Below are positions 1 to 64,000 of a stretch of DNA of 64,000 nt, in pieces. Below the pieces are notes generated by a model. That model did not search any database, was not told where the DNA came from, and saw nothing but the letters and a program-made list of their open reading frames with translations. This DNA is from Flavicella sediminum (GTDB taxonomy: Bacteria; Bacteroidota; Bacteroidia; Flavobacteriales; Flavobacteriaceae), in the NCBI RefSeq assembly GCF_006381105.1, contig NZ_VDET01000007.1, positions 1 to 64,000 of the forward strand. The letters run 5' to 3'. The first letter of the stretch is position 1. Every line of letters begins with the position of its first letter. A program made the translations under genes and the position numbers.

Positions 1-266
1 CTAAACATCATGAATTAACACTTAGAAAGTTTCTGCGGAAAGATGTGTGAGCGGAACTAGAATTGTTGCGTGCAGATTTTCCTCCCAACCGCAAACTTGC
101 TTTTTAATAATAACCAAAATGTTTCGTGGGAAAAATGTGTAAATGGTAGTAATAAATATTCGGATAACTTTATGTACGCCAACGTGTTATATCTACACTA
201 AAAGTATCTGTTTTGCGTTTCAGTTACGGGATAACGATACTAATTAGGTTTCTTTTTTGGTTAAAA
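1..266. other. Non-coding left edge next to recombinase gene
   Basis: No convincing reading frame is visible. Two GCGGAA copies lie close together near 35-55. A CCAACGTGTTATA segment lies at about 179-191, and a small inverted repeat GTTA-CGGGA-TAAC at about 223-235. In my recollection, CCAACGTGT-like segments recur between cassette-like genes in flavobacterial genomes. With a tyrosine recombinase ending at 267, this could be the edge of a recombination-prone region, but the window stops too soon to tell. Confidence 0.3.
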
Positions 267-1415
267 CTAATTAATTTTTTTATGATTCTCTAGCTGTTTT
301 ATGATTAAATCTAAAGGATTCGTTATTTTTTGTAAATCCTGACTCCTTACTTGGGTGTAAATCATCGTGGTTTCTGGTCTTGAGTGACCTAGCAATGCTT
401 GTATATATCGAATGTCTGTTCCGTTTTCTAACAAATGTGTGGCATAACTGTGTCGTAAAGTATGCGGAGATATACGTTTGGTTATATGGGCTTGTTGACA
501 ACTGTTTTTTAAAAATTTTCGAATAGACATAGGACTGTATTGTTTTCCTTCTTCCAATCCTTCTACCAAATAAGTTTTGGGCGTATACGTGTTTAAATAA
601 TTATGCAACAATGGTAAAATTACATTGGCAATGGGCACATATCTATCTTTTCGTCCTTTTCCACTTTGTACTTTTAACATTTTTCTGTCAATATCTAAAT
701 CTCTAATTTTTAAGTTAATCAATTCTCCAACTCTTAATCCCGATGAATAGATCAGAGCAATACAAACTCGATGTTTTAAATTTTTGGTCACTCTTATCAA
801 TTCCAAAACTTCATTATTAGATAATACATTGGGTAATTTTTTATCCTTTCTTGGTGCCAGGGCATTAAAATCAATTTCTAAGTCTGAATTTATAAAGGCT
901 AAATAATGCTTCATAGCACTAATATACTGCCTATGAGTACTTACCGAACTTTTCTTTGGAACAAAAACCTCTTCAGCATGTTTTTCTATGGATCTTACAT
1001 CAATAGGCCTATTTTCATCTTTATGTATAATGTATTCTGCAACTAAAGTGCAATATGTTTTTAGCGTACTTGCACTAAATCGTTTTCCTTTTAAATAAGT
1101 ATAAAACTGGTTTAGATGCTTTTTTTGCTCCTCAGTTAATTGTTCTTTAAGTGAAAGAGAAACGGGTTTTAGTAATATTGGAGTTGTAACATTTTTTATG
1201 TCTAAAATAGCCTTGTTCTTATAAAGCTCTTTAAGTTCGTCTAATGTGATTTTTGAGGTAGGGTAGTACCACATGTTTTTCGATTGACTCCAAAAAGCCC
1301 CCGAATTTTTACAGTATTCTTTTAAGTTGTATTCAAATTCAAAATATAAAGCATACACCTCTAGCTCTCGGTGCTTTATGAGTGAAACAACAATTGTTCT
1401 TTTTCTAGCTTCCAT
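267..1415 (-). CDS. Tyrosine-type site-specific recombinase/integrase
   Basis: Phage-integrase family recombinase, 382 residues. The catalytic domain (about 195-360) carries the full set: Arg228 in SSGLRVGEL, Lys253 in SGKGRKDR, His318 and Arg321 in PHTLRH, His344 in LLGHSRPE and the tyrosine nucleophile Tyr353 in MIYTQV. A SAM-like core-binding domain covers about 93-180. The first ~70 residues form an extra N-terminal segment (aromatic, with GAFWS and MWYYP) not found in XerC/XerD. It resembles the HARP motif of annealing helicases, but this is an eye comparison only. The gene reads toward the non-coding left edge. It is not xerC/xerD-like in length and is more likely a cassette or island integrase. 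Family certain; substrate site unknown. Confidence 0.9.
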   Translation of the reverse strand: MEARKRTIVVSLIKHRELEVYALYFEFEYNLKEYCKNSGAFWSQSKNMWYYPTSKITLDELKELYKNKAILDIKNVTTPILLKPVSLSLKEQLTEEQKKHLNQFYTYLKGKRFSASTLKTYCTLVAEYIIHKDENRPIDVRSIEKHAEEVFVPKKSSVSTHRQYISAMKHYLAFINSDLEIDFNALAPRKDKKLPNVLSNNEVLELIRVTKNLKHRVCIALIYSSGLRVGELINLKIRDLDIDRKMLKVQSGKGRKDRYVPIANVILPLLHNYLNTYTPKTYLVEGLEEGKQYSPMSIRKFLKNSCQQAHITKRISPHTLRHSYATHLLENGTDIRYIQALLGHSRPETTMIYTQVRSQDLQKITNPLDLIIKQLENHKKIN

Positions 1416-1492
1416 AGTTCCTAAGATAAGAAATATGAAGAACTTTTTTGGTGAAAATGAGGAGAAAAATTAGAGATTGTTTGTTGTATAAA

Positions 1493-1535
1493 AAAACTTG
1501 ACCCACTGATACTAAATAAATTACTTCAGTGGGTC
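1493..1535 (-). terminator. Rho-independent terminator of rel/spoT
   Basis: A perfect 9-bp stem GACCCACTG/CAGTGGGTC (1500-1508 and 1527-1535) has an 18-nt loop. On the minus strand it is followed by AAG and a run of seven T residues. It lies 43 bp past the rel/spoT stop. Confidence 0.75.
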
Positions 1536-1578
1536 TGGTATATTCTTTCTACTTATAAGAAATCATTTTACAAGTCTA

Positions 1579-3792
1579 TCAATCGGCACGTGACACTTTA
1601 TTAACACCGTCAATTTTTAAAATATTTTCAGTAAGCTTCTTTAATTGGGTTTTGTTTTTTACATCAATGGTAATTTTTCCATTAAATATACTTCCTCTGG
1701 TTACTGAGTTTATATTGTAAATATTCATGCCCACATTTCCAGAAATAATACGTGTTAAATGATTTAAAATTCCTTTTTTATCCTCTCCACTAATTTTTAA
1801 AGTCACTTTAAAATTACGTTGTGAAGAATCTACCCACGTGGCTTTTAAAACTCGATACGCGTAGTTTGATTGCATACTAATAGCATTCGGACAATCGGCT
1901 TTGTGTACTTTTATACCGTCGTTAATAGTAACAAATCCAAAAACTTTATCGCCTTTAATGGCATTACAACATTTGGAAACCTTGTATTCCAGTTTTTCTT
2001 CATCCTTACCAAAAACTAAGGTGTCAAAGTTACTCGATAATTCTTCGTCTTCTTCTTTAACTTTAATGGCCTTATTTCTTTGTATTTTATTTTTAAAGAA
2101 ATTATAAATGGCATTGCTACGTTTGCTGGCGTAACTTTTTAATTCTGAATTTTCAATAGAAGATATTCCTACTCTATAAAACAAATCGAAACTTGTTTTT
2201 AAGTTGAAATGATTTACCAATTCATTGACCGTTTTTTCATCCAAAGTAATTTTTAATGACTTCAATTTGCGTGTCAATAATACTTTTCCTTCTTCGGCAA
2301 TTCCTTTTTCTTCTTCTTTTAAAGCAGCTCTAATTCTTGCTTTGGCTCTGGCGGTAACCACAAATTCTAACCAACGCTGGTTTGGTTTTTTTATGTTTGA
2401 AGTATAAATTTCTACCTGATCACCACTTCCTAAAACAGTATCCAAAGGTGTTAGTTTTCCATTTACTTTAGCGCCACGGCATTTTAAGCCAACATCGGTA
2501 TGTACCGCAAAGGCAAAATCTAAAGCAGAGGCTCCTTTGGGTAAGGATTTTAATTCTCCTTTAGGTGTAAAAACAAAAATTTCTTCAGCGTATAAATTCA
2601 GTTTAAAATCCTCAACAAAATCCACGGCATTTATATTACCGTTTTCTAAGGTGTCTTTTAAACGATTCAACCAGGTTTCTAAACCACTTTCATCAACATT
2701 TCCTTGCTTGTATTTAAAATGTGCGGCATAGCCTTTTTCTGCAATTTCATTCATTCTGTCTGAACGAATTTGTACTTCTACCCAATTTCCTCCTGGGCCC
2801 ATCACCGTTATATGCAACGATTCATAACCTGTCGTTTTTGGGTTGGTAATCCAATCTCTTAATCGAAGCGGGTTTGGGTTGTAATGGTCGGTAACTATAG
2901 AATATATTTTCCAAGCATCAAACTTTTCGTTTTTCTCTGTCGATTTGTAAACGATCCGAATAGCAAATTTATCGTAGACTTCATCAAAGCTCACATTTTG
3001 AGCTCGCATTTTTTTTCTAATAGAGAAAATAGATTTTGAACGTCCTTTGATAGAATACTCAAATTTTTCTTTGTCTAAGGTTTCTCTAATTTTATCAGAA
3101 AACTGTTTTATATATAAGTCTTGCTCTTCTTTACTATCTTTTATTTTGCTTAAAATATCTGTATAAACTTCAGGTTCGGTGTATTTCAATCCTAAATCTT
3201 CCAACTCCGTTTTTATATTATACAATCCAAGTCTGTGAGCTAATGGCGCATAAATATATAAAGTTTCCGAAGCAATTTTCACCTGCTTATAATCAGGCAT
3301 GGCGTCCATGGTTTGCATATTGTGCAAACGATCGGCAATTTTTATTAAAATTACACGGACGTCATCATTTAAAGTAAGCAACATTTTTCTAAAATTCTCT
3401 GCTTGTATAGAAGCATCTTGCTCTTTGTTTAAACGAGAAATCTTCGTTAAGCCACTAACAACTTTGGCTATTTGTTCACCAAACAGCTGTTCCATATCAT
3501 CTACCGTGTAGGGAGTGTCCTCCACAACATCGTGCAACAAAGCGGCGGCAATAGATGAGGCACCTAAACCAATTTCATAGGCCACAATTTTAGCCACAGC
3601 AATAGGATGAAAAATATAAGGTTCCCCTGTTTTTCTTCGTTGTTCACTGTGTGCTTCCAAAGCCAAATCAAAAGCTTTACGAATCAGTTTTTTATCATCT
3701 TCAGATAATTTCTGATAGGTCCCCTTTAATAAGTCCTTATAGCGCTTGGCAATTTCTTTATTTTCTTCCTCTATGGTAACGTTGTAGCTCAT
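1579..3792 (-). CDS. spoT: Bifunctional (p)ppGpp synthetase/hydrolase, RelA/SpoT family
   Basis: Long RSH stringent-response enzyme, 737 residues, the usual size. The N-terminal HD hydrolase domain keeps its metal and catalytic residues (His62 in FHPIA, HD at 87-88 in LLHDVVEDT, Asp154 in KIADRLHNM), so hydrolase activity is expected. The synthetase domain has GRSKSIFSIRKKM (250-262) and TTGYESLHITV (320-330). A TGS domain begins near 405 (FVFTPKGELKSLP), and an ACT domain occupies the last ~75 residues. It makes and degrades (p)ppGpp in the cytoplasm. It follows the M48 protease gene by 35 bp on the same strand and ends at a strong terminator. The symbol could equally be written rel. Confidence 0.96.
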   Translation of the reverse strand: MSYNVTIEEENKEIAKRYKDLLKGTYQKLSEDDKKLIRKAFDLALEAHSEQRRKTGEPYIFHPIAVAKIVAYEIGLGASSIAAALLHDVVEDTPYTVDDMEQLFGEQIAKVVSGLTKISRLNKEQDASIQAENFRKMLLTLNDDVRVILIKIADRLHNMQTMDAMPDYKQVKIASETLYIYAPLAHRLGLYNIKTELEDLGLKYTEPEVYTDILSKIKDSKEEQDLYIKQFSDKIRETLDKEKFEYSIKGRSKSIFSIRKKMRAQNVSFDEVYDKFAIRIVYKSTEKNEKFDAWKIYSIVTDHYNPNPLRLRDWITNPKTTGYESLHITVMGPGGNWVEVQIRSDRMNEIAEKGYAAHFKYKQGNVDESGLETWLNRLKDTLENGNINAVDFVEDFKLNLYAEEIFVFTPKGELKSLPKGASALDFAFAVHTDVGLKCRGAKVNGKLTPLDTVLGSGDQVEIYTSNIKKPNQRWLEFVVTARAKARIRAALKEEEKGIAEEGKVLLTRKLKSLKITLDEKTVNELVNHFNLKTSFDLFYRVGISSIENSELKSYASKRSNAIYNFFKNKIQRNKAIKVKEEDEELSSNFDTLVFGKDEEKLEYKVSKCCNAIKGDKVFGFVTINDGIKVHKADCPNAISMQSNYAYRVLKATWVDSSQRNFKVTLKISGEDKKGILNHLTRIISGNVGMNIYNINSVTRGSIFNGKITIDVKNKTQLKKLTENILKIDGVNKVSRAD

Positions 3793-3827
3793 AGATGAAA
3801 GATACAGTTTTTTGTTAAAAATTTAAA

Positions 3828-5060
3828 TTATTTTCTTAAATTTTGAATGCGCTGAAGCAAGGTAGGATGGGAGTAATATAGAAATACCGACCACTTGTGT
3901 GGCGTTAAATTACTTAAACTATTCTTAGATAGTTTTTTAAGTGAAGAAATGAGATGTTCGCCATTGGTATGAATCTTCGCAAAATTATCTGCTTGGTATT
4001 CAAAAATTCTCGAAATTACATTCATTATTAAGCCGGTTAGCTCAGAAATAGGCGTGTATAAAATGCTAAAAGTGATCAGGCCTATATGAAAACTTGGTGT
4101 TGGAATTTTTAAAGCTTGCGATAAAAGTGGATTTCCTATTAGTAAGGACAAGATAAATAAAGTTAAACCCGTGAGTAAAATAGAAGCTACCAAATTAAAA
4201 AGCGTATGCTTTCTTTTGTTATGACCTACCTCATGAGCAAAAACAGCCACAATCTCATCGGGCGTTAAATCTTTGATCAAAGTATCGTACAATACAATTC
4301 TTTTTTTAGGTCCAAAACCAGAAAAATAGGCATTGGCTTTTGTCGATCTTTTTGAACCATCGATCACAAAAATTTTATCCAATTTAAAACCCACCTTTGT
4401 AGCCAAGGCTTCTAGTTTGGTTTTTAACTCGCCAGCCTCTAGGGGAGTTTGTTTGTTGAATAATGGAACAATTAATGAAGAATAAAATAGATTGATAAAA
4501 ACCGAAAATAGACCAATTAATAGCCAAGTATATAGCCAAAATAAATTTCCTGTTTGTGTGTAAAACCAAGTAACGGCTGCTAGTAGAAGTCCGCCAAGTG
4601 CCAACATTAAAAACCAACCTTTTAATTTATCTAGAAAGAAAAGTTTTTTGGTCATTTTATTAAAGCCGAATTTTTCTTCAATCACAAAGGTTTTGTAATA
4701 CGAAAATGGCGTGCTTAGTATATCACTTCCCAAAGCCATAATTCCTAAATAATATAAGGTAATTAAAATTTCATTCTCACTTAAACTTCTCACAAATTGA
4801 TCCAAAAACATAAAGCCATCAAAAAAGAAAAAAGCCAAGGTCAGTACCAATGAAAAACCACTACTGTATTGAGAAAATTGGTGGTTTTCTAATTTGTAGT
4901 TTTGTGATTTTTTGTATTCTTCAGCATCGTACACATCTGTTAACTCTTTTGGTAAATCGTCATTAAAATGTTTGGCATTTAGGTTGGATAGAATTTCCTC
5001 TTTAAGAAAATTGATCAAGGTAATTCCAACAAGAATATAAAAAAGTATTTGTGGCGTCAT
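3828..5060 (-). CDS. M48 family zinc metallopeptidase, Ste24-like
   Basis: Integral membrane zinc protease of 410 residues resembling CAAX prenyl protease 1/Ste24 (M48A). The zinc motif HEVGH lies in AVFAHEVGHNKRKH near residue 275, and the downstream glutamate ligand is likely in the segment ending EYQADNFA. Several hydrophobic spans come before and after the active site, and an N-terminal membrane anchor is present. Bacteria do not make farnesylated CAAX proteins, so the role is probably membrane-protein quality control, which I infer from the family. It is first of a two-gene unit with spoT. A TACATTTG promoter-like element lies at 5080-5087 on the minus strand, without a clear upstream box. 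Confidence 0.92.
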   Translation of the reverse strand: MTPQILFYILVGITLINFLKEEILSNLNAKHFNDDLPKELTDVYDAEEYKKSQNYKLENHQFSQYSSGFSLVLTLAFFFFDGFMFLDQFVRSLSENEILITLYYLGIMALGSDILSTPFSYYKTFVIEEKFGFNKMTKKLFFLDKLKGWFLMLALGGLLLAAVTWFYTQTGNLFWLYTWLLIGLFSVFINLFYSSLIVPLFNKQTPLEAGELKTKLEALATKVGFKLDKIFVIDGSKRSTKANAYFSGFGPKKRIVLYDTLIKDLTPDEIVAVFAHEVGHNKRKHTLFNLVASILLTGLTLFILSLLIGNPLLSQALKIPTPSFHIGLITFSILYTPISELTGLIMNVISRIFEYQADNFAKIHTNGEHLISSLKKLSKNSLSNLTPHKWSVFLYYSHPTLLQRIQNLRK

Positions 5061-5134
5061 ATATTGGGTTTAGTTGGCTCAAATGTACAACGCAAATGCC
5101 TAAATTAAAAGTTTAAAGCTGCCTAAGATTCCGA

Positions 5135-5941
5135 CTAAAAACCACGTTGCCTACAAGCCTCAAATACAACAATAGCCGCAGCTACCGATACATTCATAGA
5201 GTCTATTTTACCACGCATGGGAATAATAATTTTTTTTGTCGCTTCTTGCAACCAAGTATCCGACAAGCCGGTGGCTTCTGTACCTACCACAATAGCCGTA
5301 GGTTTTGTAAAATCCTGATCTTGATAAGGTTCTGAATCGTCTTTTAAAGCTGCCGCGTAAGAATGGATTTTGTTCTCTTTTAAATAATCCAAAATTTCAT
5401 CAGTAGTTCCGGTAGCCACTTGCGTAGTAAACAAACAACCTACGCTACTTCTAATAATATTGGGGTTGTATAAATCTGTTTTCGGATTGGCAATAAATAC
5501 AGCATCAATATTCGCGGCATCTGCAGTACGCAATAAAGCACCAATATTTCCAGGCTTTTCTGGAGCTTCTGCAATTAAAATTAAAGGCGACTTGCGAAGG
5601 AATTTTATTTCAGATAAATGGTGATTTTTGGCTTTTACAATTGCTAAAACACCTTCAGTTGTTTCTCGGTAAGCTATTTTTTGGTACACATCTTTTGAAA
5701 CTTCAATAATTTCTACAGAAGTATCTAAGGCGGCAATTAATTCTTGTAAATGTGTAGTAGAGCAAATCGCTTCGCAATATAATATTTTCTCAATTTCATA
5801 GTTTCCTTCTGCTGCTAATTGTATTTCTCTAAGTCCTTCCAATACAAAACGTCCCGACTTCTTTCTGTTTCTCGATTTTTCTTTGAGTAAAACAATTTCC
5901 TTTATAAAAGGGTTTTGTAAACTGGTAAGTTGCTTGTACAT
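5135..5941 (-). CDS. SpoU/TrmH-family RNA 2'-O-methyltransferase
   Basis: SPOUT-class methyltransferase of 268 residues. An N-terminal RNA-binding substrate domain (about 1-95) is followed by the knotted catalytic domain. The three family motifs are visible: APEKPGNIGALLRTADA, then IVVGTEATGLSD, then PMRGKIDSMNVSVAAAIV near the C-terminus. It should methylate a ribose in rRNA or tRNA using S-adenosylmethionine; whether it is RlmB, TrmH or another subtype cannot be read from sequence. The ATG at 5941 is chosen. An upstream in-frame TTG at 5959 coincides with the end of a TATTTTTG promoter element (5957-5964), so it is not a start and the transcript leader must be very short. Confidence 0.93.
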   Translation of the reverse strand: MYKQLTSLQNPFIKEIVLLKEKSRNRKKSGRFVLEGLREIQLAAEGNYEIEKILYCEAICSTTHLQELIAALDTSVEIIEVSKDVYQKIAYRETTEGVLAIVKAKNHHLSEIKFLRKSPLILIAEAPEKPGNIGALLRTADAANIDAVFIANPKTDLYNPNIIRSSVGCLFTTQVATGTTDEILDYLKENKIHSYAAALKDDSEPYQDQDFTKPTAIVVGTEATGLSDTWLQEATKKIIIPMRGKIDSMNVSVAAAIVVFEACRQRGF

Positions 5942-6046
5942 GGAATATTTTTTTGGCAAAAATAAGGTTTATCCTCGATGCATTTATAGTTTCAGGAATT
6001 TTAATGACGAATTTTTATTTTCCAATCTCTTTTTTTAAGCCGAAAA

Positions 6047-7120
6047 TTATAAGTCTTGAGTATCTTTATAATTCAACAATAAATTGACCATATAGCTATA
6101 GCTTTTTATGCCACCTTTTTGTCGGTTGGCTTTTAAATAAGTACTGTAACTTTTCTTAAATAAAGGTTCAAAAGGATTTTCATAGGAATTCCAGAATTCA
6201 TTAGATTCTCTAAAATTGATCAAAATTCCTTTGTTGATGTTTTCGTAATGAAGCTTATACAGCTCCAAATCTCTTTTACGCAATTCTGATAATACATATT
6301 TTAAAGCGGTCATTTTACCAGCAATTTGAAAATAAACATCCTCATTATGTATGGCTGCCAAATACCCTATAAAATTAGCTTCATTTTCTGCCGCAAAACC
6401 TAATTGGTGGGCCATTTCATGACAAGTAGTAAAAGCATAAGTGGGTAAGGGCATTTTTGAATTCACTTGGGCTTCACCGGTTAACGGATTTAAATAGCCC
6501 GCAAAACCCATATAGGTCAAAGGAGTACTTAAAAGCGAATGTTTGACAGAAGGAAATTTGTAGTTTAAAAATGCATGCTGTTTGCTTATATGCGTATAGC
6601 CATTTACGGCCAATTTGTAAATTTCTTTTCTAGTATAAGGTACTGTAATTTTTTGTTCACTGTCTTGCGTGGTTTTTAGGTGAAGTGCGTTCAGTTCTTT
6701 AACCAATTTTCCGGTAAACTTGTTTAATTGTTCGTCAGAATAGGAGGTAGATTCAATATGCAATTGTGTGGCTAAAGGAACTCGATAATAATTCATCCCC
6801 CAGCTCAACTGAAATAAAAAGTACAAAATAGAAAAAGTAGCACCTATAGCTAAGAGGTATCTTCTTATTTCAGAAAATTTATCTCGAATGACAATGTAAA
6901 AGAAACGAAGAATTAAGAATCCAAAAAAAGCATAGAAAAAATCGCCAACACTAAAAGGAATCCAACCTAAAGAACTTCTGTAACTAGCTGCAATATAAGG
7001 GTATATTCCGTTGGAATAATATTTCTCAATAAATTCAGGTTTTCTAGAAGTGTACTGCACGACTAAAATTTGCAAGAATAAAAAATAGGTTAAATACCTA
7101 GAGAGTAATTGATCTTTCAT
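6047..7120 (-). CDS. DUF3810 membrane protein with HExxH motif
   Basis: A Bacteroidota-specific family (DUF3810) of 357 residues. Two or three hydrophobic segments lie in the first ~110 residues, followed by a large extracytoplasmic domain. It contains CHEMAHQLGFAAE near residues 231-243, a gluzincin-like HExxH followed by EAN as candidate third ligand, which suggests a membrane-anchored zinc peptidase. The substrate is unknown. It stands alone, divergent from dnaB across 240 bp. The assignment rests on family resemblance plus the visible HEMAH motif; enzymatic activity is inferred. Confidence 0.8.
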   Translation of the reverse strand: MKDQLLSRYLTYFLFLQILVVQYTSRKPEFIEKYYSNGIYPYIAASYRSSLGWIPFSVGDFFYAFFGFLILRFFYIVIRDKFSEIRRYLLAIGATFSILYFLFQLSWGMNYYRVPLATQLHIESTSYSDEQLNKFTGKLVKELNALHLKTTQDSEQKITVPYTRKEIYKLAVNGYTHISKQHAFLNYKFPSVKHSLLSTPLTYMGFAGYLNPLTGEAQVNSKMPLPTYAFTTCHEMAHQLGFAAENEANFIGYLAAIHNEDVYFQIAGKMTALKYVLSELRKRDLELYKLHYENINKGILINFRESNEFWNSYENPFEPLFKKSYSTYLKANRQKGGIKSYSYMVNLLLNYKDTQDL

Positions 7121-7326
7121 AAAAAAAATGCCTATTGAATGGCCAATTTACAAAGTTTTTAGTTTGTATCAGAGTTTCTTAACATTTGGTTCAAAGGATA
7201 CCGAAATAAAAAAAAATAAAAATAGTTTATTGAGGAATTACAGGCTAAAAGATTCACAATAATTTACTTATCAACAAAACACCCAATTTATGAACATGGT
7301 GTGTACAAATTAATATGAAATTAAGA

Positions 7327-7356
7327 TTTGTAAATTGAATTAAAGAATTAATTTTG
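7327..7356 (+). promoter_or_regulatory. dnaB promoter, Bacteroidota type
   Basis: TTTG at 7327-7330 and TAATTTTG at 7349-7356 are separated by 18 bp, matching the Bacteroidota primary sigma consensus TTTG/TAnnTTTG. The last base lies 5 bp before the dnaB ATG, so the predicted transcript starts at or next to the start codon. Confidence 0.7.
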
Positions 7357-7360
7357 TCTC

Positions 7361-8878
7361 ATGGAGCAAACGAAATCATTCAAAGGTCAAAAAGTTGATA
7401 AAAGTAGAATTATCAACCTTGAGAAAGGAAAAATACCACCACAAGCATTAGACTTGGAAGAAGCAGTATTAGGTGCTATGATGATTGATAAAAAAGGAAT
7501 AGATGCGGTGATTGATATTTTACACCCAGATGCCTTTTATAAAGATGCACATAAAGAAATTTATGCGGCTATTTATACCTTGTTCCAAAATTCAGAACCT
7601 TCAGATTTATTGACTGTTTCTAACCAACTTCGAAAAGATGGAAAGTTAGAATTTGTGGGTGGCGATTTCTATTTAATAGGACTAACGCAAAAAGTAGCTT
7701 CTTCTGCACATATTGAATTCCATGCACGTATCATCATTCAAAAGTTTATTCAACGTAGTTTGATTAGTATTTCTAGTGAAATTATTGAAAGTGCTTATGA
7801 TGAAACAGCAGATGTATTTGATTTATTAGATGCTGCAGAATCGAAATTATTTGAGGTTACCCAAGGAAACTTGAAAAAGAGTTCTGAAAGCGCCAAAGAC
7901 TTGGTAAAACAAGCCGTTACTAAAATTCAAGAAATTAGTAACCAAGAAGGAATGAGTGGTTTGGAAACAGGTTTTACCAAATTAGATGCCCTAACTTCTG
8001 GTTGGCAAGCTTCCGATTTAATTATTATTGCTGCGCGTCCTGGTATGGGAAAAACAGCCTTTGTCATTTCGATGGCGAAAAATATGGCCATTGATTTTGG
8101 ACATGCCGTTGCTTTGTTCTCTTTGGAGATGTCATCGGTTCAGCTAATAACCCGTATGATTTCTAGTGAAACGGGCTTGACTTCAGAAAAATTAAGAAAA
8201 GGGAATTTGGAACCACATGAATGGGAACAATTGAATGTAAAAGTGAAAAACTTGACAGATTCGCCTATTTTTATTGATGATACGCCTTCACTTTCTATTT
8301 TCGATTTACGTGCAAAAGCGCGTCGTTTGGCATCGCAACACGGAATTAAAATTATTGTAATTGATTATTTGCAATTAATGACTGCCGGAAATGCTGCCGG
8401 TGGAAATCGTGAACAAGAAATATCAATGATTTCGCGAAACCTAAAAGCCTTGGCAAAAGAATTAAATATTCCAGTAATTGCACTTTCTCAATTATCACGT
8501 GCTGTAGAAACTAGGGGAGGATCTAAAAGACCTTTACTTTCTGATTTACGTGAATCTGGAGCCATTGAACAAGATGCCGATATTGTATCGTTTATTTTCC
8601 GTCCAGAATATTATGGAATGACCGAGTGGGATGATGATGAACATACACCATGTGAAGGACAGGGAGAGTTTATTGTGGCGAAGCATAGAAATGGTGGAAT
8701 GGACAATATTCGTTTGAAATTTACAGGGCATTTGGCAAAATTCTCCGATTTAGAAGATGGTTTTGGAAATGAATTCCAATCTAAAATGAACGATTTCAAT
8801 CAAGAAATTTCTTCTGATAATTTCCCAAGTGCATCTGATGCCTTTGGAGCGCCGGATGATGGAGATGTTCCTTTCTAA
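7361..8878 (+). CDS. dnaB: Replicative DNA helicase DnaB
   Basis: Hexameric 5'-3' replication fork helicase, 505 residues. The N-terminal DnaB domain begins around residue 20 (PPQALDLEEAVLGAMM) and interacts with primase. The RecA-like motor domain carries Walker A ARPGMGKTAF near 223-232, Walker B IIVIDYLQLM, and the sensor and arginine region LSRAVETRGGSKRPLLSDLRES. There is no intein, a common insertion in dnaB genes, and the C-terminus is an acidic tail. It is monocistronic with its own consensus promoter and a possibly leaderless mRNA. Confidence 0.98.
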   Translation: MEQTKSFKGQKVDKSRIINLEKGKIPPQALDLEEAVLGAMMIDKKGIDAVIDILHPDAFYKDAHKEIYAAIYTLFQNSEPSDLLTVSNQLRKDGKLEFVGGDFYLIGLTQKVASSAHIEFHARIIIQKFIQRSLISISSEIIESAYDETADVFDLLDAAESKLFEVTQGNLKKSSESAKDLVKQAVTKIQEISNQEGMSGLETGFTKLDALTSGWQASDLIIIAARPGMGKTAFVISMAKNMAIDFGHAVALFSLEMSSVQLITRMISSETGLTSEKLRKGNLEPHEWEQLNVKVKNLTDSPIFIDDTPSLSIFDLRAKARRLASQHGIKIIVIDYLQLMTAGNAAGGNREQEISMISRNLKALAKELNIPVIALSQLSRAVETRGGSKRPLLSDLRESGAIEQDADIVSFIFRPEYYGMTEWDDDEHTPCEGQGEFIVAKHRNGGMDNIRLKFTGHLAKFSDLEDGFGNEFQSKMNDFNQEISSDNFPSASDAFGAPDDGDVPF

Positions 8879-8976
8879 ATAGTAAGCATTGTGTCTATAA
8901 TTTTAGTTGTGTTTTAAGAAAATAGTTCTTCTTAAAAGGCCGGATAAATGATTCAAAAAAAATGCTTTTAAATAAG

Positions 8977-9007
8977 TTTGTATCATCACTTTAAAAATGT
9001 ATTTTTG
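8977..9007 (+). promoter_or_regulatory. Transketolase promoter
   Basis: TTTG at 8977-8980 and TATTTTTG at 9000-9007 are 19 bp apart, a full match to the Bacteroidota consensus. The ATG follows 24 bp later. Confidence 0.7.
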
Positions 9008-9031
9008 CGCAACTAATTTATACAGATAATA

Positions 9032-9880
9032 ATGTCTACAACACAAGAATTAAAGGATTTTTCTCAACAAGTAAGAAGAGATATATTAAGAATGGTACAC
9101 GCTGTGAACTCTGGTCACCCAGGAGGTTCTTTAGGTTGTACTGAATTTTTAACGGTTTTATATCAAGATGTCATGAGTTACAACTCAGATAAATTTGATA
9201 TGGACGCTAAAAATGAAGATGTATTCTTTTTGTCTAATGGACATATTTCTCCTGTTTTTTATAGTGTTTTAGCTAGAAGTGGTTATTTTTCTGTTGAAGA
9301 ATTAGCAACATTCAGATTGTTAAATTCTCGTTTGCAAGGACATCCTACAACGCATGAAGGTTTGGAAGGAATCCGTATGGCTTCAGGTTCTTTAGGACAA
9401 GGATTATCAAATGCTTTGGGAGCAGCACAAGCAAAAAAATTAAACGGTGATGACAAATTAGTGTATACATTACATGGTGATGGTGAATTACAAGAAGGTC
9501 AAAACTGGGAAGCAATTATGTATGCTTCTGCTAAAAAAGTAGACAATTTAATTGCAACAGTTGATTTAAACGGAAAACAAATTGATGGTACTACAGATCA
9601 GGTATTGGCAATGGGTTCTATCAAAGCAAAATTTGAAGCTTTTGATTGGATTGTTTTAGAAGAGAAAAAAGGAAATGATATTGAAGCTATCCAAGCTGTT
9701 TTAGCAAAAGCAAAAGAATTATCTGGAAACGGAAAACCTGTTTGTATTTTATTAGAAACTGAAATGGGTAACGGTGTTGATTTTATGATGCATACACATG
9801 CTTGGCATGGTAAAGCACCAAACGATGCGCAATTAGAAGAAGCATTGGCTCAAAATCCTGCAACTTTAGGAGATTACTAG
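9032..9880 (+). CDS. Transketolase, N-terminal (TPP-binding) subunit
   Basis: A 282-residue protein equal to the first half of transketolase. It contains SGHPGGSLG near residue 27 and the thiamine pyrophosphate/Mg motif GDGELQEGQNWE near 149-160. Many Bacteroidota and archaea encode transketolase as two polypeptides, with the pyrimidine-binding and C-terminal domains in a second gene, usually immediately downstream. Here the reading frame ends naturally and is followed by a terminator and an unrelated gene on the other strand, so the partner must be elsewhere. Role: two-carbon ketol transfer in the non-oxidative pentose phosphate pathway, once paired with the second subunit. Confidence 0.93.
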   Translation: MSTTQELKDFSQQVRRDILRMVHAVNSGHPGGSLGCTEFLTVLYQDVMSYNSDKFDMDAKNEDVFFLSNGHISPVFYSVLARSGYFSVEELATFRLLNSRLQGHPTTHEGLEGIRMASGSLGQGLSNALGAAQAKKLNGDDKLVYTLHGDGELQEGQNWEAIMYASAKKVDNLIATVDLNGKQIDGTTDQVLAMGSIKAKFEAFDWIVLEEKKGNDIEAIQAVLAKAKELSGNGKPVCILLETEMGNGVDFMMHTHAWHGKAPNDAQLEEALAQNPATLGDY

Positions 9881-9900
9881 AAATAAAAAATTTCATATAT

Positions 9901-9935
9901 AAAAAATCTCAAACCTAAGGTTTGGGATTTTTTTT
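9901..9935 (+). terminator. Terminator after transketolase subunit
   Basis: AAATCTCAAACC pairs with GGTTTGGGATTT (one G-T wobble) around a short loop and is followed by a run of T residues. It starts about 20 bp after the stop codon. Confidence 0.75.
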
Positions 9936-9989
9936 GTTTAAACGCATCTTATTGTAAGCTCGAGATATAGATTAAATAAATCTGGAAAC

Positions 9990-10097
9990 TGAGCCTGTCT
10001 AAGTCTCATTATTTTCAATAAAATAAAAATTCCGTACCCTTCGACAAACGAAGGGTACGGAATAAATATGTTTGTAGACTCACTCTGTTGAAGTCTA
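9990..10097. repeat. Three-hairpin extragenic repeat cluster
   Basis: Three palindromes lie in 108 bp. The first is TGAGCCT-gtcta-AGTCTCA (9990-10008, one mismatch). The second is a perfect 14-bp stem TTCCGTACCCTTCG with loop ACAAA (10030-10062). The third is TAGACTCA...TGAAGTCTA (10075-10097), which overlaps the queE stop codon. Similar outer sequences bracket the strong central hairpin. It looks like a REP/BIME-type or small MITE-like element, and the central hairpin may also terminate queE transcription. Copy number in the genome cannot be judged from this window. Confidence 0.55.
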
Positions 10098-10724
10098 TGG
10101 TATATTCAAATATTTATGTGTTTGTAAAGAAATTTGCCATTGTGGATTTTTCATGACATACTCTATAATCTCAGGAATCATTTTTTCTTTTTTACTCCAT
10201 TCAGGTTGTAAATACAACTTGCAATTTTCTGATACTTTTGCAGCTTCTTCTTCGGCAAACAAAAAATCATTCCTATTGTGAATAATCATTTTTAATTCAT
10301 CTGCATGAGGATATATTTCAGCCAACGGTAATTTTGTTTTTTTAGGCGATAAACAAATCCAGTTCCAGTGCCCCGATAATTGGTAAGCTCCAGAGGTCTC
10401 CATATGTGTTTTAATTCCCGCAGTATTTAATTCTCTTGTAATATAGTCTAATGACCACATCAAAGGCTCTCCTCCGGTAATGACAACTGTTTTGGCATAT
10501 TGCTTGGCATTGGCAACAATTTTATCGGTAAAAGTAGGAGGATGTAATTTGGCATCCCAACTTTCTTTTACATCACACCAATGGCAACCTACATCACAAC
10601 CACCAATCCTAATAAAATAAGCCGCTGTTCCTGTATGCCCACCTTCTCCTTGAATTGTATAAAATTCTTCCATTAGCGGGAGCATTTTTCCTTGTGCAAT
10701 TAACTCTTTCGTTTCAGGTGTCAT
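10095..10724 (-). CDS. queE: 7-carboxy-7-deazaguanine synthase QueE (radical SAM)
   Basis: Radical SAM enzyme of 209 residues that converts 6-carboxy-tetrahydropterin to 7-carboxy-7-deazaguanine in queuosine biosynthesis. The cluster-binding cysteines have the QueE spacing Cys43-x3-Cys47-x2-Cys50 (CDVGCHWC). The N-terminus contains the substrate-loop signature FYTIQGEGGHTG, and VVITGGEPLMW is the SAM-binding GGE motif. It stands alone. Another queuosine gene, tgt, lies about 8 kb away. A minus-strand TATCTTTG element at 10745-10752 is its likely promoter. Confidence 0.95.
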   Translation of the reverse strand: MTPETKELIAQGKMLPLMEEFYTIQGEGGHTGTAAYFIRIGGCDVGCHWCDVKESWDAKLHPPTFTDKIVANAKQYAKTVVITGGEPLMWSLDYITRELNTAGIKTHMETSGAYQLSGHWNWICLSPKKTKLPLAEIYPHADELKMIIHNRNDFLFAEEEAAKVSENCKLYLQPEWSKKEKMIPEIIEYVMKNPQWQISLQTHKYLNIP

Positions 10725-10855
10725 AGTTTCAAATGTTTGAGCGGCAAAGATACAAGTAATCTCTTAGTGTAAAAGGGGAATTATTAACTTTTATTTCGCT
10801 TAAAATTTTAAAAGATTTGATTAAGTTTGTCGCTTATTAAATAAATAATTTTACA

Positions 10856-11425
10856 ATGAATAATTTTGGTTTGAAACTTTTGGCTTGTGTACTAATTTTA
10901 ACTTCTGTAGCTTGTTCTAATAGCAAGAAATACAAAGTAGCTTTGAATAGAGTAGGGCTAGTTACATCAGAAACAAAAGTGGAAGAAATTGATGAAATTT
11001 TTAAAAATGATTCTGTTGTAAAACACTTAAGTGAAGGTTTGTTAGGTTTTCAAGGCGCTTACCAACAAGAAGATGATAAATATTTAATTTATTCGAAAAA
11101 AGGAAAACACTTATTGACTTTAACACCTAAAGAATCTTTAGACTCTCTGTCTACTATTCGTTTTATAGATATTTACGATCCTTTATATGTTACTGAAAAA
11201 GGAATTGGATTGAACAGTACTTTTGAAGAAATTAATTTACAAACAACCATCGATAAAGTAGAAGCTTCTTTTACAAAAGCAACTCTTTATCTAAGTGAAT
11301 TTAATGCAACTATGACTTTAGACAAGTCGGACTTGGGTATAAAAACAATGAGTACTGCTGAAATTCAAATTGGTCAAATTCCTAATTTGGTAAAGCCAAA
11401 AAGTTTTGTTGTTTGGTTTGATTAG
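10856..11425 (+). CDS. Hypothetical lipoprotein
   Basis: A 189-residue protein whose N-terminus is a lipoprotein signal peptide (hydrophobic core LKLLACVLILTSVACS, lipobox ending at the cysteine). The remainder is soluble, mixed alpha/beta, without repeats or catalytic motifs that I recognise. A TTTG/TAATTTTA promoter-like pair precedes the ATG. It converges with the next lipoprotein gene, and the two stop codons overlap by a few bases. Function unknown. Confidence 0.75.
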   Translation: MNNFGLKLLACVLILTSVACSNSKKYKVALNRVGLVTSETKVEEIDEIFKNDSVVKHLSEGLLGFQGAYQQEDDKYLIYSKKGKHLLTLTPKESLDSLSTIRFIDIYDPLYVTEKGIGLNSTFEEINLQTTIDKVEASFTKATLYLSEFNATMTLDKSDLGIKTMSTAEIQIGQIPNLVKPKSFVVWFD

Positions 11426-11892
11426 TTAAAAAAGTAGGCCGTTCTTTTTTGTGAATCTGGAACTCCGATGCTGTAGTTTAAATAATTATCTTGTCGGACA
11501 AGCGCACCTTTTTTAATATATCCTTCTGCCATGGGCATGCAGGCTGCCCAAGAGCCAGAATCTTTACAGTCAGTATTGTCTGTAATTTTCACCAATGTAT
11601 GGTTCTCTGTAAAAATGATGCAATTTTTATAACTTTTAGCTGTTTTCAAAACTTCTTGAATATTGGCTTTTTGTAAATTCACTATTTTGTCTGCAGCGGC
11701 TATGGCTTGTTTTTGTAAACTAATCAATGGTGTTTTAGTGGTAGCGACTTCTAAAGATTTTGAGTTTTTAAGAAAATTAAAGAGTAAAGTTCTTTCCTGT
11801 TTAGGAGACTGAACCGTGTTTGTTTTATTTGTTTCGTCTTTGCAACTTATTATTGTAAGCAGCGTACATAGGATTAAGGTAATTTTTTTCAT
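11422..11892 (-). CDS. Hypothetical lipoprotein
   Basis: A 156-residue protein with a lipoprotein signal (MKKITLILCTLLTIISCKDE). The mature part is an alpha-helical stretch (about 40-85) followed by a region with cysteines (CIIF, DCKDSGSWAACMP) that could form disulfides in the periplasm. I recognise no family. It lies 18 bp downstream of the cyclophilin gene on the same strand, so the two are likely cotranscribed, possibly with the ppx and sixA-like genes further up. Confidence 0.7.
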   Translation of the reverse strand: MKKITLILCTLLTIISCKDETNKTNTVQSPKQERTLLFNFLKNSKSLEVATTKTPLISLQKQAIAAADKIVNLQKANIQEVLKTAKSYKNCIIFTENHTLVKITDNTDCKDSGSWAACMPMAEGYIKKGALVRQDNYLNYSIGVPDSQKRTAYFFN

Positions 11893-11910
11893 AGCGGTAA
11901 TGGTTTAATG

Positions 11911-12609
11911 TTAATTCAATACTTTTATTTTCATAGGAATGTTGTTTCTAGGCCATTCATCGGTGTCAATATCTTCGGCAGCAATTTTATCAATGACCTC
12001 AATGCCGTCAATAATTTCACCAAAAACCGTATGTTCAAAATTTAAATGCGACTGGTCTCTCTGAGATTGTATAAAATAGAATTCAAAAGAAGAAGATCTT
12101 TTTTCCGGATTGTATTCCCAATCTCTTGCAGCAGCAATAACTCCGCGTTTATGAGGTCTGTTTTTTCTGAATTCTGCAGGTAATAAGTAATTGTTTAGCT
12201 GAGTTCTAAATTCTGTAGTAACATCGCTGTCAGAATTTCCTCCTTGCACAATAAAACCGGGTACAACTCTATAAAAACAGGTCGTATCGAAATAGTTGTG
12301 TTTGGTTAAATAAATAAAACTAGCTCGGTGCAAAGGTGTGTTTTCATACAATCGTATGGTCATGTCACCTAATCGTGTGCTTAATAGCACTTTGGTTTCT
12401 TTATTCTTTTTGCCATATTCTGTGAAAAATTCTTCGCAGTTTTCAGTAGTTATGGTATCTGTGGTATAGATAATTCTTTTGTGAACTTTCTTCTTTTTAA
12501 CAAAAGTATTTTGCTTTTTAAGCTTTTTAGGAGGCGGGGAGTCGCAGCTCACAACAAAGCATAAAAAAACAACTACTTTTAAATAGTGTAAAAAATAGTT
12601 GCTTTTCAT
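11911..12609 (-). CDS. Peptidyl-prolyl cis-trans isomerase, cyclophilin type, lipoprotein
   Basis: Cyclophilin of 232 residues, anchored as a lipoprotein (hydrophobic segment then VSCDSPPPKK). After a Lys-rich linker, the cyclophilin fold spans about 80-230: FYRVVPGFIVQGG contains the catalytic arginine, FYFIQS replaces the FFI motif and HTVFGEIIDG is the late motif. It should speed proline isomerisation of envelope proteins. It is 21 bp downstream of the Ppx/GppA gene in a same-strand cluster. The lysine-rich spacer between lipobox and domain is long, as if the domain needs to reach across the periplasm. Confidence 0.92.
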   Translation of the reverse strand: MKSNYFLHYLKVVVFLCFVVSCDSPPPKKLKKQNTFVKKKKVHKRIIYTTDTITTENCEEFFTEYGKKNKETKVLLSTRLGDMTIRLYENTPLHRASFIYLTKHNYFDTTCFYRVVPGFIVQGGNSDSDVTTEFRTQLNNYLLPAEFRKNRPHKRGVIAAARDWEYNPEKRSSSFEFYFIQSQRDQSHLNFEHTVFGEIIDGIEVIDKIAAEDIDTDEWPRNNIPMKIKVLN

Positions 12610-12630
12610 AAAGGTGTTTTGAGTTTTTGT

Positions 12631-13530
12631 TTATAGGATTCCGCTGTACATGCTTTTGATGATTCCATCGGCAAGTCCAATTTTAGGAACATATATTTTT
12701 TTGGCGCCACTCCATTTCATGGCAGATAAGTATATTTTTGTTGCAGGAACAATAACATCTGCACGATCTGGATTCAATCCTAATTCAGAAATACGATCAC
12801 TGTAAGTCATTTTCTTTAAGAATTGGTAATTGGCCTTCATATAAATTAAAGACAAGGGCTTGTCTAAAGCCTGACCAGACATTTTGAAAATTTTATTGAT
12901 ATTTCCACCAGAACCAATTAATACAATTCTGTTTAGGCCTTTGGTGTTAATTTTTATCCAAGTTTCAATTTCTTCCCAAATTTTCTTTTTGCTAATTTCT
13001 TTATTTAACAAACGTACGGTACCTATTTTAAAAGATTTAGATGCTAATAATTTTCCTTTAGAAAAAACAGTGAATTCTGTACTACCACCCCCAACATCAA
13101 CATATAAATAAGCTTTGTGTCCAGCGGTTAATTCATTTAAGTCTGTAGAAGCAATAATTTTGGCTTCTTTTTTTCCGTCAATAATTTCAATATCTATATC
13201 CGCTTCTTCACTAATAGTTTTAATAAGGTCTACACCATTTTTTGCTTCACGCATGGCGGAAGTAGCACAGGCTTTGTAACGTTCAACACCATGAACATTC
13301 ATTAACAATTTAAAAGCTTTCATGGCGTCTACCATTCTTGCGCTGTTTTCTTTGCTAATGATACCTGAAATAAAGGCATCTGCCCCTAAACGAATGGGTA
13401 CCCTAACTAATGCCGATTTTTTAAATTTCGGTTCTTCATCTTCTTGTAAAACGATATTACTTATGAGTAATCTAACTGCATTGGAGCCTATGTCAATTGC
13501 CCCGTATTTTTTTATTTCTAACAAACTCAC
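12631..13530 (-). CDS. Ppx/GppA family exopolyphosphatase
   Basis: ASKHA-fold phosphatase of 299 residues. The phosphate-1 loop is AIDIGSNAVRLLI (about 12-24), a GGGSTEF motif near 147-153 follows, and IVLIGSGGNINKI is the adenosine-side motif. Length matches single-module Ppx proteins; the extra HD-like C-terminal domain of E. coli Ppx (about 510 residues) is absent. Likely role: polyphosphate or pppGpp hydrolysis. It lies just downstream of the SixA-type phosphatase gene (13-bp gap). In related genomes this pair often accompanies polyphosphate kinase, which is not in this window. Confidence 0.9.
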   Translation of the reverse strand: MSLLEIKKYGAIDIGSNAVRLLISNIVLQEDEEPKFKKSALVRVPIRLGADAFISGIISKENSARMVDAMKAFKLLMNVHGVERYKACATSAMREAKNGVDLIKTISEEADIDIEIIDGKKEAKIIASTDLNELTAGHKAYLYVDVGGGSTEFTVFSKGKLLASKSFKIGTVRLLNKEISKKKIWEEIETWIKINTKGLNRIVLIGSGGNINKIFKMSGQALDKPLSLIYMKANYQFLKKMTYSDRISELGLNPDRADVIVPATKIYLSAMKWSGAKKIYVPKIGLADGIIKSMYSGIL

Positions 13531-13543
13531 GTAATTTTATTGG

Positions 13544-14032
13544 TTATTTATGATGTTTTGGAAATTCTTTTAAAATGGTCTTGCCTTTTTTAATGCTTTT
13601 CCAATGGTTATTTTCAAATTGTATACCTATGACACCACAGGTAGGAACATGTGCGATGCTTTCGCTACCATATTTATTTACAAAATCATTGATACCATGA
13701 TCGTGACTAAAAATAATGGCTGAATCAAATTCATCATCCAAAGCTTTGATGGTTTTCACCAAATAGCCGTCACTAAAACTATACAAAGATTTATTAATTT
13801 GCAAATTTGACAAAGGATAGCTAAAGTTGTTGCAAAATATTACGGCAGTAGACAAAGCTCTACTAGCACTACTTGTAATAAAAACATCAGGTTTGTTTAT
13901 GGCTTTCCTAAGTTTTGACGAGACAAGATAAGAGTCTTTAATTCCTCTTTTTTTTAGGGGTCTGTCAATGTCATCTATTCCTTGATATTCCCAAGATGAC
14001 TTGGCGTGTCGAACAATATATACTGTTTTCAT
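13544..14032 (-). CDS. SixA-type histidine phosphatase
   Basis: A small histidine-phosphatase-superfamily protein of 162 residues. The phosphohistidine motif VRHAKSSW has His9 as nucleophile; FITSSASRALSTA and the second catalytic histidine in IIFSHDHGINDF follow. The length fits the SixA branch (phosphohistidine phosphatase) rather than phosphoglycerate mutases. The exact substrate cannot be assigned. It is upstream of ppx in the same transcription direction. Confidence 0.88.
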   Translation of the reverse strand: MKTVYIVRHAKSSWEYQGIDDIDRPLKKRGIKDSYLVSSKLRKAINKPDVFITSSASRALSTAVIFCNNFSYPLSNLQINKSLYSFSDGYLVKTIKALDDEFDSAIIFSHDHGINDFVNKYGSESIAHVPTCGVIGIQFENNHWKSIKKGKTILKEFPKHHK

Positions 14033-14140
14033 TTATATAATATAGTTAGTCAAATATAAGGAAAGCTTTCAATTAGAAGCCTTGTTTTATATAAATAATT
14101 CAACTTTTTTAACCTTTGCTAATAAGATGTATAAATGAAG

Positions 14141-14788
14141 TTAGGGAGCCAATCGCTCAATTTTCCATTCAAAATTTTCTTGAAGCGAGTATAAGATTCT
14201 GTCGTGCATTCTGTTAGCTCTTCCTTGCCAAAATTCCATGCTAATTGGTTTTACAATATAGCCACCCCAATGTTCGGGTCTAGGAATTTCTTTCTGCTCA
14301 AACTTTTTCTCCATTGCTTTTAACTGTGCGTCTAATTCTTCTCTAGAAGCTACCACTTCGCTCTGATTAGAAGCCCAAGCCCCCAGTTTGCTTCCATCGG
14401 GTCTCGATTCAAAATAACCATCAGAAAGGTTAGTTGCAATTTTCTCAGCTTTTCCTTTGATGATTATTTGTTGCTCAGCACCATGCCAAAAAAAGGAAAT
14501 ACAAATATTAGGATTGTTGGCAATGGCTTTTCCTTTTTCACTTAAATAATTGGTGTAAAAAATAAAACCCTCCCAGGTAAATTTCTTCAACAATACCACG
14601 CGATTTTTAGGGTATCCATCCAAACCAATAGTTGAAATGGTCATGGCATTTGGTTCTTCTTGTTGTCCGTTAGCCTCTACTTCATAAAACCACTTCTGAA
14701 AGAACTCCATTGGATTTTCAGGAACAGTTGTTTTTGAAAGTTCGCTTTTTTCATAGCTTTTTCTATAGTTTCCTAGGTCTTTTTCCAT
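14141..14788 (-). CDS. pdxH: Pyridoxamine 5'-phosphate oxidase
   Basis: FMN-dependent oxidase of 215 residues that makes pyridoxal 5'-phosphate from the pyridoxine or pyridoxamine phosphate. Features include the N-terminal segment MEKDLGNYRKSYEKSEL typical of Bacteroidota PdxH, the FMN-binding RVVLLKKF and FYTNYLSEKG, and the C-terminal PLP-binding region with SMEFWQGRANRMHDR and the terminal ERLAP. Full length matches the family. It lies 16 bp downstream of the symporter gene on the same strand. Confidence 0.97.
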   Translation of the reverse strand: MEKDLGNYRKSYEKSELSKTTVPENPMEFFQKWFYEVEANGQQEEPNAMTISTIGLDGYPKNRVVLLKKFTWEGFIFYTNYLSEKGKAIANNPNICISFFWHGAEQQIIIKGKAEKIATNLSDGYFESRPDGSKLGAWASNQSEVVASREELDAQLKAMEKKFEQKEIPRPEHWGGYIVKPISMEFWQGRANRMHDRILYSLQENFEWKIERLAP

Positions 14789-14804
14789 GCTTCAAAAATA
14801 CGAA

Positions 14805-16280
14805 TTAAATTGTGTGAATTGACTTCGGTTTTCTCAAAAACCATAAACCTATGTAGGTAATTGCCCCATTTAAAATAAGTAGCTCATAGCCAAAAACATA
14901 TCCGTTTAAAATAGCTGTAGAATAGCTGTTTAAAAAGGAAGTCAGCAGTACTGAAATAAGTGCAACAGCGGGAACTAATAGATCATTTATTTGATGTTTT
15001 GTGAATATCCCAAAAGCAAACAAACCTAATAAAGGGCCATATGTATAGGAAGCAACACTCAATAAACTGCTAATGACATTGTCTTTTAATACATGTTTAA
15101 AAATAACAATGACCAAAATCAACAAAACAGATACACCTATATGTGTTAATTTTCGAATTCTTTTTTTCTCAGCTTCACTTTTATCTTGTATGCTTAAAAA
15201 ATCAAAACAAAAAGAAGTGGTTAAAGAGGTAAGTGCACTGTCAGCACTAGAATAGGCAGCTGCAATTAAACCCAAAATAAAAGTCACGGATAAAGTGGTT
15301 CCTAATGTTCCTTGCAGTGCAATGGCAGGAAATAATAAATCTGTTTTTGTTTTTCCGTCAATACTAGGAATAGCGATACCATTTTTTTCGGCATAGATAA
15401 ATAACAATGCGCCTAAAAACAAGAAGACAAAGTTTACGAGAATTAAGACAAAGCCAAGTGATAAAATATTCCATTGAGCTTCCTTGGTATTCTTACAAGT
15501 AAGATTTTTTTGCATCATATCTTGGTCCAATCCCGTCATGGCAATGGCAATAAACATACCTCCAAAAAAGGATTTCAACCAATACTTTTTTTCTAGTAAA
15601 TTATCTGTAAACCAAACTTTAGAATACTTGCTTAATTCATCTGATTGTAAGCTGTCTATTAGTGACCAATTAAAGCTTTTGTTTATAATTATTATTGCGG
15701 TTGCAACGGCAATTAGCATACATAAAGTTTGCAAAGTATCTGTCCAAACAATGGTTTTTATACCTCCTTTAAACGTATAAATCCAAATAAGTAAAATGGA
15801 CAAAGTTACCGTTAACCAAAACGGAACATTCCAAGCATCAAAAATAAAATACTGCAATACAGAGGCTACTAAAAACAATCGAAAGGAAGCTCCTAAAACC
15901 CTTGAGACAAAAAAGAAAAAAGCACCCGTTTTATGACTCACCTTTCCGAAGCGAGTTAATAAATATTCATAAATAGAAGTAATATTTGCTTTGTAATAGA
16001 CCGGCAACAGTACATAAGCAATGGCAATGTAACCGAAAAAATAACCGATTACAATTTGCATATAACTAAACTGACTTCCTTGTACCCAACCTGGAACAGA
16101 AATAAAAGTAACACCAGAGAGCGAGGCACCAATCATTCCAAAAGCTACAACATACCAAGGTGCTTTTTTTTCAGCTTTAAAGAAAGCAGCGTTTGTATCC
16201 GTTTTACCTGTAAAATGTGCGATTAGGAGCAGCAAGCCAAAGTAAGCAGCAACAATAATTAGAATTTGATAAGCTTGCAT
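14805..16280 (-). CDS. Sodium:solute symporter (SSS family)
   Basis: Integral membrane transporter of 491 residues with about 13 hydrophobic segments, matching the SSS/SLC5 family. The conserved early segment [20 protein letters not shown] (TM2 region), a [18 protein letters not shown] stretch and an [17 protein letters not shown] motif (sodium-site segment, TM8) are visible. It should use the sodium gradient to import a small organic solute such as a sugar, acid or vitamin; specificity is not readable. It is divergent from recR and leads a unit with pdxH. Confidence 0.93.
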
Positions 16281-16365
16281 AAGTTGTGTTTTAAATCAAT
16301 TTTACACAAATAAACAAATAAAGATTTTAATCCATAAAGATTCTACAAATTATTACATTTGCAGC

Positions 16366-16983
16366 ATGAATTTTTCTTCTAAACTTTTAGAAAATGCGGT
16401 AAATGAAGTCGCACAACTACCAGGAATTGGTAAACGTACAGCACTTCGATTGGTATTGCATTTATTAAAACAGCCAAAATCGCATACAGGGCATTTAACA
16501 ACAGCTTTAAATAATTTGGTAGAAGAAGTGAAATTATGCAGTAGTTGCCATAATATTTCTGATGTAGAACTTTGTGAAATTTGTGCAAGTTCCAAAAGAA
16601 ATGTTGAAATAGTTTGTGTTGTGGAAGACATTAGAGACGTGATGGCCATTGAAAATACGACACAGTTTCAAGGACTTTATCATGTATTAGGAGGTAAAAT
16701 TTCACCTATGGAAGGAATTGGGCCACACAACCTAACGATTGAAGATTTGATAAAAAAAGTGGCTGCTGGCACAATTAAAGAGCTCATTTTAGCGTTAAGT
16801 TCAACGATGGAAGGAGATACAACCAATTTTTACATTTACAAACAATTGCAGAAATACGAAGTTACGGTTTCAACGATTGCTAGAGGAATCTCGGTAGGAG
16901 ATGAATTACAATATACAGATGAAGTCACTTTAGGAAGAAGTATTGCCAATCGTGTTCCTTTTGAAAAATCTATGAAATATTAA
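16366..16983 (+). CDS. recR: Recombination mediator protein RecR
   Basis: DNA repair protein of 205 residues that works with RecO and RecF to load RecA at gaps. It has the N-terminal helix-hairpin-helix ([17 protein letters not shown]), a C4 zinc finger with Cys58, Cys61, Cys70 and Cys73, and a TOPRIM domain from about 81 ([13 protein letters not shown]) ending with the Walker-like C-terminus. A TACATTTG element at 16354-16361 ends 4 bp before the ATG, so the mRNA is probably leaderless. The last base of its stop codon is the first base of the next gene's ATG. Confidence 0.97.
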
Positions 16984-18122
16984 TGAAACTATCCGTTGTC
17001 ATCGTTAATTATAATGTCCGATATTTTCTGGAGTTATGTTTGTTAAGTGTAAAAAAGGCTTGCAAAAACATTGATTCAGAAATTATTGTAGTAGATAATT
17101 TATCTACAGACGATAGCTGTAAAATGGTTGCCAAGAATTTTCCGGAGGTTGTACTGATTGAAAACAAAATCAATTATGGATTTTCAACAGCCAACAATCA
17201 AGGAGTAGCAGTTGCCAAAGGAGAATACGTTTTAATTTTAAATCCGGATACTGTAATAGGAGAAAATACATTTTTAGAAATGTTGTCTTTTGCCGATACC
17301 AAACCCGATTTGGGTGCGTTGGGAGTACAGTTAATTGATGGAACTGGTGTTTTTCTTCCTGAAAGTAAACGTGGAATTCCAACCTTAAAAGCGTCCTTGT
17401 TTAAAATATTAGGCTCTGATAGTAAAAAAGGCACCTATTATTCCAATCATTTAGAACGTGATGAAATTGGAACCATTTCTATATTGGTGGGGGCATTTAT
17501 GCTAATGAAGCGAAATGTGTATGAAGAAGTAGGAGGTTTTGATGAAGATTACTTTATGTATGGTGAGGATATTGACCTGAGTTATAAGTTATTAAAAGTA
17601 GGTTATAAAAACTATTATTTAGGAACTTCTAAAATAATTCACTTTAAAGGAGAAAGTACGCGTAAGGATGTGAAATATTTAAAATATTTTCATGGAGCTA
17701 TGGAAATATTTTATAAGAAGCACTTTAGCTCTAATTTCTGTTATGACTTTGCGATGAAATTAGGTGTGAAAATTTGGTTTTTAACTAAATATTTTCAGCT
17801 AAGCGATGCGCCTATTATTATTAAAGAACGTGAAAATGTATTGTATGTTGGAGAAAAGAAAATTTCTATAGATCCGCAGATGCAACGAAAAATTAATTTC
17901 GTAAAATTCAAATCCTTTAAACAATTAGAGCGCCACGCAATAAAGAAAAATGTTGAAGAAATTTGGTTGGATGAAAGTTATCTGTCCTATGAGAAAATCA
18001 TTGAAATTATCGCTTTACTTCATTCTAAGAAGATCATTTTCAAAATTCATTCAGCAAAAACTTCCTATGTAATCGGCAGCAACTCTTCCGATGGACGAGG
18101 AGAAATTATTGGATTGAATTAA
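16983..18122 (+). CDS. Family 2 glycosyltransferase with extra C-terminal domain
   Basis: GT-A fold transferase of 379 residues, rhamnosyltransferase/WbbL-like. Residues 1-240 contain VVIVNYNVRYFLE, VVDNLSTDDS, a metal-binding LNPDT (DxD-like) and the acceptor-site GGFDEDYFMYGEDIDL. No membrane anchor precedes the domain. The last ~130 residues form an additional domain ending IHSAKTSYVIGSNSSDGRGE. This resembles the nucleotide-binding-like (CoA_binding_3) part of WcaJ-type sugar-phosphate transferases; I infer that by eye. The gene overlaps the recR stop by one base (TAATG), so the two are translationally coupled. It probably acts in surface polysaccharide assembly. Confidence 0.85.
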   Translation: MKLSVVIVNYNVRYFLELCLLSVKKACKNIDSEIIVVDNLSTDDSCKMVAKNFPEVVLIENKINYGFSTANNQGVAVAKGEYVLILNPDTVIGENTFLEMLSFADTKPDLGALGVQLIDGTGVFLPESKRGIPTLKASLFKILGSDSKKGTYYSNHLERDEIGTISILVGAFMLMKRNVYEEVGGFDEDYFMYGEDIDLSYKLLKVGYKNYYLGTSKIIHFKGESTRKDVKYLKYFHGAMEIFYKKHFSSNFCYDFAMKLGVKIWFLTKYFQLSDAPIIIKERENVLYVGEKKISIDPQMQRKINFVKFKSFKQLERHAIKKNVEEIWLDESYLSYEKIIEIIALLHSKKIIFKIHSAKTSYVIGSNSSDGRGEIIGLN

Positions 18123-18688
18123 TCGATTTCTTTTTCTTCAGGATCCCAGCTATTTTTACCTCTTGCTTTTTTGTAAAGTTTCACTAAAAACATCATTAAA
18201 ACGCCAAAAATGGCAATTCCAATAACACCCCAAATCCAATTCATTGCACTTTGTAGTTCTACTAAAAAAACCACAGCAAATAAAATAATGGTAGCACCTT
18301 CATTCCATAAACGCAACTTTGCAGAGGAATATTTAATGACATTGTTTTGCAACTGACTGTAAATTTTATGGCAACCAAATTGATATAGATACAATAAAAA
18401 GACAAAAGAAAGTTTGACCCACATCCAAGGCTGTAAAAGAAAGTCGGGCAACAAATAAAGCAACCAAAAAGCAAAAAGACTGGCTAAAATTGCTGAAGGC
18501 CAAGTGATGATATACCACAACCGCTTGCTCATTATTTTGTATTGGTTTTGCAAAATACTTTTAGCAGGTTCTTCTTTGTCTTCAGCTTCTACGTGGTAAA
18601 TAAACAAACGAACTATATAAAACAAACCAGCAAACCAGGTCACCACAAAAATAATATGTAAAGCCTTTATATAATAAATGTATTGCAT
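18119..18688 (-). CDS. hemJ: HemJ-like protoporphyrinogen IX oxidase (CopD/UPF0093 family)
   Basis: Membrane protein of 189 residues with four to five transmembrane spans. The N-terminal KALHIIFVVTWFAGLFYIVR contains the conserved His11 and Trp-Phe-Ala signature of HemJ. HemJ oxidises protoporphyrinogen IX to protoporphyrin IX in haem synthesis in bacteria lacking HemG or HemY. Databases often label this group CopD family. Its stop codon overlaps that of the convergent glycosyltransferase gene. Confidence in the family is good; in the enzymatic role moderate. Confidence 0.75.
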   Translation of the reverse strand: MQYIYYIKALHIIFVVTWFAGLFYIVRLFIYHVEAEDKEEPAKSILQNQYKIMSKRLWYIITWPSAILASLFAFWLLYLLPDFLLQPWMWVKLSFVFLLYLYQFGCHKIYSQLQNNVIKYSSAKLRLWNEGATIILFAVVFLVELQSAMNWIWGVIGIAIFGVLMMFLVKLYKKARGKNSWDPEEKEID

Positions 18689-18852
18689 AGGAACTGTCTT
18701 AAATAATTAGCGAAACAAATTTAGCAAATAATAGCTAGATAGCCTGTGCTATTTTTACGAAATGACCACGGTGATTTTATAAATGTTAATTTGCTTTTAA
18801 TGTTTTAAAATTAGCTTTCAGACTTTGATAGATTCGTTTATCTTTGCGGCTT

Positions 18853-19983
18853 ATGAAGTTTGAAATAAAATCGAAAGATCCGCAAAGTAAAGCCAGAGCA
18901 GCAGTAATGACAACTGATCATGGTGTTATAGAAACTCCAATATTTATGCCTGTAGGAACTATGGGAACCGTAAAAGGAGTACATCAAAAAGAATTAAAGG
19001 AAGAAATAAATCCCGATATCATTCTTGCAAATACCTACCACTTATATTTACGACCTAAATTAGATATTTTAGAGAAAGCAGGTGGAGTTCATAAGTTTAT
19101 GAATTGGGACCGACCAATTTTAACGGATAGTGGGGGATATCAAGTGTATTCGCTTTCAGGAAGAAGAAAAATAAAAGAAGCGGGTGTTAATTTTAAGAGT
19201 CATATAGATGGTTCTATGCATTTCTTTTCACCTGAAAATGTGATGGAAACACAGCGTACTATTGGAGCTGATATTATCATGGCTTTTGATGAATGCACAC
19301 CGTATCCTTGCGATTTTAATTATGCTCGTAAATCGATGCATATGACACATCGTTGGTTAAAAAGATGTATGGATCATTTGGAGAATTTACCTTATAAATA
19401 CGGCTATAGCCAAACTTTTTTTCCAATAGTTCAAGGAAGTACTTATACAGATTTACGTAAGCAATCTGCTGAATATATTGCCAATGCAGGTGCAGAAGGA
19501 AATGCTATTGGTGGACTGTCTGTAGGAGAACCGGCAGAAGAGATGTACGCGATGACCGATGTGGTTTGTAGTATTTTACCAGAAGAGAAACCAAGATATT
19601 TAATGGGGGTTGGAACACCTATCAATATTTTAGAAAATATTGCCTTAGGGGTTGATATGTTTGACTGTGTTATGCCAACTAGAAATGCTAGAAATGGAAT
19701 GTTGTTTACTTCAGAAGGAAGTATCAATATAAAAAATAAAAAATGGGAAGATGATTTTTCTCCAATTGATCCGATGGGAATTACTTGGGTAGATACAGAT
19801 TATTCTAAAGCATATTTAAGACATTTATTTGCTGCAAATGAAATGTTAGGAAAGCAAATTGCAACCATTCATAATTTAGGCTTTTATTTGTGGCTGACAA
19901 GAGAAGCTAGAAAGCATATTATTGCTGGTGATTTTACAGAGTGGAAAAATAAAATGGTTCGACAAATGAATAATCGTTTGTAA
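18853..19983 (+). CDS. tgt: Queuine tRNA-ribosyltransferase (Tgt)
   Basis: TIM-barrel transglycosylase of 376 residues that exchanges guanine 34 of GUN-anticodon tRNAs for preQ1. TDSGGYQVYSL contains the general acid/base Asp, and GVDMFDCVMPTRNARNG holds the nucleophile Asp and the tRNA-contact loop. In Zymomonas and E. coli enzymes a structural zinc is held by Cys-x-Cys-x2-Cys plus His. Here the segment between SPIDP and DYSKAYLRH reads MGITWVDT, with no cysteine, while IHNL keeps the histidine. The start is the ATG at 18853: the TTG three codons upstream is the end of a TATCTTTG promoter element (18839-18846), so the mRNA is near-leaderless. Confidence 0.95.
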   Translation: MKFEIKSKDPQSKARAAVMTTDHGVIETPIFMPVGTMGTVKGVHQKELKEEINPDIILANTYHLYLRPKLDILEKAGGVHKFMNWDRPILTDSGGYQVYSLSGRRKIKEAGVNFKSHIDGSMHFFSPENVMETQRTIGADIIMAFDECTPYPCDFNYARKSMHMTHRWLKRCMDHLENLPYKYGYSQTFFPIVQGSTYTDLRKQSAEYIANAGAEGNAIGGLSVGEPAEEMYAMTDVVCSILPEEKPRYLMGVGTPINILENIALGVDMFDCVMPTRNARNGMLFTSEGSINIKNKKWEDDFSPIDPMGITWVDTDYSKAYLRHLFAANEMLGKQIATIHNLGFYLWLTREARKHIIAGDFTEWKNKMVRQMNNRL

Positions 19984-20054
19984 AAAATTTGCAACGAAGC
20001 ATAATAGATGGTGGCATCCTAAGCGTTAATTATTGACACTGCACAATATATTGT

Positions 20055-21791
20055 ATGAAGAAATATATACTTTTTTCACTTTTAGTACTGGTGCCTCTAT
20101 TTATTTATATGCATAGTTTTTATGACGCCTATATTACATGGGATGATGGCGTTCAAGTTTACGAAAATTCAGAAGTGAAGAATTTTGGTTTCGAGAGTTT
20201 CAAAATTATTCTTAGCTCCAATACAGCAGGAATGTATCAACCTTTGACGAGTATTTGTTTCGGAATACTTGCTTCTATTTACGGAGTTTCTTCTGCGTTT
20301 ACCTTCCATGTATTTAGTTTTGTTGTTCATATACTCAACACTTTTTTAGTTTACTTTTTAGGTATTCGACTTTTTAAGAAAAATAAACTGAAAGCGTTTT
20401 TATTAGCACTTTTATTTACTTCTCAACCCATGTCGATAGATGCTGTATCATGGGTGTCGGCGACGAGCACTTTGTTGTTTAGCTTGTTTTTTTTAATTTC
20501 ACTACATTGCTATATTCTTTTTCTAGAAAAGGAAAATCAAAAACAGTATTTGTTTAGTGTTTTAGCCTTCTTTTTAGGTTGCCTTTGCAAGGTTCAAATT
20601 ATTCCTTTGGTGGGTGTTTTGTTTTTGATTGATTTTTTACTGGACAAGCCTTTGTTGAACAAAAAAATGTGGCTTCAAAAAATACCTTATCTGTTCATTG
20701 CTTTTATTTTTGGCTTGGTCGCGCTTTCTTTTAGAAGCGTCACACTTGTTGCAACAAGCGCATTGGAATATAACAAAGTTTATTTTGCCTTAAATCAATT
20801 TATAGGCTATGTCATTGAACTTGTTTCTTTGCCACATTATGCTTTACTCAGAAGTAATGAATGGATACTACACGGACAAGCATTCCTTTTTTTTATACTT
20901 GGTGTTGGTGTTTATTGTTTTAGGAAAAACAAACTATTTGTCTTTGGTGTATTATTTTTTCTAATGAATTTGGTTTTGCAAACGACGCTATTTTCAAAAT
21001 TCAACAATCCTTATGGCAGGCGATATGTGTATGTTGCTGGTTTAGGCGTATGGATAGCAATTCTAAGTTTTAATTACAAGAAAAGACATATTTATATAGC
21101 AAGCCTATTTATCTTATTTCAAGTATTAGCGGCCAAAGCTACTTCTGTTGGAAGGTCGGCAAATAGTGAATTGTTTGTTAGCTTAAGTTCCGTTAAAACT
21201 AAGGAGCAGCTAGGTAGTACTGATTTTAGTGCTTATGCTTTTGAACACCATGCAAAAACGATTAATGGCTACGATTTTAGCCCAGAGTTGAGCGCAAGTT
21301 CTGGCTTAAATAATTTGGGCATCGTGATGGCGCGCTTTGGTTTTATCGATTTTGCTGAAATTTGTTTTATTAAAAATGACAGTTTTGAATCGGAAGATAA
21401 TTTAGTGCAATTGTTTCTATTTAAAGATATAGAGAAAGCAGAGACTTATTTATTGAAGAGTTTTAAGAACAGACCCAACTCTTTTGACCTATGCATTAAA
21501 TTGGGTTATGTATATTTAAAAACCAATGCTATTAAAGCGGAAGGATATTTTAAAAGAGCAATTGCTATAAACCCCAATTCAGCAATAGGCTATATGAATT
21601 TAGGAGTAATTAATTCTAAAAAAAATAAACCTAAAGCGGAAGAATATTTTTTAAAGGCTTTAACTTTGGATTCCAAAAACATAAAATTACTTAAAAATTT
21701 AGGTGTTTTTTATAAAGAAACAAATCCTGAAAAATCTGAGCAATATTATAAGCAGGCAAAATTAGTCGTTCAAAAGAATAATTGGAATTAG
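20055..21791 (+). CDS. Polytopic membrane protein with C-terminal TPRs (TMTC-like)
   Basis: A 578-residue protein. An N-terminal hydrophobic half (about 10 spans, residues 1-370) starts with the GT-C-like signature ITWDDGVQVYENSEV, where the WDD acidic pair sits in the first extracytoplasmic loop. A soluble half has at least four tetratricopeptide repeats (about 440-575, for example RAIAINPNSAIGYMNLGVIN). This layout matches bacterial relatives of TMTC/O-mannosyltransferase-like proteins, which suggests lipid-linked sugar transfer to envelope proteins; I infer that from architecture. It precedes the LptF/G permease gene by 25 bp and may be cotranscribed with it. Confidence 0.8.
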   Translation: MKKYILFSLLVLVPLFIYMHSFYDAYITWDDGVQVYENSEVKNFGFESFKIILSSNTAGMYQPLTSICFGILASIYGVSSAFTFHVFSFVVHILNTFLVYFLGIRLFKKNKLKAFLLALLFTSQPMSIDAVSWVSATSTLLFSLFFLISLHCYILFLEKENQKQYLFSVLAFFLGCLCKVQIIPLVGVLFLIDFLLDKPLLNKKMWLQKIPYLFIAFIFGLVALSFRSVTLVATSALEYNKVYFALNQFIGYVIELVSLPHYALLRSNEWILHGQAFLFFILGVGVYCFRKNKLFVFGVLFFLMNLVLQTTLFSKFNNPYGRRYVYVAGLGVWIAILSFNYKKRHIYIASLFILFQVLAAKATSVGRSANSELFVSLSSVKTKEQLGSTDFSAYAFEHHAKTINGYDFSPELSASSGLNNLGIVMARFGFIDFAEICFIKNDSFESEDNLVQLFLFKDIEKAETYLLKSFKNRPNSFDLCIKLGYVYLKTNAIKAEGYFKRAIAINPNSAIGYMNLGVINSKKNKPKAEEYFLKALTLDSKNIKLLKNLGVFYKETNPEKSEQYYKQAKLVVQKNNWN

Positions 21792-21816
21792 GAATACCCT
21801 AAGAAATACCATATAA

Positions 21817-22905
21817 ATGAGAATATTAGATAAATACATTTTAAAAAAATACCTAGGGTCCTTTATTTTTACCTTATTTATTTTAATTCCAATTGCCATT
21901 GCAATTGATGTGTCTGAAAAAATTGACAAGTTTTTAAGACATACAAATCTTTCAGTAGGAGAAATTATAGAAGATTATTATGTGAATTTTATTATTTATT
22001 ACGCCAATACGTTTATGCCTTTGGCATTGTTTATTGCGGTTATATTTTTCACCTCTAAACTTTCCAATAATACGGAAATTATAGCCATTAACAGTGCTAG
22101 TATTTCGTTTACTCGCTTTTTAAAACCTTATATAGTTGGAGCAACCATTGTAACAGTGTTCGCCTTAATTATGAATCATTTTGTGGTGCCTAGAGGAAAT
22201 AAGACCTTGACACAATTTGAAAAAAAGTACATCAAAAAAAGTACCAGCCAACAATCTTCTTATGTAAAAGATTTTAATATGCGCTTGGGAGATGGCAGAT
22301 TTATTTTTATCCAAAATTTTGGTTTACGTACCAATCGTGGTTACGATTTTTCTTACGAAGAATTTGATGGACTTAAGTTAAAATATCGTTTAACCGCAGA
22401 GGAAATTCGATGGAATAAAAAAGACAGTACTTTTTCATTGACCAAATACACAAAAAGAAAAATTTTCAACAATATAGATAGCATCGAAAGAGGAGCTAAG
22501 TTTGATACTATTTTTGATTTTTCACCGAAAGATTTTTTATATGTAGATTATTTATCAAAAGAAATGCCTTCTGATGAATTGTATGAATTTATTCAAGTCT
22601 CTAAAAAAAGAGGTGTGAAAAATTTAAATGCCTACCATGTTGAGCTTTACAAAAGAACGAGTTTGCCATTGTCTTCTTATATTCTAACTATTATAGCCGT
22701 TTGTTTGGCCTTTAGAAAAAAACGAGGAGGGATAGGAATCAATATGGCTGTGGGAATAGGATTGATGTTTATGTATGTGTTTTTTATGAAGATTTCTGAG
22801 GTTTTAGGAGCTGTCGCAGGTAGTAACACCATCATAATGGTTTGGATGCCTAATGTAATGTTTGGTATTTTAGCCTTATTCTTGTTTTTCAAATCAAAAA
22901 AATAA
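21817..22905 (+). CDS. LptF/LptG family lipopolysaccharide export permease
   Basis: YjgP/YjgQ-family permease of 362 residues. Three N-terminal membrane segments, a periplasmic beta-jellyroll domain (about 140-270) and three C-terminal segments give the six-span LptF/G topology. The start MRILDKYILKKYLGSF is typical of the family, as is VPRGNKTLTQFEKKYIKK after TM3. With LptB it would extract lipopolysaccharide from the inner membrane. LptF and LptG cannot be separated by eye in Bacteroidota. It is followed 62 bp later by accA, which has its own promoter. Confidence 0.92.
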   Translation: MRILDKYILKKYLGSFIFTLFILIPIAIAIDVSEKIDKFLRHTNLSVGEIIEDYYVNFIIYYANTFMPLALFIAVIFFTSKLSNNTEIIAINSASISFTRFLKPYIVGATIVTVFALIMNHFVVPRGNKTLTQFEKKYIKKSTSQQSSYVKDFNMRLGDGRFIFIQNFGLRTNRGYDFSYEEFDGLKLKYRLTAEEIRWNKKDSTFSLTKYTKRKIFNNIDSIERGAKFDTIFDFSPKDFLYVDYLSKEMPSDELYEFIQVSKKRGVKNLNAYHVELYKRTSLPLSSYILTIIAVCLAFRKKRGGIGINMAVGIGLMFMYVFFMKISEVLGAVAGSNTIIMVWMPNVMFGILALFLFFKSKK

Positions 22906-22909
22906 AACT

Positions 22910-22944
22910 TTTGACATGATACTTTCACGAAGTTAGTATCTTTG
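22910..22944 (+). promoter_or_regulatory. accA promoter
   Basis: TTTG (22910-22913) and TATCTTTG (22937-22944) are 23 bp apart, at the long end of the Bacteroidota spacing range. The start codon follows 23 bp downstream. Confidence 0.55.
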
Positions 22945-22967
22945 TCAACTTACCAATAAAATAAAAT

Positions 22968-23921
22968 ATGGAATATTTAGATTTTGAATTGCCGATTAAA
23001 GAACTAGAGGAGCAATTAAATAAATGTCAGTTAATAGGTGAAGAGAGTGCTGTTGATGTATCTGAAACTTGTCAAAAGCTGATCAAAAAACTAGAAGACA
23101 CCAAAAAAGATATCTATAAAAATTTAACTCCTTGGCAACGTGTACAGTTGTCTAGACACCCAAACAGACCTTATACATTAGATTATGTAAAAGCCTTGGC
23201 AGGGGATACTTTTATGGAACTTCATGGTGATAGAAGTGTGAAAGATGACAAAGCCATTATTGGTGGATTGGGGAAAATTGGTGACCAATCATTTATGTTT
23301 ATCGGACAACAAAAAGGATTTAATACAAAGACTCGTCAGTACAGAAATTTTGGAATGGCGAATCCAGAAGGCTATAGAAAAGCTTTACGTTTGATGCGTA
23401 TGGCAGAAAAATTCAACATTCCTGTCTTGACTTTTGTTGATACTCCAGGGGCATACCCAGGATTGGAAGCAGAAGAGCGTGGACAAGGAGAAGCTATTGC
23501 ACGTAATATTTTTGAAATGTGTGTGTTGAAAGTGCCAATTATTACTATTATTATTGGAGAAGGAGCTTCAGGTGGTGCTTTAGGAATAGGTGTAGGAGAT
23601 AGAGTATTGATGATGGAGAATTCTTGGTACTCTGTAATTTCACCAGAAAACTGTTCTACAATTTTATGGAGAAGTTGGGATTATAAAATTGAAGCAGCCT
23701 CTGCCTTGAAATTGACATCCAAAGACATGGAGAACTTAAACTTAGTAGACGGTGTTATTAGAGAACCCCTAGGAGGTGCACATTCTGATAGAGAAGGTAC
23801 TTTCCAAATTGTGAGAAAAACGATTGTAGAAGAATTGGCAGCAATTCAGAAATTATCTGTAGAAGATATGATTTCTGCACGTATCAATAAATATGAAAAT
23901 ATGGGCGTTTACAAAGAGTAA
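22968..23921 (+). CDS. accA: Acetyl-CoA carboxylase carboxyltransferase subunit alpha
   Basis: Crotonase-fold subunit of 317 residues that, with AccD, transfers the carboxyl from biotin to acetyl-CoA, the first step of fatty acid synthesis. It begins with the family's helical segment ([17 protein letters not shown]) and contains the [15 protein letters not shown] and [20 protein letters not shown] stretches and the oxyanion-hole [15 protein letters not shown]. Length is normal, with its own promoter and a strong terminator. Confidence 0.98.
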
Positions 23922-23944
23922 TTTTTTTAACTAAAATAGAAAGC

Positions 23945-23980
23945 AAAAAAAAAAGTGTTATGAAAATAACACTTTTTTTT
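23945..23980 (+). terminator. Bidirectional terminator after accA
   Basis: The A-run plus GTGTTAT pairs perfectly with ATAACAC plus a T-run around a GAAA tetraloop, with U-tracts on both strands. It separates convergent accA and the coiled-coil gene that ends at 24003. Confidence 0.8.
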
Positions 23981-24002
23981 GTTCTTATAAGGAAGAAGTA
24001 TT

Positions 24003-24776
24003 TTAAGCTAAAATACTTTCCAAAGCTTCTCTTTCTTCATCTGCTAAAGTAGCATCAACAAGAATTCTTCCACTGTGTTCGTCAATGGTGATTTTTTTAC
24101 GTGAAGCAATTTCAATTTGTACCTGTGGTGGAATGGTAAAGAAAGATCCTCCAGCAGCACCTCTTTCAATAGAAACTACAGCCAAACCATTCTTTACTTT
24201 AGAACGAATTTTTTTGTAAGCTTTTAATAAGTGGGTATCAATTTTTTCTGACAATTCGATTGATAAATCGTTCATCAAATTTTCTTCTTTTTCTGTTTCT
24301 TTAGAAATAGCATCTAATTCAGATTTTTTATGATCTAAGTGGGAAGCTTGTCTGTCTAACTTTTCAGTAGTTGTAACAATGATTTGCTTTTTTTGCTCAA
24401 TTTTCGCTTTGTACTCATTGATTCTCTTTTCAGCCAATTCAATTTCTAATTGTTGGTATTCAATCTCTTTGGTCAATGAGTCAAACTCACGATTGTTACG
24501 AACTTTTTGTTGTTGTTCGTCGTATTTCTTAGATAATGTCTTAGACTCTTCAATTGCATTCTTCTTGTTAGCAATCTCAGTTTCAAAATTAGTCACATCC
24601 TCTGTCAATTTAGACAATCTAGTGTTTAAACCAGCAATTTCGTCTTCTAAATCTTCAATTTCTAAAGGTAGTTCACCTCTTACGTTTTTAATATCATCTA
24701 TTCTTGAATCAATTAATTGTAATCTGTAAAGAGATCTTAATTTGTCTTCAACTGTAAGTTCTTTAGTCTTAGCCAT
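24003..24776 (-). CDS. Coiled-coil protein of the C4 zinc-ribbon (DUF164) family, lacking the ribbon cysteines
   Basis: A 257-residue protein, mostly a long coiled coil (about 25-185) with heptads rich in Glu and Lys. The C-terminal ~60 residues align by pattern with the zinc-ribbon family (CT398/DUF164): RGAAGGSFFTIPPQVQIEI...IDEHSGRILVD. In typical members both halves carry CxxC pairs (as in CGGC and CPNCGRIL); here every ribbon cysteine is missing while the spacing is kept. The role is unknown; it is proposed to be a scaffold or nucleic-acid-associated factor. It sits 2 bp downstream of the Nif3-like gene, a pairing common in Bacteroidota. Confidence 0.85.
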   Translation of the reverse strand: MAKTKELTVEDKLRSLYRLQLIDSRIDDIKNVRGELPLEIEDLEDEIAGLNTRLSKLTEDVTNFETEIANKKNAIEESKTLSKKYDEQQQKVRNNREFDSLTKEIEYQQLEIELAEKRINEYKAKIEQKKQIIVTTTEKLDRQASHLDHKKSELDAISKETEKEENLMNDLSIELSEKIDTHLLKAYKKIRSKVKNGLAVVSIERGAAGGSFFTIPPQVQIEIASRKKITIDEHSGRILVDATLADEEREALESILA

Positions 24777-24778
24777 GT

Positions 24779-25876
24779 TTATATGTAGTATATTGGATTC
24801 GTATTTTTATCTGATAAAATGATTGCAAAATTAGTAAATTTTTTCGTAAGATAATCAACTAAGAGGTTTTTTGTGAACTGTTCACTTTCATAATGCCCAA
24901 TATCCGTAATTAATAGCTGATTTTCAGCTTTGTAGAATTCGTGATATTTGAAATCTGCCGAGATATAAGCATCCGCACCTGCCATTTTTGCGTTTTCAAT
25001 AGCAAAACTACCGGAGCCTCCTAAAACGGCGACTTTTTTTATGGCTTTGTTCAATAATTTTGAGTGACGAATACAATCGGTTTTCATAGCGCTTTTTACA
25101 TGTTGTAAAAAATCTTTTTCATCCATGGCTTCGTCAAATTCTGCCACCATTCCAATTCCTATATGTTGGTGTTGGTTTTCTAAAGTTGTTATTTCATAAG
25201 CTACTTCTTCATAAGGATGATTGTCAAATAAGGTTTTTCTGATGTTAGCTTCCAGATGCTTTTCAAAAATAATCCCGATAATAATTTCTTTTTCCGATTT
25301 TAACTCGCCTTTTTTGCCTACCGTCGGATTGGAATCTTCGTTTCCTCTATAGGTTCCAAATCCTTCAACATTAAAACTACAACTATCGTAATTCCCTATA
25401 TTTCCAGCTCCTTGCGCAAATAAGGCTTTTCGTAAACGATTGGCATTTTCAACAGGTACATAGGTCAATAGTTTTTTGATATTGTGTTTTTGTGGAATTA
25501 AAACTTTTCTGTTCTTTAAACCAAGTACTTCACACATTTTTGCACTAACTCCATGAAAACAATTGTCAAGAGCTGTATGCATGGCATAAATAGCTATGTC
25601 ATTTTTAATTGCTTTGATCACCACTCTTTCTACATAATTACTCCCATTAATTTTCTTTAAACCAGAAAAAATAATAGGATGAAAACTAACCACTAAATTG
25701 CATTTTTTTTCAATGGCTTCGTCTATGGTAGCTTCCAAAGAATCTAAAGTGACCAATACGCCACTTACTTCTGTTTCATAACTTCCAACAAGCAATCCTA
25801 CATTGTCAAAACTTTCGGCATAGGCCAAAGGTGCTAATTTTTCAATACTCGTTGTTACGTCTTTTATCGTAGGCAT
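24779..25876 (-). CDS. Nif3-like dinuclear metal centre protein
   Basis: NIF3/YbgI family (GTP cyclohydrolase I type 2-like) of 365 residues. Metal-binding histidines lie in VVSFHPIIFSG and AMHTALDN, and late ligands are expected in DIGHYESEQF. The middle ~120 residues form the extra PII-like insertion found in longer Nif3 proteins, with IGIIFEKHLEANIRK. Members form toroidal hexamers. The physiological reaction is unsettled, and I do not assign one. It is cotranscribed with the coiled-coil gene and divergent from lpxK. Confidence 0.92.
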   Translation of the reverse strand: MPTIKDVTTSIEKLAPLAYAESFDNVGLLVGSYETEVSGVLVTLDSLEATIDEAIEKKCNLVVSFHPIIFSGLKKINGSNYVERVVIKAIKNDIAIYAMHTALDNCFHGVSAKMCEVLGLKNRKVLIPQKHNIKKLLTYVPVENANRLRKALFAQGAGNIGNYDSCSFNVEGFGTYRGNEDSNPTVGKKGELKSEKEIIIGIIFEKHLEANIRKTLFDNHPYEEVAYEITTLENQHQHIGIGMVAEFDEAMDEKDFLQHVKSAMKTDCIRHSKLLNKAIKKVAVLGGSGSFAIENAKMAGADAYISADFKYHEFYKAENQLLITDIGHYESEQFTKNLLVDYLTKKFTNFAIILSDKNTNPIYYI

Positions 25877-25992
25877 AGTTGTGTTTTAAGGAAATCAAAT
25901 GTAAAAAATATAGTTGAATTGTACCGTGGATACTTCAGGTATTTATTTAACTTTGTTTTGAATTGATTCGTAAAACATAGGCCCTATAAAGA

Positions 25993-27036
25993 ATGATAAA
26001 AACATTGGTTGAAAAGATACTTCGCATACTTGTATTTCCGATTTCTATACTTTATGGAATTGTGGTTTATTTCCGAAATTTATTTTTTGATGTAGGTATT
26101 TATACTTCCAATACTTTTAAAACACCGATAATAGCTATTGGTAATTTAAGTATGGGCGGTACTGGGAAATCGCCGCAAATAGAATATTTGATCAAGTTAT
26201 TGCAGCAAGATTTTAAAGTAGCTGTTTTAAGTAGAGGCTACAAAAGAGCTTCTAAAGGTTTTGTGTTGGCCAACAAACAATCAACGGTGGAAGAATTGGG
26301 AGATGAGCCTTTCCAGTTTTATTCAAAATTTAAAAATATTTCTGTAGCTGTAGATGCTGATAGAACGCATGGTATTGGAGAACTTTTGAAACAAGTACAT
26401 AAGCCGGATGTAATTTTATTAGATGATGCCTATCAACATAGAAAAGTCAAAGCAGGGTTGTACATATTATTAACCACTTATGATAAATTGTATGCCGATG
26501 ATTTTTTACTTCCTACTGGAACTTTGCGAGAATCGAGGCAAGGAGCAAAGCGTGCAAAAATTATTATTGTCACCAAATGTCCTAAAGACATAGATACTTC
26601 TGAAAAGGAACGTATTTTAAATAAAATAAAACCAACGGAGGGACAACGTGTGTTTTTTACAAATATCAAATATGCCGATTGTCTTATTTCTAAAGAAGAA
26701 ACTATTGCAACGGCTGCCATTTCTAAAAATGAGGTATTGTTATTGACAGGAATTGCGAATCCGAAACCCTTATTAAAACATTTAGATAGTTTGAAGGTGG
26801 ATTACAAACATTTAAATTTTCCAGATCATTATAATTTTACGGAAAAAGATATTATTGAAATTCAAGAAAAATTTAAAGCCCTAACTTCTAAAGAAAAAAT
26901 AATCCTAACGACAGAAAAGGATTATATGCGATTGCAAGGAAAAATTCCGAATTTGTATTATATAGGTATCGAAACCAATTTTTTAGAGCATGGTGATGTG
27001 TTTGATGAAATGCTTAGAGAAGCCATTGCAAGTTGA
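25993..27036 (+). CDS. lpxK: Tetraacyldisaccharide 4'-kinase
   Basis: Inner-membrane-associated P-loop kinase of 347 residues that phosphorylates the 4' position of the lipid A disaccharide precursor. An N-terminal membrane helix (residues 8-32) is followed by Walker A NLSMGGTGKSPQ (51-62) and LLDDAYQHRK, the catalytic Asp-rich loop typical of LpxK. Length is standard. It supports a lipopolysaccharide-bearing outer membrane. It converges on murB with a 4-bp gap. Confidence 0.95.
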   Translation: MIKTLVEKILRILVFPISILYGIVVYFRNLFFDVGIYTSNTFKTPIIAIGNLSMGGTGKSPQIEYLIKLLQQDFKVAVLSRGYKRASKGFVLANKQSTVEELGDEPFQFYSKFKNISVAVDADRTHGIGELLKQVHKPDVILLDDAYQHRKVKAGLYILLTTYDKLYADDFLLPTGTLRESRQGAKRAKIIIVTKCPKDIDTSEKERILNKIKPTEGQRVFFTNIKYADCLISKEETIATAAISKNEVLLLTGIANPKPLLKHLDSLKVDYKHLNFPDHYNFTEKDIIEIQEKFKALTSKEKIILTTEKDYMRLQGKIPNLYYIGIETNFLEHGDVFDEMLREAIAS

Positions 27037-27040
27037 AAGC

Positions 27041-28048
27041 TTACATAACATTGACCTCAATTTCTAAAGAAACATCAAATTTTTGAGCCACCGTATTTTG
27101 TATATGCTTCGCTAATTTGTACACTTCCTTCCCCGTTGCATTTCCGTAATTTACCAATACCAATGCTTGTTTGGTATGAGAACCTGTGTTTCCAAAACGC
27201 TTACCTTTAAAACCACATTGTTCTATAAGCCATCCTGCCGGTACTTTTATTTCGGTTTCAGAAACTTTGTAAAATGGCATGTTTGTATGAATTTCTTGAA
27301 TCTTCTTAAATTGTGTTGTTGGAATAACAGGATTTTTAAAAAAACTACCACTATTACCAATTTCTTTAGGATTTGGAAGTTTGCTATTACGAATTGCAAT
27401 CACTGCATTGCTAATATCTTTAATGCTAGGACTGTCGATTCCATTTTCTTTTAATTGCTCTTGAATAGCACCATAACTTGCATGTAGTTGATGTGAGTTT
27501 CTTGTCAATTTAAAACTAATTGAAGTAAGTATGTATTGTCCTTTCAGTTGGTTTTTAAATACAGAATTTCGATAGCCAAATTCACAAGCTTCGTTGCTGA
27601 AAATTTTCGTGGTACCCGTGGCTATTTCAATCGCTTCAACTTCACTAATGGTATCTTTAACTTCTACACCATATGCTCCTATATTTTGAATAGGGCAGGT
27701 ACCCACATTTCCGGGAATTAAGGATAAATTTTCTAGTCCTCCAAAATTTTGAGCAACACACCATAAAACAAAGTCGTGCCAGTTTTCACCTGCAGCTACT
27801 TTTACCAAGACTTCATTCTCAGAAATAAGTATTGTTTGTATGCCTTTTGTATTTAAATGCACAACGAGTGATTCTATGTCTTTGGTTAGCAGTAAATTGC
27901 TACCACCACTAAGCACAAATAGTTCCTTTTCTTCGGAAACAACCTCAACTAATTCTTCTTTTGTCTGGACAGAAATATATTTTTTTGCCAAAACATCAAT
28001 TCCAAAAGTATTGAAGGCTTTTAAAGAAATATTGGATTGAATATGCAT
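27041..28048 (-). CDS. murB: UDP-N-acetylenolpyruvoylglucosamine reductase
   Basis: FAD-dependent reductase of 335 residues, type I MurB by length, completing UDP-MurNAc for peptidoglycan. FAD-binding segments VLSGGSNLLL and SLIPGNVGTCPIQNIGAYG, the catalytic FGYRNSVFK, and GNSGSFFKNP with the proton-donor Ser are all present. The C-terminal domain ends in the type I pattern, with LIEQCGFKGKRFGN. Confidence 0.97.
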   Translation of the reverse strand: MHIQSNISLKAFNTFGIDVLAKKYISVQTKEELVEVVSEEKELFVLSGGSNLLLTKDIESLVVHLNTKGIQTILISENEVLVKVAAGENWHDFVLWCVAQNFGGLENLSLIPGNVGTCPIQNIGAYGVEVKDTISEVEAIEIATGTTKIFSNEACEFGYRNSVFKNQLKGQYILTSISFKLTRNSHQLHASYGAIQEQLKENGIDSPSIKDISNAVIAIRNSKLPNPKEIGNSGSFFKNPVIPTTQFKKIQEIHTNMPFYKVSETEIKVPAGWLIEQCGFKGKRFGNTGSHTKQALVLVNYGNATGKEVYKLAKHIQNTVAQKFDVSLEIEVNVM

Positions 28049-28098
28049 AATTAGTGATGGTAGAAAATTACGGAACCTTTATTGATTTGTATTTCTAC

Positions 28099-28138
28099 AA
28101 CAAAAGGAAATAGTACAATGGTAAAATTTCCTTTTGTT
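28099..28138 (-). terminator. Terminator-like hairpin between aminotransferase and murB
   Basis: A perfect 13-bp inverted repeat AACAAAAGGAAAT/ATTTCCTTTTGTT with a 14-nt loop lies just past the aminotransferase stop. The following minus-strand tract is only moderately T-rich, so it could instead be an RNA stability element. Confidence 0.5.
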
Positions 28139-28157
28139 TAGAAACAAGTATTAAAAT

Positions 28158-29351
28158 TTATTTTGATTGGTAGGCTTTTAAGGCTTTTGCTAAAATTTCA
28201 ACAGCTCGTACTAAATTTTTTTGATTTAGTACATAGGCTATACGAATTTGTTTTTTACCAATATGTTCAGAAGTGTAAAATCCGCTAGCAGGAGCCACCA
28301 TTACCGTTTCCCCATTGTCACTATACTCTTCTAATAACCATTTGGCAAATATATCTGTATCCTCAACAGGTAAAGAAGCAATACAATAAAAGGCACCTTT
28401 GGGCTTAAAAACAGTTACACCTTCAATTGCATATAAGGCCTTGTACAAAACATCTCTACGTTCCGTATATTCTTTAACCACCGCTTCAAAATAACTTGGA
28501 GGTGTATCTAATGCAGCTTCAGCAGCTAGTTGCGCATAAGTAGGTGGACTCAATCGAGATTGTGCCATTTTCATTATGGTAAATAGCAATTCTTTATTTT
28601 TAGAAACCACACAACCAATTCTAGCACCACACATGCTAAATCTTTTGGAAATAGAGTCAATCATAATGGCATGTTGATCCATTCCATCTTCACTTAAAAT
28701 AGAATAATGTACTTCGTCATCATACACAAATTCTCTATACACCTCATCGGCTATTAAGAACAAATCATATTTAAGGGCCAATTCTTTTAGTTGATTGATG
28801 TCTTTTTTAGAATAGACGACACCCGTAGGATTTCCAGGGTTGCAAATTAATATGGCTTTGGTTTTATTGGTAATTACTTTTTCAAATTCTGAAATATTTG
28901 GCAAAGCAAATTCCTCTTCTATAGTTGTTGTGATGGGAACTACATTGATACCTCCCGCAATTGCGAAACTATTGTAGTTGGCATAAAAAGGCTCAGGAAT
29001 GATAATTTCATCATGAGGATCAGTAATACAAGCAATGGTGAACAACAAGGCCTCAGAGGCACCAGTTGTTACCAAAATATCATCTTTGGAAACATTAATT
29101 TTATTTCTACTATAGTAATCAGCTAATTTATCACGGTACGATTCTGATCCGTTAGAAGTTGAATAACTAAGAATTTCTATGTCGTTATTTTTAACGGCAT
29201 CTAATGCTACTTGAGGTGTTTTTATGTCGGGTTGACCGATATTTAAATGGTAAATATGAATACCTCTTTTCTCTGCAGCTTCAGCATAAGGAACTAATTT
29301 TCTTATGGGTGATTCGGGTGTTAAAATTCCTTTGCGAGATATTGTTGGCAT
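28158..29351 (-). CDS. PLP-dependent aminotransferase, class I (aspartate aminotransferase-like)
   Basis: Fold type I aminotransferase of 397 residues. PLP-site features: VTTGASEALLF, the substrate loop CNPGNPTGVVYSK, IADEVYREFVY with the cofactor-contacting Asp and Tyr, and SISKRFSMCGARIG with the Schiff-base lysine. Arg in RIAYVL near the end binds the substrate carboxylate. It is probably an aspartate or broad amino-acid transaminase (AspC/subgroup I gamma); specificity not assignable. Monocistronic. Confidence 0.93.
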   Translation of the reverse strand: MPTISRKGILTPESPIRKLVPYAEAAEKRGIHIYHLNIGQPDIKTPQVALDAVKNNDIEILSYSTSNGSESYRDKLADYYSRNKINVSKDDILVTTGASEALLFTIACITDPHDEIIIPEPFYANYNSFAIAGGINVVPITTTIEEEFALPNISEFEKVITNKTKAILICNPGNPTGVVYSKKDINQLKELALKYDLFLIADEVYREFVYDDEVHYSILSEDGMDQHAIMIDSISKRFSMCGARIGCVVSKNKELLFTIMKMAQSRLSPPTYAQLAAEAALDTPPSYFEAVVKEYTERRDVLYKALYAIEGVTVFKPKGAFYCIASLPVEDTDIFAKWLLEEYSDNGETVMVAPASGFYTSEHIGKKQIRIAYVLNQKNLVRAVEILAKALKAYQSK

Positions 29352-29496
29352 ATGTTTTTTACTTTAAAAGTTAATGATTTCTTTATACAAAGAAAGCTAA
29401 CAAATTTAAGATTAATATGCTAAAACACTAGTGTTTTACCTTAAAAAAAGTTGAAAATGAAATTCTTTTGTAACTTAGGGCTAAATAAAAGTTCTA

Positions 29497-30810
29497 TTGA
29501 AAAAATATATCTCCATTTTTTTTGTTTTTATAAGTTTTACTTGTTTCTGTCAAGGTAATTTTTCATTGCTCCATAATCGAAAAAAACAAAGCTTTAAATT
29601 CAAATCCATCAATAACTTAATAATCATTCCATTAAAAGTAAATGGTGTTCAAGGATCTTATATTTTAGACACCGGTTTGAGTACGAATATTCTGTTTAAA
29701 GCGAAAACTAAAATAGATAGTAGTTATGCCAATTTGAGGAAAGTTACTTTAAACGGTTTTGGAAACGGGCCAAATATGGAAGCCATTGTTACGGTAGACA
29801 ATACGTTTCAGTTGGAAAATTTGCAAGCCACAAAACAGCGCATGCTATTGGTGTTAGATGAGCATGTAAACCTTTCTGCTAAAATGGGCATGACCATTGA
29901 TGGCATGATTGGTTATGAGTTTTTTAAAAATTTTATTGTCAAAATTAATTACAGAAGTAAACAAATTACCGTTTACAATCCACAGTATTTTAAAAAGAAA
30001 ACCCGTAAATCGTATCATACTTTTCCCTTACAATTTCATAAATACAAACCTTATTTAAAAGGAAAAGTTTTGTTAGCAAATAATAAAGAAATAAAAACTC
30101 CCGTAAAGCTATTAATTGATACAGGTGGAAGTGATGCTTTGTGGCTTTTTGAGGATGCAGCACAAAACTTAATTCCTACTGAAACACATTTTAAAGATTT
30201 TTTAGGTGAGAGTATTTCAGGAAGTATTTTTGGTAATAAATGTAGAATTGAAGAATTTCAGATTGGGGATTTTATCTTTAAACAACCAATCGTTTCTTTT
30301 TTGGATAAAAAATCGACAGAATTAGCAAGAAGAATTAAAAATAGAAATGGTTCTGTTGGAGGTGGCTTGTTGAGAAGATTTGTAGTTTGGTTTGATTATG
30401 GAAACAAAGAAATTACTTTAAAAAAGAGTCGTGGGTTTAGGGATGCTTTTACTTATAATATGAGCGGTTTAGATATGAATTATAGTGGCGATATTTTGAT
30501 TGCTGAAACTAAAATCAGTAGTTTTTATGTACAAGACAAAGAGCAAAAATTAAAATTGACCAAAGATTTTAAATTTTCATTAAAACCCTCGTATATTGTT
30601 GGTCATGTTCGTGAAAATTCACCTGGTGCATTAGCGGGTGCACAAGTCGGAGATTTGGTTTTAAAAGTAAATCGGAAGGCAAGTTATAAAATGTCATTTG
30701 ATGAAATCAATACTTTATTCTATACCAAAAAAAATAAATGGGTGCGACTTTTGGTTGCGAGAGACGGAAAAGAAATAACGTTGAAATTTAAATTACAAAA
30801 TGAACTCTAA
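29497..30810 (+). CDS. Secreted aspartyl protease with C-terminal PDZ domain (paralog A)
   Basis: A 437-residue secreted protein. A signal peptide (about 1-19, ending CFCQG) is followed by two retropepsin/pepsin-like half-domains, each with a DTG catalytic motif: GSYILDTGLS (Asp58) and LLIDTGGSD (Asp208). A PDZ domain spans about 360-437 (GALAGAQVGDLVLKVN). Both aspartates are present, so a single-chain bilobal protease is plausible. The start codon is TTG (29497); no ATG is available in frame and the following MKKYISIF-type start looks authentic. A close paralog lies at 37391-38707, on the other side of the RND efflux operon. The substrate is unknown. Confidence 0.88.
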   Translation: MKKYISIFFVFISFTCFCQGNFSLLHNRKKQSFKFKSINNLIIIPLKVNGVQGSYILDTGLSTNILFKAKTKIDSSYANLRKVTLNGFGNGPNMEAIVTVDNTFQLENLQATKQRMLLVLDEHVNLSAKMGMTIDGMIGYEFFKNFIVKINYRSKQITVYNPQYFKKKTRKSYHTFPLQFHKYKPYLKGKVLLANNKEIKTPVKLLIDTGGSDALWLFEDAAQNLIPTETHFKDFLGESISGSIFGNKCRIEEFQIGDFIFKQPIVSFLDKKSTELARRIKNRNGSVGGGLLRRFVVWFDYGNKEITLKKSRGFRDAFTYNMSGLDMNYSGDILIAETKISSFYVQDKEQKLKLTKDFKFSLKPSYIVGHVRENSPGALAGAQVGDLVLKVNRKASYKMSFDEINTLFYTKKNKWVRLLVARDGKEITLKFKLQNEL

Positions 30811-30834
30811 AGATTTTTTGTTTTATTTAAAAAA

Positions 30835-30877
30835 GAAAAAGGTCATTTTATAGCAATTATAAAATGACCTTTTTTTA
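30835..30877. terminator. Bidirectional terminator
   Basis: AAAAAGGTCATTTTATA and TATAAAATGACCTTTTTTT form a long perfect stem with loop GCAAT, U-rich on both strands. It separates convergent protease A and the TolC-like gene. Confidence 0.85.
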
Positions 30878-30890
30878 GATTGTTTATGAC

Positions 30891-32309
30891 TTATTGCCAA
30901 CCACCACCAAGTGATTTGTACAAATCGACAACCGTTAGTAATTGTTGTAATTTGCTATTTACTAAATTTAGTTTCGCACTCAAAGCACTTTGCCTTGCCG
31001 TTAATAAATCTAAATAATTGGCATAGCCATTTTTAAGTAATTCTTCTGAATTTGTTTCAGCATTACGTAAAGCTTCAGCTTCTTTATTTCTAAATTGAAA
31101 CTTTGTCGTTTCTGCTTGGTAAGAAAACAAAGCATTAGAAACTTCACTACCTGCTACTAACAAGGTTTGTCTATAATTTAATAAAGCTTGTTCTTCTTGG
31201 TTTTTAGCGACTTCAACCTGTGTTTTTAATTTTCTTTGGTTAAAAATAGGCTGTGTTAATCCTCCAATAACATTGGCAAATATTGAATTGGCATTTAACC
31301 AATTATCTACTTCTAAACTTTGAAATCCTCCTGAAGCTGTTAAAGTCAAGGCAGGATATAAATTGGTTTTGGCCACATTTTTCAATTCAAAAGTTTCCAT
31401 CAAACTATATTGTGCCGCTTTTACATCGGGTCTGTTGCTTAACAACAACGCAGGAATACCAATTTGTAATTCGGTATCAATAACTTGCTGGTTTAAATTC
31501 CCTCTTTTAAATTTTTGAGGATTTTCTGCTAAAAGAATACTCAATCCGTTTTCTAATTTAAAAATAGCCGTTTCTAAATCTACTTTTAAAGCTTCAGCAT
31601 TATTGTACTGTGCGATATTTTGATCTACAGCTACTTGAGTTACTTGTCCGGCATCCATTAAAGCTTTAATAGTTTCAACTCCTTTTTTGCGCACGCTAAT
31701 GGTTTTGTTCGTTATTTTTAGCTGAGCATCTAAGGCCAATAATTGATAATAATTTTTTACAATTCTAGAAACTAATTCAGACCGAACGGCTTGTTGAGCT
31801 GCTGAACTCTTTAAAAAACTAGCATAGCTAGCTTTTTTACTACTTCTAATTTTTCCCCAAATATCTGCTTCCCAAGCTAAATTCCCAGCCAATTCATAAG
31901 TTTGAATAGATCGATCGCTAGACAAACCACCAAATCGACTGTTCTTAGAAACAACTGTATTTGTAAGACTTCCGCCAACACTAAAAGTAGGATAGTAACC
32001 TGCTTTTCCTTGTTTCATGTAGGATTCTGCTGAGTTCATTTGTTTGATGGCTATTTGTAAATCAAAATTATTAGCCAAACCTCGTGCAATGTATTCTTGT
32101 AAATAACGATCGGTAAACATTTCCTTCCAAGACACTGAGGCCATAGAAATAGAATCTGTTTTATGCATCGCATCATTTTCAAGCCTAAAGACTTCTTTTG
32201 ACGCTTCTTTTACAATAGGTTGTTTAAAATCTTTAACAGCCAAGCAAGAGGTTAGGAGTGTAGCAACTCCTAACATCAAGACTATTTTATAGGTATCTAT
32301 TTTTTTCAT
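30891..32309 (-). CDS. RND efflux outer-membrane channel (TolC/NodT family lipoprotein)
   Basis: Outer membrane factor of 472 residues. A lipoprotein signal (LGVATLLTSCLAVK) is followed by two TolC-type helical repeats, each a long periplasmic alpha-barrel hairpin plus beta strands (NFDLQIAIKQMNSAESYMKQGKAGYYP is the typical first helix start). It forms the exit duct of the tripartite pump encoded upstream. It is the last gene of the four-gene operon, 3 bp after the pump gene, and is followed by a strong terminator. Confidence 0.94.
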   Translation of the reverse strand: MKKIDTYKIVLMLGVATLLTSCLAVKDFKQPIVKEASKEVFRLENDAMHKTDSISMASVSWKEMFTDRYLQEYIARGLANNFDLQIAIKQMNSAESYMKQGKAGYYPTFSVGGSLTNTVVSKNSRFGGLSSDRSIQTYELAGNLAWEADIWGKIRSSKKASYASFLKSSAAQQAVRSELVSRIVKNYYQLLALDAQLKITNKTISVRKKGVETIKALMDAGQVTQVAVDQNIAQYNNAEALKVDLETAIFKLENGLSILLAENPQKFKRGNLNQQVIDTELQIGIPALLLSNRPDVKAAQYSLMETFELKNVAKTNLYPALTLTASGGFQSLEVDNWLNANSIFANVIGGLTQPIFNQRKLKTQVEVAKNQEEQALLNYRQTLLVAGSEVSNALFSYQAETTKFQFRNKEAEALRNAETNSEELLKNGYANYLDLLTARQSALSAKLNLVNSKLQQLLTVVDLYKSLGGGWQ

Positions 32310-32312
32310 GAT

Positions 32313-35300
32313 TTAATCAATTTCTTTGTTTAATTCTTGTGCTGATGACGACACTTTTTCTTGCAACCATTGGAACAAGATAAAGAGTATTGGAATTACA
32401 AAAACTCCTAAAACAGTACCAATCAACAACCCTCCAACAGCTCCTGTACCAATAGATTTGTTTCCTTCTGATCCAACTCCTTGCGACAATACCAATGGCA
32501 TCAATCCTAAAATAAAAGCAAATGAAGTCATTAAAATTGGCCGTAATCGAGATTTGGCTCCTAGAATGGCTGCATCTACAATACTTTCTCCATTTCGTCT
32601 ACGTTGCAAAGCAATCTCTACAATCAAAATGGCATTTTTAGCTAACAAACCAATCAACATAATTAAAGCAATTTGAAAATAAATATTGTTTTCTAAGCCT
32701 AAAAACTTAGTACTAATATAAGCTCCAAATACTCCAAAAGGTAAAGACAATACTACGGCAAATGGCAATAAATAACTTTCGTATTGTGCACATAATAAAA
32801 AGTACACAAACAAAATACTTAGTATAAAAATAAACGTAGTTTGGTTTCCAGCACTTACTTCTTCACGGGTCAATCCAGAATACGCAACGGTATAATTACT
32901 AGGTAATTTGGCAATTTCTTCTTCAATAACTCTAATGGCATCTCCTGTACTATATCCTTCGTTAGTTGCACCTGATATTTTCGTTGAGTTCAATAAATTG
33001 AAACGGGTTACGGACTGCGGTCCATACACTCTTTTTAAGTTTACAAATTCTGTAATAGGTGCCATTTCACCAGCGTTGGTTCTTACAAACATGCTATTCA
33101 AGGCATTTACATCGGCTCTGTCTTCTGGTAAAGCCTGAATGTACACTCTAAATTGTTTCCCAAATCTAGAAAAATCTGAAGCATAAACTCCACCAATATA
33201 ACCTTGTAAAGTAGAAAAGATGCTAGAAACAGCCACTCCTTTTTCTTTCGCCAAAGGCACATTTACTTCCATTTCGTACTGTGGATAATTGGTGTTAAAA
33301 GAAGACTGCGCATATTTAATTTCTGGATGACTCATTAAAGCAAATGCAAAATCTCGATTGGCTTTGTCTAAATCTGAAAATTCTCCTCCAAATTTGTCTA
33401 ATAAGTTCACTTCAAAACCAGATGAATTTCCAAATCCACGTATACTTGGTGGTGAAAAGAAAATAATCTTAGCTTCAGGAACACCTGCAGCAATTCCAAA
33501 TAATTTTCCAGTAATTGCTTGTGCAGAAAGTGAAGAATCTTCACGCTCACTCCAATCTTTTAATTTAATAATTCCCATTCCATAATTAGAACCCGAACCG
33601 TTAATTAAACTTCTACCTTTAATAAAGTTAACGGCTACAATTCCATCTATACCTTCAATTTTGTCATATAATTTTCTGGTAACAGCATCAGTTCTGTCTA
33701 AAGAAGCACCTGCTGGTAATTCTACATTGGCAAAAATAATCCCTCTATCTTCATTAGGTACAAAACCTGTTGGAGTAGTGGTAGCTGCCCAATAAATTCC
33801 AACTGCTGCAATCAGTAAAAGAATTACAGAAATGAATTTTTTCTTATATAAAAACTGAAGTGATTGTCCGTATTTATGAATGGTTGCATTAAACCCACGA
33901 TTAAATAAGGTGTAAAAACGTTGTAAAGGTCCTTTGCTTTTTAACTCTTCGTCTTCGTGATGTGTTTTTAATAACAAAGCACATAAGGCAGGACTTAAAG
34001 TCAATGCATTTACTGCTGAAATTAAAATAGCAATAATCAAGGTAACTCCAAATTGTTCGTAAAACACTCCTGTAGGTCCTGTAATAAACGTAACCGGAAT
34101 AAATACAGCTGCCATTACTAAGGTAATAGAGATAATAGCTCCAGAAATTTCATTCATCGCAACCAATGTTGCTTTTTTAGGATTCTTTTCACCCTCGTCC
34201 ATTTTTGCATGCACTGCTTCTACAACTACAATGGCATCATCTACCACAATACCAATGGCCAATACCAAGGCAAAAAGTGTTAATAGGTTAATAGAATATC
34301 CAAAAACATTTAAGAAAAAGAACGTACCAATAATAGATACAGGAACAGCAATAGCTGGAATTAAAGTAGATCTTAAATCTTGTAAAAAGATAAATACAAC
34401 TAAGAAAACCAATAAGAAGGCTTCTAATAAAGTATGAACTACTTTTTCTATAGAGGCATTTAAAAACAAACTGGTATCATAAGGAATAAAAATATCCAAT
34501 CCATCAGGAAGTTCATTTTCTATAGTTCCTAAAGTTGTCTTAATATGTTCTATAATTTCCTGAGCATTAGATCCTTTGGTTTGAAAAATCCCCATAAATA
34601 CAGCAGGATGCCCTTTACTCATGGCATTAGAAGCATAAGATTGTGCATCTAGCTCAATAGTAGCCACATCTTTTAAACGTAAAAACTGTCCGTTACCTAA
34701 AGCCTTAATAACAATATCACTGTATTGACTTTCTTTTTTAAAACGTCCGCTATAAGTTAAGGTGTAAGAAAAAGCTTCTCCACTGTTTTGACCTAAAGAT
34801 CCAGCTGCAGCTTCTAAATTTTGCTCTTTTAAGGCAGCAGTAACATCCGAAGGGATTAAGTTATAAGCAGCTAATTTTTCTGGTTTTAACCAAATACGCA
34901 TAGCATAATCTTGTTGAGAAAATACACTTACATCTCCCACACCACTAATACGTTGCATAGCAGGAATTACGTTAATTTTTAAGTAATTCTGAATAAAAGT
35001 AGCATCGTAATCTTCGCTTTCAGAATACATAGAAATAAACATCAAAGCACTTGTTTCTTGCTTTTGTGTAATAACCCCTGTTTGTGTTACTTCTTGTGGT
35101 AACAAAGGAGTAGCTCTTGCTACACGGTTTTGTACGTTTACGGCTGCAATATCTGCATCCATTTCTTGATCAAAATAAACGGTAATTTCTGCAGTTCCTG
35201 TATTGGATGCTGTAGAAGTAATATAGGTCATTCCTTCTACACCGTTAATTTGTTCCTCAATAGGAATAATAACGCTTTCTAATACAGTTTCGGCATTGGC

Positions 35301-35453
35301 ACCTGTATAATTTGCAGTTACCTTAATGGTAGGCGGTGCAATATCTGGATATTCTTCTATAGGTAAACTAGTAATGCTAATAGCCCCTAGCAAAACTATA
35401 ATAATAGAGATCACTGTTGAAAGAACGGGTCTTTCAATAAATGTTTTTAACAT
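32313..35453 (-). CDS. RND multidrug efflux pump, inner membrane subunit (AcrB/HAE1 family)
   Basis: Proton-driven RND transporter of 1046 residues, the full family length. Twelve transmembrane segments and two large periplasmic porter loops are visible. The N-terminus MLKTFIERPVLSTVIS is characteristic. TM4 carries LAIGIVVDDAIVVVEAVH with the Asp pair that relays protons. PVSIIGTFFFLNVFGYSINL and the second-half repeat FGVFGAYISTKFLGLENN show the internal duplication. HAE1 (hydrophobe/amphiphile export) is more likely than heavy-metal export. Confidence 0.96.
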   Translation of the reverse strand: MLKTFIERPVLSTVISIIIVLLGAISITSLPIEEYPDIAPPTIKVTANYTGANAETVLESVIIPIEEQINGVEGMTYITSTASNTGTAEITVYFDQEMDADIAAVNVQNRVARATPLLPQEVTQTGVITQKQETSALMFISMYSESEDYDATFIQNYLKINVIPAMQRISGVGDVSVFSQQDYAMRIWLKPEKLAAYNLIPSDVTAALKEQNLEAAAGSLGQNSGEAFSYTLTYSGRFKKESQYSDIVIKALGNGQFLRLKDVATIELDAQSYASNAMSKGHPAVFMGIFQTKGSNAQEIIEHIKTTLGTIENELPDGLDIFIPYDTSLFLNASIEKVVHTLLEAFLLVFLVVFIFLQDLRSTLIPAIAVPVSIIGTFFFLNVFGYSINLLTLFALVLAIGIVVDDAIVVVEAVHAKMDEGEKNPKKATLVAMNEISGAIISITLVMAAVFIPVTFITGPTGVFYEQFGVTLIIAILISAVNALTLSPALCALLLKTHHEDEELKSKGPLQRFYTLFNRGFNATIHKYGQSLQFLYKKKFISVILLLIAAVGIYWAATTTPTGFVPNEDRGIIFANVELPAGASLDRTDAVTRKLYDKIEGIDGIVAVNFIKGRSLINGSGSNYGMGIIKLKDWSEREDSSLSAQAITGKLFGIAAGVPEAKIIFFSPPSIRGFGNSSGFEVNLLDKFGGEFSDLDKANRDFAFALMSHPEIKYAQSSFNTNYPQYEMEVNVPLAKEKGVAVSSIFSTLQGYIGGVYASDFSRFGKQFRVYIQALPEDRADVNALNSMFVRTNAGEMAPITEFVNLKRVYGPQSVTRFNLLNSTKISGATNEGYSTGDAIRVIEEEIAKLPSNYTVAYSGLTREEVSAGNQTTFIFILSILFVYFLLCAQYESYLLPFAVVLSLPFGVFGAYISTKFLGLENNIYFQIALIMLIGLLAKNAILIVEIALQRRRNGESIVDAAILGAKSRLRPILMTSFAFILGLMPLVLSQGVGSEGNKSIGTGAVGGLLIGTVLGVFVIPILFILFQWLQEKVSSSAQELNKEID

Positions 35454-35476
35454 AATGATAAAGTTTCTAGGTTGAA

Positions 35477-36607
35477 TTAATTTTTAAATAAGGTAGCAAT
35501 AGGTGCTATGGCTTTTTCAAAAGGAATGTCTTGTGGAGAAATGGTCGTTCCATTTCTTAATTTACTAATTCCTGTGATCACAATTTTATCTCCTACCTTA
35601 AGACCAGACTTAACCACATATAAATTGTTTACAGTTCCTTCTACTTTAATTAAAGTAGCTTTTACTTTATTGTCTGCACCTAAGGTGTAAATCATGATAT
35701 CTTTTTGTTGCTCAAAAGTAGCAGATTGAGGTACTACAATAGCATCTTTATATGCTATTGGAAATCTGATTTCCCCACTATTTCCATTGGTTAACAATTC
35801 ATTTGGATTGTCAAAAGCAGCTCTAATTTGTATGGTACCTGTACTTTGATTGATTTGCCCACTACTGGTTTGAATACGTCCTTTTTCTGAGTACACTTTA
35901 CCATTGGCTAAAATCAAACTTAGGTCGGGAGAGTTTTGAATGCGTTCCGCTTTTGTTTTTCCTTCGTAACGTTGTAAATGGTCTATGTATTGAGCTTCAT
36001 TAAAACTAAAGAAAGCATATACTTGACTAATTTCACTTACTTTGGTTAATGGAGTAGCATCACTTGGACTTACCAAAGATCCTTCTCTAAAATTAATAGA
36101 ACCTACATATCCATCAATAGGGCTTTTAATAGTAGCATAGCTAATCGTAGCAGACACACCGCTGTAGTTCGCTTTTGCTTGCTTTAAATTCGCTTTTGCA
36201 GTTTCTAATTGTACAGGACTGATGATCTTTTTTTCTACCAGAGGAATTAATTTATTTACTTCCACTTGTGCTACATTAACACGAGCCTTTGCGGCACTTG
36301 CATCCTGACTTAAAGACTGAGTTTCTAATTGAAATAATACCTGTCCTTTACGTACTTTTTGACCTTCATCTACAAAAACTTTTTCTATATAACCGGATGT
36401 TTTAGCTCTTACATCACTATTGATAATTCCTTCAATTGTTGTAGGATAATCTCTATATCCTGTTACGGTTTTTTGTTGAATGGCAGTAACGGGAATTGCT
36501 ACCGCTGGAGGTGTATTATTTTTTGTAGCAGCTTGGTTTTTATCGATACAGCTTACTAAGGAAAAAGATGCGAGTATTATGGCAACTGATTGATATATTT
36601 TATTCAT
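35477..36607 (-). CDS. RND efflux periplasmic adaptor subunit (AcrA-like lipoprotein)
   Basis: Membrane fusion protein of 376 residues. The lipoprotein signal ends LVSCIDKN. The first lipoyl half-domain with SGYIEKVFVDEGQKVRKGQ (residues about 72-90), an alpha-hairpin, the second lipoyl half with IKSPIDGYVGSINFREGSLV, a beta-barrel and a membrane-proximal domain follow. It bridges the pump and TolC. It starts 2 bp after the regulator's stop codon, so the regulator and transporter are one transcription unit. Confidence 0.95.
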   Translation of the reverse strand: MNKIYQSVAIILASFSLVSCIDKNQAATKNNTPPAVAIPVTAIQQKTVTGYRDYPTTIEGIINSDVRAKTSGYIEKVFVDEGQKVRKGQVLFQLETQSLSQDASAAKARVNVAQVEVNKLIPLVEKKIISPVQLETAKANLKQAKANYSGVSATISYATIKSPIDGYVGSINFREGSLVSPSDATPLTKVSEISQVYAFFSFNEAQYIDHLQRYEGKTKAERIQNSPDLSLILANGKVYSEKGRIQTSSGQINQSTGTIQIRAAFDNPNELLTNGNSGEIRFPIAYKDAIVVPQSATFEQQKDIMIYTLGADNKVKATLIKVEGTVNNLYVVKSGLKVGDKIVITGISKLRNGTTISPQDIPFEKAIAPIATLFKN

Positions 36608-36609
36608 TG

Positions 36610-37101
36610 TTATTTATTTTTATTAATTATTTTTTCTTTTAAGAGGGATACTGAGGCTATCGTTTTTTCTAAAAACTCTATATAATCGTCGTGAAAATCT
36701 AAATCAAAACGTTCTGCCTCTAAAGTTTCTGGTAGTTCATTAATATTGTGTTTGAATTCTTTAATTTCTGAGTGTAGTTCTTTATGCGTGCTCCAAAGAG
36801 AAACCATTTCATCAATACTATGAACAATAGTTCCTGGATCGAGGATAAAATATTTTTTCCGGTCTCCAGTTTTTGTAAAGTATGAAACCTTATTAGCACC
36901 CTGTAAATTTGTTAGATGGGTAGAAATGGTACTTTTACTAGCACACAATTTTTCTACCAATTCTTCAAAGGTGGTTCCTTTTTTTCCGTTCAATATGATA
37001 TAGCTTAAAATTCGTGCCGCTACTGGAGCAATTTTGTCTTTTTGCTCAAAGTGAACGCCTAATTTTTCAACAAGCTGACATCTTTTTTTGTCTTGTACCA
37101 T
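36610..37101 (-). CDS. GbsR/MarR-type transcriptional regulator of the efflux operon
   Basis: Winged-helix regulator of 163 residues. The DNA-binding domain lies in about 20-90 (ARILSYIILNGKKGTTFEELVEKLCASKSTISTHL, in which the SKSTISTHL stretch is the recognition helix). A C-terminal helical dimerisation segment follows. As first gene of the RND operon it is the obvious local repressor. A 24-bp palindrome (37136-37159) directly upstream of a TACATTTG promoter element supports autoregulation. Confidence 0.88.
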   Translation of the reverse strand: MVQDKKRCQLVEKLGVHFEQKDKIAPVAARILSYIILNGKKGTTFEELVEKLCASKSTISTHLTNLQGANKVSYFTKTGDRKKYFILDPGTIVHSIDEMVSLWSTHKELHSEIKEFKHNINELPETLEAERFDLDFHDDYIEFLEKTIASVSLLKEKIINKNK

Positions 37102-37124
37102 AACAGTAATTTAATTTTAAGCTG

Positions 37125-37159
37125 CAAATGTATGTTTAGTTCGGTTTATTCCGAACTAA
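37125..37159 (-). promoter_or_regulatory. Efflux operon promoter with operator palindrome
   Basis: The minus-strand -7 element TACATTTG occupies 37125-37132. Immediately upstream is a perfect inverted repeat TTAGTTCGG-tttatt-CCGAACTAA (37136-37159), which fills the region between the -7 element and a TTCG-like -33 box (37152-37155). A dimeric winged-helix repressor bound here would block RNA polymerase. The regulator ATG is at 37101. Confidence 0.7.
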
Positions 37160-37390
37160 CAGTATGTTAAAATTTTCCCTAAATAATTAACTCATAAAAA
37201 CAGATTTAGAATTGAAGAAGAATCTTGTCGTATGTAGACCAAAACTTTAAGTTAAAAAAGTAGACTAGAAAAAGGGAAATACAAAGTTCTAATCTTTTAA
37301 AATTGAAGGCTTTGAATCCTTGTTGATTTTTTGTAACTTACTGAAAGTGCTTACTTTGTGGTTTTCTTTCCACAAAAAAAATAAATACTC

Positions 37391-38707
37391 ATGAAACAAA
37401 TGTTGCTATTTATTGTAGTCTTAATATCTGCATCTATGAATTCTCAAGGCATATTTGCATTAAAAGACGATGCCAAAAAACAAGTAATTCACTTTAAAAA
37501 CATTCACAATTTAATTATTATTCCATTGCGTTTAAATGGAGTGGAAGGCTCTTATATACTAGATACCGGCGTACATAAAAATTTGATATTTAAAACCAAA
37601 GAAGATCCTATTTTTCAAGATACACTTCGGAAAAAAATATACTTAAATGGTTTCGGTGTTGGAGAAACCATTGAAGCTGTGGTAGTCAATAATAATATTT
37701 TTGAATACAAAAAAATTAGAGGTATACGGCAACAGAATTATGTGTTATCAGACGAACGTCTTGATTTTTCAGCCAAATTCGGAACAACGATTAATGGTAT
37801 TATTGGGACTGAGTTTTTCAGAGATTTTGTGGTAAAAATTAATTATTCTTCCAAAACAATAACCGTTTACAATCCGAAATATTACAAGCAAAAAAAAGGC
37901 AAACGTTACCAAACCTTGCCATTACAATTCAAAAAAAATAAACCTTATGTAGATGCACGTGTTAGCATTGAAGGGCCTGCGGTAAAAGGAATTCCTATTA
38001 ATTTATTGATAGATACAGGAGGTAGTGATGCTGTTTGGTTGTACGATGATAAAAATTATGGATTAGAGGCCCCAGATAAAAATTTCAGAGATTTTTTAGG
38101 GGAAAGTATTTCTGGCTATGTATATGGTAAAAAAGGCCGTGTAGAACAGTTTAGCTTGGGTAATTTTAAATTTGAAAAACCTGTGGTTTCATTTTTAGAT
38201 TCAGCCTCTACCGTTATAGCAAGAAAAATAAAAGGGAGAAATGGAAGTTTAGGAGGTGAAGTATTGAGCCGGTTTGTTATTTGGTTTGATTATAGAAAAG
38301 CTCAAATTACTCTAAAGAAAAATCATAAATTTAAAAAACGATTTAGCTATAATATGAGTGGATTGGACATTAACTACAATGGTTCTATTTTAGTTTCTGA
38401 AGTGGTGCCTACCGATGTTGAATTTGGTGTTCAAAGAAACCATGTTTCCTTAGTAGAAGATACGTATCAATTTGTGACAAAGCCTTCTTTTATAATTGCC
38501 AATATTCGGGAAGGATCTATTGGTGAAACTGCGGGCTTGTTAAGAGGTGATGTTTTGGTCTCTATAAATAACAATCCTTGTTACGATATGACCCATGAAC
38601 GAATTTATTCTATTTTTCACAACTATAAAGATCGAAATATAAAATTGGAGGTTTACCGTCAAGGTGAAAACCACACCTTTAAATTTAAATTGAAAGATGA
38701 GCTGTAA
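37391..38707 (+). CDS. Secreted aspartyl protease with C-terminal PDZ domain (paralog B)
   Basis: A 438-residue paralog of the protein at 29497-30810 with the same architecture: signal peptide ending NSQG, DTG motif 1 in GSYILDTGVH (Asp58), DTG motif 2 in LLIDTGGSD, a FLGESISG loop, a NMSGLDINY stretch and a PDZ domain at the C-terminus (GETAGLLRGDVLVSINN). It is nearly co-linear with paralog A without large gaps. It has an ordinary ATG start. A small inverted repeat TTTGTGG/CCACAAA (37355-37376) precedes the gene. It is likely a periplasmic or surface protease or peptide-binding protein; substrate unknown. Confidence 0.88.
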   Translation: MKQMLLFIVVLISASMNSQGIFALKDDAKKQVIHFKNIHNLIIIPLRLNGVEGSYILDTGVHKNLIFKTKEDPIFQDTLRKKIYLNGFGVGETIEAVVVNNNIFEYKKIRGIRQQNYVLSDERLDFSAKFGTTINGIIGTEFFRDFVVKINYSSKTITVYNPKYYKQKKGKRYQTLPLQFKKNKPYVDARVSIEGPAVKGIPINLLIDTGGSDAVWLYDDKNYGLEAPDKNFRDFLGESISGYVYGKKGRVEQFSLGNFKFEKPVVSFLDSASTVIARKIKGRNGSLGGEVLSRFVIWFDYRKAQITLKKNHKFKKRFSYNMSGLDINYNGSILVSEVVPTDVEFGVQRNHVSLVEDTYQFVTKPSFIIANIREGSIGETAGLLRGDVLVSINNNPCYDMTHERIYSIFHNYKDRNIKLEVYRQGENHTFKFKLKDEL

Positions 38708-38724
38708 TAGAGCAAAGGCCTGGT

Positions 38725-39345
38725 TTAGCTGACCAAAAAAACAGCTAAGACAAGCAGTATACTTGTTTTAAGAATTTTCGTGGTTTTCCAAAAGTGATCT
38801 TGCTTTAAAATTGCAGCAAATTTTCCTGCAAGCATGGCAATTAAACCAAAAATTAACAAAGCTTGTATCATAAATAGCACACCCAATACCAACATTTGAA
38901 GCATGGGACTGATTCCTGTTGGGCTAATGAAATTTGGTAGAAAAGCCATAAAGAATAAAGACACTTTTGGGTTTAAAATATTCATAAAAAAACCTTTTTT
39001 CAGAATTTTTATTCCTTTGTATTTTAAATCTGCCTTTTCAGTCTCCAATTCAAAAGTTCCATTTTCTTCTTTGTAAGCTAAAAATGCGAGGTATAGCAAA
39101 TAACCTGCTCCTAGAAATTTTAAACTAGTAAACACACTTGCTGATTTTTGAATGATAAGAGAAAGTCCCGTAGCGGCAGCCATTGTATGAATCAACACCC
39201 CTAAACACAAGCCTATAGCGAGTGTAAATCCAGTTTTAAAACCCTTAGTTATACTTTCTGTTAAGACATAAATAATATCTGGTCCAGGTAGTACAGTTAC
39301 AACTACGGAGGCGAAAATAAATGATAGAATTATTTGACTATCCAT
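38725..39345 (-). CDS. LysE/RhtB family amino-acid exporter
   Basis: Six-span membrane protein of 206 residues. The family start with PGPDIIYVLTESITKGFKTGF (about 21-41) and NPKVSLFFMAFLPNF in the second half are typical of LysE/RhtB translocators. It exports amino acids or derivatives such as homoserine lactones; substrate not assignable. Stand-alone gene, convergent with protease B. Confidence 0.93.
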   Translation of the reverse strand: MDSQIILSFIFASVVVTVLPGPDIIYVLTESITKGFKTGFTLAIGLCLGVLIHTMAAATGLSLIIQKSASVFTSLKFLGAGYLLYLAFLAYKEENGTFELETEKADLKYKGIKILKKGFFMNILNPKVSLFFMAFLPNFISPTGISPMLQMLVLGVLFMIQALLIFGLIAMLAGKFAAILKQDHFWKTTKILKTSILLVLAVFLVS

Positions 39346-39480
39346 AGAAAATTAAAGGAATGTGAAAATTATAAGTAGCAAATGGCTAAGGTAAAAAACT
39401 ATATATTTATAAAAAATTAACGAGGCTAATTTTATACATCAAAAATATAAAATATAGCAATTTACTTAATATATTTTTCA

Positions 39481-40446
39481 ATGAAAATAGTTGTTTTAGA
39501 TGGGTATACCTTAAACCCAGGAGATTTAGATTGGCAGGCTTTAGAAAAAATAGGAGAACTAGTGGTTTACGATAGAACTGCTTTTGATGATGCTGAAATA
39601 ATTAAAGCGATAGGCGATGCTGAAATCGTTTTTACAAACAAAACGCCTTTGCAAAAATTAGTTTTAGAACAGGTACCAAACCTTAAGTACATTGGTGTTT
39701 TAGCTACAGGTTACAATGTTGTTGCTGTAGACGTGGCCAAAGATTTGGGGATTACGGTGACCAATATTCCGGCTTATGGTACCATAGCAGTTGCCCAGTT
39801 TACCATGGCCTTATTACTAGAAATGTGTCACCATGTAGGAGAGCATTCAAGAGCTGTTTTTAATGGAGATTGGTCTAAAAGCCCTGATTTTTGTTTTTGG
39901 AATTATCCCCTTATTGAATTGTCAGGAAAAACAATGGGAATTGTAGGCTTTGGAAGAATTGGACAGGCTACCGCTAAAATAGCAGAAGCTTTTGGGCTTA
40001 AAATAGTAGCCTATAGTAGAACACCGAAATTAGAATTAGAATCGGCAACCTGTCGCTATGTTTCTTTAGATGAATTATTTTCACAGTCAGATATTATTAG
40101 TTTGCATTGCCCTTTGTTTGAAGAAACAAAAGGAATGATTGATGAAACTAGTTTGAAGAAAATGAAAAAAACGGCGCTATTGATCAATACGTCAAGAGGG
40201 CCACTTATTGTAGAAGAAGATTTAAAAGAAGCTTTGAATACTGGAACTATTGCCGGAGCTGCTTTGGATGTGGCAACAATAGAGCCTTTAAACGAAGAGA
40301 GTACCTTGCTAGAAGCTAAAAATTGCATCATCACTCCACATATTGCATGGGCAACAAAAGAAGCAAGAACGAGATTGATGGAGACTGCAGTCAACAACCT
40401 GGTGGCTTATTTAGCTAAAAAGCCTATGAATGTTGTTAGTAATTAA
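39481..40446 (+). CDS. D-2-hydroxyacid dehydrogenase (NAD-dependent, glycerate dehydrogenase-like)
   Basis: A 321-residue D-isomer-specific dehydrogenase. The Rossmann motif is GIVGFGRIGQATAKIA (about 157-172). Catalytic residues are Arg in NTSRGPLI, Glu in ATIEPLN and His in TPHIAWAT. The catalytic-domain opening LDGYTLNPGDLDW is typical of the HprA/glycerate dehydrogenase branch, so hydroxypyruvate/glycerate is the best guess. Monocistronic with a downstream hairpin terminator. Confidence 0.9.
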   Translation: MKIVVLDGYTLNPGDLDWQALEKIGELVVYDRTAFDDAEIIKAIGDAEIVFTNKTPLQKLVLEQVPNLKYIGVLATGYNVVAVDVAKDLGITVTNIPAYGTIAVAQFTMALLLEMCHHVGEHSRAVFNGDWSKSPDFCFWNYPLIELSGKTMGIVGFGRIGQATAKIAEAFGLKIVAYSRTPKLELESATCRYVSLDELFSQSDIISLHCPLFEETKGMIDETSLKKMKKTALLINTSRGPLIVEEDLKEALNTGTIAGAALDVATIEPLNEESTLLEAKNCIITPHIAWATKEARTRLMETAVNNLVAYLAKKPMNVVSN

Positions 40447-40466
40447 ATAGAAAACAATTTAAAATT

Positions 40467-40515
40467 AAAAAAGCTATTGCTAGAAACATGCTTGTTTTTA
40501 GTAATAGCTTTTTTT
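40467..40515. terminator. Bidirectional terminator
   Basis: AAAAAAGCTATT pairs with AATAGCTTTTTTT, extended by CTA/TAG inside the stem. U-tracts exist in both directions, between the dehydrogenase and the convergent TPR protein. Confidence 0.75.
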
Positions 40516-40523
40516 GTAGAGGT

Positions 40524-41708
40524 CTAAAAATTGCTTGTATACTCTAAAATTTCTTTAGCGTAAAATCTATTTTGTAGATAAGAAAATCGTTGATCGTTCT
40601 CATTTTTTTTAGGTGTTAACTTTTTCTTTTTGATGCCTCCACAATTATTTTTTTGATACAAATGTTTTCCTTTGGTCTGGCCTAACAGCATTAATTCTTG
40701 CCAATCAGCACAGGCTAGGGGCATGTCACCAATTTGAAAATACGTTGCGGCCCTATTGTACAAAGCATCAATTTTCATGGGGTTCAAACGGTAAGCTTCT
40801 GAAAAATTTACAATGGCATAAAAATAACCTTTTAAGTCAAAAGACCGCACACCTTCAGAAAAATAGTAGTCTGATAAGTTGATTAAAAAATGGGTATCTC
40901 CTGATAAGGTATTGAAAGTTTCATACGAATGGGTGAAATAATTGATGTCAAATGTTTTTAATTGAATTCTTTGTAGGTCTTTTAATACAAAAGGAATTTG
41001 TAATTTGTTGAGGTGTTTAAATTTTTTTAATTCCCATAATTTATAGCTTTCAGAAATTATTTGGCTTATTTTTTTTAATCGTAGACTGTCTGTTGAGGTG
41101 GATTCAATAATTTCAGTTTGCACCTTTTTTTCTTTGATATCCAAAGAAATAGTTCCTTTTAGTAGAAAATTAGTATGGTCATTTTTAAAAGCCAAATTTA
41201 GTTTTTCTTCTAAACTAATTTTTAGTTTGGGGGTATAGTACTTGTTTGCTATATGTGTTTTTGAAGGGTTCCTTTTGTTTGCATCGAAAATAGTTTGCGC
41301 CCTAACAAAATAATACCGTTTCAATTTGGTTGGATCTAAGTTGACGATGTATTCCGATAAAATTAAGGTGTCTTTACTAGCTCTGTCAATTCGGTAACCT
41401 GTTGCTTTGGAAGTAATCAGATAGTGGCCGTTGTACCTGTATTTTAAACAAGCTACCTCTTTTGGAGAAGTTGGGTCTACACGAAGACAAATTTTTCTTT
41501 TGGAAATATCAAAATTGAAGTAACTAGAATCACTGATAAAATGACTCAAAATGCGACTGCTATCTTTCATTTCAATCTTATAAGTAATCCAATTGCCTTT
41601 GAATGCTTTTTTTTGTGCAGATATAGGAAAAACAGCAAGCATCAAAAGCCACAAAAGAAAGCTGCTATACTTTGATTTAACAATGCTTGATGTGGATGGC
41701 TTTCGCAA
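40524..41708 (-). CDS. Hypothetical secreted protein with C-terminal TPR-like region
   Basis: A 394-residue protein with a signal peptide (hydrophobic SSFLLWLLMLAVFPISAQ at about 15-32). Residues 35-260 form a beta-rich region of no family I recognise. Residues about 285-350 contain one or two TPR-like helices (YAIVNFSEAYRLNPMKIDALYNRAATYFQIGDMPLACADW, read in two parts). An NNCGG motif near 355 could form a disulfide with the TPR cysteine. The reading frame opens after a TAA with ATT-TTG, and no ATG lies before the signal peptide, so translation probably starts at TTG (41708). Function unknown. Confidence 0.7.
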   Translation of the reverse strand: MRKPSTSSIVKSKYSSFLLWLLMLAVFPISAQKKAFKGNWITYKIEMKDSSRILSHFISDSSYFNFDISKRKICLRVDPTSPKEVACLKYRYNGHYLITSKATGYRIDRASKDTLILSEYIVNLDPTKLKRYYFVRAQTIFDANKRNPSKTHIANKYYTPKLKISLEEKLNLAFKNDHTNFLLKGTISLDIKEKKVQTEIIESTSTDSLRLKKISQIISESYKLWELKKFKHLNKLQIPFVLKDLQRIQLKTFDINYFTHSYETFNTLSGDTHFLINLSDYYFSEGVRSFDLKGYFYAIVNFSEAYRLNPMKIDALYNRAATYFQIGDMPLACADWQELMLLGQTKGKHLYQKNNCGGIKKKKLTPKKNENDQRFSYLQNRFYAKEILEYTSNF

Positions 41709-42013
41709 AATTTAGTTTCTTTTTCAGTTCTCTTATAAACCTACAATATTTTTCAGAATAAAATATTTTTTAAATGCATCTTTTTAAAAAGTAAAGCTAT
41801 TTGTGATTGTTTTTTTCTTTTTACAATAAAACAATAAGTTGTAAGAGTTTGATTTACAAGTTGTTAGTTAAGTTAAATAAAAATAATTTTAAAAAACAGC
41901 TTTTTTTTCATTCATCCATTAAACCAAAGGTATTATCTATTGTCTTAGCTTGGGTTCGATTTTAGATAACGACCAAAACAAATAAAAAAAAACAATATTA
42001 AAAAGTAAAAAAA
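41709..42013. other. AT-rich intergenic region before the EF-hand gene
   Basis: A 305-bp stretch between divergent genes, very AT-rich with long A and T runs. A TTACAA/TTGTAA inverted repeat lies in its first half, and a minus-strand TACCTTTG element at 41925-41932 has no matching upstream box. No small reading frame or RNA gene is recognisable. Confidence 0.4.
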
Positions 42014-42343
42014 ATGAAAGCATTAAAATTAACTTTAGCTACAATTGCTATTATGACCTCTGTAAGTTCTTTCTCTCAACAAGAAAAACCAAAACCTTCA
42101 CCTGAAAAAATATTCAAGAAATTTGATAAAAATGAAGATGGGGCAATTACTAAGGATGAGTTAGAAGGGAAGAAAATTTTGGCTAGATTCGAAAAAATAG
42201 ACAAAGATTCTAATGGTAGTATTTCATTAGAAGAGTTTAAAAAATCGATGAACAAAGTGAAAGGTAAAGGAAAAGCCGAAGGAGCAAAACCTAAAAAGAA
42301 AAAAGTTGTAGAAGAAGAAGATAATGATGGAGATGATGCATAA
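42014..42343 (+). CDS. Small secreted EF-hand protein
   Basis: A 109-residue protein with a signal peptide (about 1-22, cut near SFSQQ) and two EF-hands. The calcium loops DKNEDGAITKDE (38-49) and DKDSNGSISLEE (63-74) both keep the acidic ligands at positions 1, 3, 5 and 12. The tail is unusual: a lysine-rich block (about 80-97) followed by an acidic block ending DNDGDDA. It is likely a periplasmic or extracellular calcium-binding protein. It has its own terminator and a possible partner gene is not evident. Confidence 0.85.
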   Translation: MKALKLTLATIAIMTSVSSFSQQEKPKPSPEKIFKKFDKNEDGAITKDELEGKKILARFEKIDKDSNGSISLEEFKKSMNKVKGKGKAEGAKPKKKKVVEEEDNDGDDA

Positions 42344-42363
42344 GCGTTAATTTCATTCAAAAA

Positions 42364-42395
42364 AAATCCCCTTGACATTAAAGTCAAGGGGATTT
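42364..42395. terminator. Bidirectional terminator
   Basis: AAATCCCCTTGAC/GTCAAGGGGATTT is a perfect 13-bp stem with a 6-nt loop, between the convergent EF-hand and HAD phosphatase genes. The A-run on its left serves as U-tract for the minus strand. Confidence 0.8.
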
Positions 42396-42400
42396 AAGTT

Positions 42401-43048
42401 TTAAAGGCTTTCCAAGTGTTTTATCACATGTTGCAAGGAAGCACATTGCAGGTCAGCTATTGAAAATTTGGGATTTTGTACATCCTTCGTTAAAATGAGT
42501 GTTGTTGCCATAGAAGCTTTTGCAGCAATCATTCCTGTCACGGAATCTTCTAAAATAAAGCATTCTTCAGGTTTGGAGTTTAATTTCTCCATCACTTTTA
42601 AATAAACAGCTGGATTAGGTTTTCCATAGAGTTCATCGTCGGCACTGCAAATTTCATTAAAAAAATATCTAACCGCTAGCTTGTCTAAAACAGCATTAAT
42701 TATTTTCCAACTAGAAGAGGTTGCAAGCCCGATTTTATACTTTTCTTTCTTTAGGTAGCTTAAAAGCTCCGTTAAGCCTTCAATCGCTTTTCCGTTTTCT
42801 ATAATGTTTAACACAACTTGATCTAAAATACTTTCAGCCAATACATCTGGAGAAATAGTTAAATCGTATAAATCGCACCAAGTTTTTGCTACATGGTCTA
42901 TTCTTTTTCCCATGGTGTACTTTTCACAATCTTCAATACTAACAGAAATACCTATAGTTTGAAGTGTTTTTATTTGAGCAATTTGCCAAAAGGGTTCGGA
43001 GTCGATCATGACACCGTCCATGTCAAAAATAAAAGTAGTTGCTTTCAT
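42401..43048 (-). CDS. HAD-family sugar/polyol phosphatase (HxpB-like)
   Basis: HAD subfamily IA hydrolase of 215 residues. Motif I is FDMDGVMIDSEP (nucleophile Asp near 9), motif II GLATSSS, motif III lysine in YGKPNPAVYL, and motif IV ILEDSVTGMIAAK. The cap domain is alpha-helical (about 17-85). It resembles hexitol phosphatase HxpB/YniC and 2-deoxyglucose-6-phosphatase more than beta-phosphoglucomutase, by eye. It lies 3 bp downstream of the Nudix regulator and next to the mannitol operon. A role in removing toxic hexitol or sugar phosphates is therefore a reasonable inference, not proven. Confidence 0.88.
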   Translation of the reverse strand: MKATTFIFDMDGVMIDSEPFWQIAQIKTLQTIGISVSIEDCEKYTMGKRIDHVAKTWCDLYDLTISPDVLAESILDQVVLNIIENGKAIEGLTELLSYLKKEKYKIGLATSSSWKIINAVLDKLAVRYFFNEICSADDELYGKPNPAVYLKVMEKLNSKPEECFILEDSVTGMIAAKASMATTLILTKDVQNPKFSIADLQCASLQHVIKHLESL

Positions 43049-43051
43049 TGC

Positions 43052-43786
43052 TTAAATATTAATTAAATAATTTTTTTGATGCATTTTTTCATAAATATCT
43101 TTACTAAACATATAGAGTTGTGCAGGCTTTTTGGAAACCCCAACTTGTTTTTCATCCAACGGAATGATGTATTTTTTATGAATTAATTTTCTTCTAAAAT
43201 TACGGTTGTCTATTTCTACATTCAATATAGACTTGTACAAATCTTGTACTTCATTAATCGTAAATTTATCGGGGAGTAGTTCAAAAATAATAGGTTCAGT
43301 AAGGCATTTAAGTTTTAAGTCTTCATAGGCCTCAAGTATTATTTTTTTATGATCAAAGCCTAATTTTGGCAATTCTGATACGGGAAACCATTTTGCTTTT
43401 TGTTTGCTATTTAAATCAACATCTTCTGTTTTTACCAAAAAATAATAAGCAATAGTCACTGTTCGTTGGTTAAAAGCTTCATTGTCTATCCAAGGAGCAT
43501 CTTTCTCATCCTTTAATCTATTGGGATCACCAAATGCTTTAAATTGTTTTTTATAGGTATTGCTTAACCCCGTAAGCTCCTCCAAAACACGTGTTGCCGA
43601 TTGGTCTAAAGTTTCATGCTCATAGATATGATATCCTGTCAATACATAATCATTCACTAAAACCTCTTTTGTAGATTTAGATTCTAAGTAGCGATGGATT
43701 AACAATAAATTTAATGATTTGGATATAATGTCATATCCGAACACCACGCAATCGACAGATATATTTAAGTTTTTTATAAGTTCCAT
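43052..43786 (-). CDS. Nudix-related transcriptional regulator (NrtR/AraR-like)
   Basis: A 244-residue regulator. The N-terminal Nudix fold (about 8-145) has a degenerate Nudix box: RVLEELTGL stands where REUxEExGU is expected, so two key glutamates are lost and hydrolase activity is unlikely. The C-terminal winged helix (about 150-230) has FTINEVQDLYKSIL and NRNFRRKLIHKKYII as DNA-binding helix region. This architecture is that of NrtR-type repressors, which in Bacteroidota include the arabinose regulator AraR. It is divergent from the polyol operon, with related AAACGTCAT sequences at both promoters, so it is the likely local repressor. Effector unknown. Confidence 0.9.
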   Translation of the reverse strand: MELIKNLNISVDCVVFGYDIISKSLNLLLIHRYLESKSTKEVLVNDYVLTGYHIYEHETLDQSATRVLEELTGLSNTYKKQFKAFGDPNRLKDEKDAPWIDNEAFNQRTVTIAYYFLVKTEDVDLNSKQKAKWFPVSELPKLGFDHKKIILEAYEDLKLKCLTEPIIFELLPDKFTINEVQDLYKSILNVEIDNRNFRRKLIHKKYIIPLDEKQVGVSKKPAQLYMFSKDIYEKMHQKNYLINI

Positions 43787-43830
43787 AGTACGGTTATAAG
43801 TAGTTGCATTAGTTAATAGTTTTTGAAAAA

Positions 43831-43877
43831 TAATTAAACGTCATTTAAACACTAAGTATATTGATTTTCGTTTAATT
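43831..43877 (-). promoter_or_regulatory. Putative operator at Nudix regulator promoter
   Basis: AATTAAACG (43831-43839) and CGTTTAATT (43869-43877) form a perfect 9-bp inverted repeat spaced by 29 bp. The left arm merges into AAACGTCAT (43835-43843), identical to the half-site of the palindrome in front of the transport operon. The right arm sits at the predicted transcription start of the regulator gene. Confidence 0.55.
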
Positions 43878-43881
43878 GATA

Positions 43882-43911
43882 CAAATATATAAAAATAATC
43901 AAGATAAACAA
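43882..43911 (-). promoter_or_regulatory. Nudix regulator promoter
   Basis: On the minus strand TATATTTG (complement of 43882-43889) is preceded by a TTG (complement of 43909-43911) at 19-bp spacing. The predicted start lies near 43877, giving a leader of about 90 nt before the regulator ATG. Confidence 0.55.
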
Positions 43912-43974
43912 CTCATTTAAAACCTCTTATTTTTATGGGTTTACGATGCTATTTTTAATTTATTGTAAAATAAA

Positions 43975-44007
43975 TTTGTTTTTTACTATTTAATTTACAT
44001 ACATTTG
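43975..44007 (+). promoter_or_regulatory. Polyol transport operon promoter
   Basis: TTTG (43975-43978) and TACATTTG (44000-44007) are 21 bp apart. The predicted start is about 44012, immediately before the operator palindrome. Confidence 0.7.
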
Positions 44008-44013
44008 TGGAGT

Positions 44014-44032
44014 AAACGTCATAATGACGTTT
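44014..44032 (+). promoter_or_regulatory. Operator palindrome of polyol operon
   Basis: A perfect palindrome AAACGTCAT-A-ATGACGTTT of 19 bp lies at about +2 to +20 relative to the predicted start. The same half-site recurs at 43835-43843 upstream of the Nudix regulator. Position and symmetry are those of a repressor operator. Confidence 0.7.
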
Positions 44033-44062
44033 TATGGAAAAATAATTTAAACCAATAAACTT

Positions 44063-44932
44063 ATGAAACCAATTATTACATCTTATTCTATGAGACCCCT
44101 ACAAAATTTTGAAAGCGAACAAAACTATTTTTTTAGCACGATTTTGATTTTGACAGTTTTCTTATTTTCATTCAAATCTTTAAATGCTCAAAATAAAATA
44201 GAAGACACTTATGAAGCATTCAATGCAGGAGTACATGTAAAAAACATGCATTTATGGCATGGGTTTGTGGTGAACTCTAGCGCAATGATAGCAACCAATT
44301 TAGAATTTAATAGTAGAGACAAAAAATTTAATTTTGGCGTATGGGGTGGTGCTAGCTTTGCAGGAACCGATGTAACAAACAAAACTACCGGAGAAAGTGT
44401 AAGTGCCAATTATAAAGAATTCTCCATTTATACGTCGTATCGTTTTTCTGATAAATTCTTTATTGAAGCGGTATCACACAACAATTATACAGGGGTAGAA
44501 GAAAGAGGGGATGTTTTGCATTACTGGAGTTACGACACCACACAGGGCTATAATTTTGTAGACGTAAATTTTGGCTACAATATTACACCAAATACTTTAT
44601 TATATTTAGCAACCATCGTTGGTGGTGGATCTGGAGATTATGAGCTTCAAACAGACAATACAAGGAAACATTCTTGGACGCATTATTTTGAAGTAAAAAG
44701 TAAAGTATGGGAAAAGAATGATTCAAATCTATCCTTATTTGCTGGTGGTGCTTGGTCTTTTGTAACAGATAAAACTTTTTATACCAAAGGAGCTGGAAAT
44801 ATGATCAATGTGGGAGCAACATTGAGTAAAAAAATAAACATCGGGAATTATAAATTACCTGTTGATGTAACCGCTATGTGGAATCCAGAACAAGAAAAAA
44901 CGGTTCTCCAAGTAGATTTTACTATATTCTAG
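44063..44932 (+). CDS. Outer-membrane beta-barrel protein of polyol operon
   Basis: A 289-residue protein. The signal peptide is ILILTVFLFSFKSLNAQ, with a long N-region; an internal Met at codon 10 (44090) may be the real start. The mature part is amphipathic beta-strands (for example FNFGVWGGASFAG, YKEFSIYTSYRF, LSLFAGGAWSF) ending in a strand with a C-terminal phenylalanine (VDFTIF), the usual outer-membrane barrel terminus. I cannot name the family. As first gene of a sugar ABC operon it is a candidate channel for the polyol through the outer membrane, replacing a SusC/SusD pair. Confidence 0.75.
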   Translation: MKPIITSYSMRPLQNFESEQNYFFSTILILTVFLFSFKSLNAQNKIEDTYEAFNAGVHVKNMHLWHGFVVNSSAMIATNLEFNSRDKKFNFGVWGGASFAGTDVTNKTTGESVSANYKEFSIYTSYRFSDKFFIEAVSHNNYTGVEERGDVLHYWSYDTTQGYNFVDVNFGYNITPNTLLYLATIVGGGSGDYELQTDNTRKHSWTHYFEVKSKVWEKNDSNLSLFAGGAWSFVTDKTFYTKGAGNMINVGATLSKKINIGNYKLPVDVTAMWNPEQEKTVLQVDFTIF

Positions 44933-44982
44933 AAAAAACATTTTACCTAATAAAATAAACGTACAACTTAAACCCAATTATC

Positions 44983-46047
44983 ATGAAAATAACAAATATA
45001 AAAAACGTTTTAAATCATCTTAAAAAATCAATTTTAGCAGTTACTTTACTACTTAGTTTAGCTAGTTGTGTTGAAAAATTAAGTTCTGGAAAAACGGAAA
45101 CAACCAGAGAAGAGAATGCTGGTGAATTGATTGAAAGTAAGATCGACCTTACAGGAAAAAAAATAGGGTATTGCACACCTTCATTAAACGCACCTTATTA
45201 CCAAGCTTTGTTACAAAGTATTAAAAGTACAACAGAAAAGAATGGGATGGTGTTTTTATCAGCTGATGGGCAAGATGACATTAACAAACAAATTGCAGCT
45301 GTTGAAGATTTAATTACCAAAGGAGTGGATGCTTTGTTGTTGAACCCTAAAGATCCTGATGCCTTAGTAGTTGTAACAAAAATGGCGAAAGCTGCGGGAA
45401 TTCCTGTTTTTATTATTGATAGCTCTATCAATCCAAAAGCTGATTATGTTACCACAGTACAGTCAAATAACTTGGCTAACGGTGCTTTGGCAGGAGAGTG
45501 GTTGGCTAGAAAATTTGGAAGCAAAAAAATGAATATTGCTTTGTTAAGTGGAAATGCAGGAAATCCTGTGGGAAGAACTCGTAAACAAGGTTTACTACAA
45601 GGAATAACAGAAGAGCAATTAAGAACACAAGGAAAAATTAATTTAAATGTGCTTACACAAGCCTATACAGAATGGTCGTATGCAGGTGGGTTAAAAGCTA
45701 TGGAAGATATTTTAGTAGCACATCCAAATGTAAATGTGGTTATTACCGAATCGGATGTATGTGTATTAGGAGCCATCAAAGCCATTGCACAAGCGGGTAA
45801 AACAGATGATATTTTAATTGTTGCTGGTGCCGATGGTCAAAAAGAAGCAATTAAGTATATAATGGAAACAGATTTTTATGGATGTACAGCCATGAACAGT
45901 CCGGTGCAAATTGGAAAAAATGCCGTGCAATATGCCATTGAGTATATGAACGGAAAAAGAGATTTTTCGAAAACATCTTTTACAGCTCCTTTATTGATTA
46001 CCAAAGAAAATGCAGCACAGCACTACAATCCGAAAGCCTTATTTTAA
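44983..46047 (+). CDS. Sugar ABC transporter substrate-binding lipoprotein (RbsB-like)
   Basis: Periplasmic-binding-protein-like I fold, 354 residues, with a lipoprotein signal (LLLSLASCVEK). The ligand domain begins KIGYCTPSLNAPYYQALLQSI and contains GVDALLLNPKDPDAL, the typical hinge segment of the ribose/galactose-binding family. Anchoring as a lipoprotein is unusual for Gram-negative sugar-binding proteins but sensible in Bacteroidota. It delivers substrate, most likely mannitol or another hexitol, to the permease encoded downstream. Spacing of 18 bp to the ATPase gene indicates one operon. Confidence 0.92.
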   Translation: MKITNIKNVLNHLKKSILAVTLLLSLASCVEKLSSGKTETTREENAGELIESKIDLTGKKIGYCTPSLNAPYYQALLQSIKSTTEKNGMVFLSADGQDDINKQIAAVEDLITKGVDALLLNPKDPDALVVVTKMAKAAGIPVFIIDSSINPKADYVTTVQSNNLANGALAGEWLARKFGSKKMNIALLSGNAGNPVGRTRKQGLLQGITEEQLRTQGKINLNVLTQAYTEWSYAGGLKAMEDILVAHPNVNVVITESDVCVLGAIKAIAQAGKTDDILIVAGADGQKEAIKYIMETDFYGCTAMNSPVQIGKNAVQYAIEYMNGKRDFSKTSFTAPLLITKENAAQHYNPKALF

Positions 46048-46065
46048 TCACTAAACTATTACGAT

Positions 46066-47580
46066 ATGCAAAATTCAGCAAATGACTACCGATTAGAAAT
46101 GACTGGAATATCAAAAAGTTTTGGTGTTGTTTCGGTACTCAAAAATGTAAATCTTAAAGTAAAGTCTGGAGAAATCCATGCTTTACTTGGAGAAAATGGT
46201 GCAGGAAAATCGACTCTGATTAAAATTTTGAGTGGAGTGCATCAAAAAGATGGTGGACAGGTTTTATTAAATGGACAAGAAATCAATCCTAAAAACACAC
46301 ACGACGGCCAAGTATTAGGAATTAGTGTGGTATACCAAGAATTGTCTTTAGTTAACGATTTGTCAGTAGCAGAAAATATTTATCTACACAAATTAGGCGC
46401 AAGTAAGTTTTGGATGAATTGGAAAGAAATTACTAAAAACGCACAAGACTTAATTGATTCTTTAGGGTTTGAAATTGATGCCTCCGCTATTGTTAGAGAC
46501 TTAAGTATTGTTCAAAAACAAGTGGTAGAAATTGCCAAAGCTTTGTCCGAAGACACAAAGGTTTTGGTTTTAGATGAACCCACAACCGTTTTTGATCCTA
46601 AAGACACACAAAAGTTATTAGACAATCTGTTTAAGTTAAAAGAGAAAGGAATTTCAATCATTTATATTTCACATCATTTAGAAGAAATTTTTAAAATAGC
46701 CGATACCATTACTGTATTAAGAGACGGAGTAGATACTGGTAGTATGCCTGCATCAGCAACCCATACAGATGATGTGATTCGTTTAATGATTGGTAGAGAA
46801 CTAAAGGATTTGTATCCGGCTAGAACGGCTACAATTGGAGAGACGCCTATTTTTGAAGTTCAAAATTTGAGTGCCAAAGACAATTTGGTTCATGATATTT
46901 CTTTTTCAGTAAAACCAGGAGAGGTTTTAGGAATTGCCGGTTTAGGTGGAAGTGGAAGAACCGAGATGGCGAAACTTATTTTTGGATTGTATAAAAAGAA
47001 ATCTGGAACTATTCTATTAAATGGAGAAGAAATAAAAACAAGTTCACCTGTTGAAGCAGTGGCGCATAAAATAGGTTTTGTTTCAGAAGATAGAAAGGAA
47101 GAAGGTGTCTTTTTACCATTGTCTATTAAGAAAAATATTAGTGTGACCAATTTTGATTTTATCTCTAACAAATTTGGATTCTTAAAATTAGAGAAAGAGC
47201 AGGACAATGTTTCAGAGTTGATAAGTAAACTAAATATTAAAACACCAAGTTCTGAAGTAACGGTAAAAAACCTAAGTGGTGGAAATCAACAAAAAGTAGC
47301 TTTGGCAAAATGGTTGAGTATAGATAGTAAAGTAATTATCATTGATGAACCTACACGCGGGGTAGATGTAGGGGCAAAAATTGAAATTTACAATCTAATT
47401 AACGAGGTTGCCAGCAAAGGTGTTGCTGTTATAGTTATATCATCAGACATGCCCGAAATTATGGGGATTGCTGACAGAATACAAGTAATGCACACAGGTA
47501 GCATCTATGGAGAATTAGCTAAAGAACAGTTTTCTGAAGAAAATATTTTACGATACGCTATCGGAAAACCATTAAAATAA
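46066..47580 (+). CDS. Sugar ABC transporter ATP-binding protein, two ABC domains (RbsA-like)
   Basis: A 504-residue tandem ATPase. The first domain has Walker A LGENGAGKST (41-50), a variant signature LSIVQKQVVEIAKAL and Walker B VLVLDEPT. The second domain has a degenerate Walker A (GLGGSGRTEMAKL) but an intact signature LSGGNQQKVALAKWL near 402 and IIIDEPTRGVDVG. This asymmetry is normal for RbsA/MglA/XylG. It energises uptake through the permease. Confidence 0.95.
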   Translation: MQNSANDYRLEMTGISKSFGVVSVLKNVNLKVKSGEIHALLGENGAGKSTLIKILSGVHQKDGGQVLLNGQEINPKNTHDGQVLGISVVYQELSLVNDLSVAENIYLHKLGASKFWMNWKEITKNAQDLIDSLGFEIDASAIVRDLSIVQKQVVEIAKALSEDTKVLVLDEPTTVFDPKDTQKLLDNLFKLKEKGISIIYISHHLEEIFKIADTITVLRDGVDTGSMPASATHTDDVIRLMIGRELKDLYPARTATIGETPIFEVQNLSAKDNLVHDISFSVKPGEVLGIAGLGGSGRTEMAKLIFGLYKKKSGTILLNGEEIKTSSPVEAVAHKIGFVSEDRKEEGVFLPLSIKKNISVTNFDFISNKFGFLKLEKEQDNVSELISKLNIKTPSSEVTVKNLSGGNQQKVALAKWLSIDSKVIIIDEPTRGVDVGAKIEIYNLINEVASKGVAVIVISSDMPEIMGIADRIQVMHTGSIYGELAKEQFSEENILRYAIGKPLK

Positions 47581-47610
47581 ACCTAAACAAAAAAAATAAA
47601 CTTATACATT

Positions 47611-48579
47611 ATGGCCTTAACTATTCAACAACAATTAAGTAGCCCAAGAGGGTGGCTTAACTTCTTAATCAAGCACAACACAATTTTCATTTTCATTTTA
47701 TTGGTTGTCTTTTCAGCCCTTATTTCTGATGTGTTTTTCACATCTGTAAATTTATCAAACTTATTAAAACAAGTATCTGGTATAGGAATTATTAGTATCG
47801 GTATGTTAATCGTAATATTAACAGGGGGTATCGATTTATCCGTAGGTTCTATGGTGGCTTTATTAGCCGTAACCTTTGCCATTTTGGTCAATACCATTGT
47901 ACTGCCACTGGCTATTATAGCAACCATTGCTATAGGATTCGGTTTAGGAAGTATTGCTGGATATTTGGTCGCTTTTCAAAAAATGGCGCCTTTTATTGCC
48001 ACTTTAGCTTTAATGACTATCGCTAGAGGTTTAGGATTTATTTATTCGAAAGGATCTCCTATTACATTTGATACGGCAGGTGGATTGTTTATGTCAAATT
48101 TTGCAAACAATGCGACTTTGGGTATCCCGAATATTGCGATTGTCTTCTTTATCATTGTAATTGCTGCAATGGTCATGTTAAAATACAATGTATTTGGACG
48201 CTTAGTTATTGCTATGGGGAGTAACGAAGAGGCAGCTCGTTTGTCTGGAATTAAAGTAAACAAATACAAATTTTTAGTCTATGCTATTTCAGGAGCTTTG
48301 GCGGCTACTGCTGCTATTATTGTAGCTTCTAGAACCAATTTAGGATCTCCTAACATGGGTATGGCATGGGAATTAGATGCCATAGCCGCTGTTGTTATTG
48401 GAGGGGCTAGCTTAAACGGAGGTAAAGGAACTGCAATTAATACCTTAATGGGCGTCCTTATTTTAGGTTTGATTAGTAATATTCTAAACCTTTTAAATGT
48501 ACCGTCTTATCCGCAACAAGTAGTAAAAGGAGCAATTATTGTTTTTGCAGTATTGTTACAACGTTTTGAATCTAAATAA
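47611..48579 (+). CDS. Sugar ABC transporter permease (RbsC-like)
   Basis: Polytopic permease of 322 residues, about 8-10 spans, of the ribose/xylose/branched-chain type. Signature segments include LIVILTGGIDLSVGSMVAL and VFGRLVIAMGSNEEAARLSG (the coupling-helix region contacting the ATPase), and AVVIGGASLNGGKG. Only one permease gene exists, so it is expected to act as a homodimer. It lies 30 bp after the ATPase gene and 14 bp before the dehydrogenase gene. Confidence 0.95.
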   Translation: MALTIQQQLSSPRGWLNFLIKHNTIFIFILLVVFSALISDVFFTSVNLSNLLKQVSGIGIISIGMLIVILTGGIDLSVGSMVALLAVTFAILVNTIVLPLAIIATIAIGFGLGSIAGYLVAFQKMAPFIATLALMTIARGLGFIYSKGSPITFDTAGGLFMSNFANNATLGIPNIAIVFFIIVIAAMVMLKYNVFGRLVIAMGSNEEAARLSGIKVNKYKFLVYAISGALAATAAIIVASRTNLGSPNMGMAWELDAIAAVVIGGASLNGGKGTAINTLMGVLILGLISNILNLLNVPSYPQQVVKGAIIVFAVLLQRFESK

Positions 48580-48593
48580 TAAAAAACTGTCTC

Positions 48594-50078
48594 ATGAAAA
48601 GTTATAAATTAAACAATCAGAACTTGTCTAAATTTAAAGAGCAAGTTGCTGTTCCAACATATGATAGAAGTCAAGTAAAAACAGGAATTGTACACGTAGG
48701 TATTGGTGGTTTTCACAGAGCACATCAGGCTTTGTATACCGATCAGTTATTACACAATCCGTCCGTAAACGAATGGGGGATTTGTGGAGTTGCCTTGTTA
48801 GATTTTGATCAAAAAATATACAACACGCTAAAAGAACAAGATGGTTTGTACACCTTAGTAGTTAAAGAACTAGATGGGACCTTTACCAAAAGAATTATTG
48901 GTTCTATTGTGGAATGTTTGTTTGCTCCAGAAGACCCTTCTAAAGTAATTGAAAAAATGGCCAATCCAGATGTAAAAATCATCACCTTAACCATTACAGA
49001 AGGTGGGTACAATTACAACGAAGCTACGGGAGAATTTAACTTTGAGAATCCACAGATTCAGTCAGACATTGAAAATCCACAGGCACCTAAAACCATTTTT
49101 GGTTACTTAACACAAGCTTTAAAATTAAGAAAAGAAAGAGGGTTACCAGGGATTACCATACAATCTTGTGATAACATTCAAGGAAACGGACACATGACTC
49201 ATAAAATGTTGTTGAGTTATGTAAAAGTTGCAGCTCCAGAATTGGTGTCTTGGATAGAAAGTAACGTTTCTTTTCCTAATAGCATGGTAGACAGAATTAC
49301 GCCGGCAACAGCACCTTCTGATATTGTTGCTTTAAAAGAAACTTCAGGAATTGAAGATGCTTGGCCAGTGGTTTGCGAACCTTTTAAACAATGGGTAATT
49401 GAAGATGATTTTGCTACAGAAAGACCTGCTTGGGAAACCGTAGGAGCACAGTTTGCAAAAGATGTAGTTCCTTATGAAAAAATGAAGTTGAGCTTATTAA
49501 ATGCTGGACATTCGGTTTTAGGAATACTCGGTTCTTTACTAGGATACAATGCCATTGATGAAGTAGTACACAACCCAAATATCAGTACTTTTTTAAAGGC
49601 ATACATGGATGTGGAAGTGACACCTACGATAGGAGAATTAGAAGGGGTCGACTTAAATATCTACAAGAAATCTTTACTAGAGCGTTTTGGAAATATAAAT
49701 ATCAAAGATCAATTGGATAGAATTTGCTCTGAGAGTTCTGCTAAAATTCCAATTTTTATTTTACCAACAGTACAAGCACAATTAAAAGACAAGGCATTGG
49801 TAAAACGTGCAGCTTTTGTATTAGCAGCTTGGGCAGTATATAGTATAGGTACCGATGAAAAAGGTAAGGAATTGGTGATTAAAGATGCTTTAAAATCTAC
49901 TTTACATACCAAAGCACAAGTAGCACAAAAGAATCCAACAGCGTTTTTAGACATAGAAACTGTTTTTGGAACATTAAAAGAGTCTTCTGTATTTGTACAA
50001 GCATACAAAGAGGCTTATGAAAACATAACCACACATGGAGTAGAAAAATGTGTGATTGAGATAAACAATACCCTTTAA
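48594..50078 (+). CDS. Mannitol 2-dehydrogenase family protein
   Basis: Long-chain polyol dehydrogenase (PSLDR family), 494 residues. It oxidises D-mannitol (or a related polyol) to the ketose with NAD. The N-terminal Rossmann part has VHVGIGGFHRAHQALYTDQL. The catalytic segment KLSLLNAGH gives Lys298, Asn303 and His306, the same K-x4-N-x2-H spacing as Lys295, Asn300 and His303 of Pseudomonas fluorescens mannitol 2-dehydrogenase, which is also about 493 residues. It is placed between sugar permease and fructokinase, which argues for mannitol-to-fructose. Fructuronate or altronate reductases belong to the same superfamily and are the alternative. Confidence 0.9.
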   Translation: MKSYKLNNQNLSKFKEQVAVPTYDRSQVKTGIVHVGIGGFHRAHQALYTDQLLHNPSVNEWGICGVALLDFDQKIYNTLKEQDGLYTLVVKELDGTFTKRIIGSIVECLFAPEDPSKVIEKMANPDVKIITLTITEGGYNYNEATGEFNFENPQIQSDIENPQAPKTIFGYLTQALKLRKERGLPGITIQSCDNIQGNGHMTHKMLLSYVKVAAPELVSWIESNVSFPNSMVDRITPATAPSDIVALKETSGIEDAWPVVCEPFKQWVIEDDFATERPAWETVGAQFAKDVVPYEKMKLSLLNAGHSVLGILGSLLGYNAIDEVVHNPNISTFLKAYMDVEVTPTIGELEGVDLNIYKKSLLERFGNINIKDQLDRICSESSAKIPIFILPTVQAQLKDKALVKRAAFVLAAWAVYSIGTDEKGKELVIKDALKSTLHTKAQVAQKNPTAFLDIETVFGTLKESSVFVQAYKEAYENITTHGVEKCVIEINNTL

Positions 50079-50088
50079 GACCAACAAA

Positions 50089-50970
50089 ATGAAAAATATA
50101 ATTTGCTTCGGCGAAGTGTTGTGGGATGTATTTCCAGAACATAAAAAAATAGGGGGAGCTCCTTTAAATGTAGCCATCCGACTGCAATCATTAGGAAATA
50201 AAGTCGCCATAATTAGTCGTGTAGGTAATGATGAGGATGGAAATGAAATTATAGATTTCATTCAACAAAATAAAGTCAATAGCATGCTTGTTCAAGAAGA
50301 TGCTGTTTTAGAAACAGGAAAAGTAAAAGTAACCTTAGACCCAACAGGTTCTGCTTCGTATGATATAAAATTCCCTACAGCCTGGGACAACATTCAGTTA
50401 ACTGACAAAGCAAAAACGGCTTTACAAACTACGGATGCTTTTGTTTTTGGAAGTTTAGCATCTAGAGATATTACCTCTAGAAATACGTTGTATGAATTGT
50501 TAAAACTAGCTCCTTATAAAATATTTGATGTCAACCTAAGAAAACCTCATTACAGTGCAGACGTGTTGAATCACTTAATGTGTGAGGCTGATTTTATCAA
50601 ATTTAACGATGAGGAACTTTTAGAAATTGCCCAAAATTACGAAGTCAATATAGAGACTTTAGAAGAATGTGTTCAATTTATAGCTCAAAAAACAAATACA
50701 AAATCTATTTGTGTAACCAAAGGAAGTAAAGGAGCTATGTTGTATTTCAACAATGAATTTTACAACAACCCGGGCTACAAAATAAAAGTAGTTGACACCG
50801 TAGGAGCTGGGGATTCTTTTTTAGCTTCATTAATTGATCAATTGTTAAAAGATACCCATCCACAAAGAGCTTTGGATTTTGCTTGTGCAGTCGGGGCACT
50901 TGTAGCCAGTAGAGAAGGTGCAAATCCGAAATTAAAAGAACAAACAATTGAAAATCTTATAAATTCTTAA
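50089..50970 (+). CDS. Fructokinase, PfkB carbohydrate kinase family
   Basis: Ribokinase-fold kinase of 293 residues. N-terminal signature FGEVLWDVFPEHKKIGGAPLN (substrate-binding GG region, about 6-26) and the C-terminal VVDTVGAGDSFLAS with the catalytic Asp are typical of bacterial fructokinases. It would phosphorylate the fructose produced by the dehydrogenase 10 bp upstream. It is the last gene of the operon and is followed by a terminator. Confidence 0.92.
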   Translation: MKNIICFGEVLWDVFPEHKKIGGAPLNVAIRLQSLGNKVAIISRVGNDEDGNEIIDFIQQNKVNSMLVQEDAVLETGKVKVTLDPTGSASYDIKFPTAWDNIQLTDKAKTALQTTDAFVFGSLASRDITSRNTLYELLKLAPYKIFDVNLRKPHYSADVLNHLMCEADFIKFNDEELLEIAQNYEVNIETLEECVQFIAQKTNTKSICVTKGSKGAMLYFNNEFYNNPGYKIKVVDTVGAGDSFLASLIDQLLKDTHPQRALDFACAVGALVASREGANPKLKEQTIENLINS

Positions 50971-51006
50971 AAAGAAATAAACATATAATACCCCGAGTTT
51001 AAGTTT

Positions 51007-51054
51007 GACCTCCTGTAACTTTGTTTTAAACAAATGCGACAGGAGGTTTTTTTA
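51007..51054 (+). terminator. Terminator of polyol operon
   Basis: ACCTCCTGT (51008-51016) pairs with ACAGGAGGT (51039-51047), enclosing an inner TTGTTT/AAACAA hairpin. T-run follows on the plus strand. The convergent EamA gene ends directly at its right side. Confidence 0.75.
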
Positions 51055-51960
51055 TTAGGAAATGATATTTTGTTCTTTTCGTTTTCTATTTCTTTTTAAA
51101 ATTTCATTGATCATAATAAGAACCAATATTAAAAAGGAACAGCCATAAAATGTAAGTGTCATTTTTTCTTGTTCTCCAAAAACCAAATAGCCCAAAATAA
51201 TGGCATATACAATTTCTAAATTAATGGTTAGGTTAACAGAAAAAGGACTTAGTTGTTTCATGACTTCTACACTTGCTATAAAAGGAAAAGCTGTACATCC
51301 AATTCCTAATAAAAGCAAATAAACTAAATCTTGTTGTGTAGGATAAAAAATAGTTTCAGGAACTTCAAAGAAAATAAATAGTCCAATAGTAACAAGTGCC
51401 AAAGCAAAAATAAGTTCGACAAAAGAAATGGTAAAGGCATCTGCTTGCTGAATTAATTTTCCATTTATAGTAGAAAAAATAGCTACGGTTAAGGCGGCCA
51501 TCGAACCTAAAAATATTCCTGCAATCGGATTTTCAGAATTTTCAAATTCACTAAACCCAATAAAACTTAGGATCACAATTATCAATAAACCGATAAGGAC
51601 TTCATTGCGATTAATTTTTCGTTTGTACACCCAAGGTTCTATCAAGGAAGTGAAAAAAGTTCCTGATGAAACAGAAATCATGGCAATAGAAATATTGGCT
51701 ATTTTAATTCCTCCAAAAAAACAAAGCCAATGAATGCCGACAATAGCACCAACCGCTGCAATTTTTAAAAAAAGCGTTTTGCTTAAACGTAATTTTTTTC
51801 TTCGAAGAAGCATGTAAATAAATAATGAAATGTTCACCAAGACCAATCGCCACCAAACTAAAGCAATAGAATCGTAAGAAATTAATTTTCCTAAAATAGC
51901 CGTAAATCCCCAACAGAGCACACAAAGGTGCAGTAGCAAAAGAGCTTGATTTCTTGTCAT
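51055..51960 (-). CDS. EamA/DMT family transporter
   Basis: A 301-residue membrane protein with ten hydrophobic spans in two five-span halves, the drug/metabolite transporter layout (EamA repeat). It starts with LLLHLCVLCWGFTAILGKLI. It probably exports amino acids or other small metabolites; specificity unknown. The C-terminus is a basic tail of Lys and Arg residues. Confidence 0.92.
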   Translation of the reverse strand: MTRNQALLLLHLCVLCWGFTAILGKLISYDSIALVWWRLVLVNISLFIYMLLRRKKLRLSKTLFLKIAAVGAIVGIHWLCFFGGIKIANISIAMISVSSGTFFTSLIEPWVYKRKINRNEVLIGLLIIVILSFIGFSEFENSENPIAGIFLGSMAALTVAIFSTINGKLIQQADAFTISFVELIFALALVTIGLFIFFEVPETIFYPTQQDLVYLLLLGIGCTAFPFIASVEVMKQLSPFSVNLTINLEIVYAIILGYLVFGEQEKMTLTFYGCSFLILVLIMINEILKRNRKRKEQNIIS

Positions 51961-52001
51961 ATTTATTCAAATAGAATTCAAAAATACAGTATAAAATAAG
52001 T

Positions 52002-53531
52002 TTACAGTATTTCTTTTGGAATAACTTTACGGGTCCAAGTTTTTAAACGTTTGTACGTAGCTACTTTTGCATCTGGATTCCAATCGGAAGTTGTTTGCCA
52101 AGAATTACCAGGCGTAAACTCTATTTCCATTCCTGTTAAAACACCTTTTGCAATTTTAGCTGATTTTACCACCACAATGCATTCTGTGTTTAAATTGGCA
52201 CTTCTTGGGTCTAAATTAAATGTACCAATAATCGTGGTATGTTTGTCGATAACCATTGATTTTGCATGAAGTCCAAAAATGGGTTTATGTTTCAATTTTT
52301 CTTGCAATTCACCGGTCATAATTTTTATACGTTCTTCGGCATCTGGTCTAAATTCAAATATCTGAACTCCGGTAGCTAATAGTTTTTTTCGATCCGTTTG
52401 ATAGCTGCTAAAAGCTTCAACATTGTCGGTAGAAGCAAGACTATTGGTTAAAATTCTAATTTTTACACCACGATCAACAGCTTCTTTAAATAATTTTCTA
52501 CTAAGTTCTGTTGTAATTAAATAAGGTGTTTGAATGTCAATAGCGTTTTTTGCATTTTTCACCAACTTAATTAAATGTGTTGTTGTTATTCCACCACCCA
52601 GCAAACCACTTTTACCATCATTTTTTCCCGGTAAGTCGGAAATAAAATTGACAGAATCTAACCAAACTAAATTTCCTGATTTTTTAATTTCTTGAAAAGT
52701 AGCTGGTAAGTTGGCTATTCGTGTTCTAATTTGAGGCCAAAAGTTAAACGGATTGCAAGCGTACTCGTGTAATTTGTCAAATTGCTGGTCAGAATATGTC
52801 ACCTTGGGCGTATCTTCTAAAACCTCCGAAATTTTTGTACTTAAATTATGGTTCCAAAATTGTTCAAATGAATGATTTACTTTCTGACTCGCTTTTCCTA
52901 ACACTAAAATATCTCGATCTCTAAAATTGTATTTGTGGTCGTAATCAAAATATTCATCGGCAATATTTCTACCCCCTGTAATTACGACTTGTCCATCTAC
53001 TATAAATGTTTTGTTATGCATTCTTTGATTGGCTCCTCTAAAATCAGTAGAAAATTTCTTTATTTTTCCAAAAAAATTCTTGCCCAAGTTGACACCCGGA
53101 TTGTAGATTTTAACTTGAATGTTTTTATGAGCATCAAATAGTAAAATATCTTCTAATTCAGCATCTACCATAAAATCATCGACAAGGATTCTAATTTTCA
53201 CACCTCTATCGGCAGCTCGTACTAAATAATCACACGCTATAAGTCCAATATTATCCATAGAAAAAATAAAATATTGAATATCAATTGTTTTTTCTGCGTG
53301 CTCTGTCAACCAAGCCCTAGCCACCATAGAACCACTTCCGTCTTCTAAAACATAAACTCCTGTTTTAGACTGCATCTGCTCCTTTAAATCTTCTAATTCT
53401 TTAGAAAGAGAAGCCGTTTTTGTAAGATGAATTTTTGAACAGAAATCTGTAGTTTTTGTATGGACTTCTTTTGAATTACAGGATACAATGAAAACTAGTA
53501 GAAGAAAGAAATAAATTTTTAAGTAGTTCAT
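52002..53531 (-). CDS. Phospholipase D-family lipoprotein, cardiolipin synthase C-like
   Basis: A 509-residue lipoprotein (signal LLLVFIVSCNSKE) with two HKD catalytic motifs: MHNKTFIVDG near residue 173 and LHAKSMVIDK near residue 421, each followed by the GG/GxxN pattern (TGGRNIADEYF; GTFNLDPRSANLNTE). Its order and spacing match ClsC/YmdC, which makes cardiolipin from phosphatidylethanolamine and phosphatidylglycerol. A lipid anchor on such an enzyme is typical in Bacteroidota. Stand-alone gene. Confidence 0.9.
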   Translation of the reverse strand: MNYLKIYFFLLLVFIVSCNSKEVHTKTTDFCSKIHLTKTASLSKELEDLKEQMQSKTGVYVLEDGSGSMVARAWLTEHAEKTIDIQYFIFSMDNIGLIACDYLVRAADRGVKIRILVDDFMVDAELEDILLFDAHKNIQVKIYNPGVNLGKNFFGKIKKFSTDFRGANQRMHNKTFIVDGQVVITGGRNIADEYFDYDHKYNFRDRDILVLGKASQKVNHSFEQFWNHNLSTKISEVLEDTPKVTYSDQQFDKLHEYACNPFNFWPQIRTRIANLPATFQEIKKSGNLVWLDSVNFISDLPGKNDGKSGLLGGGITTTHLIKLVKNAKNAIDIQTPYLITTELSRKLFKEAVDRGVKIRILTNSLASTDNVEAFSSYQTDRKKLLATGVQIFEFRPDAEERIKIMTGELQEKLKHKPIFGLHAKSMVIDKHTTIIGTFNLDPRSANLNTECIVVVKSAKIAKGVLTGMEIEFTPGNSWQTTSDWNPDAKVATYKRLKTWTRKVIPKEIL

Positions 53532-53652
53532 AGTTGCAAGGTGAATTCAGATTTGTATTTCCATTCCTTAGAATTTAATTCTAGTTTTGGACAGGCTTAA
53601 AATTACAGCTTTTTTTAAGATACTTGACACCTAGAAAAATACAGTTTAAACA

Positions 53653-53686
53653 AAAAAAACTATGATTGAATAATCATAGTTTTTTT
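53653..53686 (-). terminator. Terminator of proC-proB operon
   Basis: A perfect 15-bp stem of A7-CTATGATT and AATCATAG-T7 has a GAAT loop, 21 bp past the proB stop. Confidence 0.8.
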
Positions 53687-53706
53687 GAAATAAGGAGAAA
53701 ATAAGC

Positions 53707-54477
53707 TTAAAGCGAAATTCTTGTCCCAATATTTTTACCGTCAATAATATCAATAATGGTATTGTCTTTTTTACCATTGGCAATATATGTAGGGATATTT
53801 TGCGCTGCAGCTTCCTGAGCACAGTCTAACTTAGAACCCATTCCACCACGTCCTTGTTCTTCATTTTTATTACTATCCTGAATGTATTTATTTAAATCTT
53901 CATTCGGATTGATATTTTCAATAAGATCACTACTCTCAGAATCTGGATGGCCTGTATAAACCCCATCTATATCAGTTAAAATGATCAGTTTGTCGGCATT
54001 AATTAACTGTGCAATCAAACTAGCCAGCTCATCATTATCCGAAAACATGGAAGTAGTTACCGATACGGCATCATCTTCATTGGCAATTGGAATAACACCT
54101 TCAGACAATAAGCCTTCACAACAGCTAATCATATTTTCACGATGAATACCGGGTGTAAAATCTCTTTTGGTTGGTAGTACTTGCGCACATTTTAAACCAT
54201 AATCGTTAAAAATATTGTAATACAAACGCATCATACGTGGCTGTCCTATAGAAGAATATACCTGACGTCTTTGCGTTTTGTTTTTAATTTTTGATTTTCC
54301 TAAAACTTCTCTACCAGCAATTACGGATCCAGAAGAAACAAGAATGGTAATAATATCTCTTTCGTAAAGTTCTGCAATTTGTTTCACCAGTCTCGCTAAA
54401 ACAGGTCTAACTATTCTATTGTCTTTGTTAGTCATTACGTTAGTTCCGACTTTTATAACGATTCTTTGTTTATACAT
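53707..54477 (-). CDS. proB: Glutamate 5-kinase
   Basis: Amino-acid kinase fold of 256 residues performing the first step of proline synthesis. IVIKVGTNVMT (7-17), VSSGSVIAGREVLG, and ILTDIDGVYTGHPDS are visible. The PUA domain found at the C-terminus of E. coli ProB (367 residues) is absent, as in many Bacteroidota. It starts 1 bp after the proC stop, so translation is coupled. proA is not adjacent in this window. Confidence 0.95.
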   Translation of the reverse strand: MYKQRIVIKVGTNVMTNKDNRIVRPVLARLVKQIAELYERDIITILVSSGSVIAGREVLGKSKIKNKTQRRQVYSSIGQPRMMRLYYNIFNDYGLKCAQVLPTKRDFTPGIHRENMISCCEGLLSEGVIPIANEDDAVSVTTSMFSDNDELASLIAQLINADKLIILTDIDGVYTGHPDSESSDLIENINPNEDLNKYIQDSNKNEEQGRGGMGSKLDCAQEAAAQNIPTYIANGKKDNTIIDIIDGKNIGTRISL

Positions 54478-54478
54478 C

Positions 54479-55285
54479 TTAATGGGTTTTTCCTAGTTCC
54501 ACCGCCCTATTAAAGGCCGCGAAAGCTGCGTTTTTTATATGATTATTTACTTTATCTGCATTTAATGAATCCAATGCAGCTTGGGTTGTACCTCCTTTAG
54601 AGGCCACCATATCCATCCATTGACTAGGAGAAATGGTGTCTTGGTTGAAAAGTTCAACGGCACCTTTAAAAGTTTGACTAACTAAAACGGTTGCATCATC
54701 TTTTGAAAAGCCCATTTGTTCTGCCGCTTCCATCATACTTTGCATAAAATAGAAAACATAAGCAGGTCCACTACCTGAAATTCCGGTTGAAGCATCAATA
54801 AAATTTTCATTGGCCACTTCAATAGATCTTCCTGTGGTAGCCAACAAACTTTCAACAATACTAGCTTCCTCTTTGGAAACGTCAGTAGAAGTAACAAAAG
54901 TTGTTAAGCCTTCACCAATTTTTGCTGGTAAATTAGGCATACAGCGAACTACTTTAGGCAATCCTGTACTTTTTTTAATTGAAGCTATAGTAACTCCTGC
55001 CATTACAGAAACAATAATTTGATTTTCATTAAAATGAGGTTTCAATTCCTCAAACACGCTATTGGCATGAAAAGGTTTTACTGCAATAAAAATAATATCT
55101 GCTTTTGGAGCACAATCGGCTAAATTATTAAATACTTGAAAGTAGCCTAATTCTTTCAATTCTTGTAGTTTTTCTTCTGATTTGTCAGAAATCATAATCA
55201 GTTCGTTGTTTAGCAAACTTGATTTTGACATTCCTTCAGCATAGGTAAGTCCCATGTTACCTGCGCCAATTACTAGTATTTTCAT
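54479..55285 (-). CDS. proC: Pyrroline-5-carboxylate reductase
   Basis: NAD(P)H-dependent reductase of 268 residues catalysing the last step of proline synthesis. Rossmann motif VIGAGNMGLTYAEGM (4-18), AVKPFHANSVFEEL, VRCMPNLPAKIGEG, and the dimerisation/active-site region STGISGSGPAYVFYF and VASKGGTTQAAL are typical. It is followed by proB in one unit and preceded by a long non-coding region. Confidence 0.96.
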   Translation of the reverse strand: MKILVIGAGNMGLTYAEGMSKSSLLNNELIMISDKSEEKLQELKELGYFQVFNNLADCAPKADIIFIAVKPFHANSVFEELKPHFNENQIIVSVMAGVTIASIKKSTGLPKVVRCMPNLPAKIGEGLTTFVTSTDVSKEEASIVESLLATTGRSIEVANENFIDASTGISGSGPAYVFYFMQSMMEAAEQMGFSKDDATVLVSQTFKGAVELFNQDTISPSQWMDMVASKGGTTQAALDSLNADKVNNHIKNAAFAAFNRAVELGKTH

Positions 55286-55727
55286 ATATGTTATTTTATT
55301 TAATATTCTTTTTTTTTCGTGAAATGATAGTTCTGATAATTTTTTGTGCTCTCAGAAATGGCTGAACTACATAATAGTTTTTAGCTACTTCTTAGTACAT
55401 CAAATCTTTTCAAATTACTGTTGCAAAATATAGTAATTGCATGTATTTACAAAATACAAAGCAACAGGTTTTCGGATATACAAAATTATGTTTCGTTCAT
55501 GAAAACGAAATCTTTAGTATTTGGAAAAAGTTAAAATGAAATTTTAAAAATGTATTTAATTTGCTTTTCTACTTTTCCATAAAAAAAGTAAAAAGCAATT
55601 ACTTTATAAGCGTACTTAATTTAGAGAAGTAGGAGGAATGAATTTGTTAGATTGAACTCTAAAAATTAGAAAATTAAAACTGAAGATTCTACTGTTTTTC
55701 TTTTCATGTATGGCTTCTATCATTCTG

Positions 55728-55759
55728 CAAATGTACAAAAATGAAGTGCTTCTCGCAAA
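55728..55759 (-). promoter_or_regulatory. Promoter pointing to proC with long leader
   Basis: On the minus strand TTTG (complement of 55756-55759) is followed after 20 bp by TACATTTG (complement of 55728-55735), a full consensus match. The first gene downstream, proC, begins about 440 bp later. Confidence 0.55.
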
Positions 55760-55803
55760 TATTTGGGCCTAAGATAAAATTGAAGTGGGTGTTTTGTCGT
55801 AAT

Positions 55804-55838
55804 AAAAAAAGCGCTTTCTTACTTAAAAGAAGGCGCTT
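55804..55838 (-). terminator. Terminator of the His/Tyr-rich secreted protein gene
   Basis: On the minus strand AAGCGC-TTCTT-type arms (one mismatch or bulge) pair around a short loop and are followed by seven T residues. The structure lies a few bases past the stop codon at 55844. Confidence 0.75.
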
Positions 55839-55843
55839 CACAC

Positions 55844-56302
55844 TTAAAATAATCCTAAACTAACCCTAGGTGTTCTCACTGAAATTCTGGTGCTACTTCT
55901 GCTAGAAGGAGAAGATCTGTGGTAATAATGTCTTTCATAGCCATAGTAGTAATAAGTGGCATGATGGTAATAATCATCACTATGATGGCAATGATGATCG
56001 CAATACTTATAATGCGATTTGTAGGCTTGCTTTTTACTTTTTACATAAGCTTTGTGTGCTTTTTTGTCTTTCTTTTTTAAGTCAGCCTCATACTCTTTTT
56101 GTTCCTTCCAAAAAGCTTGTTCTTCTTCTGAAGAGTTTCCTTCAAATTGTTGTTCGTATTTGGCATCTTCAATAGCTCTCCCTTTATAATAAGATGTTTT
56201 ATCTTGCTTTTCATTAGAAGAAGTAGCCGTTTTTTGTGCATTTATTGTTGGTGTTGAAACAACAAATAAACTTGCTAACATAATTGATTTTAATAGTTTC
56301 AT
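55844..56302 (-). CDS. Secreted His/Tyr-rich protein of unknown function
   Basis: A 152-residue protein with a signal peptide (about 1-22, ending TINAQ). A charged helical region (about 30-90, rich in Glu and Lys) leads into a stretch from about 95 to 128 dense in histidine and tyrosine (YCDHHCHHSDDYYHHATYYY), then a Ser/Arg-rich tail with SSPSSRSSTR. The two cysteines and many histidines suggest metal binding (zinc, copper or nickel), by composition only. No recognised family. It has its own terminator. Confidence 0.75.
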   Translation of the reverse strand: MKLLKSIMLASLFVVSTPTINAQKTATSSNEKQDKTSYYKGRAIEDAKYEQQFEGNSSEEEQAFWKEQKEYEADLKKKDKKAHKAYVKSKKQAYKSHYKYCDHHCHHSDDYYHHATYYYYGYERHYYHRSSPSSRSSTRISVRTPRVSLGLF

Positions 56303-56427
56303 GTCTTTTCTATTTTAATTAATACTAAATCAAATCCGATTTAAATCGTGATTCATTAAATAGACAACTATGAAATTTTTTACCCTACCGTTTTTTTATT
56401 TTTTTTGGGGAAATTAAAAATGCTTGG

Positions 56428-57036
56428 TTATTCACTAATAATTTTGGACTTGGGTTGCTTTAATTTTTTTCGAATGAATCGAGTGAATTTTTTGTTAGTA
56501 GGATAGCTTCGTTTTGGAGTGAGGTTATTAAAAATGAGGGCCACTATAAATAAAATAAGAACGCCGCTTAATACGGGTGAGAATACATATGCATAGCCCA
56601 AAGCTTTTATTTTTACGGTACCAATAGTTGCTATTAAAGCGGTGGCTCCTCCTGGAGGGTGCATGGTTTTTGTAAACTGCATGCATACAATTGAAAGTGA
56701 AACTGCCAAAGGTGCCGTTATCCAAATAATATCAGGAAATAATTTATAAACCGTTACTCCGACTAGAGCAGATATTACATGTCCTCCAATTAAATTGCGT
56801 GGTTGTGCCAAGGGACTTTGAATGGCACCATAAATTAGAACACACGAAGCTCCAAAGGAACCAATTAAAAATATATTTTCTTCCTTAGGCATTGTCTTAG
56901 ATTGAAAAAAAGCAATAAGTCCAATTCCGACAAATGCTCCTAAAAAAGACCAAAATTTCTCTCTATAATCTACAAGTGTTTCTTTATACATAATGTATTT
57001 AGAAACCCTATAGGTTCGTTGAATTTTTTGTTTCAT
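56428..57036 (-). CDS. HPP family integral membrane protein
   Basis: A 202-residue membrane protein with four to five spans. It contains the family signature KTMHPPGGATALIATIG (about 121-137), which gives HPP its name, and FGASCVLIYGAIQSPLAQPRNLIGGH. Some plant and cyanobacterial HPP proteins transport nitrite; in Bacteroidota the substrate is unknown. It is divergent from the LysR-type gene at 57196 across ~160 bp containing TAGTTAGAACTA, which suggests local control. Confidence 0.9.
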   Translation of the reverse strand: MKQKIQRTYRVSKYIMYKETLVDYREKFWSFLGAFVGIGLIAFFQSKTMPKEENIFLIGSFGASCVLIYGAIQSPLAQPRNLIGGHVISALVGVTVYKLFPDIIWITAPLAVSLSIVCMQFTKTMHPPGGATALIATIGTVKIKALGYAYVFSPVLSGVLILFIVALIFNNLTPKRSYPTNKKFTRFIRKKLKQPKSKIISE

Positions 57037-57052
57037 AAAAAAAACTTACTAC

Positions 57053-57064
57053 TAGTTAGAACTA
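57053..57064. promoter_or_regulatory. Small palindrome between HPP and LysR genes
   Basis: TAGTT-AG-AACTA is a perfect 12-bp palindrome 17 bp upstream of the HPP start. It could be a LysR-type or other operator, but such short palindromes arise by chance in AT-rich DNA. Confidence 0.3.
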
Positions 57065-57195
57065 ATTTTTTACGGTGTGCAATACTAGAAATACTTAGTT
57101 AGCAAATTAATTGTCCTTCGTGAAATTAATTAAAGGCTCTTTGAAAAAAATTAAAGAAATAGATTATTGCCACACTTTATTGTAGTTTTGTGGCC

Positions 57196-58080
57196 ATGGA
57201 AATTAAGTATTTCAAATTAATAAAAACAATTGTTGAAGAAGGCAACTTGGCCAATTCGGCAGGACGATTATTTTTAACCCAATCGGCTTTAAGTCACCAA
57301 TTAAAGGAACTAGAATTGCAATTGGGATTTAAAGTGTTTTTTAGAAAACGAAGTAATTGGGAACTCACAGAAGAAGGAGCAGAGCTGTACAAACTTGGAA
57401 ATTCTATTTTAGAAAATATTGAAACAGGCTTGCAAAACATCAAAAAAATTCAAGCGGGATCTATTGGAATTATTAAAGTGAGTACTGAATGTTATTCCTT
57501 TTATCATGGTTTTCCAAAGTTCATTCAAAAAATGGGATTTTTATATCCAGAAATTGAAGTGGATTTAGCTTTAGAATCCACCCACCATCCAATCAATAAA
57601 CTGGTCTCAAATGAAATTGATATCGCCATTGTTACCGCCAAACCCACTGACGAATCATTGGTAAGTATTCCCTTTTTTGAAGATGAAGTTTTTGCTATTC
57701 TTCATAAAGAAAATTTAATGAATAATGTAAAAACGATGCTTCCCGAGCATTTTACAAATTCACATTTAATTATTCATTCCTATCCATTAGAAACGGTTTC
57801 GGTTTATGAAATTTTTTTAAAGCCACAAAAAATTCAGCCCAATAAAATATCTGCCATTCCTTTAACACAGGTGGCATTAGAAATGATTGATGCCAATATT
57901 GGTGTAATGTGCATGCCAAAATGGGCTTTAAAATCTTTTAAATTACCCGATACAATTGTATTTAAAAAACTAGGAAAAACGGGTTTAAAAAGAAAGCATT
58001 ATTTAGTTGTAAGAAAACCTGACAGGGAAAAAAAATACATCAACGATTTTATTTCAAATTTTGTAGAAGAATTTTCTTAG
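57196..58080 (+). CDS. LysR-family transcriptional regulator, MetR-like
   Basis: A 294-residue LysR-type regulator. The N-terminal helix-turn-helix (about 14-60) contains FLTQSALSHQLKELE and LGFKVFFRKR, very like MetR, the homocysteine-responsive regulator. The rest is the two-lobed effector domain. The start is the ATG at 57196: an upstream GTG at 57190 is inside the promoter element TAGTTTTG (57183-57190), so the transcript is nearly leaderless. It is divergent from the HPP gene. MetR role is a guess from the recognition helix; no met genes are nearby. Confidence 0.9.
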   Translation: MEIKYFKLIKTIVEEGNLANSAGRLFLTQSALSHQLKELELQLGFKVFFRKRSNWELTEEGAELYKLGNSILENIETGLQNIKKIQAGSIGIIKVSTECYSFYHGFPKFIQKMGFLYPEIEVDLALESTHHPINKLVSNEIDIAIVTAKPTDESLVSIPFFEDEVFAILHKENLMNNVKTMLPEHFTNSHLIIHSYPLETVSVYEIFLKPQKIQPNKISAIPLTQVALEMIDANIGVMCMPKWALKSFKLPDTIVFKKLGKTGLKRKHYLVVRKPDREKKYINDFISNFVEEFS

Positions 58081-58092
58081 GAAATACGGGTT

Positions 58093-59097
58093 TTATTTAT
58101 CTACAACCAAACGAGTTTTTCTATTGGCAATTTCCCATGCCGTATGAAAGACTAATTTTGTTCTCTGTGTCAATAATTCATAGTTAATTTTGTCAGCCGT
58201 ATCACTTGCTTTATGGTAATCTTCATGTACACCATTAAAATAAAAGATGACAGGAATGTTATTTTTAGCAAAATTATAATGGTCAGATCGGTAATAAAAA
58301 CGATTCGGTTCGTTTTTAGCATTGAAAGTATAATCTAAATTTAAGTTTAAAAATTCTTTGTTCACCATTTCAGACACTTGATGCAATTCTGTACTAAGTT
58401 TATCGGAACCGATTAAATAGATGTAATTAGGATTTTGTTTATGCGCATCATCAACTCTACCAATCATGTCAATATTTAAATTGGCTACATGGTTTTTTAA
58501 CGGAAAAATTGGATTTTTAACATACCATTTGGAACCATACAGCCCTTTTTCTTCAGCAGTTAAATTTAAAAATAATAAAGATCGTTTTGGGCCTTGACCA
58601 GCATTTGCAGCCAACTGAAAAGCTTCTGCAATTTCTAGAATAGCGACAGTTCCAGAAGCATCATCATCGGCTCCATTAAAAATTCGATCACCTTTTGTTC
58701 CAATATGATCGTAATGTGCTGAAAGGACAATTATTTCATCAGGAAATTCAGATCCTTGTACAAAGGCAAGTACGTTTTCGGAAGCTTTAATTCCGGCGGG
58801 TAAAAAAGATTTAGGGATGGTTTGAAAATAGTCTGTTGGTGCTATTGGTGAAGCAAGTCCACTTTCTATATAGGCTGTTTTTAAAAACTGTGCTGCTTTT
58901 TTTTGACCAGGTTCACCAGTATCTCTTCCTTCGTATGCATCGGAAGCCAAGATATAGAGGTTTTCTTTTAATTCTTCTAAAGTGATGGTATTAGCATATT
59001 TTAAAGCCGTGTTTGAAGGCGTTTCTATTTTGTTTTTGTAAGCTGTGCAGGAAACAAGAAAGAAGCAAATACAACAAAGTAAAAGTGTGTTTTTCAT
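58093..59097 (-). CDS. M28 family zinc peptidase, lipoprotein
   Basis: Aminopeptidase-type M28 protein, 334 residues, with a lipoprotein signal (CICFFLVSCTAYK). Zinc ligands appear in order: His and Asp in LSAHYDHIG, Asp in FNGADDDASG (bridging), Glu pair in LTAEEKGLYGS, Asp in NIDMIG and a late His in YRSDHYNF. It probably cleaves N-terminal residues of peptides at the cell surface or in the periplasm. It lies 26 bp downstream of the ABC ATPase gene, same strand. Confidence 0.92.
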   Translation of the reverse strand: MKNTLLLCCICFFLVSCTAYKNKIETPSNTALKYANTITLEELKENLYILASDAYEGRDTGEPGQKKAAQFLKTAYIESGLASPIAPTDYFQTIPKSFLPAGIKASENVLAFVQGSEFPDEIIVLSAHYDHIGTKGDRIFNGADDDASGTVAILEIAEAFQLAANAGQGPKRSLLFLNLTAEEKGLYGSKWYVKNPIFPLKNHVANLNIDMIGRVDDAHKQNPNYIYLIGSDKLSTELHQVSEMVNKEFLNLNLDYTFNAKNEPNRFYYRSDHYNFAKNNIPVIFYFNGVHEDYHKASDTADKINYELLTQRTKLVFHTAWEIANRKTRLVVDK

Positions 59098-59123
59098 AAA
59101 TTAGCATTTTGCTTAAATGTACA

Positions 59124-59918
59124 TTAATTTTGTAAAATAAATTGTTCTGAAACAGGGTCAAATTTAATTTGCTTACTCGGAAATAATTCTTCTAAGTTTT
59201 TTTGAGCGATATGTTCTTGTAAACTTCCCGATAAAAAATTACGTGGGGTCATTAACCATAAAATATCGGCTATCTTCAAAGCTAAATTGACTTCATGTGT
59301 GGAAAGTATAATGGTTTTTCCTGTGTTTTTAACCAAGTTTTGTAGTAATTTAAAGACTTCAATTTTGTGATGCATGTCTAAATGTGCAGTGGGCTCATCT
59401 AAAATAATAATTGCAGTATCTTGTGCTAATGCTCTTGCAATCATTACTTTTTGTAGCTGTCCATCACTCAATTCATAGTATTTTTTAGCAGCTATAGCTT
59501 CTATACCGACTTGTGCAATAGCTTTTTTTGCTTTTTGATGATCTTCAGAACTTAACTTTCCTAGCCAATTGGTATAGGGTTGCCTGCCCAATGCTACCAA
59601 TTCAAAAACACTAAGCTGGCTGTCAGGAATCCTATCCGTTAAAACCAAACTCATTTCCTTGGCCATTTCTGAAGAAGCTATGGAAGCAAGGTCTTGATTG
59701 TTCAAATATACGGTGCCACCTAAAGCATGTTGTGTTTTGGATAGGGTTCGCAAAAGTGTCGATTTTCCAATCCCGTTTTTCCCGAGCAAACATACCAATT
59801 TGCCTTTTTCTAGATGAATATTAATTTCTTTGGCAACCGAATTAACCCCAGATTTGGAACAATAACCAATGCTAAGATCTTTTGTTTTTAAGACGATATG
59901 TTTGTTTGAAGTATTCAA
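59124..59918 (-). CDS. ABC transporter ATP-binding protein (FecE/BtuD type)
   Basis: ATPase of 264 residues for an iron-siderophore/haem/cobalamin importer. Walker A LLGKNGIGKST (45-55), signature LSDGQLQKVMIARAL, Walker B AIIILDEPTAHLD and the H-loop LSTHEVN are intact. It pairs with the permease gene immediately upstream (2-bp gap). No substrate-binding protein or TonB receptor gene is adjacent, so the ligand is unclear. Confidence 0.93.
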   Translation of the reverse strand: MNTSNKHIVLKTKDLSIGYCSKSGVNSVAKEINIHLEKGKLVCLLGKNGIGKSTLLRTLSKTQHALGGTVYLNNQDLASIASSEMAKEMSLVLTDRIPDSQLSVFELVALGRQPYTNWLGKLSSEDHQKAKKAIAQVGIEAIAAKKYYELSDGQLQKVMIARALAQDTAIIILDEPTAHLDMHHKIEVFKLLQNLVKNTGKTIILSTHEVNLALKIADILWLMTPRNFLSGSLQEHIAQKNLEELFPSKQIKFDPVSEQFILQN

Positions 59919-59920
59919 AG

Positions 59921-60952
59921 TTATAGACTGTTTTTTTGTTTTCTAACCAATAACCAAATTACGATAGGCGCCCCAAAAAGAGAGGTCACAGCATTGATAG
60001 GCAAAACATGTTCACTTGTTGGTAATTGAGCAATCGCATCGCAAACAAGCATTAAAATAGCCCCATTTATGGCTACAGCGGGTAATAATATTCTATGATC
60101 AGAAGTGTTAAAAATTAATTTTGTTAAGTGCGGTATGGCCAAACCGACAAAGGCTATTGGCCCAGAAAAAGCCGTAATAACTCCTGTCATTAAACTGGTG
60201 GTAATTAATACAATATAACGTGTTTTTTTTATGTTTACCCCCAAACTTATGGCATAGCTTTCGCCTAAAAGCAAACTGTTTAGAGGTTTGATAATAAATA
60301 ACAATAAAATGGTACTCAATAAAATAATCATAAAAAAAACAGTCAACTCGTTCCAACTTAAATTACCAAGACTACCAAAGCTCCAGAAAATAAATTGCTG
60401 TAACTGCTCAGCACTACTAAAATAACTCAATACATTTATAATTGCTGCACTGATACTTCCAAACATCAACCCTACAATAAGTATAGACATTGTATTTCTT
60501 ATTTTTTTTATAGCAATTAATACGGAAGATAAAACTAAAAAGGCACCGATACTACTGGCAATGGTTATGCTCCAAGTAGACAACATAAAATCACCTAAAA
60601 CACCTCCGAAAAAAGCGGAACCAAGTATCAAACAAGCCACACCTAAACTAGCACCCGAACTTATACCAAGAACAAAAGGCCCTGCCAATGGGTTCCGAAA
60701 CAAGGTTTGCATTAACAAACCACTAACACCCAAACCTGAACCAACGAGCATAGCTGTAATAGCTTTAGGAATTCTAAAATTATAAATGATATACTGCCAA
60801 CTTTCTTTCGATTCCACATTCCTGAAAAGTATGTAAACTAATTCTTTAAAAGGTATGTGTATTGATCCCAAACTGATATTGAGTAAGGCTACAAAAAGTA
60901 ATGAAACCCCTAATGCTATAAAGGTAAGTTTGTATGTTTTATTAAAATCCAA
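59921..60952 (-). CDS. FecCD-family ABC transporter permease
   Basis: Ten-span permease of 343 residues of the BtuC/FecCD family. Segments YNFRIPKAITAMLVGSGLGVSG (about 56-77), FRNPLAGPFVLGISSGASLG and SGPIAFVGLAIPHLTK are characteristic. It should function as a homodimer with the ATPase encoded downstream to import a metal chelate or vitamin B12. It begins immediately at the end of the RdgB gene, so the three genes are one unit. Confidence 0.95.
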   Translation of the reverse strand: MDFNKTYKLTFIALGVSLLFVALLNISLGSIHIPFKELVYILFRNVESKESWQYIIYNFRIPKAITAMLVGSGLGVSGLLMQTLFRNPLAGPFVLGISSGASLGVACLILGSAFFGGVLGDFMLSTWSITIASSIGAFLVLSSVLIAIKKIRNTMSILIVGLMFGSISAAIINVLSYFSSAEQLQQFIFWSFGSLGNLSWNELTVFFMIILLSTILLLFIIKPLNSLLLGESYAISLGVNIKKTRYIVLITTSLMTGVITAFSGPIAFVGLAIPHLTKLIFNTSDHRILLPAVAINGAILMLVCDAIAQLPTSEHVLPINAVTSLFGAPIVIWLLVRKQKNSL

Positions 60953-61528
60953 TTAAGCAAGTTTGTTTAAAAAAGAAATTAATTTTTTAACGGCAAGTCC
61001 TCTATGACTAATAGCCCCTTTTTCTTCCATATTCATTTCAGAAAAAGATTTAGAAAAACCTTCTGGCTGAAAAATAGGATCATATCCGAAACCTTCTTGC
61101 CCAGTCTTTTCTTTTAAAATGGTTCCTTTACAAATACCTTCAAATACATGTTGCTGGCCATTTAAATTCAACGTAATAACGGTTTTAAATTGAGCGGTTC
61201 TATTAGACGTTTCTTTTAATTCATTCAAAACTTTTTGCATGTTTTTTTCGGCATCATTTCCGGGACCAGCATAACGTGCTGAATATACCCCTGGTGCACC
61301 ATTTAGTGCATTTATTTCTAAGCCTGTATCATCAGCAAAGCAAGCCATGTCATACTTTTTTGTGACATAATCTGCTTTAAGTTTGGAGTTGCCTTCAATG
61401 CTGTCTGAGGTTTCTGGAATATCCTCTAAACACTGGATATCTTGCAAGCTTAATAGCTCAAAATTACTTACCAAAGCTTGAACTTCTTTTAACTTGTTTT
61501 TATTGTTAGTAGCGAAAACTATTTTCAT
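60953..61528 (-). CDS. Non-canonical purine NTP pyrophosphatase (RdgB/HAM1)
   Basis: House-cleaning enzyme of 191 residues that hydrolyses dITP, dXTP and ITP. FATNNKNKLKEV (4-15) binds the nucleotide; CFADDTGLEINALNGAPGVYSARYAG contains the catalytic Asp; FGYDPIF and SHRGLAVKKL complete the pattern. Zero-gap arrangement with the permease gene. Divergent from the fibronectin-like lipoprotein gene. Confidence 0.96.
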   Translation of the reverse strand: MKIVFATNNKNKLKEVQALVSNFELLSLQDIQCLEDIPETSDSIEGNSKLKADYVTKKYDMACFADDTGLEINALNGAPGVYSARYAGPGNDAEKNMQKVLNELKETSNRTAQFKTVITLNLNGQQHVFEGICKGTILKEKTGQEGFGYDPIFQPEGFSKSFSEMNMEEKGAISHRGLAVKKLISFLNKLA

Positions 61529-61653
61529 TTTATCAAATCAATTTAAAAACAAAGATAACCTTGATTTATTTATTTTTAGGCCATTTTCACGACTTAAAAT
61601 CTATTGACAGGAAAAAACTTGAACGTTTTGTAATTTTTGTTAATCTTAAACGT

Positions 61654-61683
61654 TTTGAATACAATTAATATACATTATATTTG
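61654..61683 (+). promoter_or_regulatory. Promoter of fibronectin-like lipoprotein gene
   Basis: TTTG (61654-61657) and TATATTTG (61676-61683) are 18 bp apart. The TTTG box is part of AACGTTTTG (61649-61657), which is repeated at 61622-61630, a 27-bp period. Confidence 0.65.
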
Positions 61684-61708
61684 TGCAAAGTTTAAAGAAA
61701 AGTAACTT

Positions 61709-62578
61709 ATGAATTTGAAGAATCGTAGTGTCAAAACAATAAAAATTTGTTTATTTTTTAGTCTATTGGTATCATTTTTTTCATCTTGTACCATAGAGAC
61801 CGGAGGTACAGGTGGGGATGATTCAGTTTATTTTTCTAAATTAAAAACTCCTGAAGTAACCTTCACAAACAATGCATTGGTATGGGAAGATGTTAAAAAC
61901 GCCCTTTTATATGAAGTATTAAAGGATGGTGTTAAAGTAAATCATGCGACATCACCACACGTAATTAGATCTGAGTCACAAAATGGAGAATATACGGTTA
62001 GAAGTATTCCAAATCATAAGTTAAATAGATATTTAGCCTCTGAAGCTACAGAACCAATTACAGTTGCCTATGTTACACCTGTAAAAATTGCAGCTCCAAG
62101 CTTAACATTTAACGACAATGTACTTTCTTGGGATGAGAGTATTGAAGCTAGTGAATATATTGTTTATAAAAATGATACAGAAGTGGCCAAAGTAGCTACG
62201 AATAGTTATGTGCTAAAAGCTGACACCTATAATGGAGAATACAAAGTTTCAATTGTAGTAAAAAGTAGTTCTAGAGTTTGGTTAGATTCAGATTTATCAG
62301 CTGGACTAACTGTTAGTTTTACACCACTTATCGCTTTAGCTACTCCTAATGTAACGTATGCAACTAATACTTTATCTTGGAACGGTGTAACAGATGCGGA
62401 AAGCTATACAGTTTTTAAAGATGGCCTTGAGCTTACTGTTGTATCAGGAGCTTTGACTTACGATATTGCAGACGCTACTTTTAATGGTGAATATACTGTG
62501 ATTGCCAATCCATCGGATACATCTACTACTCTAAAACAGTCAGCTGAATCTAATAAAGTTACCGTAGTTTTTAATTAA
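61709..62578 (+). CDS. Lipoprotein with three fibronectin type III-like repeats
   Basis: A 289-residue surface lipoprotein (signal FSLLVSFFSSCTIETGG). The mature protein is three tandem repeats of about 80 residues. Each has a strand with a W (ALVWEDV, VLSWDES, TLSWNGV), a Y-V-K-D/N turn (YEVLKDG, YIVYKND, YTVFKDG) and a closing NGEY (NGEYTVRS, NGEYKVSI, NGEYTVIA). This is the fibronectin III-like beta-sandwich pattern. Possible roles are adhesion or polysaccharide or surface scaffolding; no enzyme domain. It has its own consensus promoter. Confidence 0.85.
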   Translation: MNLKNRSVKTIKICLFFSLLVSFFSSCTIETGGTGGDDSVYFSKLKTPEVTFTNNALVWEDVKNALLYEVLKDGVKVNHATSPHVIRSESQNGEYTVRSIPNHKLNRYLASEATEPITVAYVTPVKIAAPSLTFNDNVLSWDESIEASEYIVYKNDTEVAKVATNSYVLKADTYNGEYKVSIVVKSSSRVWLDSDLSAGLTVSFTPLIALATPNVTYATNTLSWNGVTDAESYTVFKDGLELTVVSGALTYDIADATFNGEYTVIANPSDTSTTLKQSAESNKVTVVFN

Positions 62579-62677
62579 TTCTAAAAAAACAAAAATTAGG
62601 GTAGGGTTTCTATTGTTTCACCTGTTTTATGAGTGTAGGTTCATATTGGGCCTGTATAATTCATTAAATAGAAAATT

Positions 62678-63511
62678 ATGAAACTCCCTGTTCAAAGATT
62701 TAAAAAATTAAAAAGTTCCATTTTTATTGCGTGTTTATTTTGTGTAATTAGTTGCTCTACAAATGCACAAAGTGATGATAATATAGAGGATCCTATTGAA
62801 GAAGAAGAAATTATAGAAGAAGAAACTGAAGAGACAACGGATGCAAAATACGACATTAGTTCAATTTTAGCTATCTATGACAATCTTAGTTCCGTGTCTT
62901 ATTCAATTAGTGGTACAACTGTAACTTTTACCACAAGCAATTTGCCAAATCATAAATCTCCTTATTACAAGGATACAGAATGGCATGATGATTTGTATGA
63001 AGATTACACAGGAAGCAACTCTAGTTTTCGATTGAACCCGAATCGAATTGATGAACAAGATATTACACTTTCTATTCCATTACATCCTAAAAAAGCTACC
63101 TCTCTAACACAAACTCCTATGGGACCCATTGGTATTTCTAGAAATGGTGTGGTGTTTTTTAATCAATATGCTGCAGGTAGAGCAGACTTGGATGGAGAAA
63201 TAAATTCATTTGATCAGTTTTTAGGACATCCTACAGGTACAAGCATGTATCACTACCATATTGAACCTACTTTTTTAACAGATACTTTTGGTGAAGATGC
63301 CTTGTTAGGTTTGTTATCGGATGGTTTTCCTGTATATGGTCCTAAAGAAGGAAATGAAACGATCACATCTAGTGACTTAGATGAATACCATGGTCATTTT
63401 GGTGCAACCAAAGAATTTCCTAAAGGAATTTACCACTACCATGTAACTGCAGATGCTCCTTATATCAACGGAGATGGGTTTTATGGTACTCCAGGAACTG
63501 TAGCTAGATAA
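62678..63511 (+). CDS. YHYH-domain lipoprotein
   Basis: A 277-residue secreted protein (signal ends FCVISCSTNAQSD, lipobox cysteine). An acidic linker (about 35-55) leads to the YHYH domain, with the eponymous SMYHYHIEP and KGIYHYHVT motifs (two YHYH copies), GISRNGVVFFN and GLLSDGFPVYGPKEG. YHYH proteins are widespread in marine Bacteroidota and their reaction is not established; the histidines suggest a metal site. Its stop codon directly precedes the next ATG (TAAATG). Confidence 0.9.
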   Translation: MKLPVQRFKKLKSSIFIACLFCVISCSTNAQSDDNIEDPIEEEEIIEEETEETTDAKYDISSILAIYDNLSSVSYSISGTTVTFTTSNLPNHKSPYYKDTEWHDDLYEDYTGSNSSFRLNPNRIDEQDITLSIPLHPKKATSLTQTPMGPIGISRNGVVFFNQYAAGRADLDGEINSFDQFLGHPTGTSMYHYHIEPTFLTDTFGEDALLGLLSDGFPVYGPKEGNETITSSDLDEYHGHFGATKEFPKGIYHYHVTADAPYINGDGFYGTPGTVAR

Positions 63512-64000
63512 ATGAAAAATCGTTTCCTTTTGCTAATTCTAGTTTTATTTACAAGTGTAGCTTGTACCCATGAACATACGGTTGTCGATATTACTCCTAA
63601 TGAATTTAGTAATGTCAAAATTAAAAATCGGTTGGTATATTATAATAACAAGATTTTTTCAGGTGAAATTGTTTCTTTTTATGATTCGAAGAAAACCAAG
63701 CAAAAACTGAGTTGTTTTTATGTAGAAGGTGCAAAACATGGTCAAGAAAAAAAATGGTACAAAGATGGAGCAATTCAAACGCTTCGTTTTTACACAAATA
63801 ACATTAAGACCGGAAAGCATCAAGGATGGTGGGAAAATGGACAGAAGAAATTTGAATTTATTTTTAATGATGAAGGTCAGTATGCAGGTGTTTTAAAAGA
63901 ATGGTATCAGAATGGAATTCCTTATCGTGTTTTTAATTATAAAAATGGGAGGGAAGAAGGCAGTCAAAAAATGTGGAAATCGGATGGTGCCATTAAAGCA
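63512..64000 (+). CDS. YwqK/MORN-repeat-type lipoprotein, partial (3' end beyond window)
   Basis: An open frame of 163 codons with no stop before the window end. It begins MKNRFLLLILVLFTSVACTHE, a clear lipoprotein signal. From about residue 75, short repeats of the type HGQEKKWYKDGA, HQGWWENGQKKFEF and LKEWYQNGIPY follow, the MORN-like/YwqK antitoxin-type beta-hairpin repeat. It abuts the YHYH gene without a gap, so they are cotranscribed. The antitoxin label in databases for this family is poorly founded; a surface scaffold role is as likely. Confidence 0.85.
   Translation, partial: MKNRFLLLILVLFTSVACTHEHTVVDITPNEFSNVKIKNRLVYYNNKIFSGEIVSFYDSKKTKQKLSCFYVEGAKHGQEKKWYKDGAIQTLRFYTNNIKTGKHQGWWENGQKKFEFIFNDEGQYAGVLKEWYQNGIPYRVFNYKNGREEGSQKMWKSDGAIKA

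Follow-up and report, generated by a model that had tools for sequence, protein, structure and literature searches.

MexR and MepR are local MarR-type repressors, encoded beside pump genes and with their operator in the pump promoter. The GbsR family (GbsR, OpcR, OpuAR and CydE) likewise consists of MarR-type repressors, according to the available part of PMC6207618. In that text, (i) GbsR was modelled on template 1ku9 (Mj223), (ii) the osmostress members have an aromatic-cage inducer site, with choline or betaine as the inducer, and (iii) a survey of the family found Bacteroidetes members without a consistent gene neighbourhood. RaeR-RaeCAB of Riemerella anatipestifer comprises RND efflux genes and an adjacent regulator gene (PMC5727081, available part). 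A further paper, PMC10812688, concerns a PadR regulator and, in its available part, has no bearing on the operator considered here.

The locus of interest lies in a window of 64,000 nucleotides from Flavicella sediminum (contig NZ_VDET01000007.1, positions 1 to 64,000). Its features are as follows:

30891–32309, minus strand: outer membrane efflux protein (OEP; TIGR01845)
32313–35453, minus strand: RND efflux permease (PF00873, TIGR00915)
35477–36607, minus strand: RND periplasmic adaptor (MFP; TIGR01730)
36610–37101, minus strand: GbsR/MarR-fold winged-helix regulator of 163 aa, first gene of the operon (from fold and family models)
37120, minus strand: predicted transcription start (from the -12 to -5 rule)
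37125–37132, minus strand: -7 box TACATTTG (TAnnTTTG; consensus and place at -12 to -5 from the available part of PMC9723704)
37136–37159, no strand: candidate operator palindrome, two 9-bp arms and a 6-nt spacer, at -39 to -16 from the predicted start; conserved upstream of 71 of 73 regulators
37152–37155, minus strand: TTCG at the -33 position, within the upstream arm and 19 nt before the TA of the -7 box; at the equivalent place in relatives; presumed promoter function
37160–37183, minus strand: place of the relatives' TTTAACA-N5-TTTAACTTCG element, present in the window only in a degenerate form

The regulator, MFP, RND and OEP genes lie on one strand with gaps of 2, 23 and 3 nt, and the pump proteins belong to clear families. 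A sequence-only reading of the window had claimed a regulator that is the first gene of an RND pump operon, and this arrangement stands: the regulator and pump genes probably form a single transcription unit. The locus differs from the MexR and MepR systems in that the regulator is the first gene of an operon that is probably under its own control. It resembles RaeR-RaeCAB in combining RND efflux genes with a neighbouring regulator gene in the same phylum, and differs from it in that RaeR is assigned to the TetR family and the genes run R-C-A-B (PMC5727081, available part). The described GbsR-family members control osmoprotectant or cyd genes (PMC6207618, available part), in contrast to the RND efflux operon found here. 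On either side, the operon is flanked by paralogous genes for aspartyl-protease-like PDZ proteins (29497–30810 and 37391–38707; 46.6% identical over 440 columns), relatives of which were not found in the 72 other fetched loci (up to ~10 kb each).

The regulator was modelled with AlphaFold from seven input sequences (the window and six loci from named genomes), giving a pLDDT of 88.3 and a pTM of 0.68. A Foldseek search with this model ranked 4nb5, 5jbr and 1ku9 first (1ku9 with an E-value of 7e-6), and VIA-align superpositions on these three structures gave Z-scores of 14.1, 13.5 and 13.0 over 146–149 residues. The rmsd of these superpositions is high (7–9 Å), which suggests a different angle between domains in the modelled regulator. 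As modelled, the protein would share with the GbsR family a winged-helix DNA-binding head and a helical C-terminal domain, in the fold of Mj223 (1ku9). Over the winged helix, MexR and MepR were matched as well, less strongly than 4nb5, 5jbr and 1ku9, and their operator is different. Profile matches were obtained to 4nb5 (E 1.1e-5) and 1ku9 (E 0.041). Of the Pfam models, HTH_5 passes (23.4 against a cut-off of 22) and MarR falls below (19.9 against 24.6); of the NCBIfam models, MsvR and CudC, the choline regulator, fall below (CudC 20.6 against 218), and none of the curated models scanned represents the GbsR family as a whole. The GbsR/MarR-type assignment made from the sequence alone is thus supported by the fold, and less so by the curated sequence models.

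The region ahead of the regulator gene contains, as claimed, a perfect 9-bp inverted repeat with a TTTATT loop: TTAGTTCGG (37136–37144)-TTTATT-CCGAACTAA (37151–37159), with 6 nt between the arms. In the direction of the regulator gene, the minus strand reads TTAGTTCGG-AATAAA-CCGAACTAA-aca-TACATTTG. We propose that this palindrome is very probably the operator bound by the regulator whose gene follows directly downstream, and that a GbsR/MarR-fold dimer bound to it would sterically repress its own operon. A perfect 9-bp palindrome is by itself not rare in the window: palindromes of this kind with a loop of 3–10 nt give 28 matches, many of them nested, against a mean of 8.4 in 40 Markov resamplings, and those with at least 4 G/C per arm give eight matches at four places, against a mean of 0.35. 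The weight for the operator reading therefore rests on conservation and position. Among the other perfect hairpins, those at 30842–30868 and 42366–42393 lie between convergent gene ends and are probably two-way terminators; another, G+C-containing and of 9 bp or longer, is at 10033–10059. Allowing up to three mismatches, the operator palindrome occurs once in the window (0.01 copies expected) and has one other match, with three mismatches, in the 4.58-Mb genome, where the backwards-pattern control has four; this genome search provided no convincing further targets.

Flavobacterial sigma-A promoters carry TAnnTTTG at -12 to -5 (PMC9723704, available part). Applied to the -7 box, this rule puts the start at about 37120, the palindrome at -39 to -16 and TTCG at -35 to -32. 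It had been suggested that the palindrome fills the space between the -33 and -7 elements. This is not the case: the upstream arm itself holds the tetramer at the -33 position, and no separate -33 element is seen upstream of the palindrome in the window sequence. A sigma-70 scan called no site at this promoter, as expected for a phylum whose promoter consensus differs from that of the scanning model.

Conservation was assessed in a family set of 199 genomes from 198 genera. A first search detected the regulator in 66 of these genomes, at 67 places; a profile search of the same set likewise gave 66 genomes at E 1.0e-45 or better, followed by a gap to paralogues at 2.4e-28 and weaker. With six further loci from named genomes, including Wenyingzhuangia heitensis and W. 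aestuarii, we obtained 73 loci (66 places outside the window, the six loci from named genomes and the window; any overlap between these collections was retained). MFP, RND and OEP follow the regulator in this order in 69 of the 73. In L097, the best MFP and RND matches belong to a pump on the other side, and on the expected side there is a further RND gene. An OEP match is missing in L102, and in L101 and L103 no pump follows the regulator.

Each locus was given an operator score, the number of matched arm positions out of 18 in the best match with spacers of 4–8 nt allowed. The spacer of the best match is 6 nt in all 73 loci. The scores are 18 in 18 loci, 17 in 17, 16 in 14, 15 in 15, 14 in six, 13 in one and 12 in two; that is, 71 of 73 loci carry a site with at least 13 matches and 64 a site with at least 15. 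Among 2190 control segments, searched with spacer 6 only (30 random 250-bp segments for each of the 73 loci), 23 reached 13 or 14, the maximum was 14 and none reached 15. The distance from the site to TAnnTTTG is also narrowly distributed: 3 nt in 50 loci, 4 nt in 14, and 2, 5 or 6 nt in four, with no exact box in five. The operator claim had been made to hang on conservation of the palindrome upstream of orthologous regulators, and with a site in 71 of 73 loci it stands; these counts argue for a conserved operator that overlaps the core promoter of the operon. What had been called an autorepressed layout with a clean candidate site holds for the site, which is conserved, tracks with the regulator gene and fronts the operon in 69 of 73 loci; autorepression itself is something that we infer. 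At the one outer pair of arm positions tested (positions 2 and 21), there is no arm-to-arm compensation (p = 0.80), and a symmetric change in both arms was found in L090 alone.

The two loci scoring 12 are L101 and L103, the pump-less regulator copies. The L101 regulator is followed by an MscS-type channel, and that of L103 lies near a BCCT (betaine-type) transporter. By analogy, such neighbours, without an operator, recall the osmostress role of GbsR.

For the tetramer at the -33 place, 65 of the 71 sites were paired with an exact -7 box: 57 have TTCG, four TTTG, two TTTT and two TTCA, and the 57 TTCG tetramers lie 18, 19 or 20 nt from the box. The -33 consensus is TTG/TTTG. The sites with TTTG belong to divergent relatives (L087, L089, L094 and L095), in which the symmetry of the arms has been lost and a better -33 element gained; judging by these letters, promoter and operator seem to be traded off against each other. 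The upstream arm is degraded in L087, L088, L089, L094, L095 and L097, indicating that operator symmetry is not strictly needed.

A regulator bound at this place might also activate, for example by reshaping the promoter spacer when its ligand is bound. The site covers the -33 position and the spacer, over which MerR-type activators also act, and most relatives (57/65) have the weak tetramer TTCG, for which an activator could compensate. We nonetheless consider activation improbable: the fold is MarR/GbsR-like, not MerR-like; the drift to TTTG (4/65) betters the promoter at the cost of the arm; and the GbsR-type proteins treated in the available part of PMC6207618 are repressors.

Repression by the product of the first gene, our preferred reading, would proceed as follows: (i) the GbsR/MarR-fold protein would form a homodimer, in which each winged helix would read one GTTCGG half-site through the recognition helix ASKS-T/S-IST, (ii) the dimer would cover -39 to -16 and deny sigma-A RNA polymerase access to the spacer and the -33 position, (iii) a single promoter would serve the regulator, MFP, RND and OEP genes, and (iv) a ligand, perhaps a substrate of the pump, would release the dimer. 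With ligand-released repression of a shared promoter, pump synthesis would, we propose, limit itself. Among relatives, the recognition helix is nearly constant (ASKSTIST or ASKSSIST), in line with the nearly constant candidate operator.

If the palindrome belongs to this regulator, the two may be expected in the same genomes. Of the 66 genomes that carry the regulator, 43 contain the exact core GTTCGG-N6-CCGAAC, compared with 12 of the 133 that lack it (Fisher 2.5e-16); the backwards control pattern is present in 14 of 199. In 41 of 67 loci the exact core is found no more than 250 nt ahead of the regulator; 25 of the 66 regulator genomes have no exact 12-base core at that place, most of these having near matches, and G011 and G027 carry an exact copy elsewhere in the genome. 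All regulator genomes except G010 (65 of 66) have an RND permease of at least 60% identity, and so does one of the 133 others (G119). As read from these genomes, regulator, pump and putative operator travel together.

This co-occurrence bears on a further explanation, by which the site is the property of another regulator or of the divergent gene at 37391, and is here by chance. That binding by the present regulator is itself inferred speaks for such an owner, as does the start of the divergent gene only ~230 bp away. Set against the tracking of the site with this regulator between genomes, and a divergent gene with no relative in the 72 other loci (up to ~10 kb each), the chance of this being so is very slim.

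Extra copies of the core were also considered as operators. One copy, in L141, falls within an ORF, three (L136, L137 and L140) are located between gene ends, and that in L139 is followed by a T run; all five were rejected. The remaining extra copies, read by eye in ~88 bp of context, were likewise rejected, none having TAnnTTTG 3–5 nt after the core on the strand shown (this reading left out G042, G182, G011 and the second copies in G077 and G134). Some of the core copies elsewhere thus look like terminators, with T runs or positions at gene ends (L111/L140, L136, L139), and perfect 9-bp palindromes are common in the window, so that the palindrome could be imagined as a hairpin acting in RNA, as a terminator or leader structure. 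For the site before the regulator, the probability of this is next to nil: no terminator-like site is called here, transcription from this promoter should begin downstream of the palindrome, which precedes the -7 box, and it is the specific letters of the arms that are conserved, not their pairing alone.

An additional element, resembling TTTAACA-N5-TTTAACTTCG, is found upstream of the operator in most relatives. Among 71 sites, 56 have TTAA at the nearer place and 59 have TTAAC at the farther place. Across the 73 loci (756 kb), the pattern TTAAC-N5/6-TTAACTTC has 32 occurrences, each at this promoter; having been derived from these promoters, the pattern is informative only for its absence elsewhere in the loci, which, rather than whole genomes, were what the scan covered. 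In addition, 30 of the 71 sites have a CTTCG 9 bp ahead of the GTTCG in the arm. The upstream element may act either as an additional contact site or as a polymerase element.

When the search was extended to the phylum, relatives of the regulator were detected in 62 of 395 genomes, at 68 places, of which the best 30 were read; 26 of these were not already counted. Among these 26 distant loci, 18 have sites with a 6-nt spacer and at least 15 matches, and 24 at least 13, scores of 13–14 being within the tail of the control distribution. TAnnTTTG follows at 3–6 nt in 17 loci and at 10–12 nt in four (L157, L159, L161 and L168), with no exact box in five. The longer gaps and the box-less loci led us to reject a fixed gap of 3–4 nt across the phylum. 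The letters of the arms also vary: TTTGTTCGT...CCGAACTAA, CTGAACTAA or CAGAACTAA in six of the seven loci from one family of the order, TAGGTTCGT in the seventh, TTGGTTCTT or TTAGTTCTT with CAGAACTAA or CAGAACCAA in L159, L161 and L162, and TTGGTTCAA...TTGAACCAA in L171. In eight of the 26 (L149–L156), GTTCG itself is at the place of the upstream CTTCG. L167 has no operator-like site. Most of the distant relatives read thus appear to have similar sites, with drifted letters and, in some, a shifted distance to the -7 box.

The next gene was identified in 13 of the distant loci. In five of them it codes for an outer membrane efflux protein, assigned with Pfam in L157, L158, L159 and L168 and by inspection in L162; in four (L146, L149, L160 and L169) it codes for an MFP, assigned with Pfam or by inspection. 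L171 and L172 have a gene for a LolA-like protein at this place and L161 one for a patatin, and the product in L167 looks unrelated.

Taken jointly, these observations permit a broader reading, which we offer tentatively and judge somewhat more doubtful than likely. Regulator and operator would be an ancient pair over much of Bacteroidota, with a 9+6+9 layout and a GTTC-N10-GAAC core, mostly kept with export or envelope operons. In the branch to which the Flavicella operon belongs, one arm would double as the -33 position, so that promoter strength would have to be balanced against repressor affinity. In another branch, where an outer membrane efflux gene comes next, the site would stand about one helical turn (10–12 nt) before the -7 box, rather than 3–4 nt. 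Finally, the TTTAACA-N5-TTTAACTTCG of most relatives would serve as a second contact site, in helical phase, at which another dimer or a co-regulator binds.

The control logic proposed is, as far as the sequence can tell, ordinary and textbook; the candidate operator is unusually clear and widely conserved. Among the literature matches listed, titles and the beginnings of abstracts do not describe it; most subscription papers lie outside such a search, so absence from print is not implied. The operator appears to be new, as does the linking of this Bacteroidota regulator group with efflux operons. If the proteins belong to the GbsR group, as the fold supports, these loci supply the consistent neighbourhood that the survey, in the available part of PMC6207618, lacked. 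Should the proposal hold, it would (i) connect the Bacteroidota GbsR-type proteins with an operon and a defined operator and point to their likely function, (ii) make available a natural promoter, compact and repressible, for genetic work in Bacteroidota, and (iii) provide a testable case of an operator arm that doubles as a promoter element.

A final observation concerns the pump genes. The RND permease (32313–35453) is 98.6% identical over 1046 aa to that of W. aestuarii (L034), against 74% for the regulator, 87% for the MFP and 78% over 221 aa for the OEP. At the DNA level, in steps of 250 bp, identity to the same locus is 90–100% in the RND gene, ~70% in the regulator and 75–83% in the OEP gene. 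The contrast between the RND gene and its neighbours suggests recombination of the pump gene.

Follow-up and report, generated by a model that had tools for sequence, protein, structure and literature searches.

Brown algae store mannitol as one of their main sugars, and marine Flavobacteriia that consume it carry out a step in the carbon cycle; no description of how these bacteria control mannitol use was found in the literature searched. Groisillier and colleagues are said to have reported, in 2015, a mannitol utilization system in Zobellia galactanivorans. The locus considered here, in a 64,000-nucleotide stretch of Flavicella sediminum DNA (contig NZ_VDET01000007.1, positions 1 to 64,000, forward strand; hereafter the window), raises the question of which protein acts on the region between a Nudix-type regulator gene and a divergent transport operon, and at which sites. 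We consider it highly probable that two sites in this region, O1 and O2, are operators of the adjacent Nudix/winged-helix repressor, with autoregulation and a polyol-type inducer. The argument rests on the conservation of the sites, their placement relative to the promoters, their joint occurrence with the regulator, and the family and contact residues of the protein; from these we infer that it binds, that it represses instead of activating, that it regulates its own gene, and what its effector is. The genes concerned are the following.

42401 to 43048, minus strand: HAD phosphatase of the hexitol phosphatase HxpB type (NF008087, 192.5 bits, cut-off 191)
43052 to 43786, minus strand: regulator with a degenerate Nudix domain and an NrtR/AraR winged helix (PF21906, PF19368, PF00293)
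44063 to 44932, plus strand: product of the first operon gene, a conserved protein whose N-terminal segment is hydrophobic (present in 28 of 30 loci)
44983 to 46047, plus strand: periplasmic sugar-binding protein, RbsB-like (PF13407)
46066 to 47580, plus strand: sugar ABC transporter ATPase (domain and family models)
47611 to 48579, plus strand: sugar ABC transporter permease (PF02653)
48594 to 50078, plus strand: mannitol 2-dehydrogenase (Mannitol_dh domains; nearest solved structure mannitol dehydrogenase 1lj8, E 3e-137)
50089 to 50970, plus strand: PfkB kinase, a fructokinase by context (family models)

The phosphatase gene lies 3 bp behind the regulator gene and is probably cotranscribed with it, and the first operon gene gave no Pfam match. 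The sequence-only reading spoke of a polyol locus, which holds in that general sense and can be made more precise, since homology and the known mannitol system of Z. galactanivorans, as cited in PMC9296495, make mannitol the likeliest substrate of the operon. A Zobellia locus (L013), likewise one of flavobacterial mannitol catabolism, shares this operon and the two operators. Eight loci lack the ABC transporter but keep the dehydrogenase, the kinase, the regulator and both operators; transporters are thus exchanged around a constant core, which links the regulation with the catabolism of mannitol and not with any one transporter. Among the conserved neighbor genes examined beyond the operon, no further regulator was found. 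One locus (L015:5022-6737) carries a permease-like membrane protein in the position of the ABC transporter, to which it is unrelated, between the first gene and the mannitol dehydrogenase gene and with the same operator; here, too, the dehydrogenase, the kinase, the regulator and both operators are retained.

The intergenic region contains the following elements.

43836 to 43854, no strand: putative operator O2, AAACGTCATTTAAACACTA, semi-palindromic, predicted at +24 to +42 of the regulator transcript, within its leader
43869 to 43877, no strand: CGTTTAATT, right arm of an inverted repeat proposed earlier, judged to be due to chance
43882 to 43889, minus strand: -7 box of the regulator promoter, TATATTTG, present in the window type and less clear in the 150-bp type
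43944 to 43959, no strand: CGATGCTATTTTTAAT, possible degenerate remnant of an AraC-type repeat, at the register where other loci have that repeat, with a background tandem score
43975 to 43978, plus strand: TTTG, candidate -33 element of the operon promoter (read from the sequence, with inferred spacing)
44000 to 44007, plus strand: -7 box of the operon promoter, TACATTTG, 6 to 7 bp before O1 in 36 of 39 loci
44014 to 44032, no strand: putative operator O1, AAACGTCATAATGACGTTT, perfect 19-bp palindrome, predicted at +3 to +21 with its center at +12

In Flavobacterium, the sigma-A -7 box TAnnTTTG spans positions -12 to -5 (PMC9723704). On this basis, TACATTTG predicts an operon start at about 44012, so that the perfect 19-bp palindrome that the sequence-only reading had placed at the start of the transport operon is indeed found there, and TATATTTG, read from 43889 to 43882, predicts a regulator start at about 43877. 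Of the three loci in which TACATTTG does not have this spacing, two keep a TAnnTTTG box 11 bp from O1. Within the window, O1 is the sole match when up to three mismatches are allowed (0.03 expected in shuffled sequence). A perfect palindrome of the 9-1-9 form is not rare in 64 kb of AT-rich DNA (two observed, 0.9 per shuffle), and the case for O1 therefore rests on its position and conservation. O1 is also the only intergenic AAACGTN7ACGTTT in the genome to which the window belongs. A larger regulon in that genome was considered and rejected, as the only other such sequence sits within an OsmC-like reading frame and one-mismatch matches are no more numerous than those to a reversed-pattern control.

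A scan with the adjacent regulator recovered 29 orthologous loci in Flavobacteriia, including Wenyingzhuangia, Zobellia, Cellulophaga, Maribacter, Winogradskyella and Lacinutrix. A motif matrix built from the 60 sites of these loci and the window was then applied to loci retrieved by whole-genome search. Both sites occur in all 30 motif-building loci and in all nine new loci outside the motif derivation, hence in 39 of 39, all from Flavobacteriaceae or near relatives; a search for the motif upstream of orthologous operons had been set beforehand as a possible refutation of the operator proposal, and this is its outcome. On the operon side the consensus is AAACGTnAnWATGACGTTT, with a nearly invariant AAACGT...ACGTTT core, and on the regulator side it is AAACGTCAnnnnnACRTTA. 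The more distant homologues of the regulator (43 to 47% identity) mostly lack the motif, and three have one related site just upstream of the gene. The O1/O2 pair is kept in dozens of related seaweed-associated bacteria. In a single locus, a third strong operator-like site, AAACGTATATAATACGTTT, lies downstream of the kinase gene (L016:434-452).

The association with the regulator was further examined by searching 400 genomes of the family for the promoter-plus-site pattern CATTTG-N4-8-AARCGTN7ACGYTT, which occurs in 15 of them, 13 times at the regulator locus and twice elsewhere, against one occurrence of the reversed-pattern control. The pattern is present in 13 of the 15 genomes with a close regulator orthologue and in 2 of the 385 without one (Fisher p 1e-20). 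The two orthologue-bearing genomes that miss it keep O1, with a TAnnTTTG box 11 bp away.

As for the second site, the half-site AAACGTCAT does recur upstream of the regulator, as had been noticed, at 43836 to 43844 rather than one base earlier (43835 to 43843). It had also been read as part of an inverted repeat AATTAAACG...CGTTTAATT, and this part of the proposal does not stand: both arms are present (the left one at 43832 to 43840), but the right arm occurs in only 1 of the 39 orthologous loci, namely the window itself, and chance would be expected to produce repeats of this kind in the intergenic region (0.68 per shuffle). Judged by conservation, the second site is the semi-palindrome at 43836 to 43854 rather than the AATTAAACG inverted repeat. 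With a matrix score of 15.4, compared to 27.8 for O1, O2 is the second-best 19-mer in the window.

The protein encoded beside these sites shows the characteristics of the NrtR/AraR family, namely, an N-terminal Nudix domain followed by a C-terminal NrtR-type winged helix (PF00293, 26.3 bits; PF21906, 83.9 bits; PF19368, 46.3 bits; all over cut-off), a palindromic operator, some 20 bp long, at the target operon and an impaired Nudix signature (Y-HIYEH-E-TLDQSAT-RVLEELTGL), in which the Gly and two catalytic Glu residues are lost. Since the Nudix box reads RVLEEL instead of REUXEE, hydrolase activity is unlikely. The nearest solved structure is that of BtAraR (5bs6), the NrtR-family L-arabinose repressor of Bacteroides (BT0354; PMC4666351; PDB 5bs6, 5dd4, 5ddg, 5deq). 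The DNA contact residues Asp178, Arg180, Asn181 and Arg183 of BtAraR are conserved in all 39 orthologues, and the half-site bases opposite Asp178 and Asn181 (the G and T of nnGTnA) are common to the AraR operators and those described here. In the AraR-DNA complex, Lys179 reads the G at half-site position -7 (PMC4666351). Its equivalent is Asn in 39 of 39 orthologues, and the base at that position is A in most half-sites, a match that is a single comparison with no independent repeats; it leads to the prediction that Asn reads A where the Lys of AraR reads G. The full contact set of AraR orthologues is not retained, Lys179, Lys184 and Arg205 being replaced by Asn, Arg and Lys, respectively (in L013 and L047, the Arg205 equivalent is Arg). 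Arg180, Asn181 and Lys204 are kept. In the ligand pocket, the residues that hold L-arabinose in BtAraR (Arg34, Arg86 and His131) have conserved equivalents, in keeping with a hydroxylated ligand that would release the DNA. Different from BtAraR, Phe36, Gly48, Phe49 and Val92 are replaced by Leu, Tyr, His and Thr, changes that fit a different polyol or sugar ligand.

BtAraR thus shares with the present regulator a Nudix fold without the hydrolase signature, a winged-helix dimer, the sugar-anchoring residues, the Asp-x-Arg-Asn-x-Arg contact helix and a semi-palindromic operator, roughly 20 bp in length, at an operon for sugar catabolism that adjoins the regulator gene. However, the two proteins are 39% identical, the half-site is ACGTCA instead of GTGTTA, and two operators 150 to 180 bp apart over divergent promoters replace the tandem sites, 3 or 42 bp apart, of BtAraR. 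Furthermore, the arabinose genes and GTGT-type sites of the AraR group give way to a mannitol dehydrogenase/fructokinase operon and ACGT-type sites. The Bacteroides XylR (BT0791) is likewise an NrtR-family sugar regulator clustered with its catabolic genes (PMC3878776; PMC4666351), but its locus is for xylose. The NrtR repressors of NAD metabolism, such as that of Shewanella oneidensis (3gz5), have the same two-domain architecture but are associated with NAD genes and ADP-ribose as the effector, and the NCBIfam model of the ADPR-responsive repressor gives 75.4 bits here against a cut-off of 400. Judged by its domains, residues and gene context, the regulator is a previously undescribed, mannitol-linked member of the known NrtR/AraR sugar branch, which suggests that this branch of Nudix regulators extends to polyols in marine Bacteroidota. 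A second NrtR-family regulator in the genome of the window (L032:1447-2157; G000:C5) adjoins a CBS-domain gene, is 52% identical to BtAraR and has Ala at the 179 recognition position. Elsewhere, one genome (L048 and L055) holds two paralogous Nudix regulators, 44% identical and about 9 kb apart, which probably flank the mannitol operon on either side.

A de novo motif search between the two operators revealed the element GnYAAWWTARCAYA in tandem, with 21 bp from one copy to the next; in 25 of 39 loci the tandem starts 89 to 91 bp before O1. AraC proteins are known for this arrangement, a pair of half-sites in tandem at a distance of 21 bp. When five whole genomes were searched for the tandem, a perfect copy turned up in three of them in front of a gene of the AraC family (PF12833) that is unlinked to the mannitol locus. 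Tandem 21-bp repeats upstream of this gene lie at L097:1501-1533, L098:1501-1533, L099:1501-1533 and G000:C12:30226-30281. A matrix trained on mannitol regions only scored 10 to 34 upstream of this gene in its closest orthologues (67 to 100% identity) and no more than 7 for more distant AraC paralogues, few of which could be scored. The tandem is absent from the mannitol region of the two genomes without an AraC homologue of at least 40% identity and, likewise, from that of the one genome whose sole AraC homologue is at 40%. The unlinked AraC-family protein is thus a candidate self-regulating second regulator of the mannitol loci. In the genome of the window, the AraC gene is present with tandem sites beside it; in the mannitol region of the window the tandem score is at background, and we therefore do not claim this layer there. 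A Crp-like reading of the element was rejected because its spacer is one base longer than that of the Bacteroides Crp motif (PMC3878776) and the association with the AraC gene fits better.

As an unlinked AraC-type factor appears, in most orthologues, to share this control region, and the assignment of O1 and O2 to the Nudix protein rests on sequence comparison, it is possible to imagine that both sites serve a different, unlinked regulator and that the Nudix gene is a mere neighbor. We regard this as very unlikely, since the motif and the Nudix regulator occur together in the survey of 400 genomes, the half-site can be aligned to that of AraR (nnGTnA) with the dimer spacing unchanged, the altered contact residue matches the altered base, and the AraC-type factor has its own, different motif. 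Conservation in orthologues, co-occurrence and contact residues that fit the operator thus favor the adjacent Nudix-type repressor, as the sequence-only reading had supposed, and the regulator very probably binds both O1 and O2. Its action as an activator, as exerted by some winged-helix regulators, is highly improbable: in 36 of 39 loci, O1 lies at or just beyond the predicted start, a repressor position that supports repression, and the solved relatives are repressors freed by ligand (PMC4666351). That O1 is an RNA hairpin at the mRNA 5' end, rather than a protein site, is scarcely credible although the window copy can fold (-6.7 kcal/mol), because across orthologues positions 7 and 13 pair in 5% and positions 9 and 11 in 31%, the 4-16 pair is lost from O2 in 82%, and the outer six pairs of O1 hardly vary, so that they show no compensatory change.

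According to the preferred repressor reading, a regulator dimer bound to O1 over the operon start would block RNA polymerase when no inducer is present, and a dimer on the weaker O2, in the regulator's own leader, would limit expression of the regulator gene and of the phosphatase gene behind it. The inducer, a polyol or its product, most likely mannitol or fructose, would enter the degenerate Nudix pocket, and the winged helices of the inducer-bound protein would rotate out of register, opening both promoters. Autoregulation, which the presence of a second site supports, is the less certain half of this scheme, because the window's O2 is a weak site located beyond the predicted start.

The distance between O1 and O2 falls into two classes, of 147 to 153 bp in 34 loci (mean 149.8, sd 1.5) and of 178 to 180 bp in five (class mean 178.8, or about 179), among them the window, while between O2 and the start codon the distance ranges from 21 to 105 (sd 15). 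In the 40 bases next to O2, the likeness between species is 0.33 to 0.36, compared to 0.33 for random sequence; length has thus been preserved where sequence has diverged. The diverged stretch spanned by these tight classes is 43855 to 43999 in the window, with equivalents in L001 to L029. The fixed spacing would be accounted for by a repression loop or, alternatively, by divergent promoters of rigid architecture. Strict helical phasing was rejected, as the 29-bp difference between the classes is not a whole number of turns at helical repeats of 10.3 to 11.3, which weakens looping.

In the lac region of Escherichia coli, the main operator is centered near +11, there is a second operator, and activator sites lie between or beside the two. 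By comparison, we tentatively consider a lac-like arrangement possible, in which the Nudix repressor would loop O1 to O2 and an unlinked AraC layer would operate in most species, having been lost or replaced in the lineage of the window. The self-regulating AraC-family protein would then bind within the loop, on the tandem 21-bp repeats positioned near -82 and -61, and the two layers would allow the operon to integrate two signals. Different from lac, the repressor is unrelated, the second operator is at the repressor's own divergent promoter, and looping is an option only. For this mannitol system the analysis yields a specific regulator, two operators and a candidate second regulator; its less usual features are the constant distance between the operators and the additional AraC layer.

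Along the locus (42400 to 51100, compared with L001), DNA identity to Wenyingzhuangia aestuarii rises from about 75% at the regulator end to 92 to 98% in the mannitol dehydrogenase gene, which is absent from the five other genomes of the window's genus; the gradient and this absence suggest lateral transfer or recombination of the operon.
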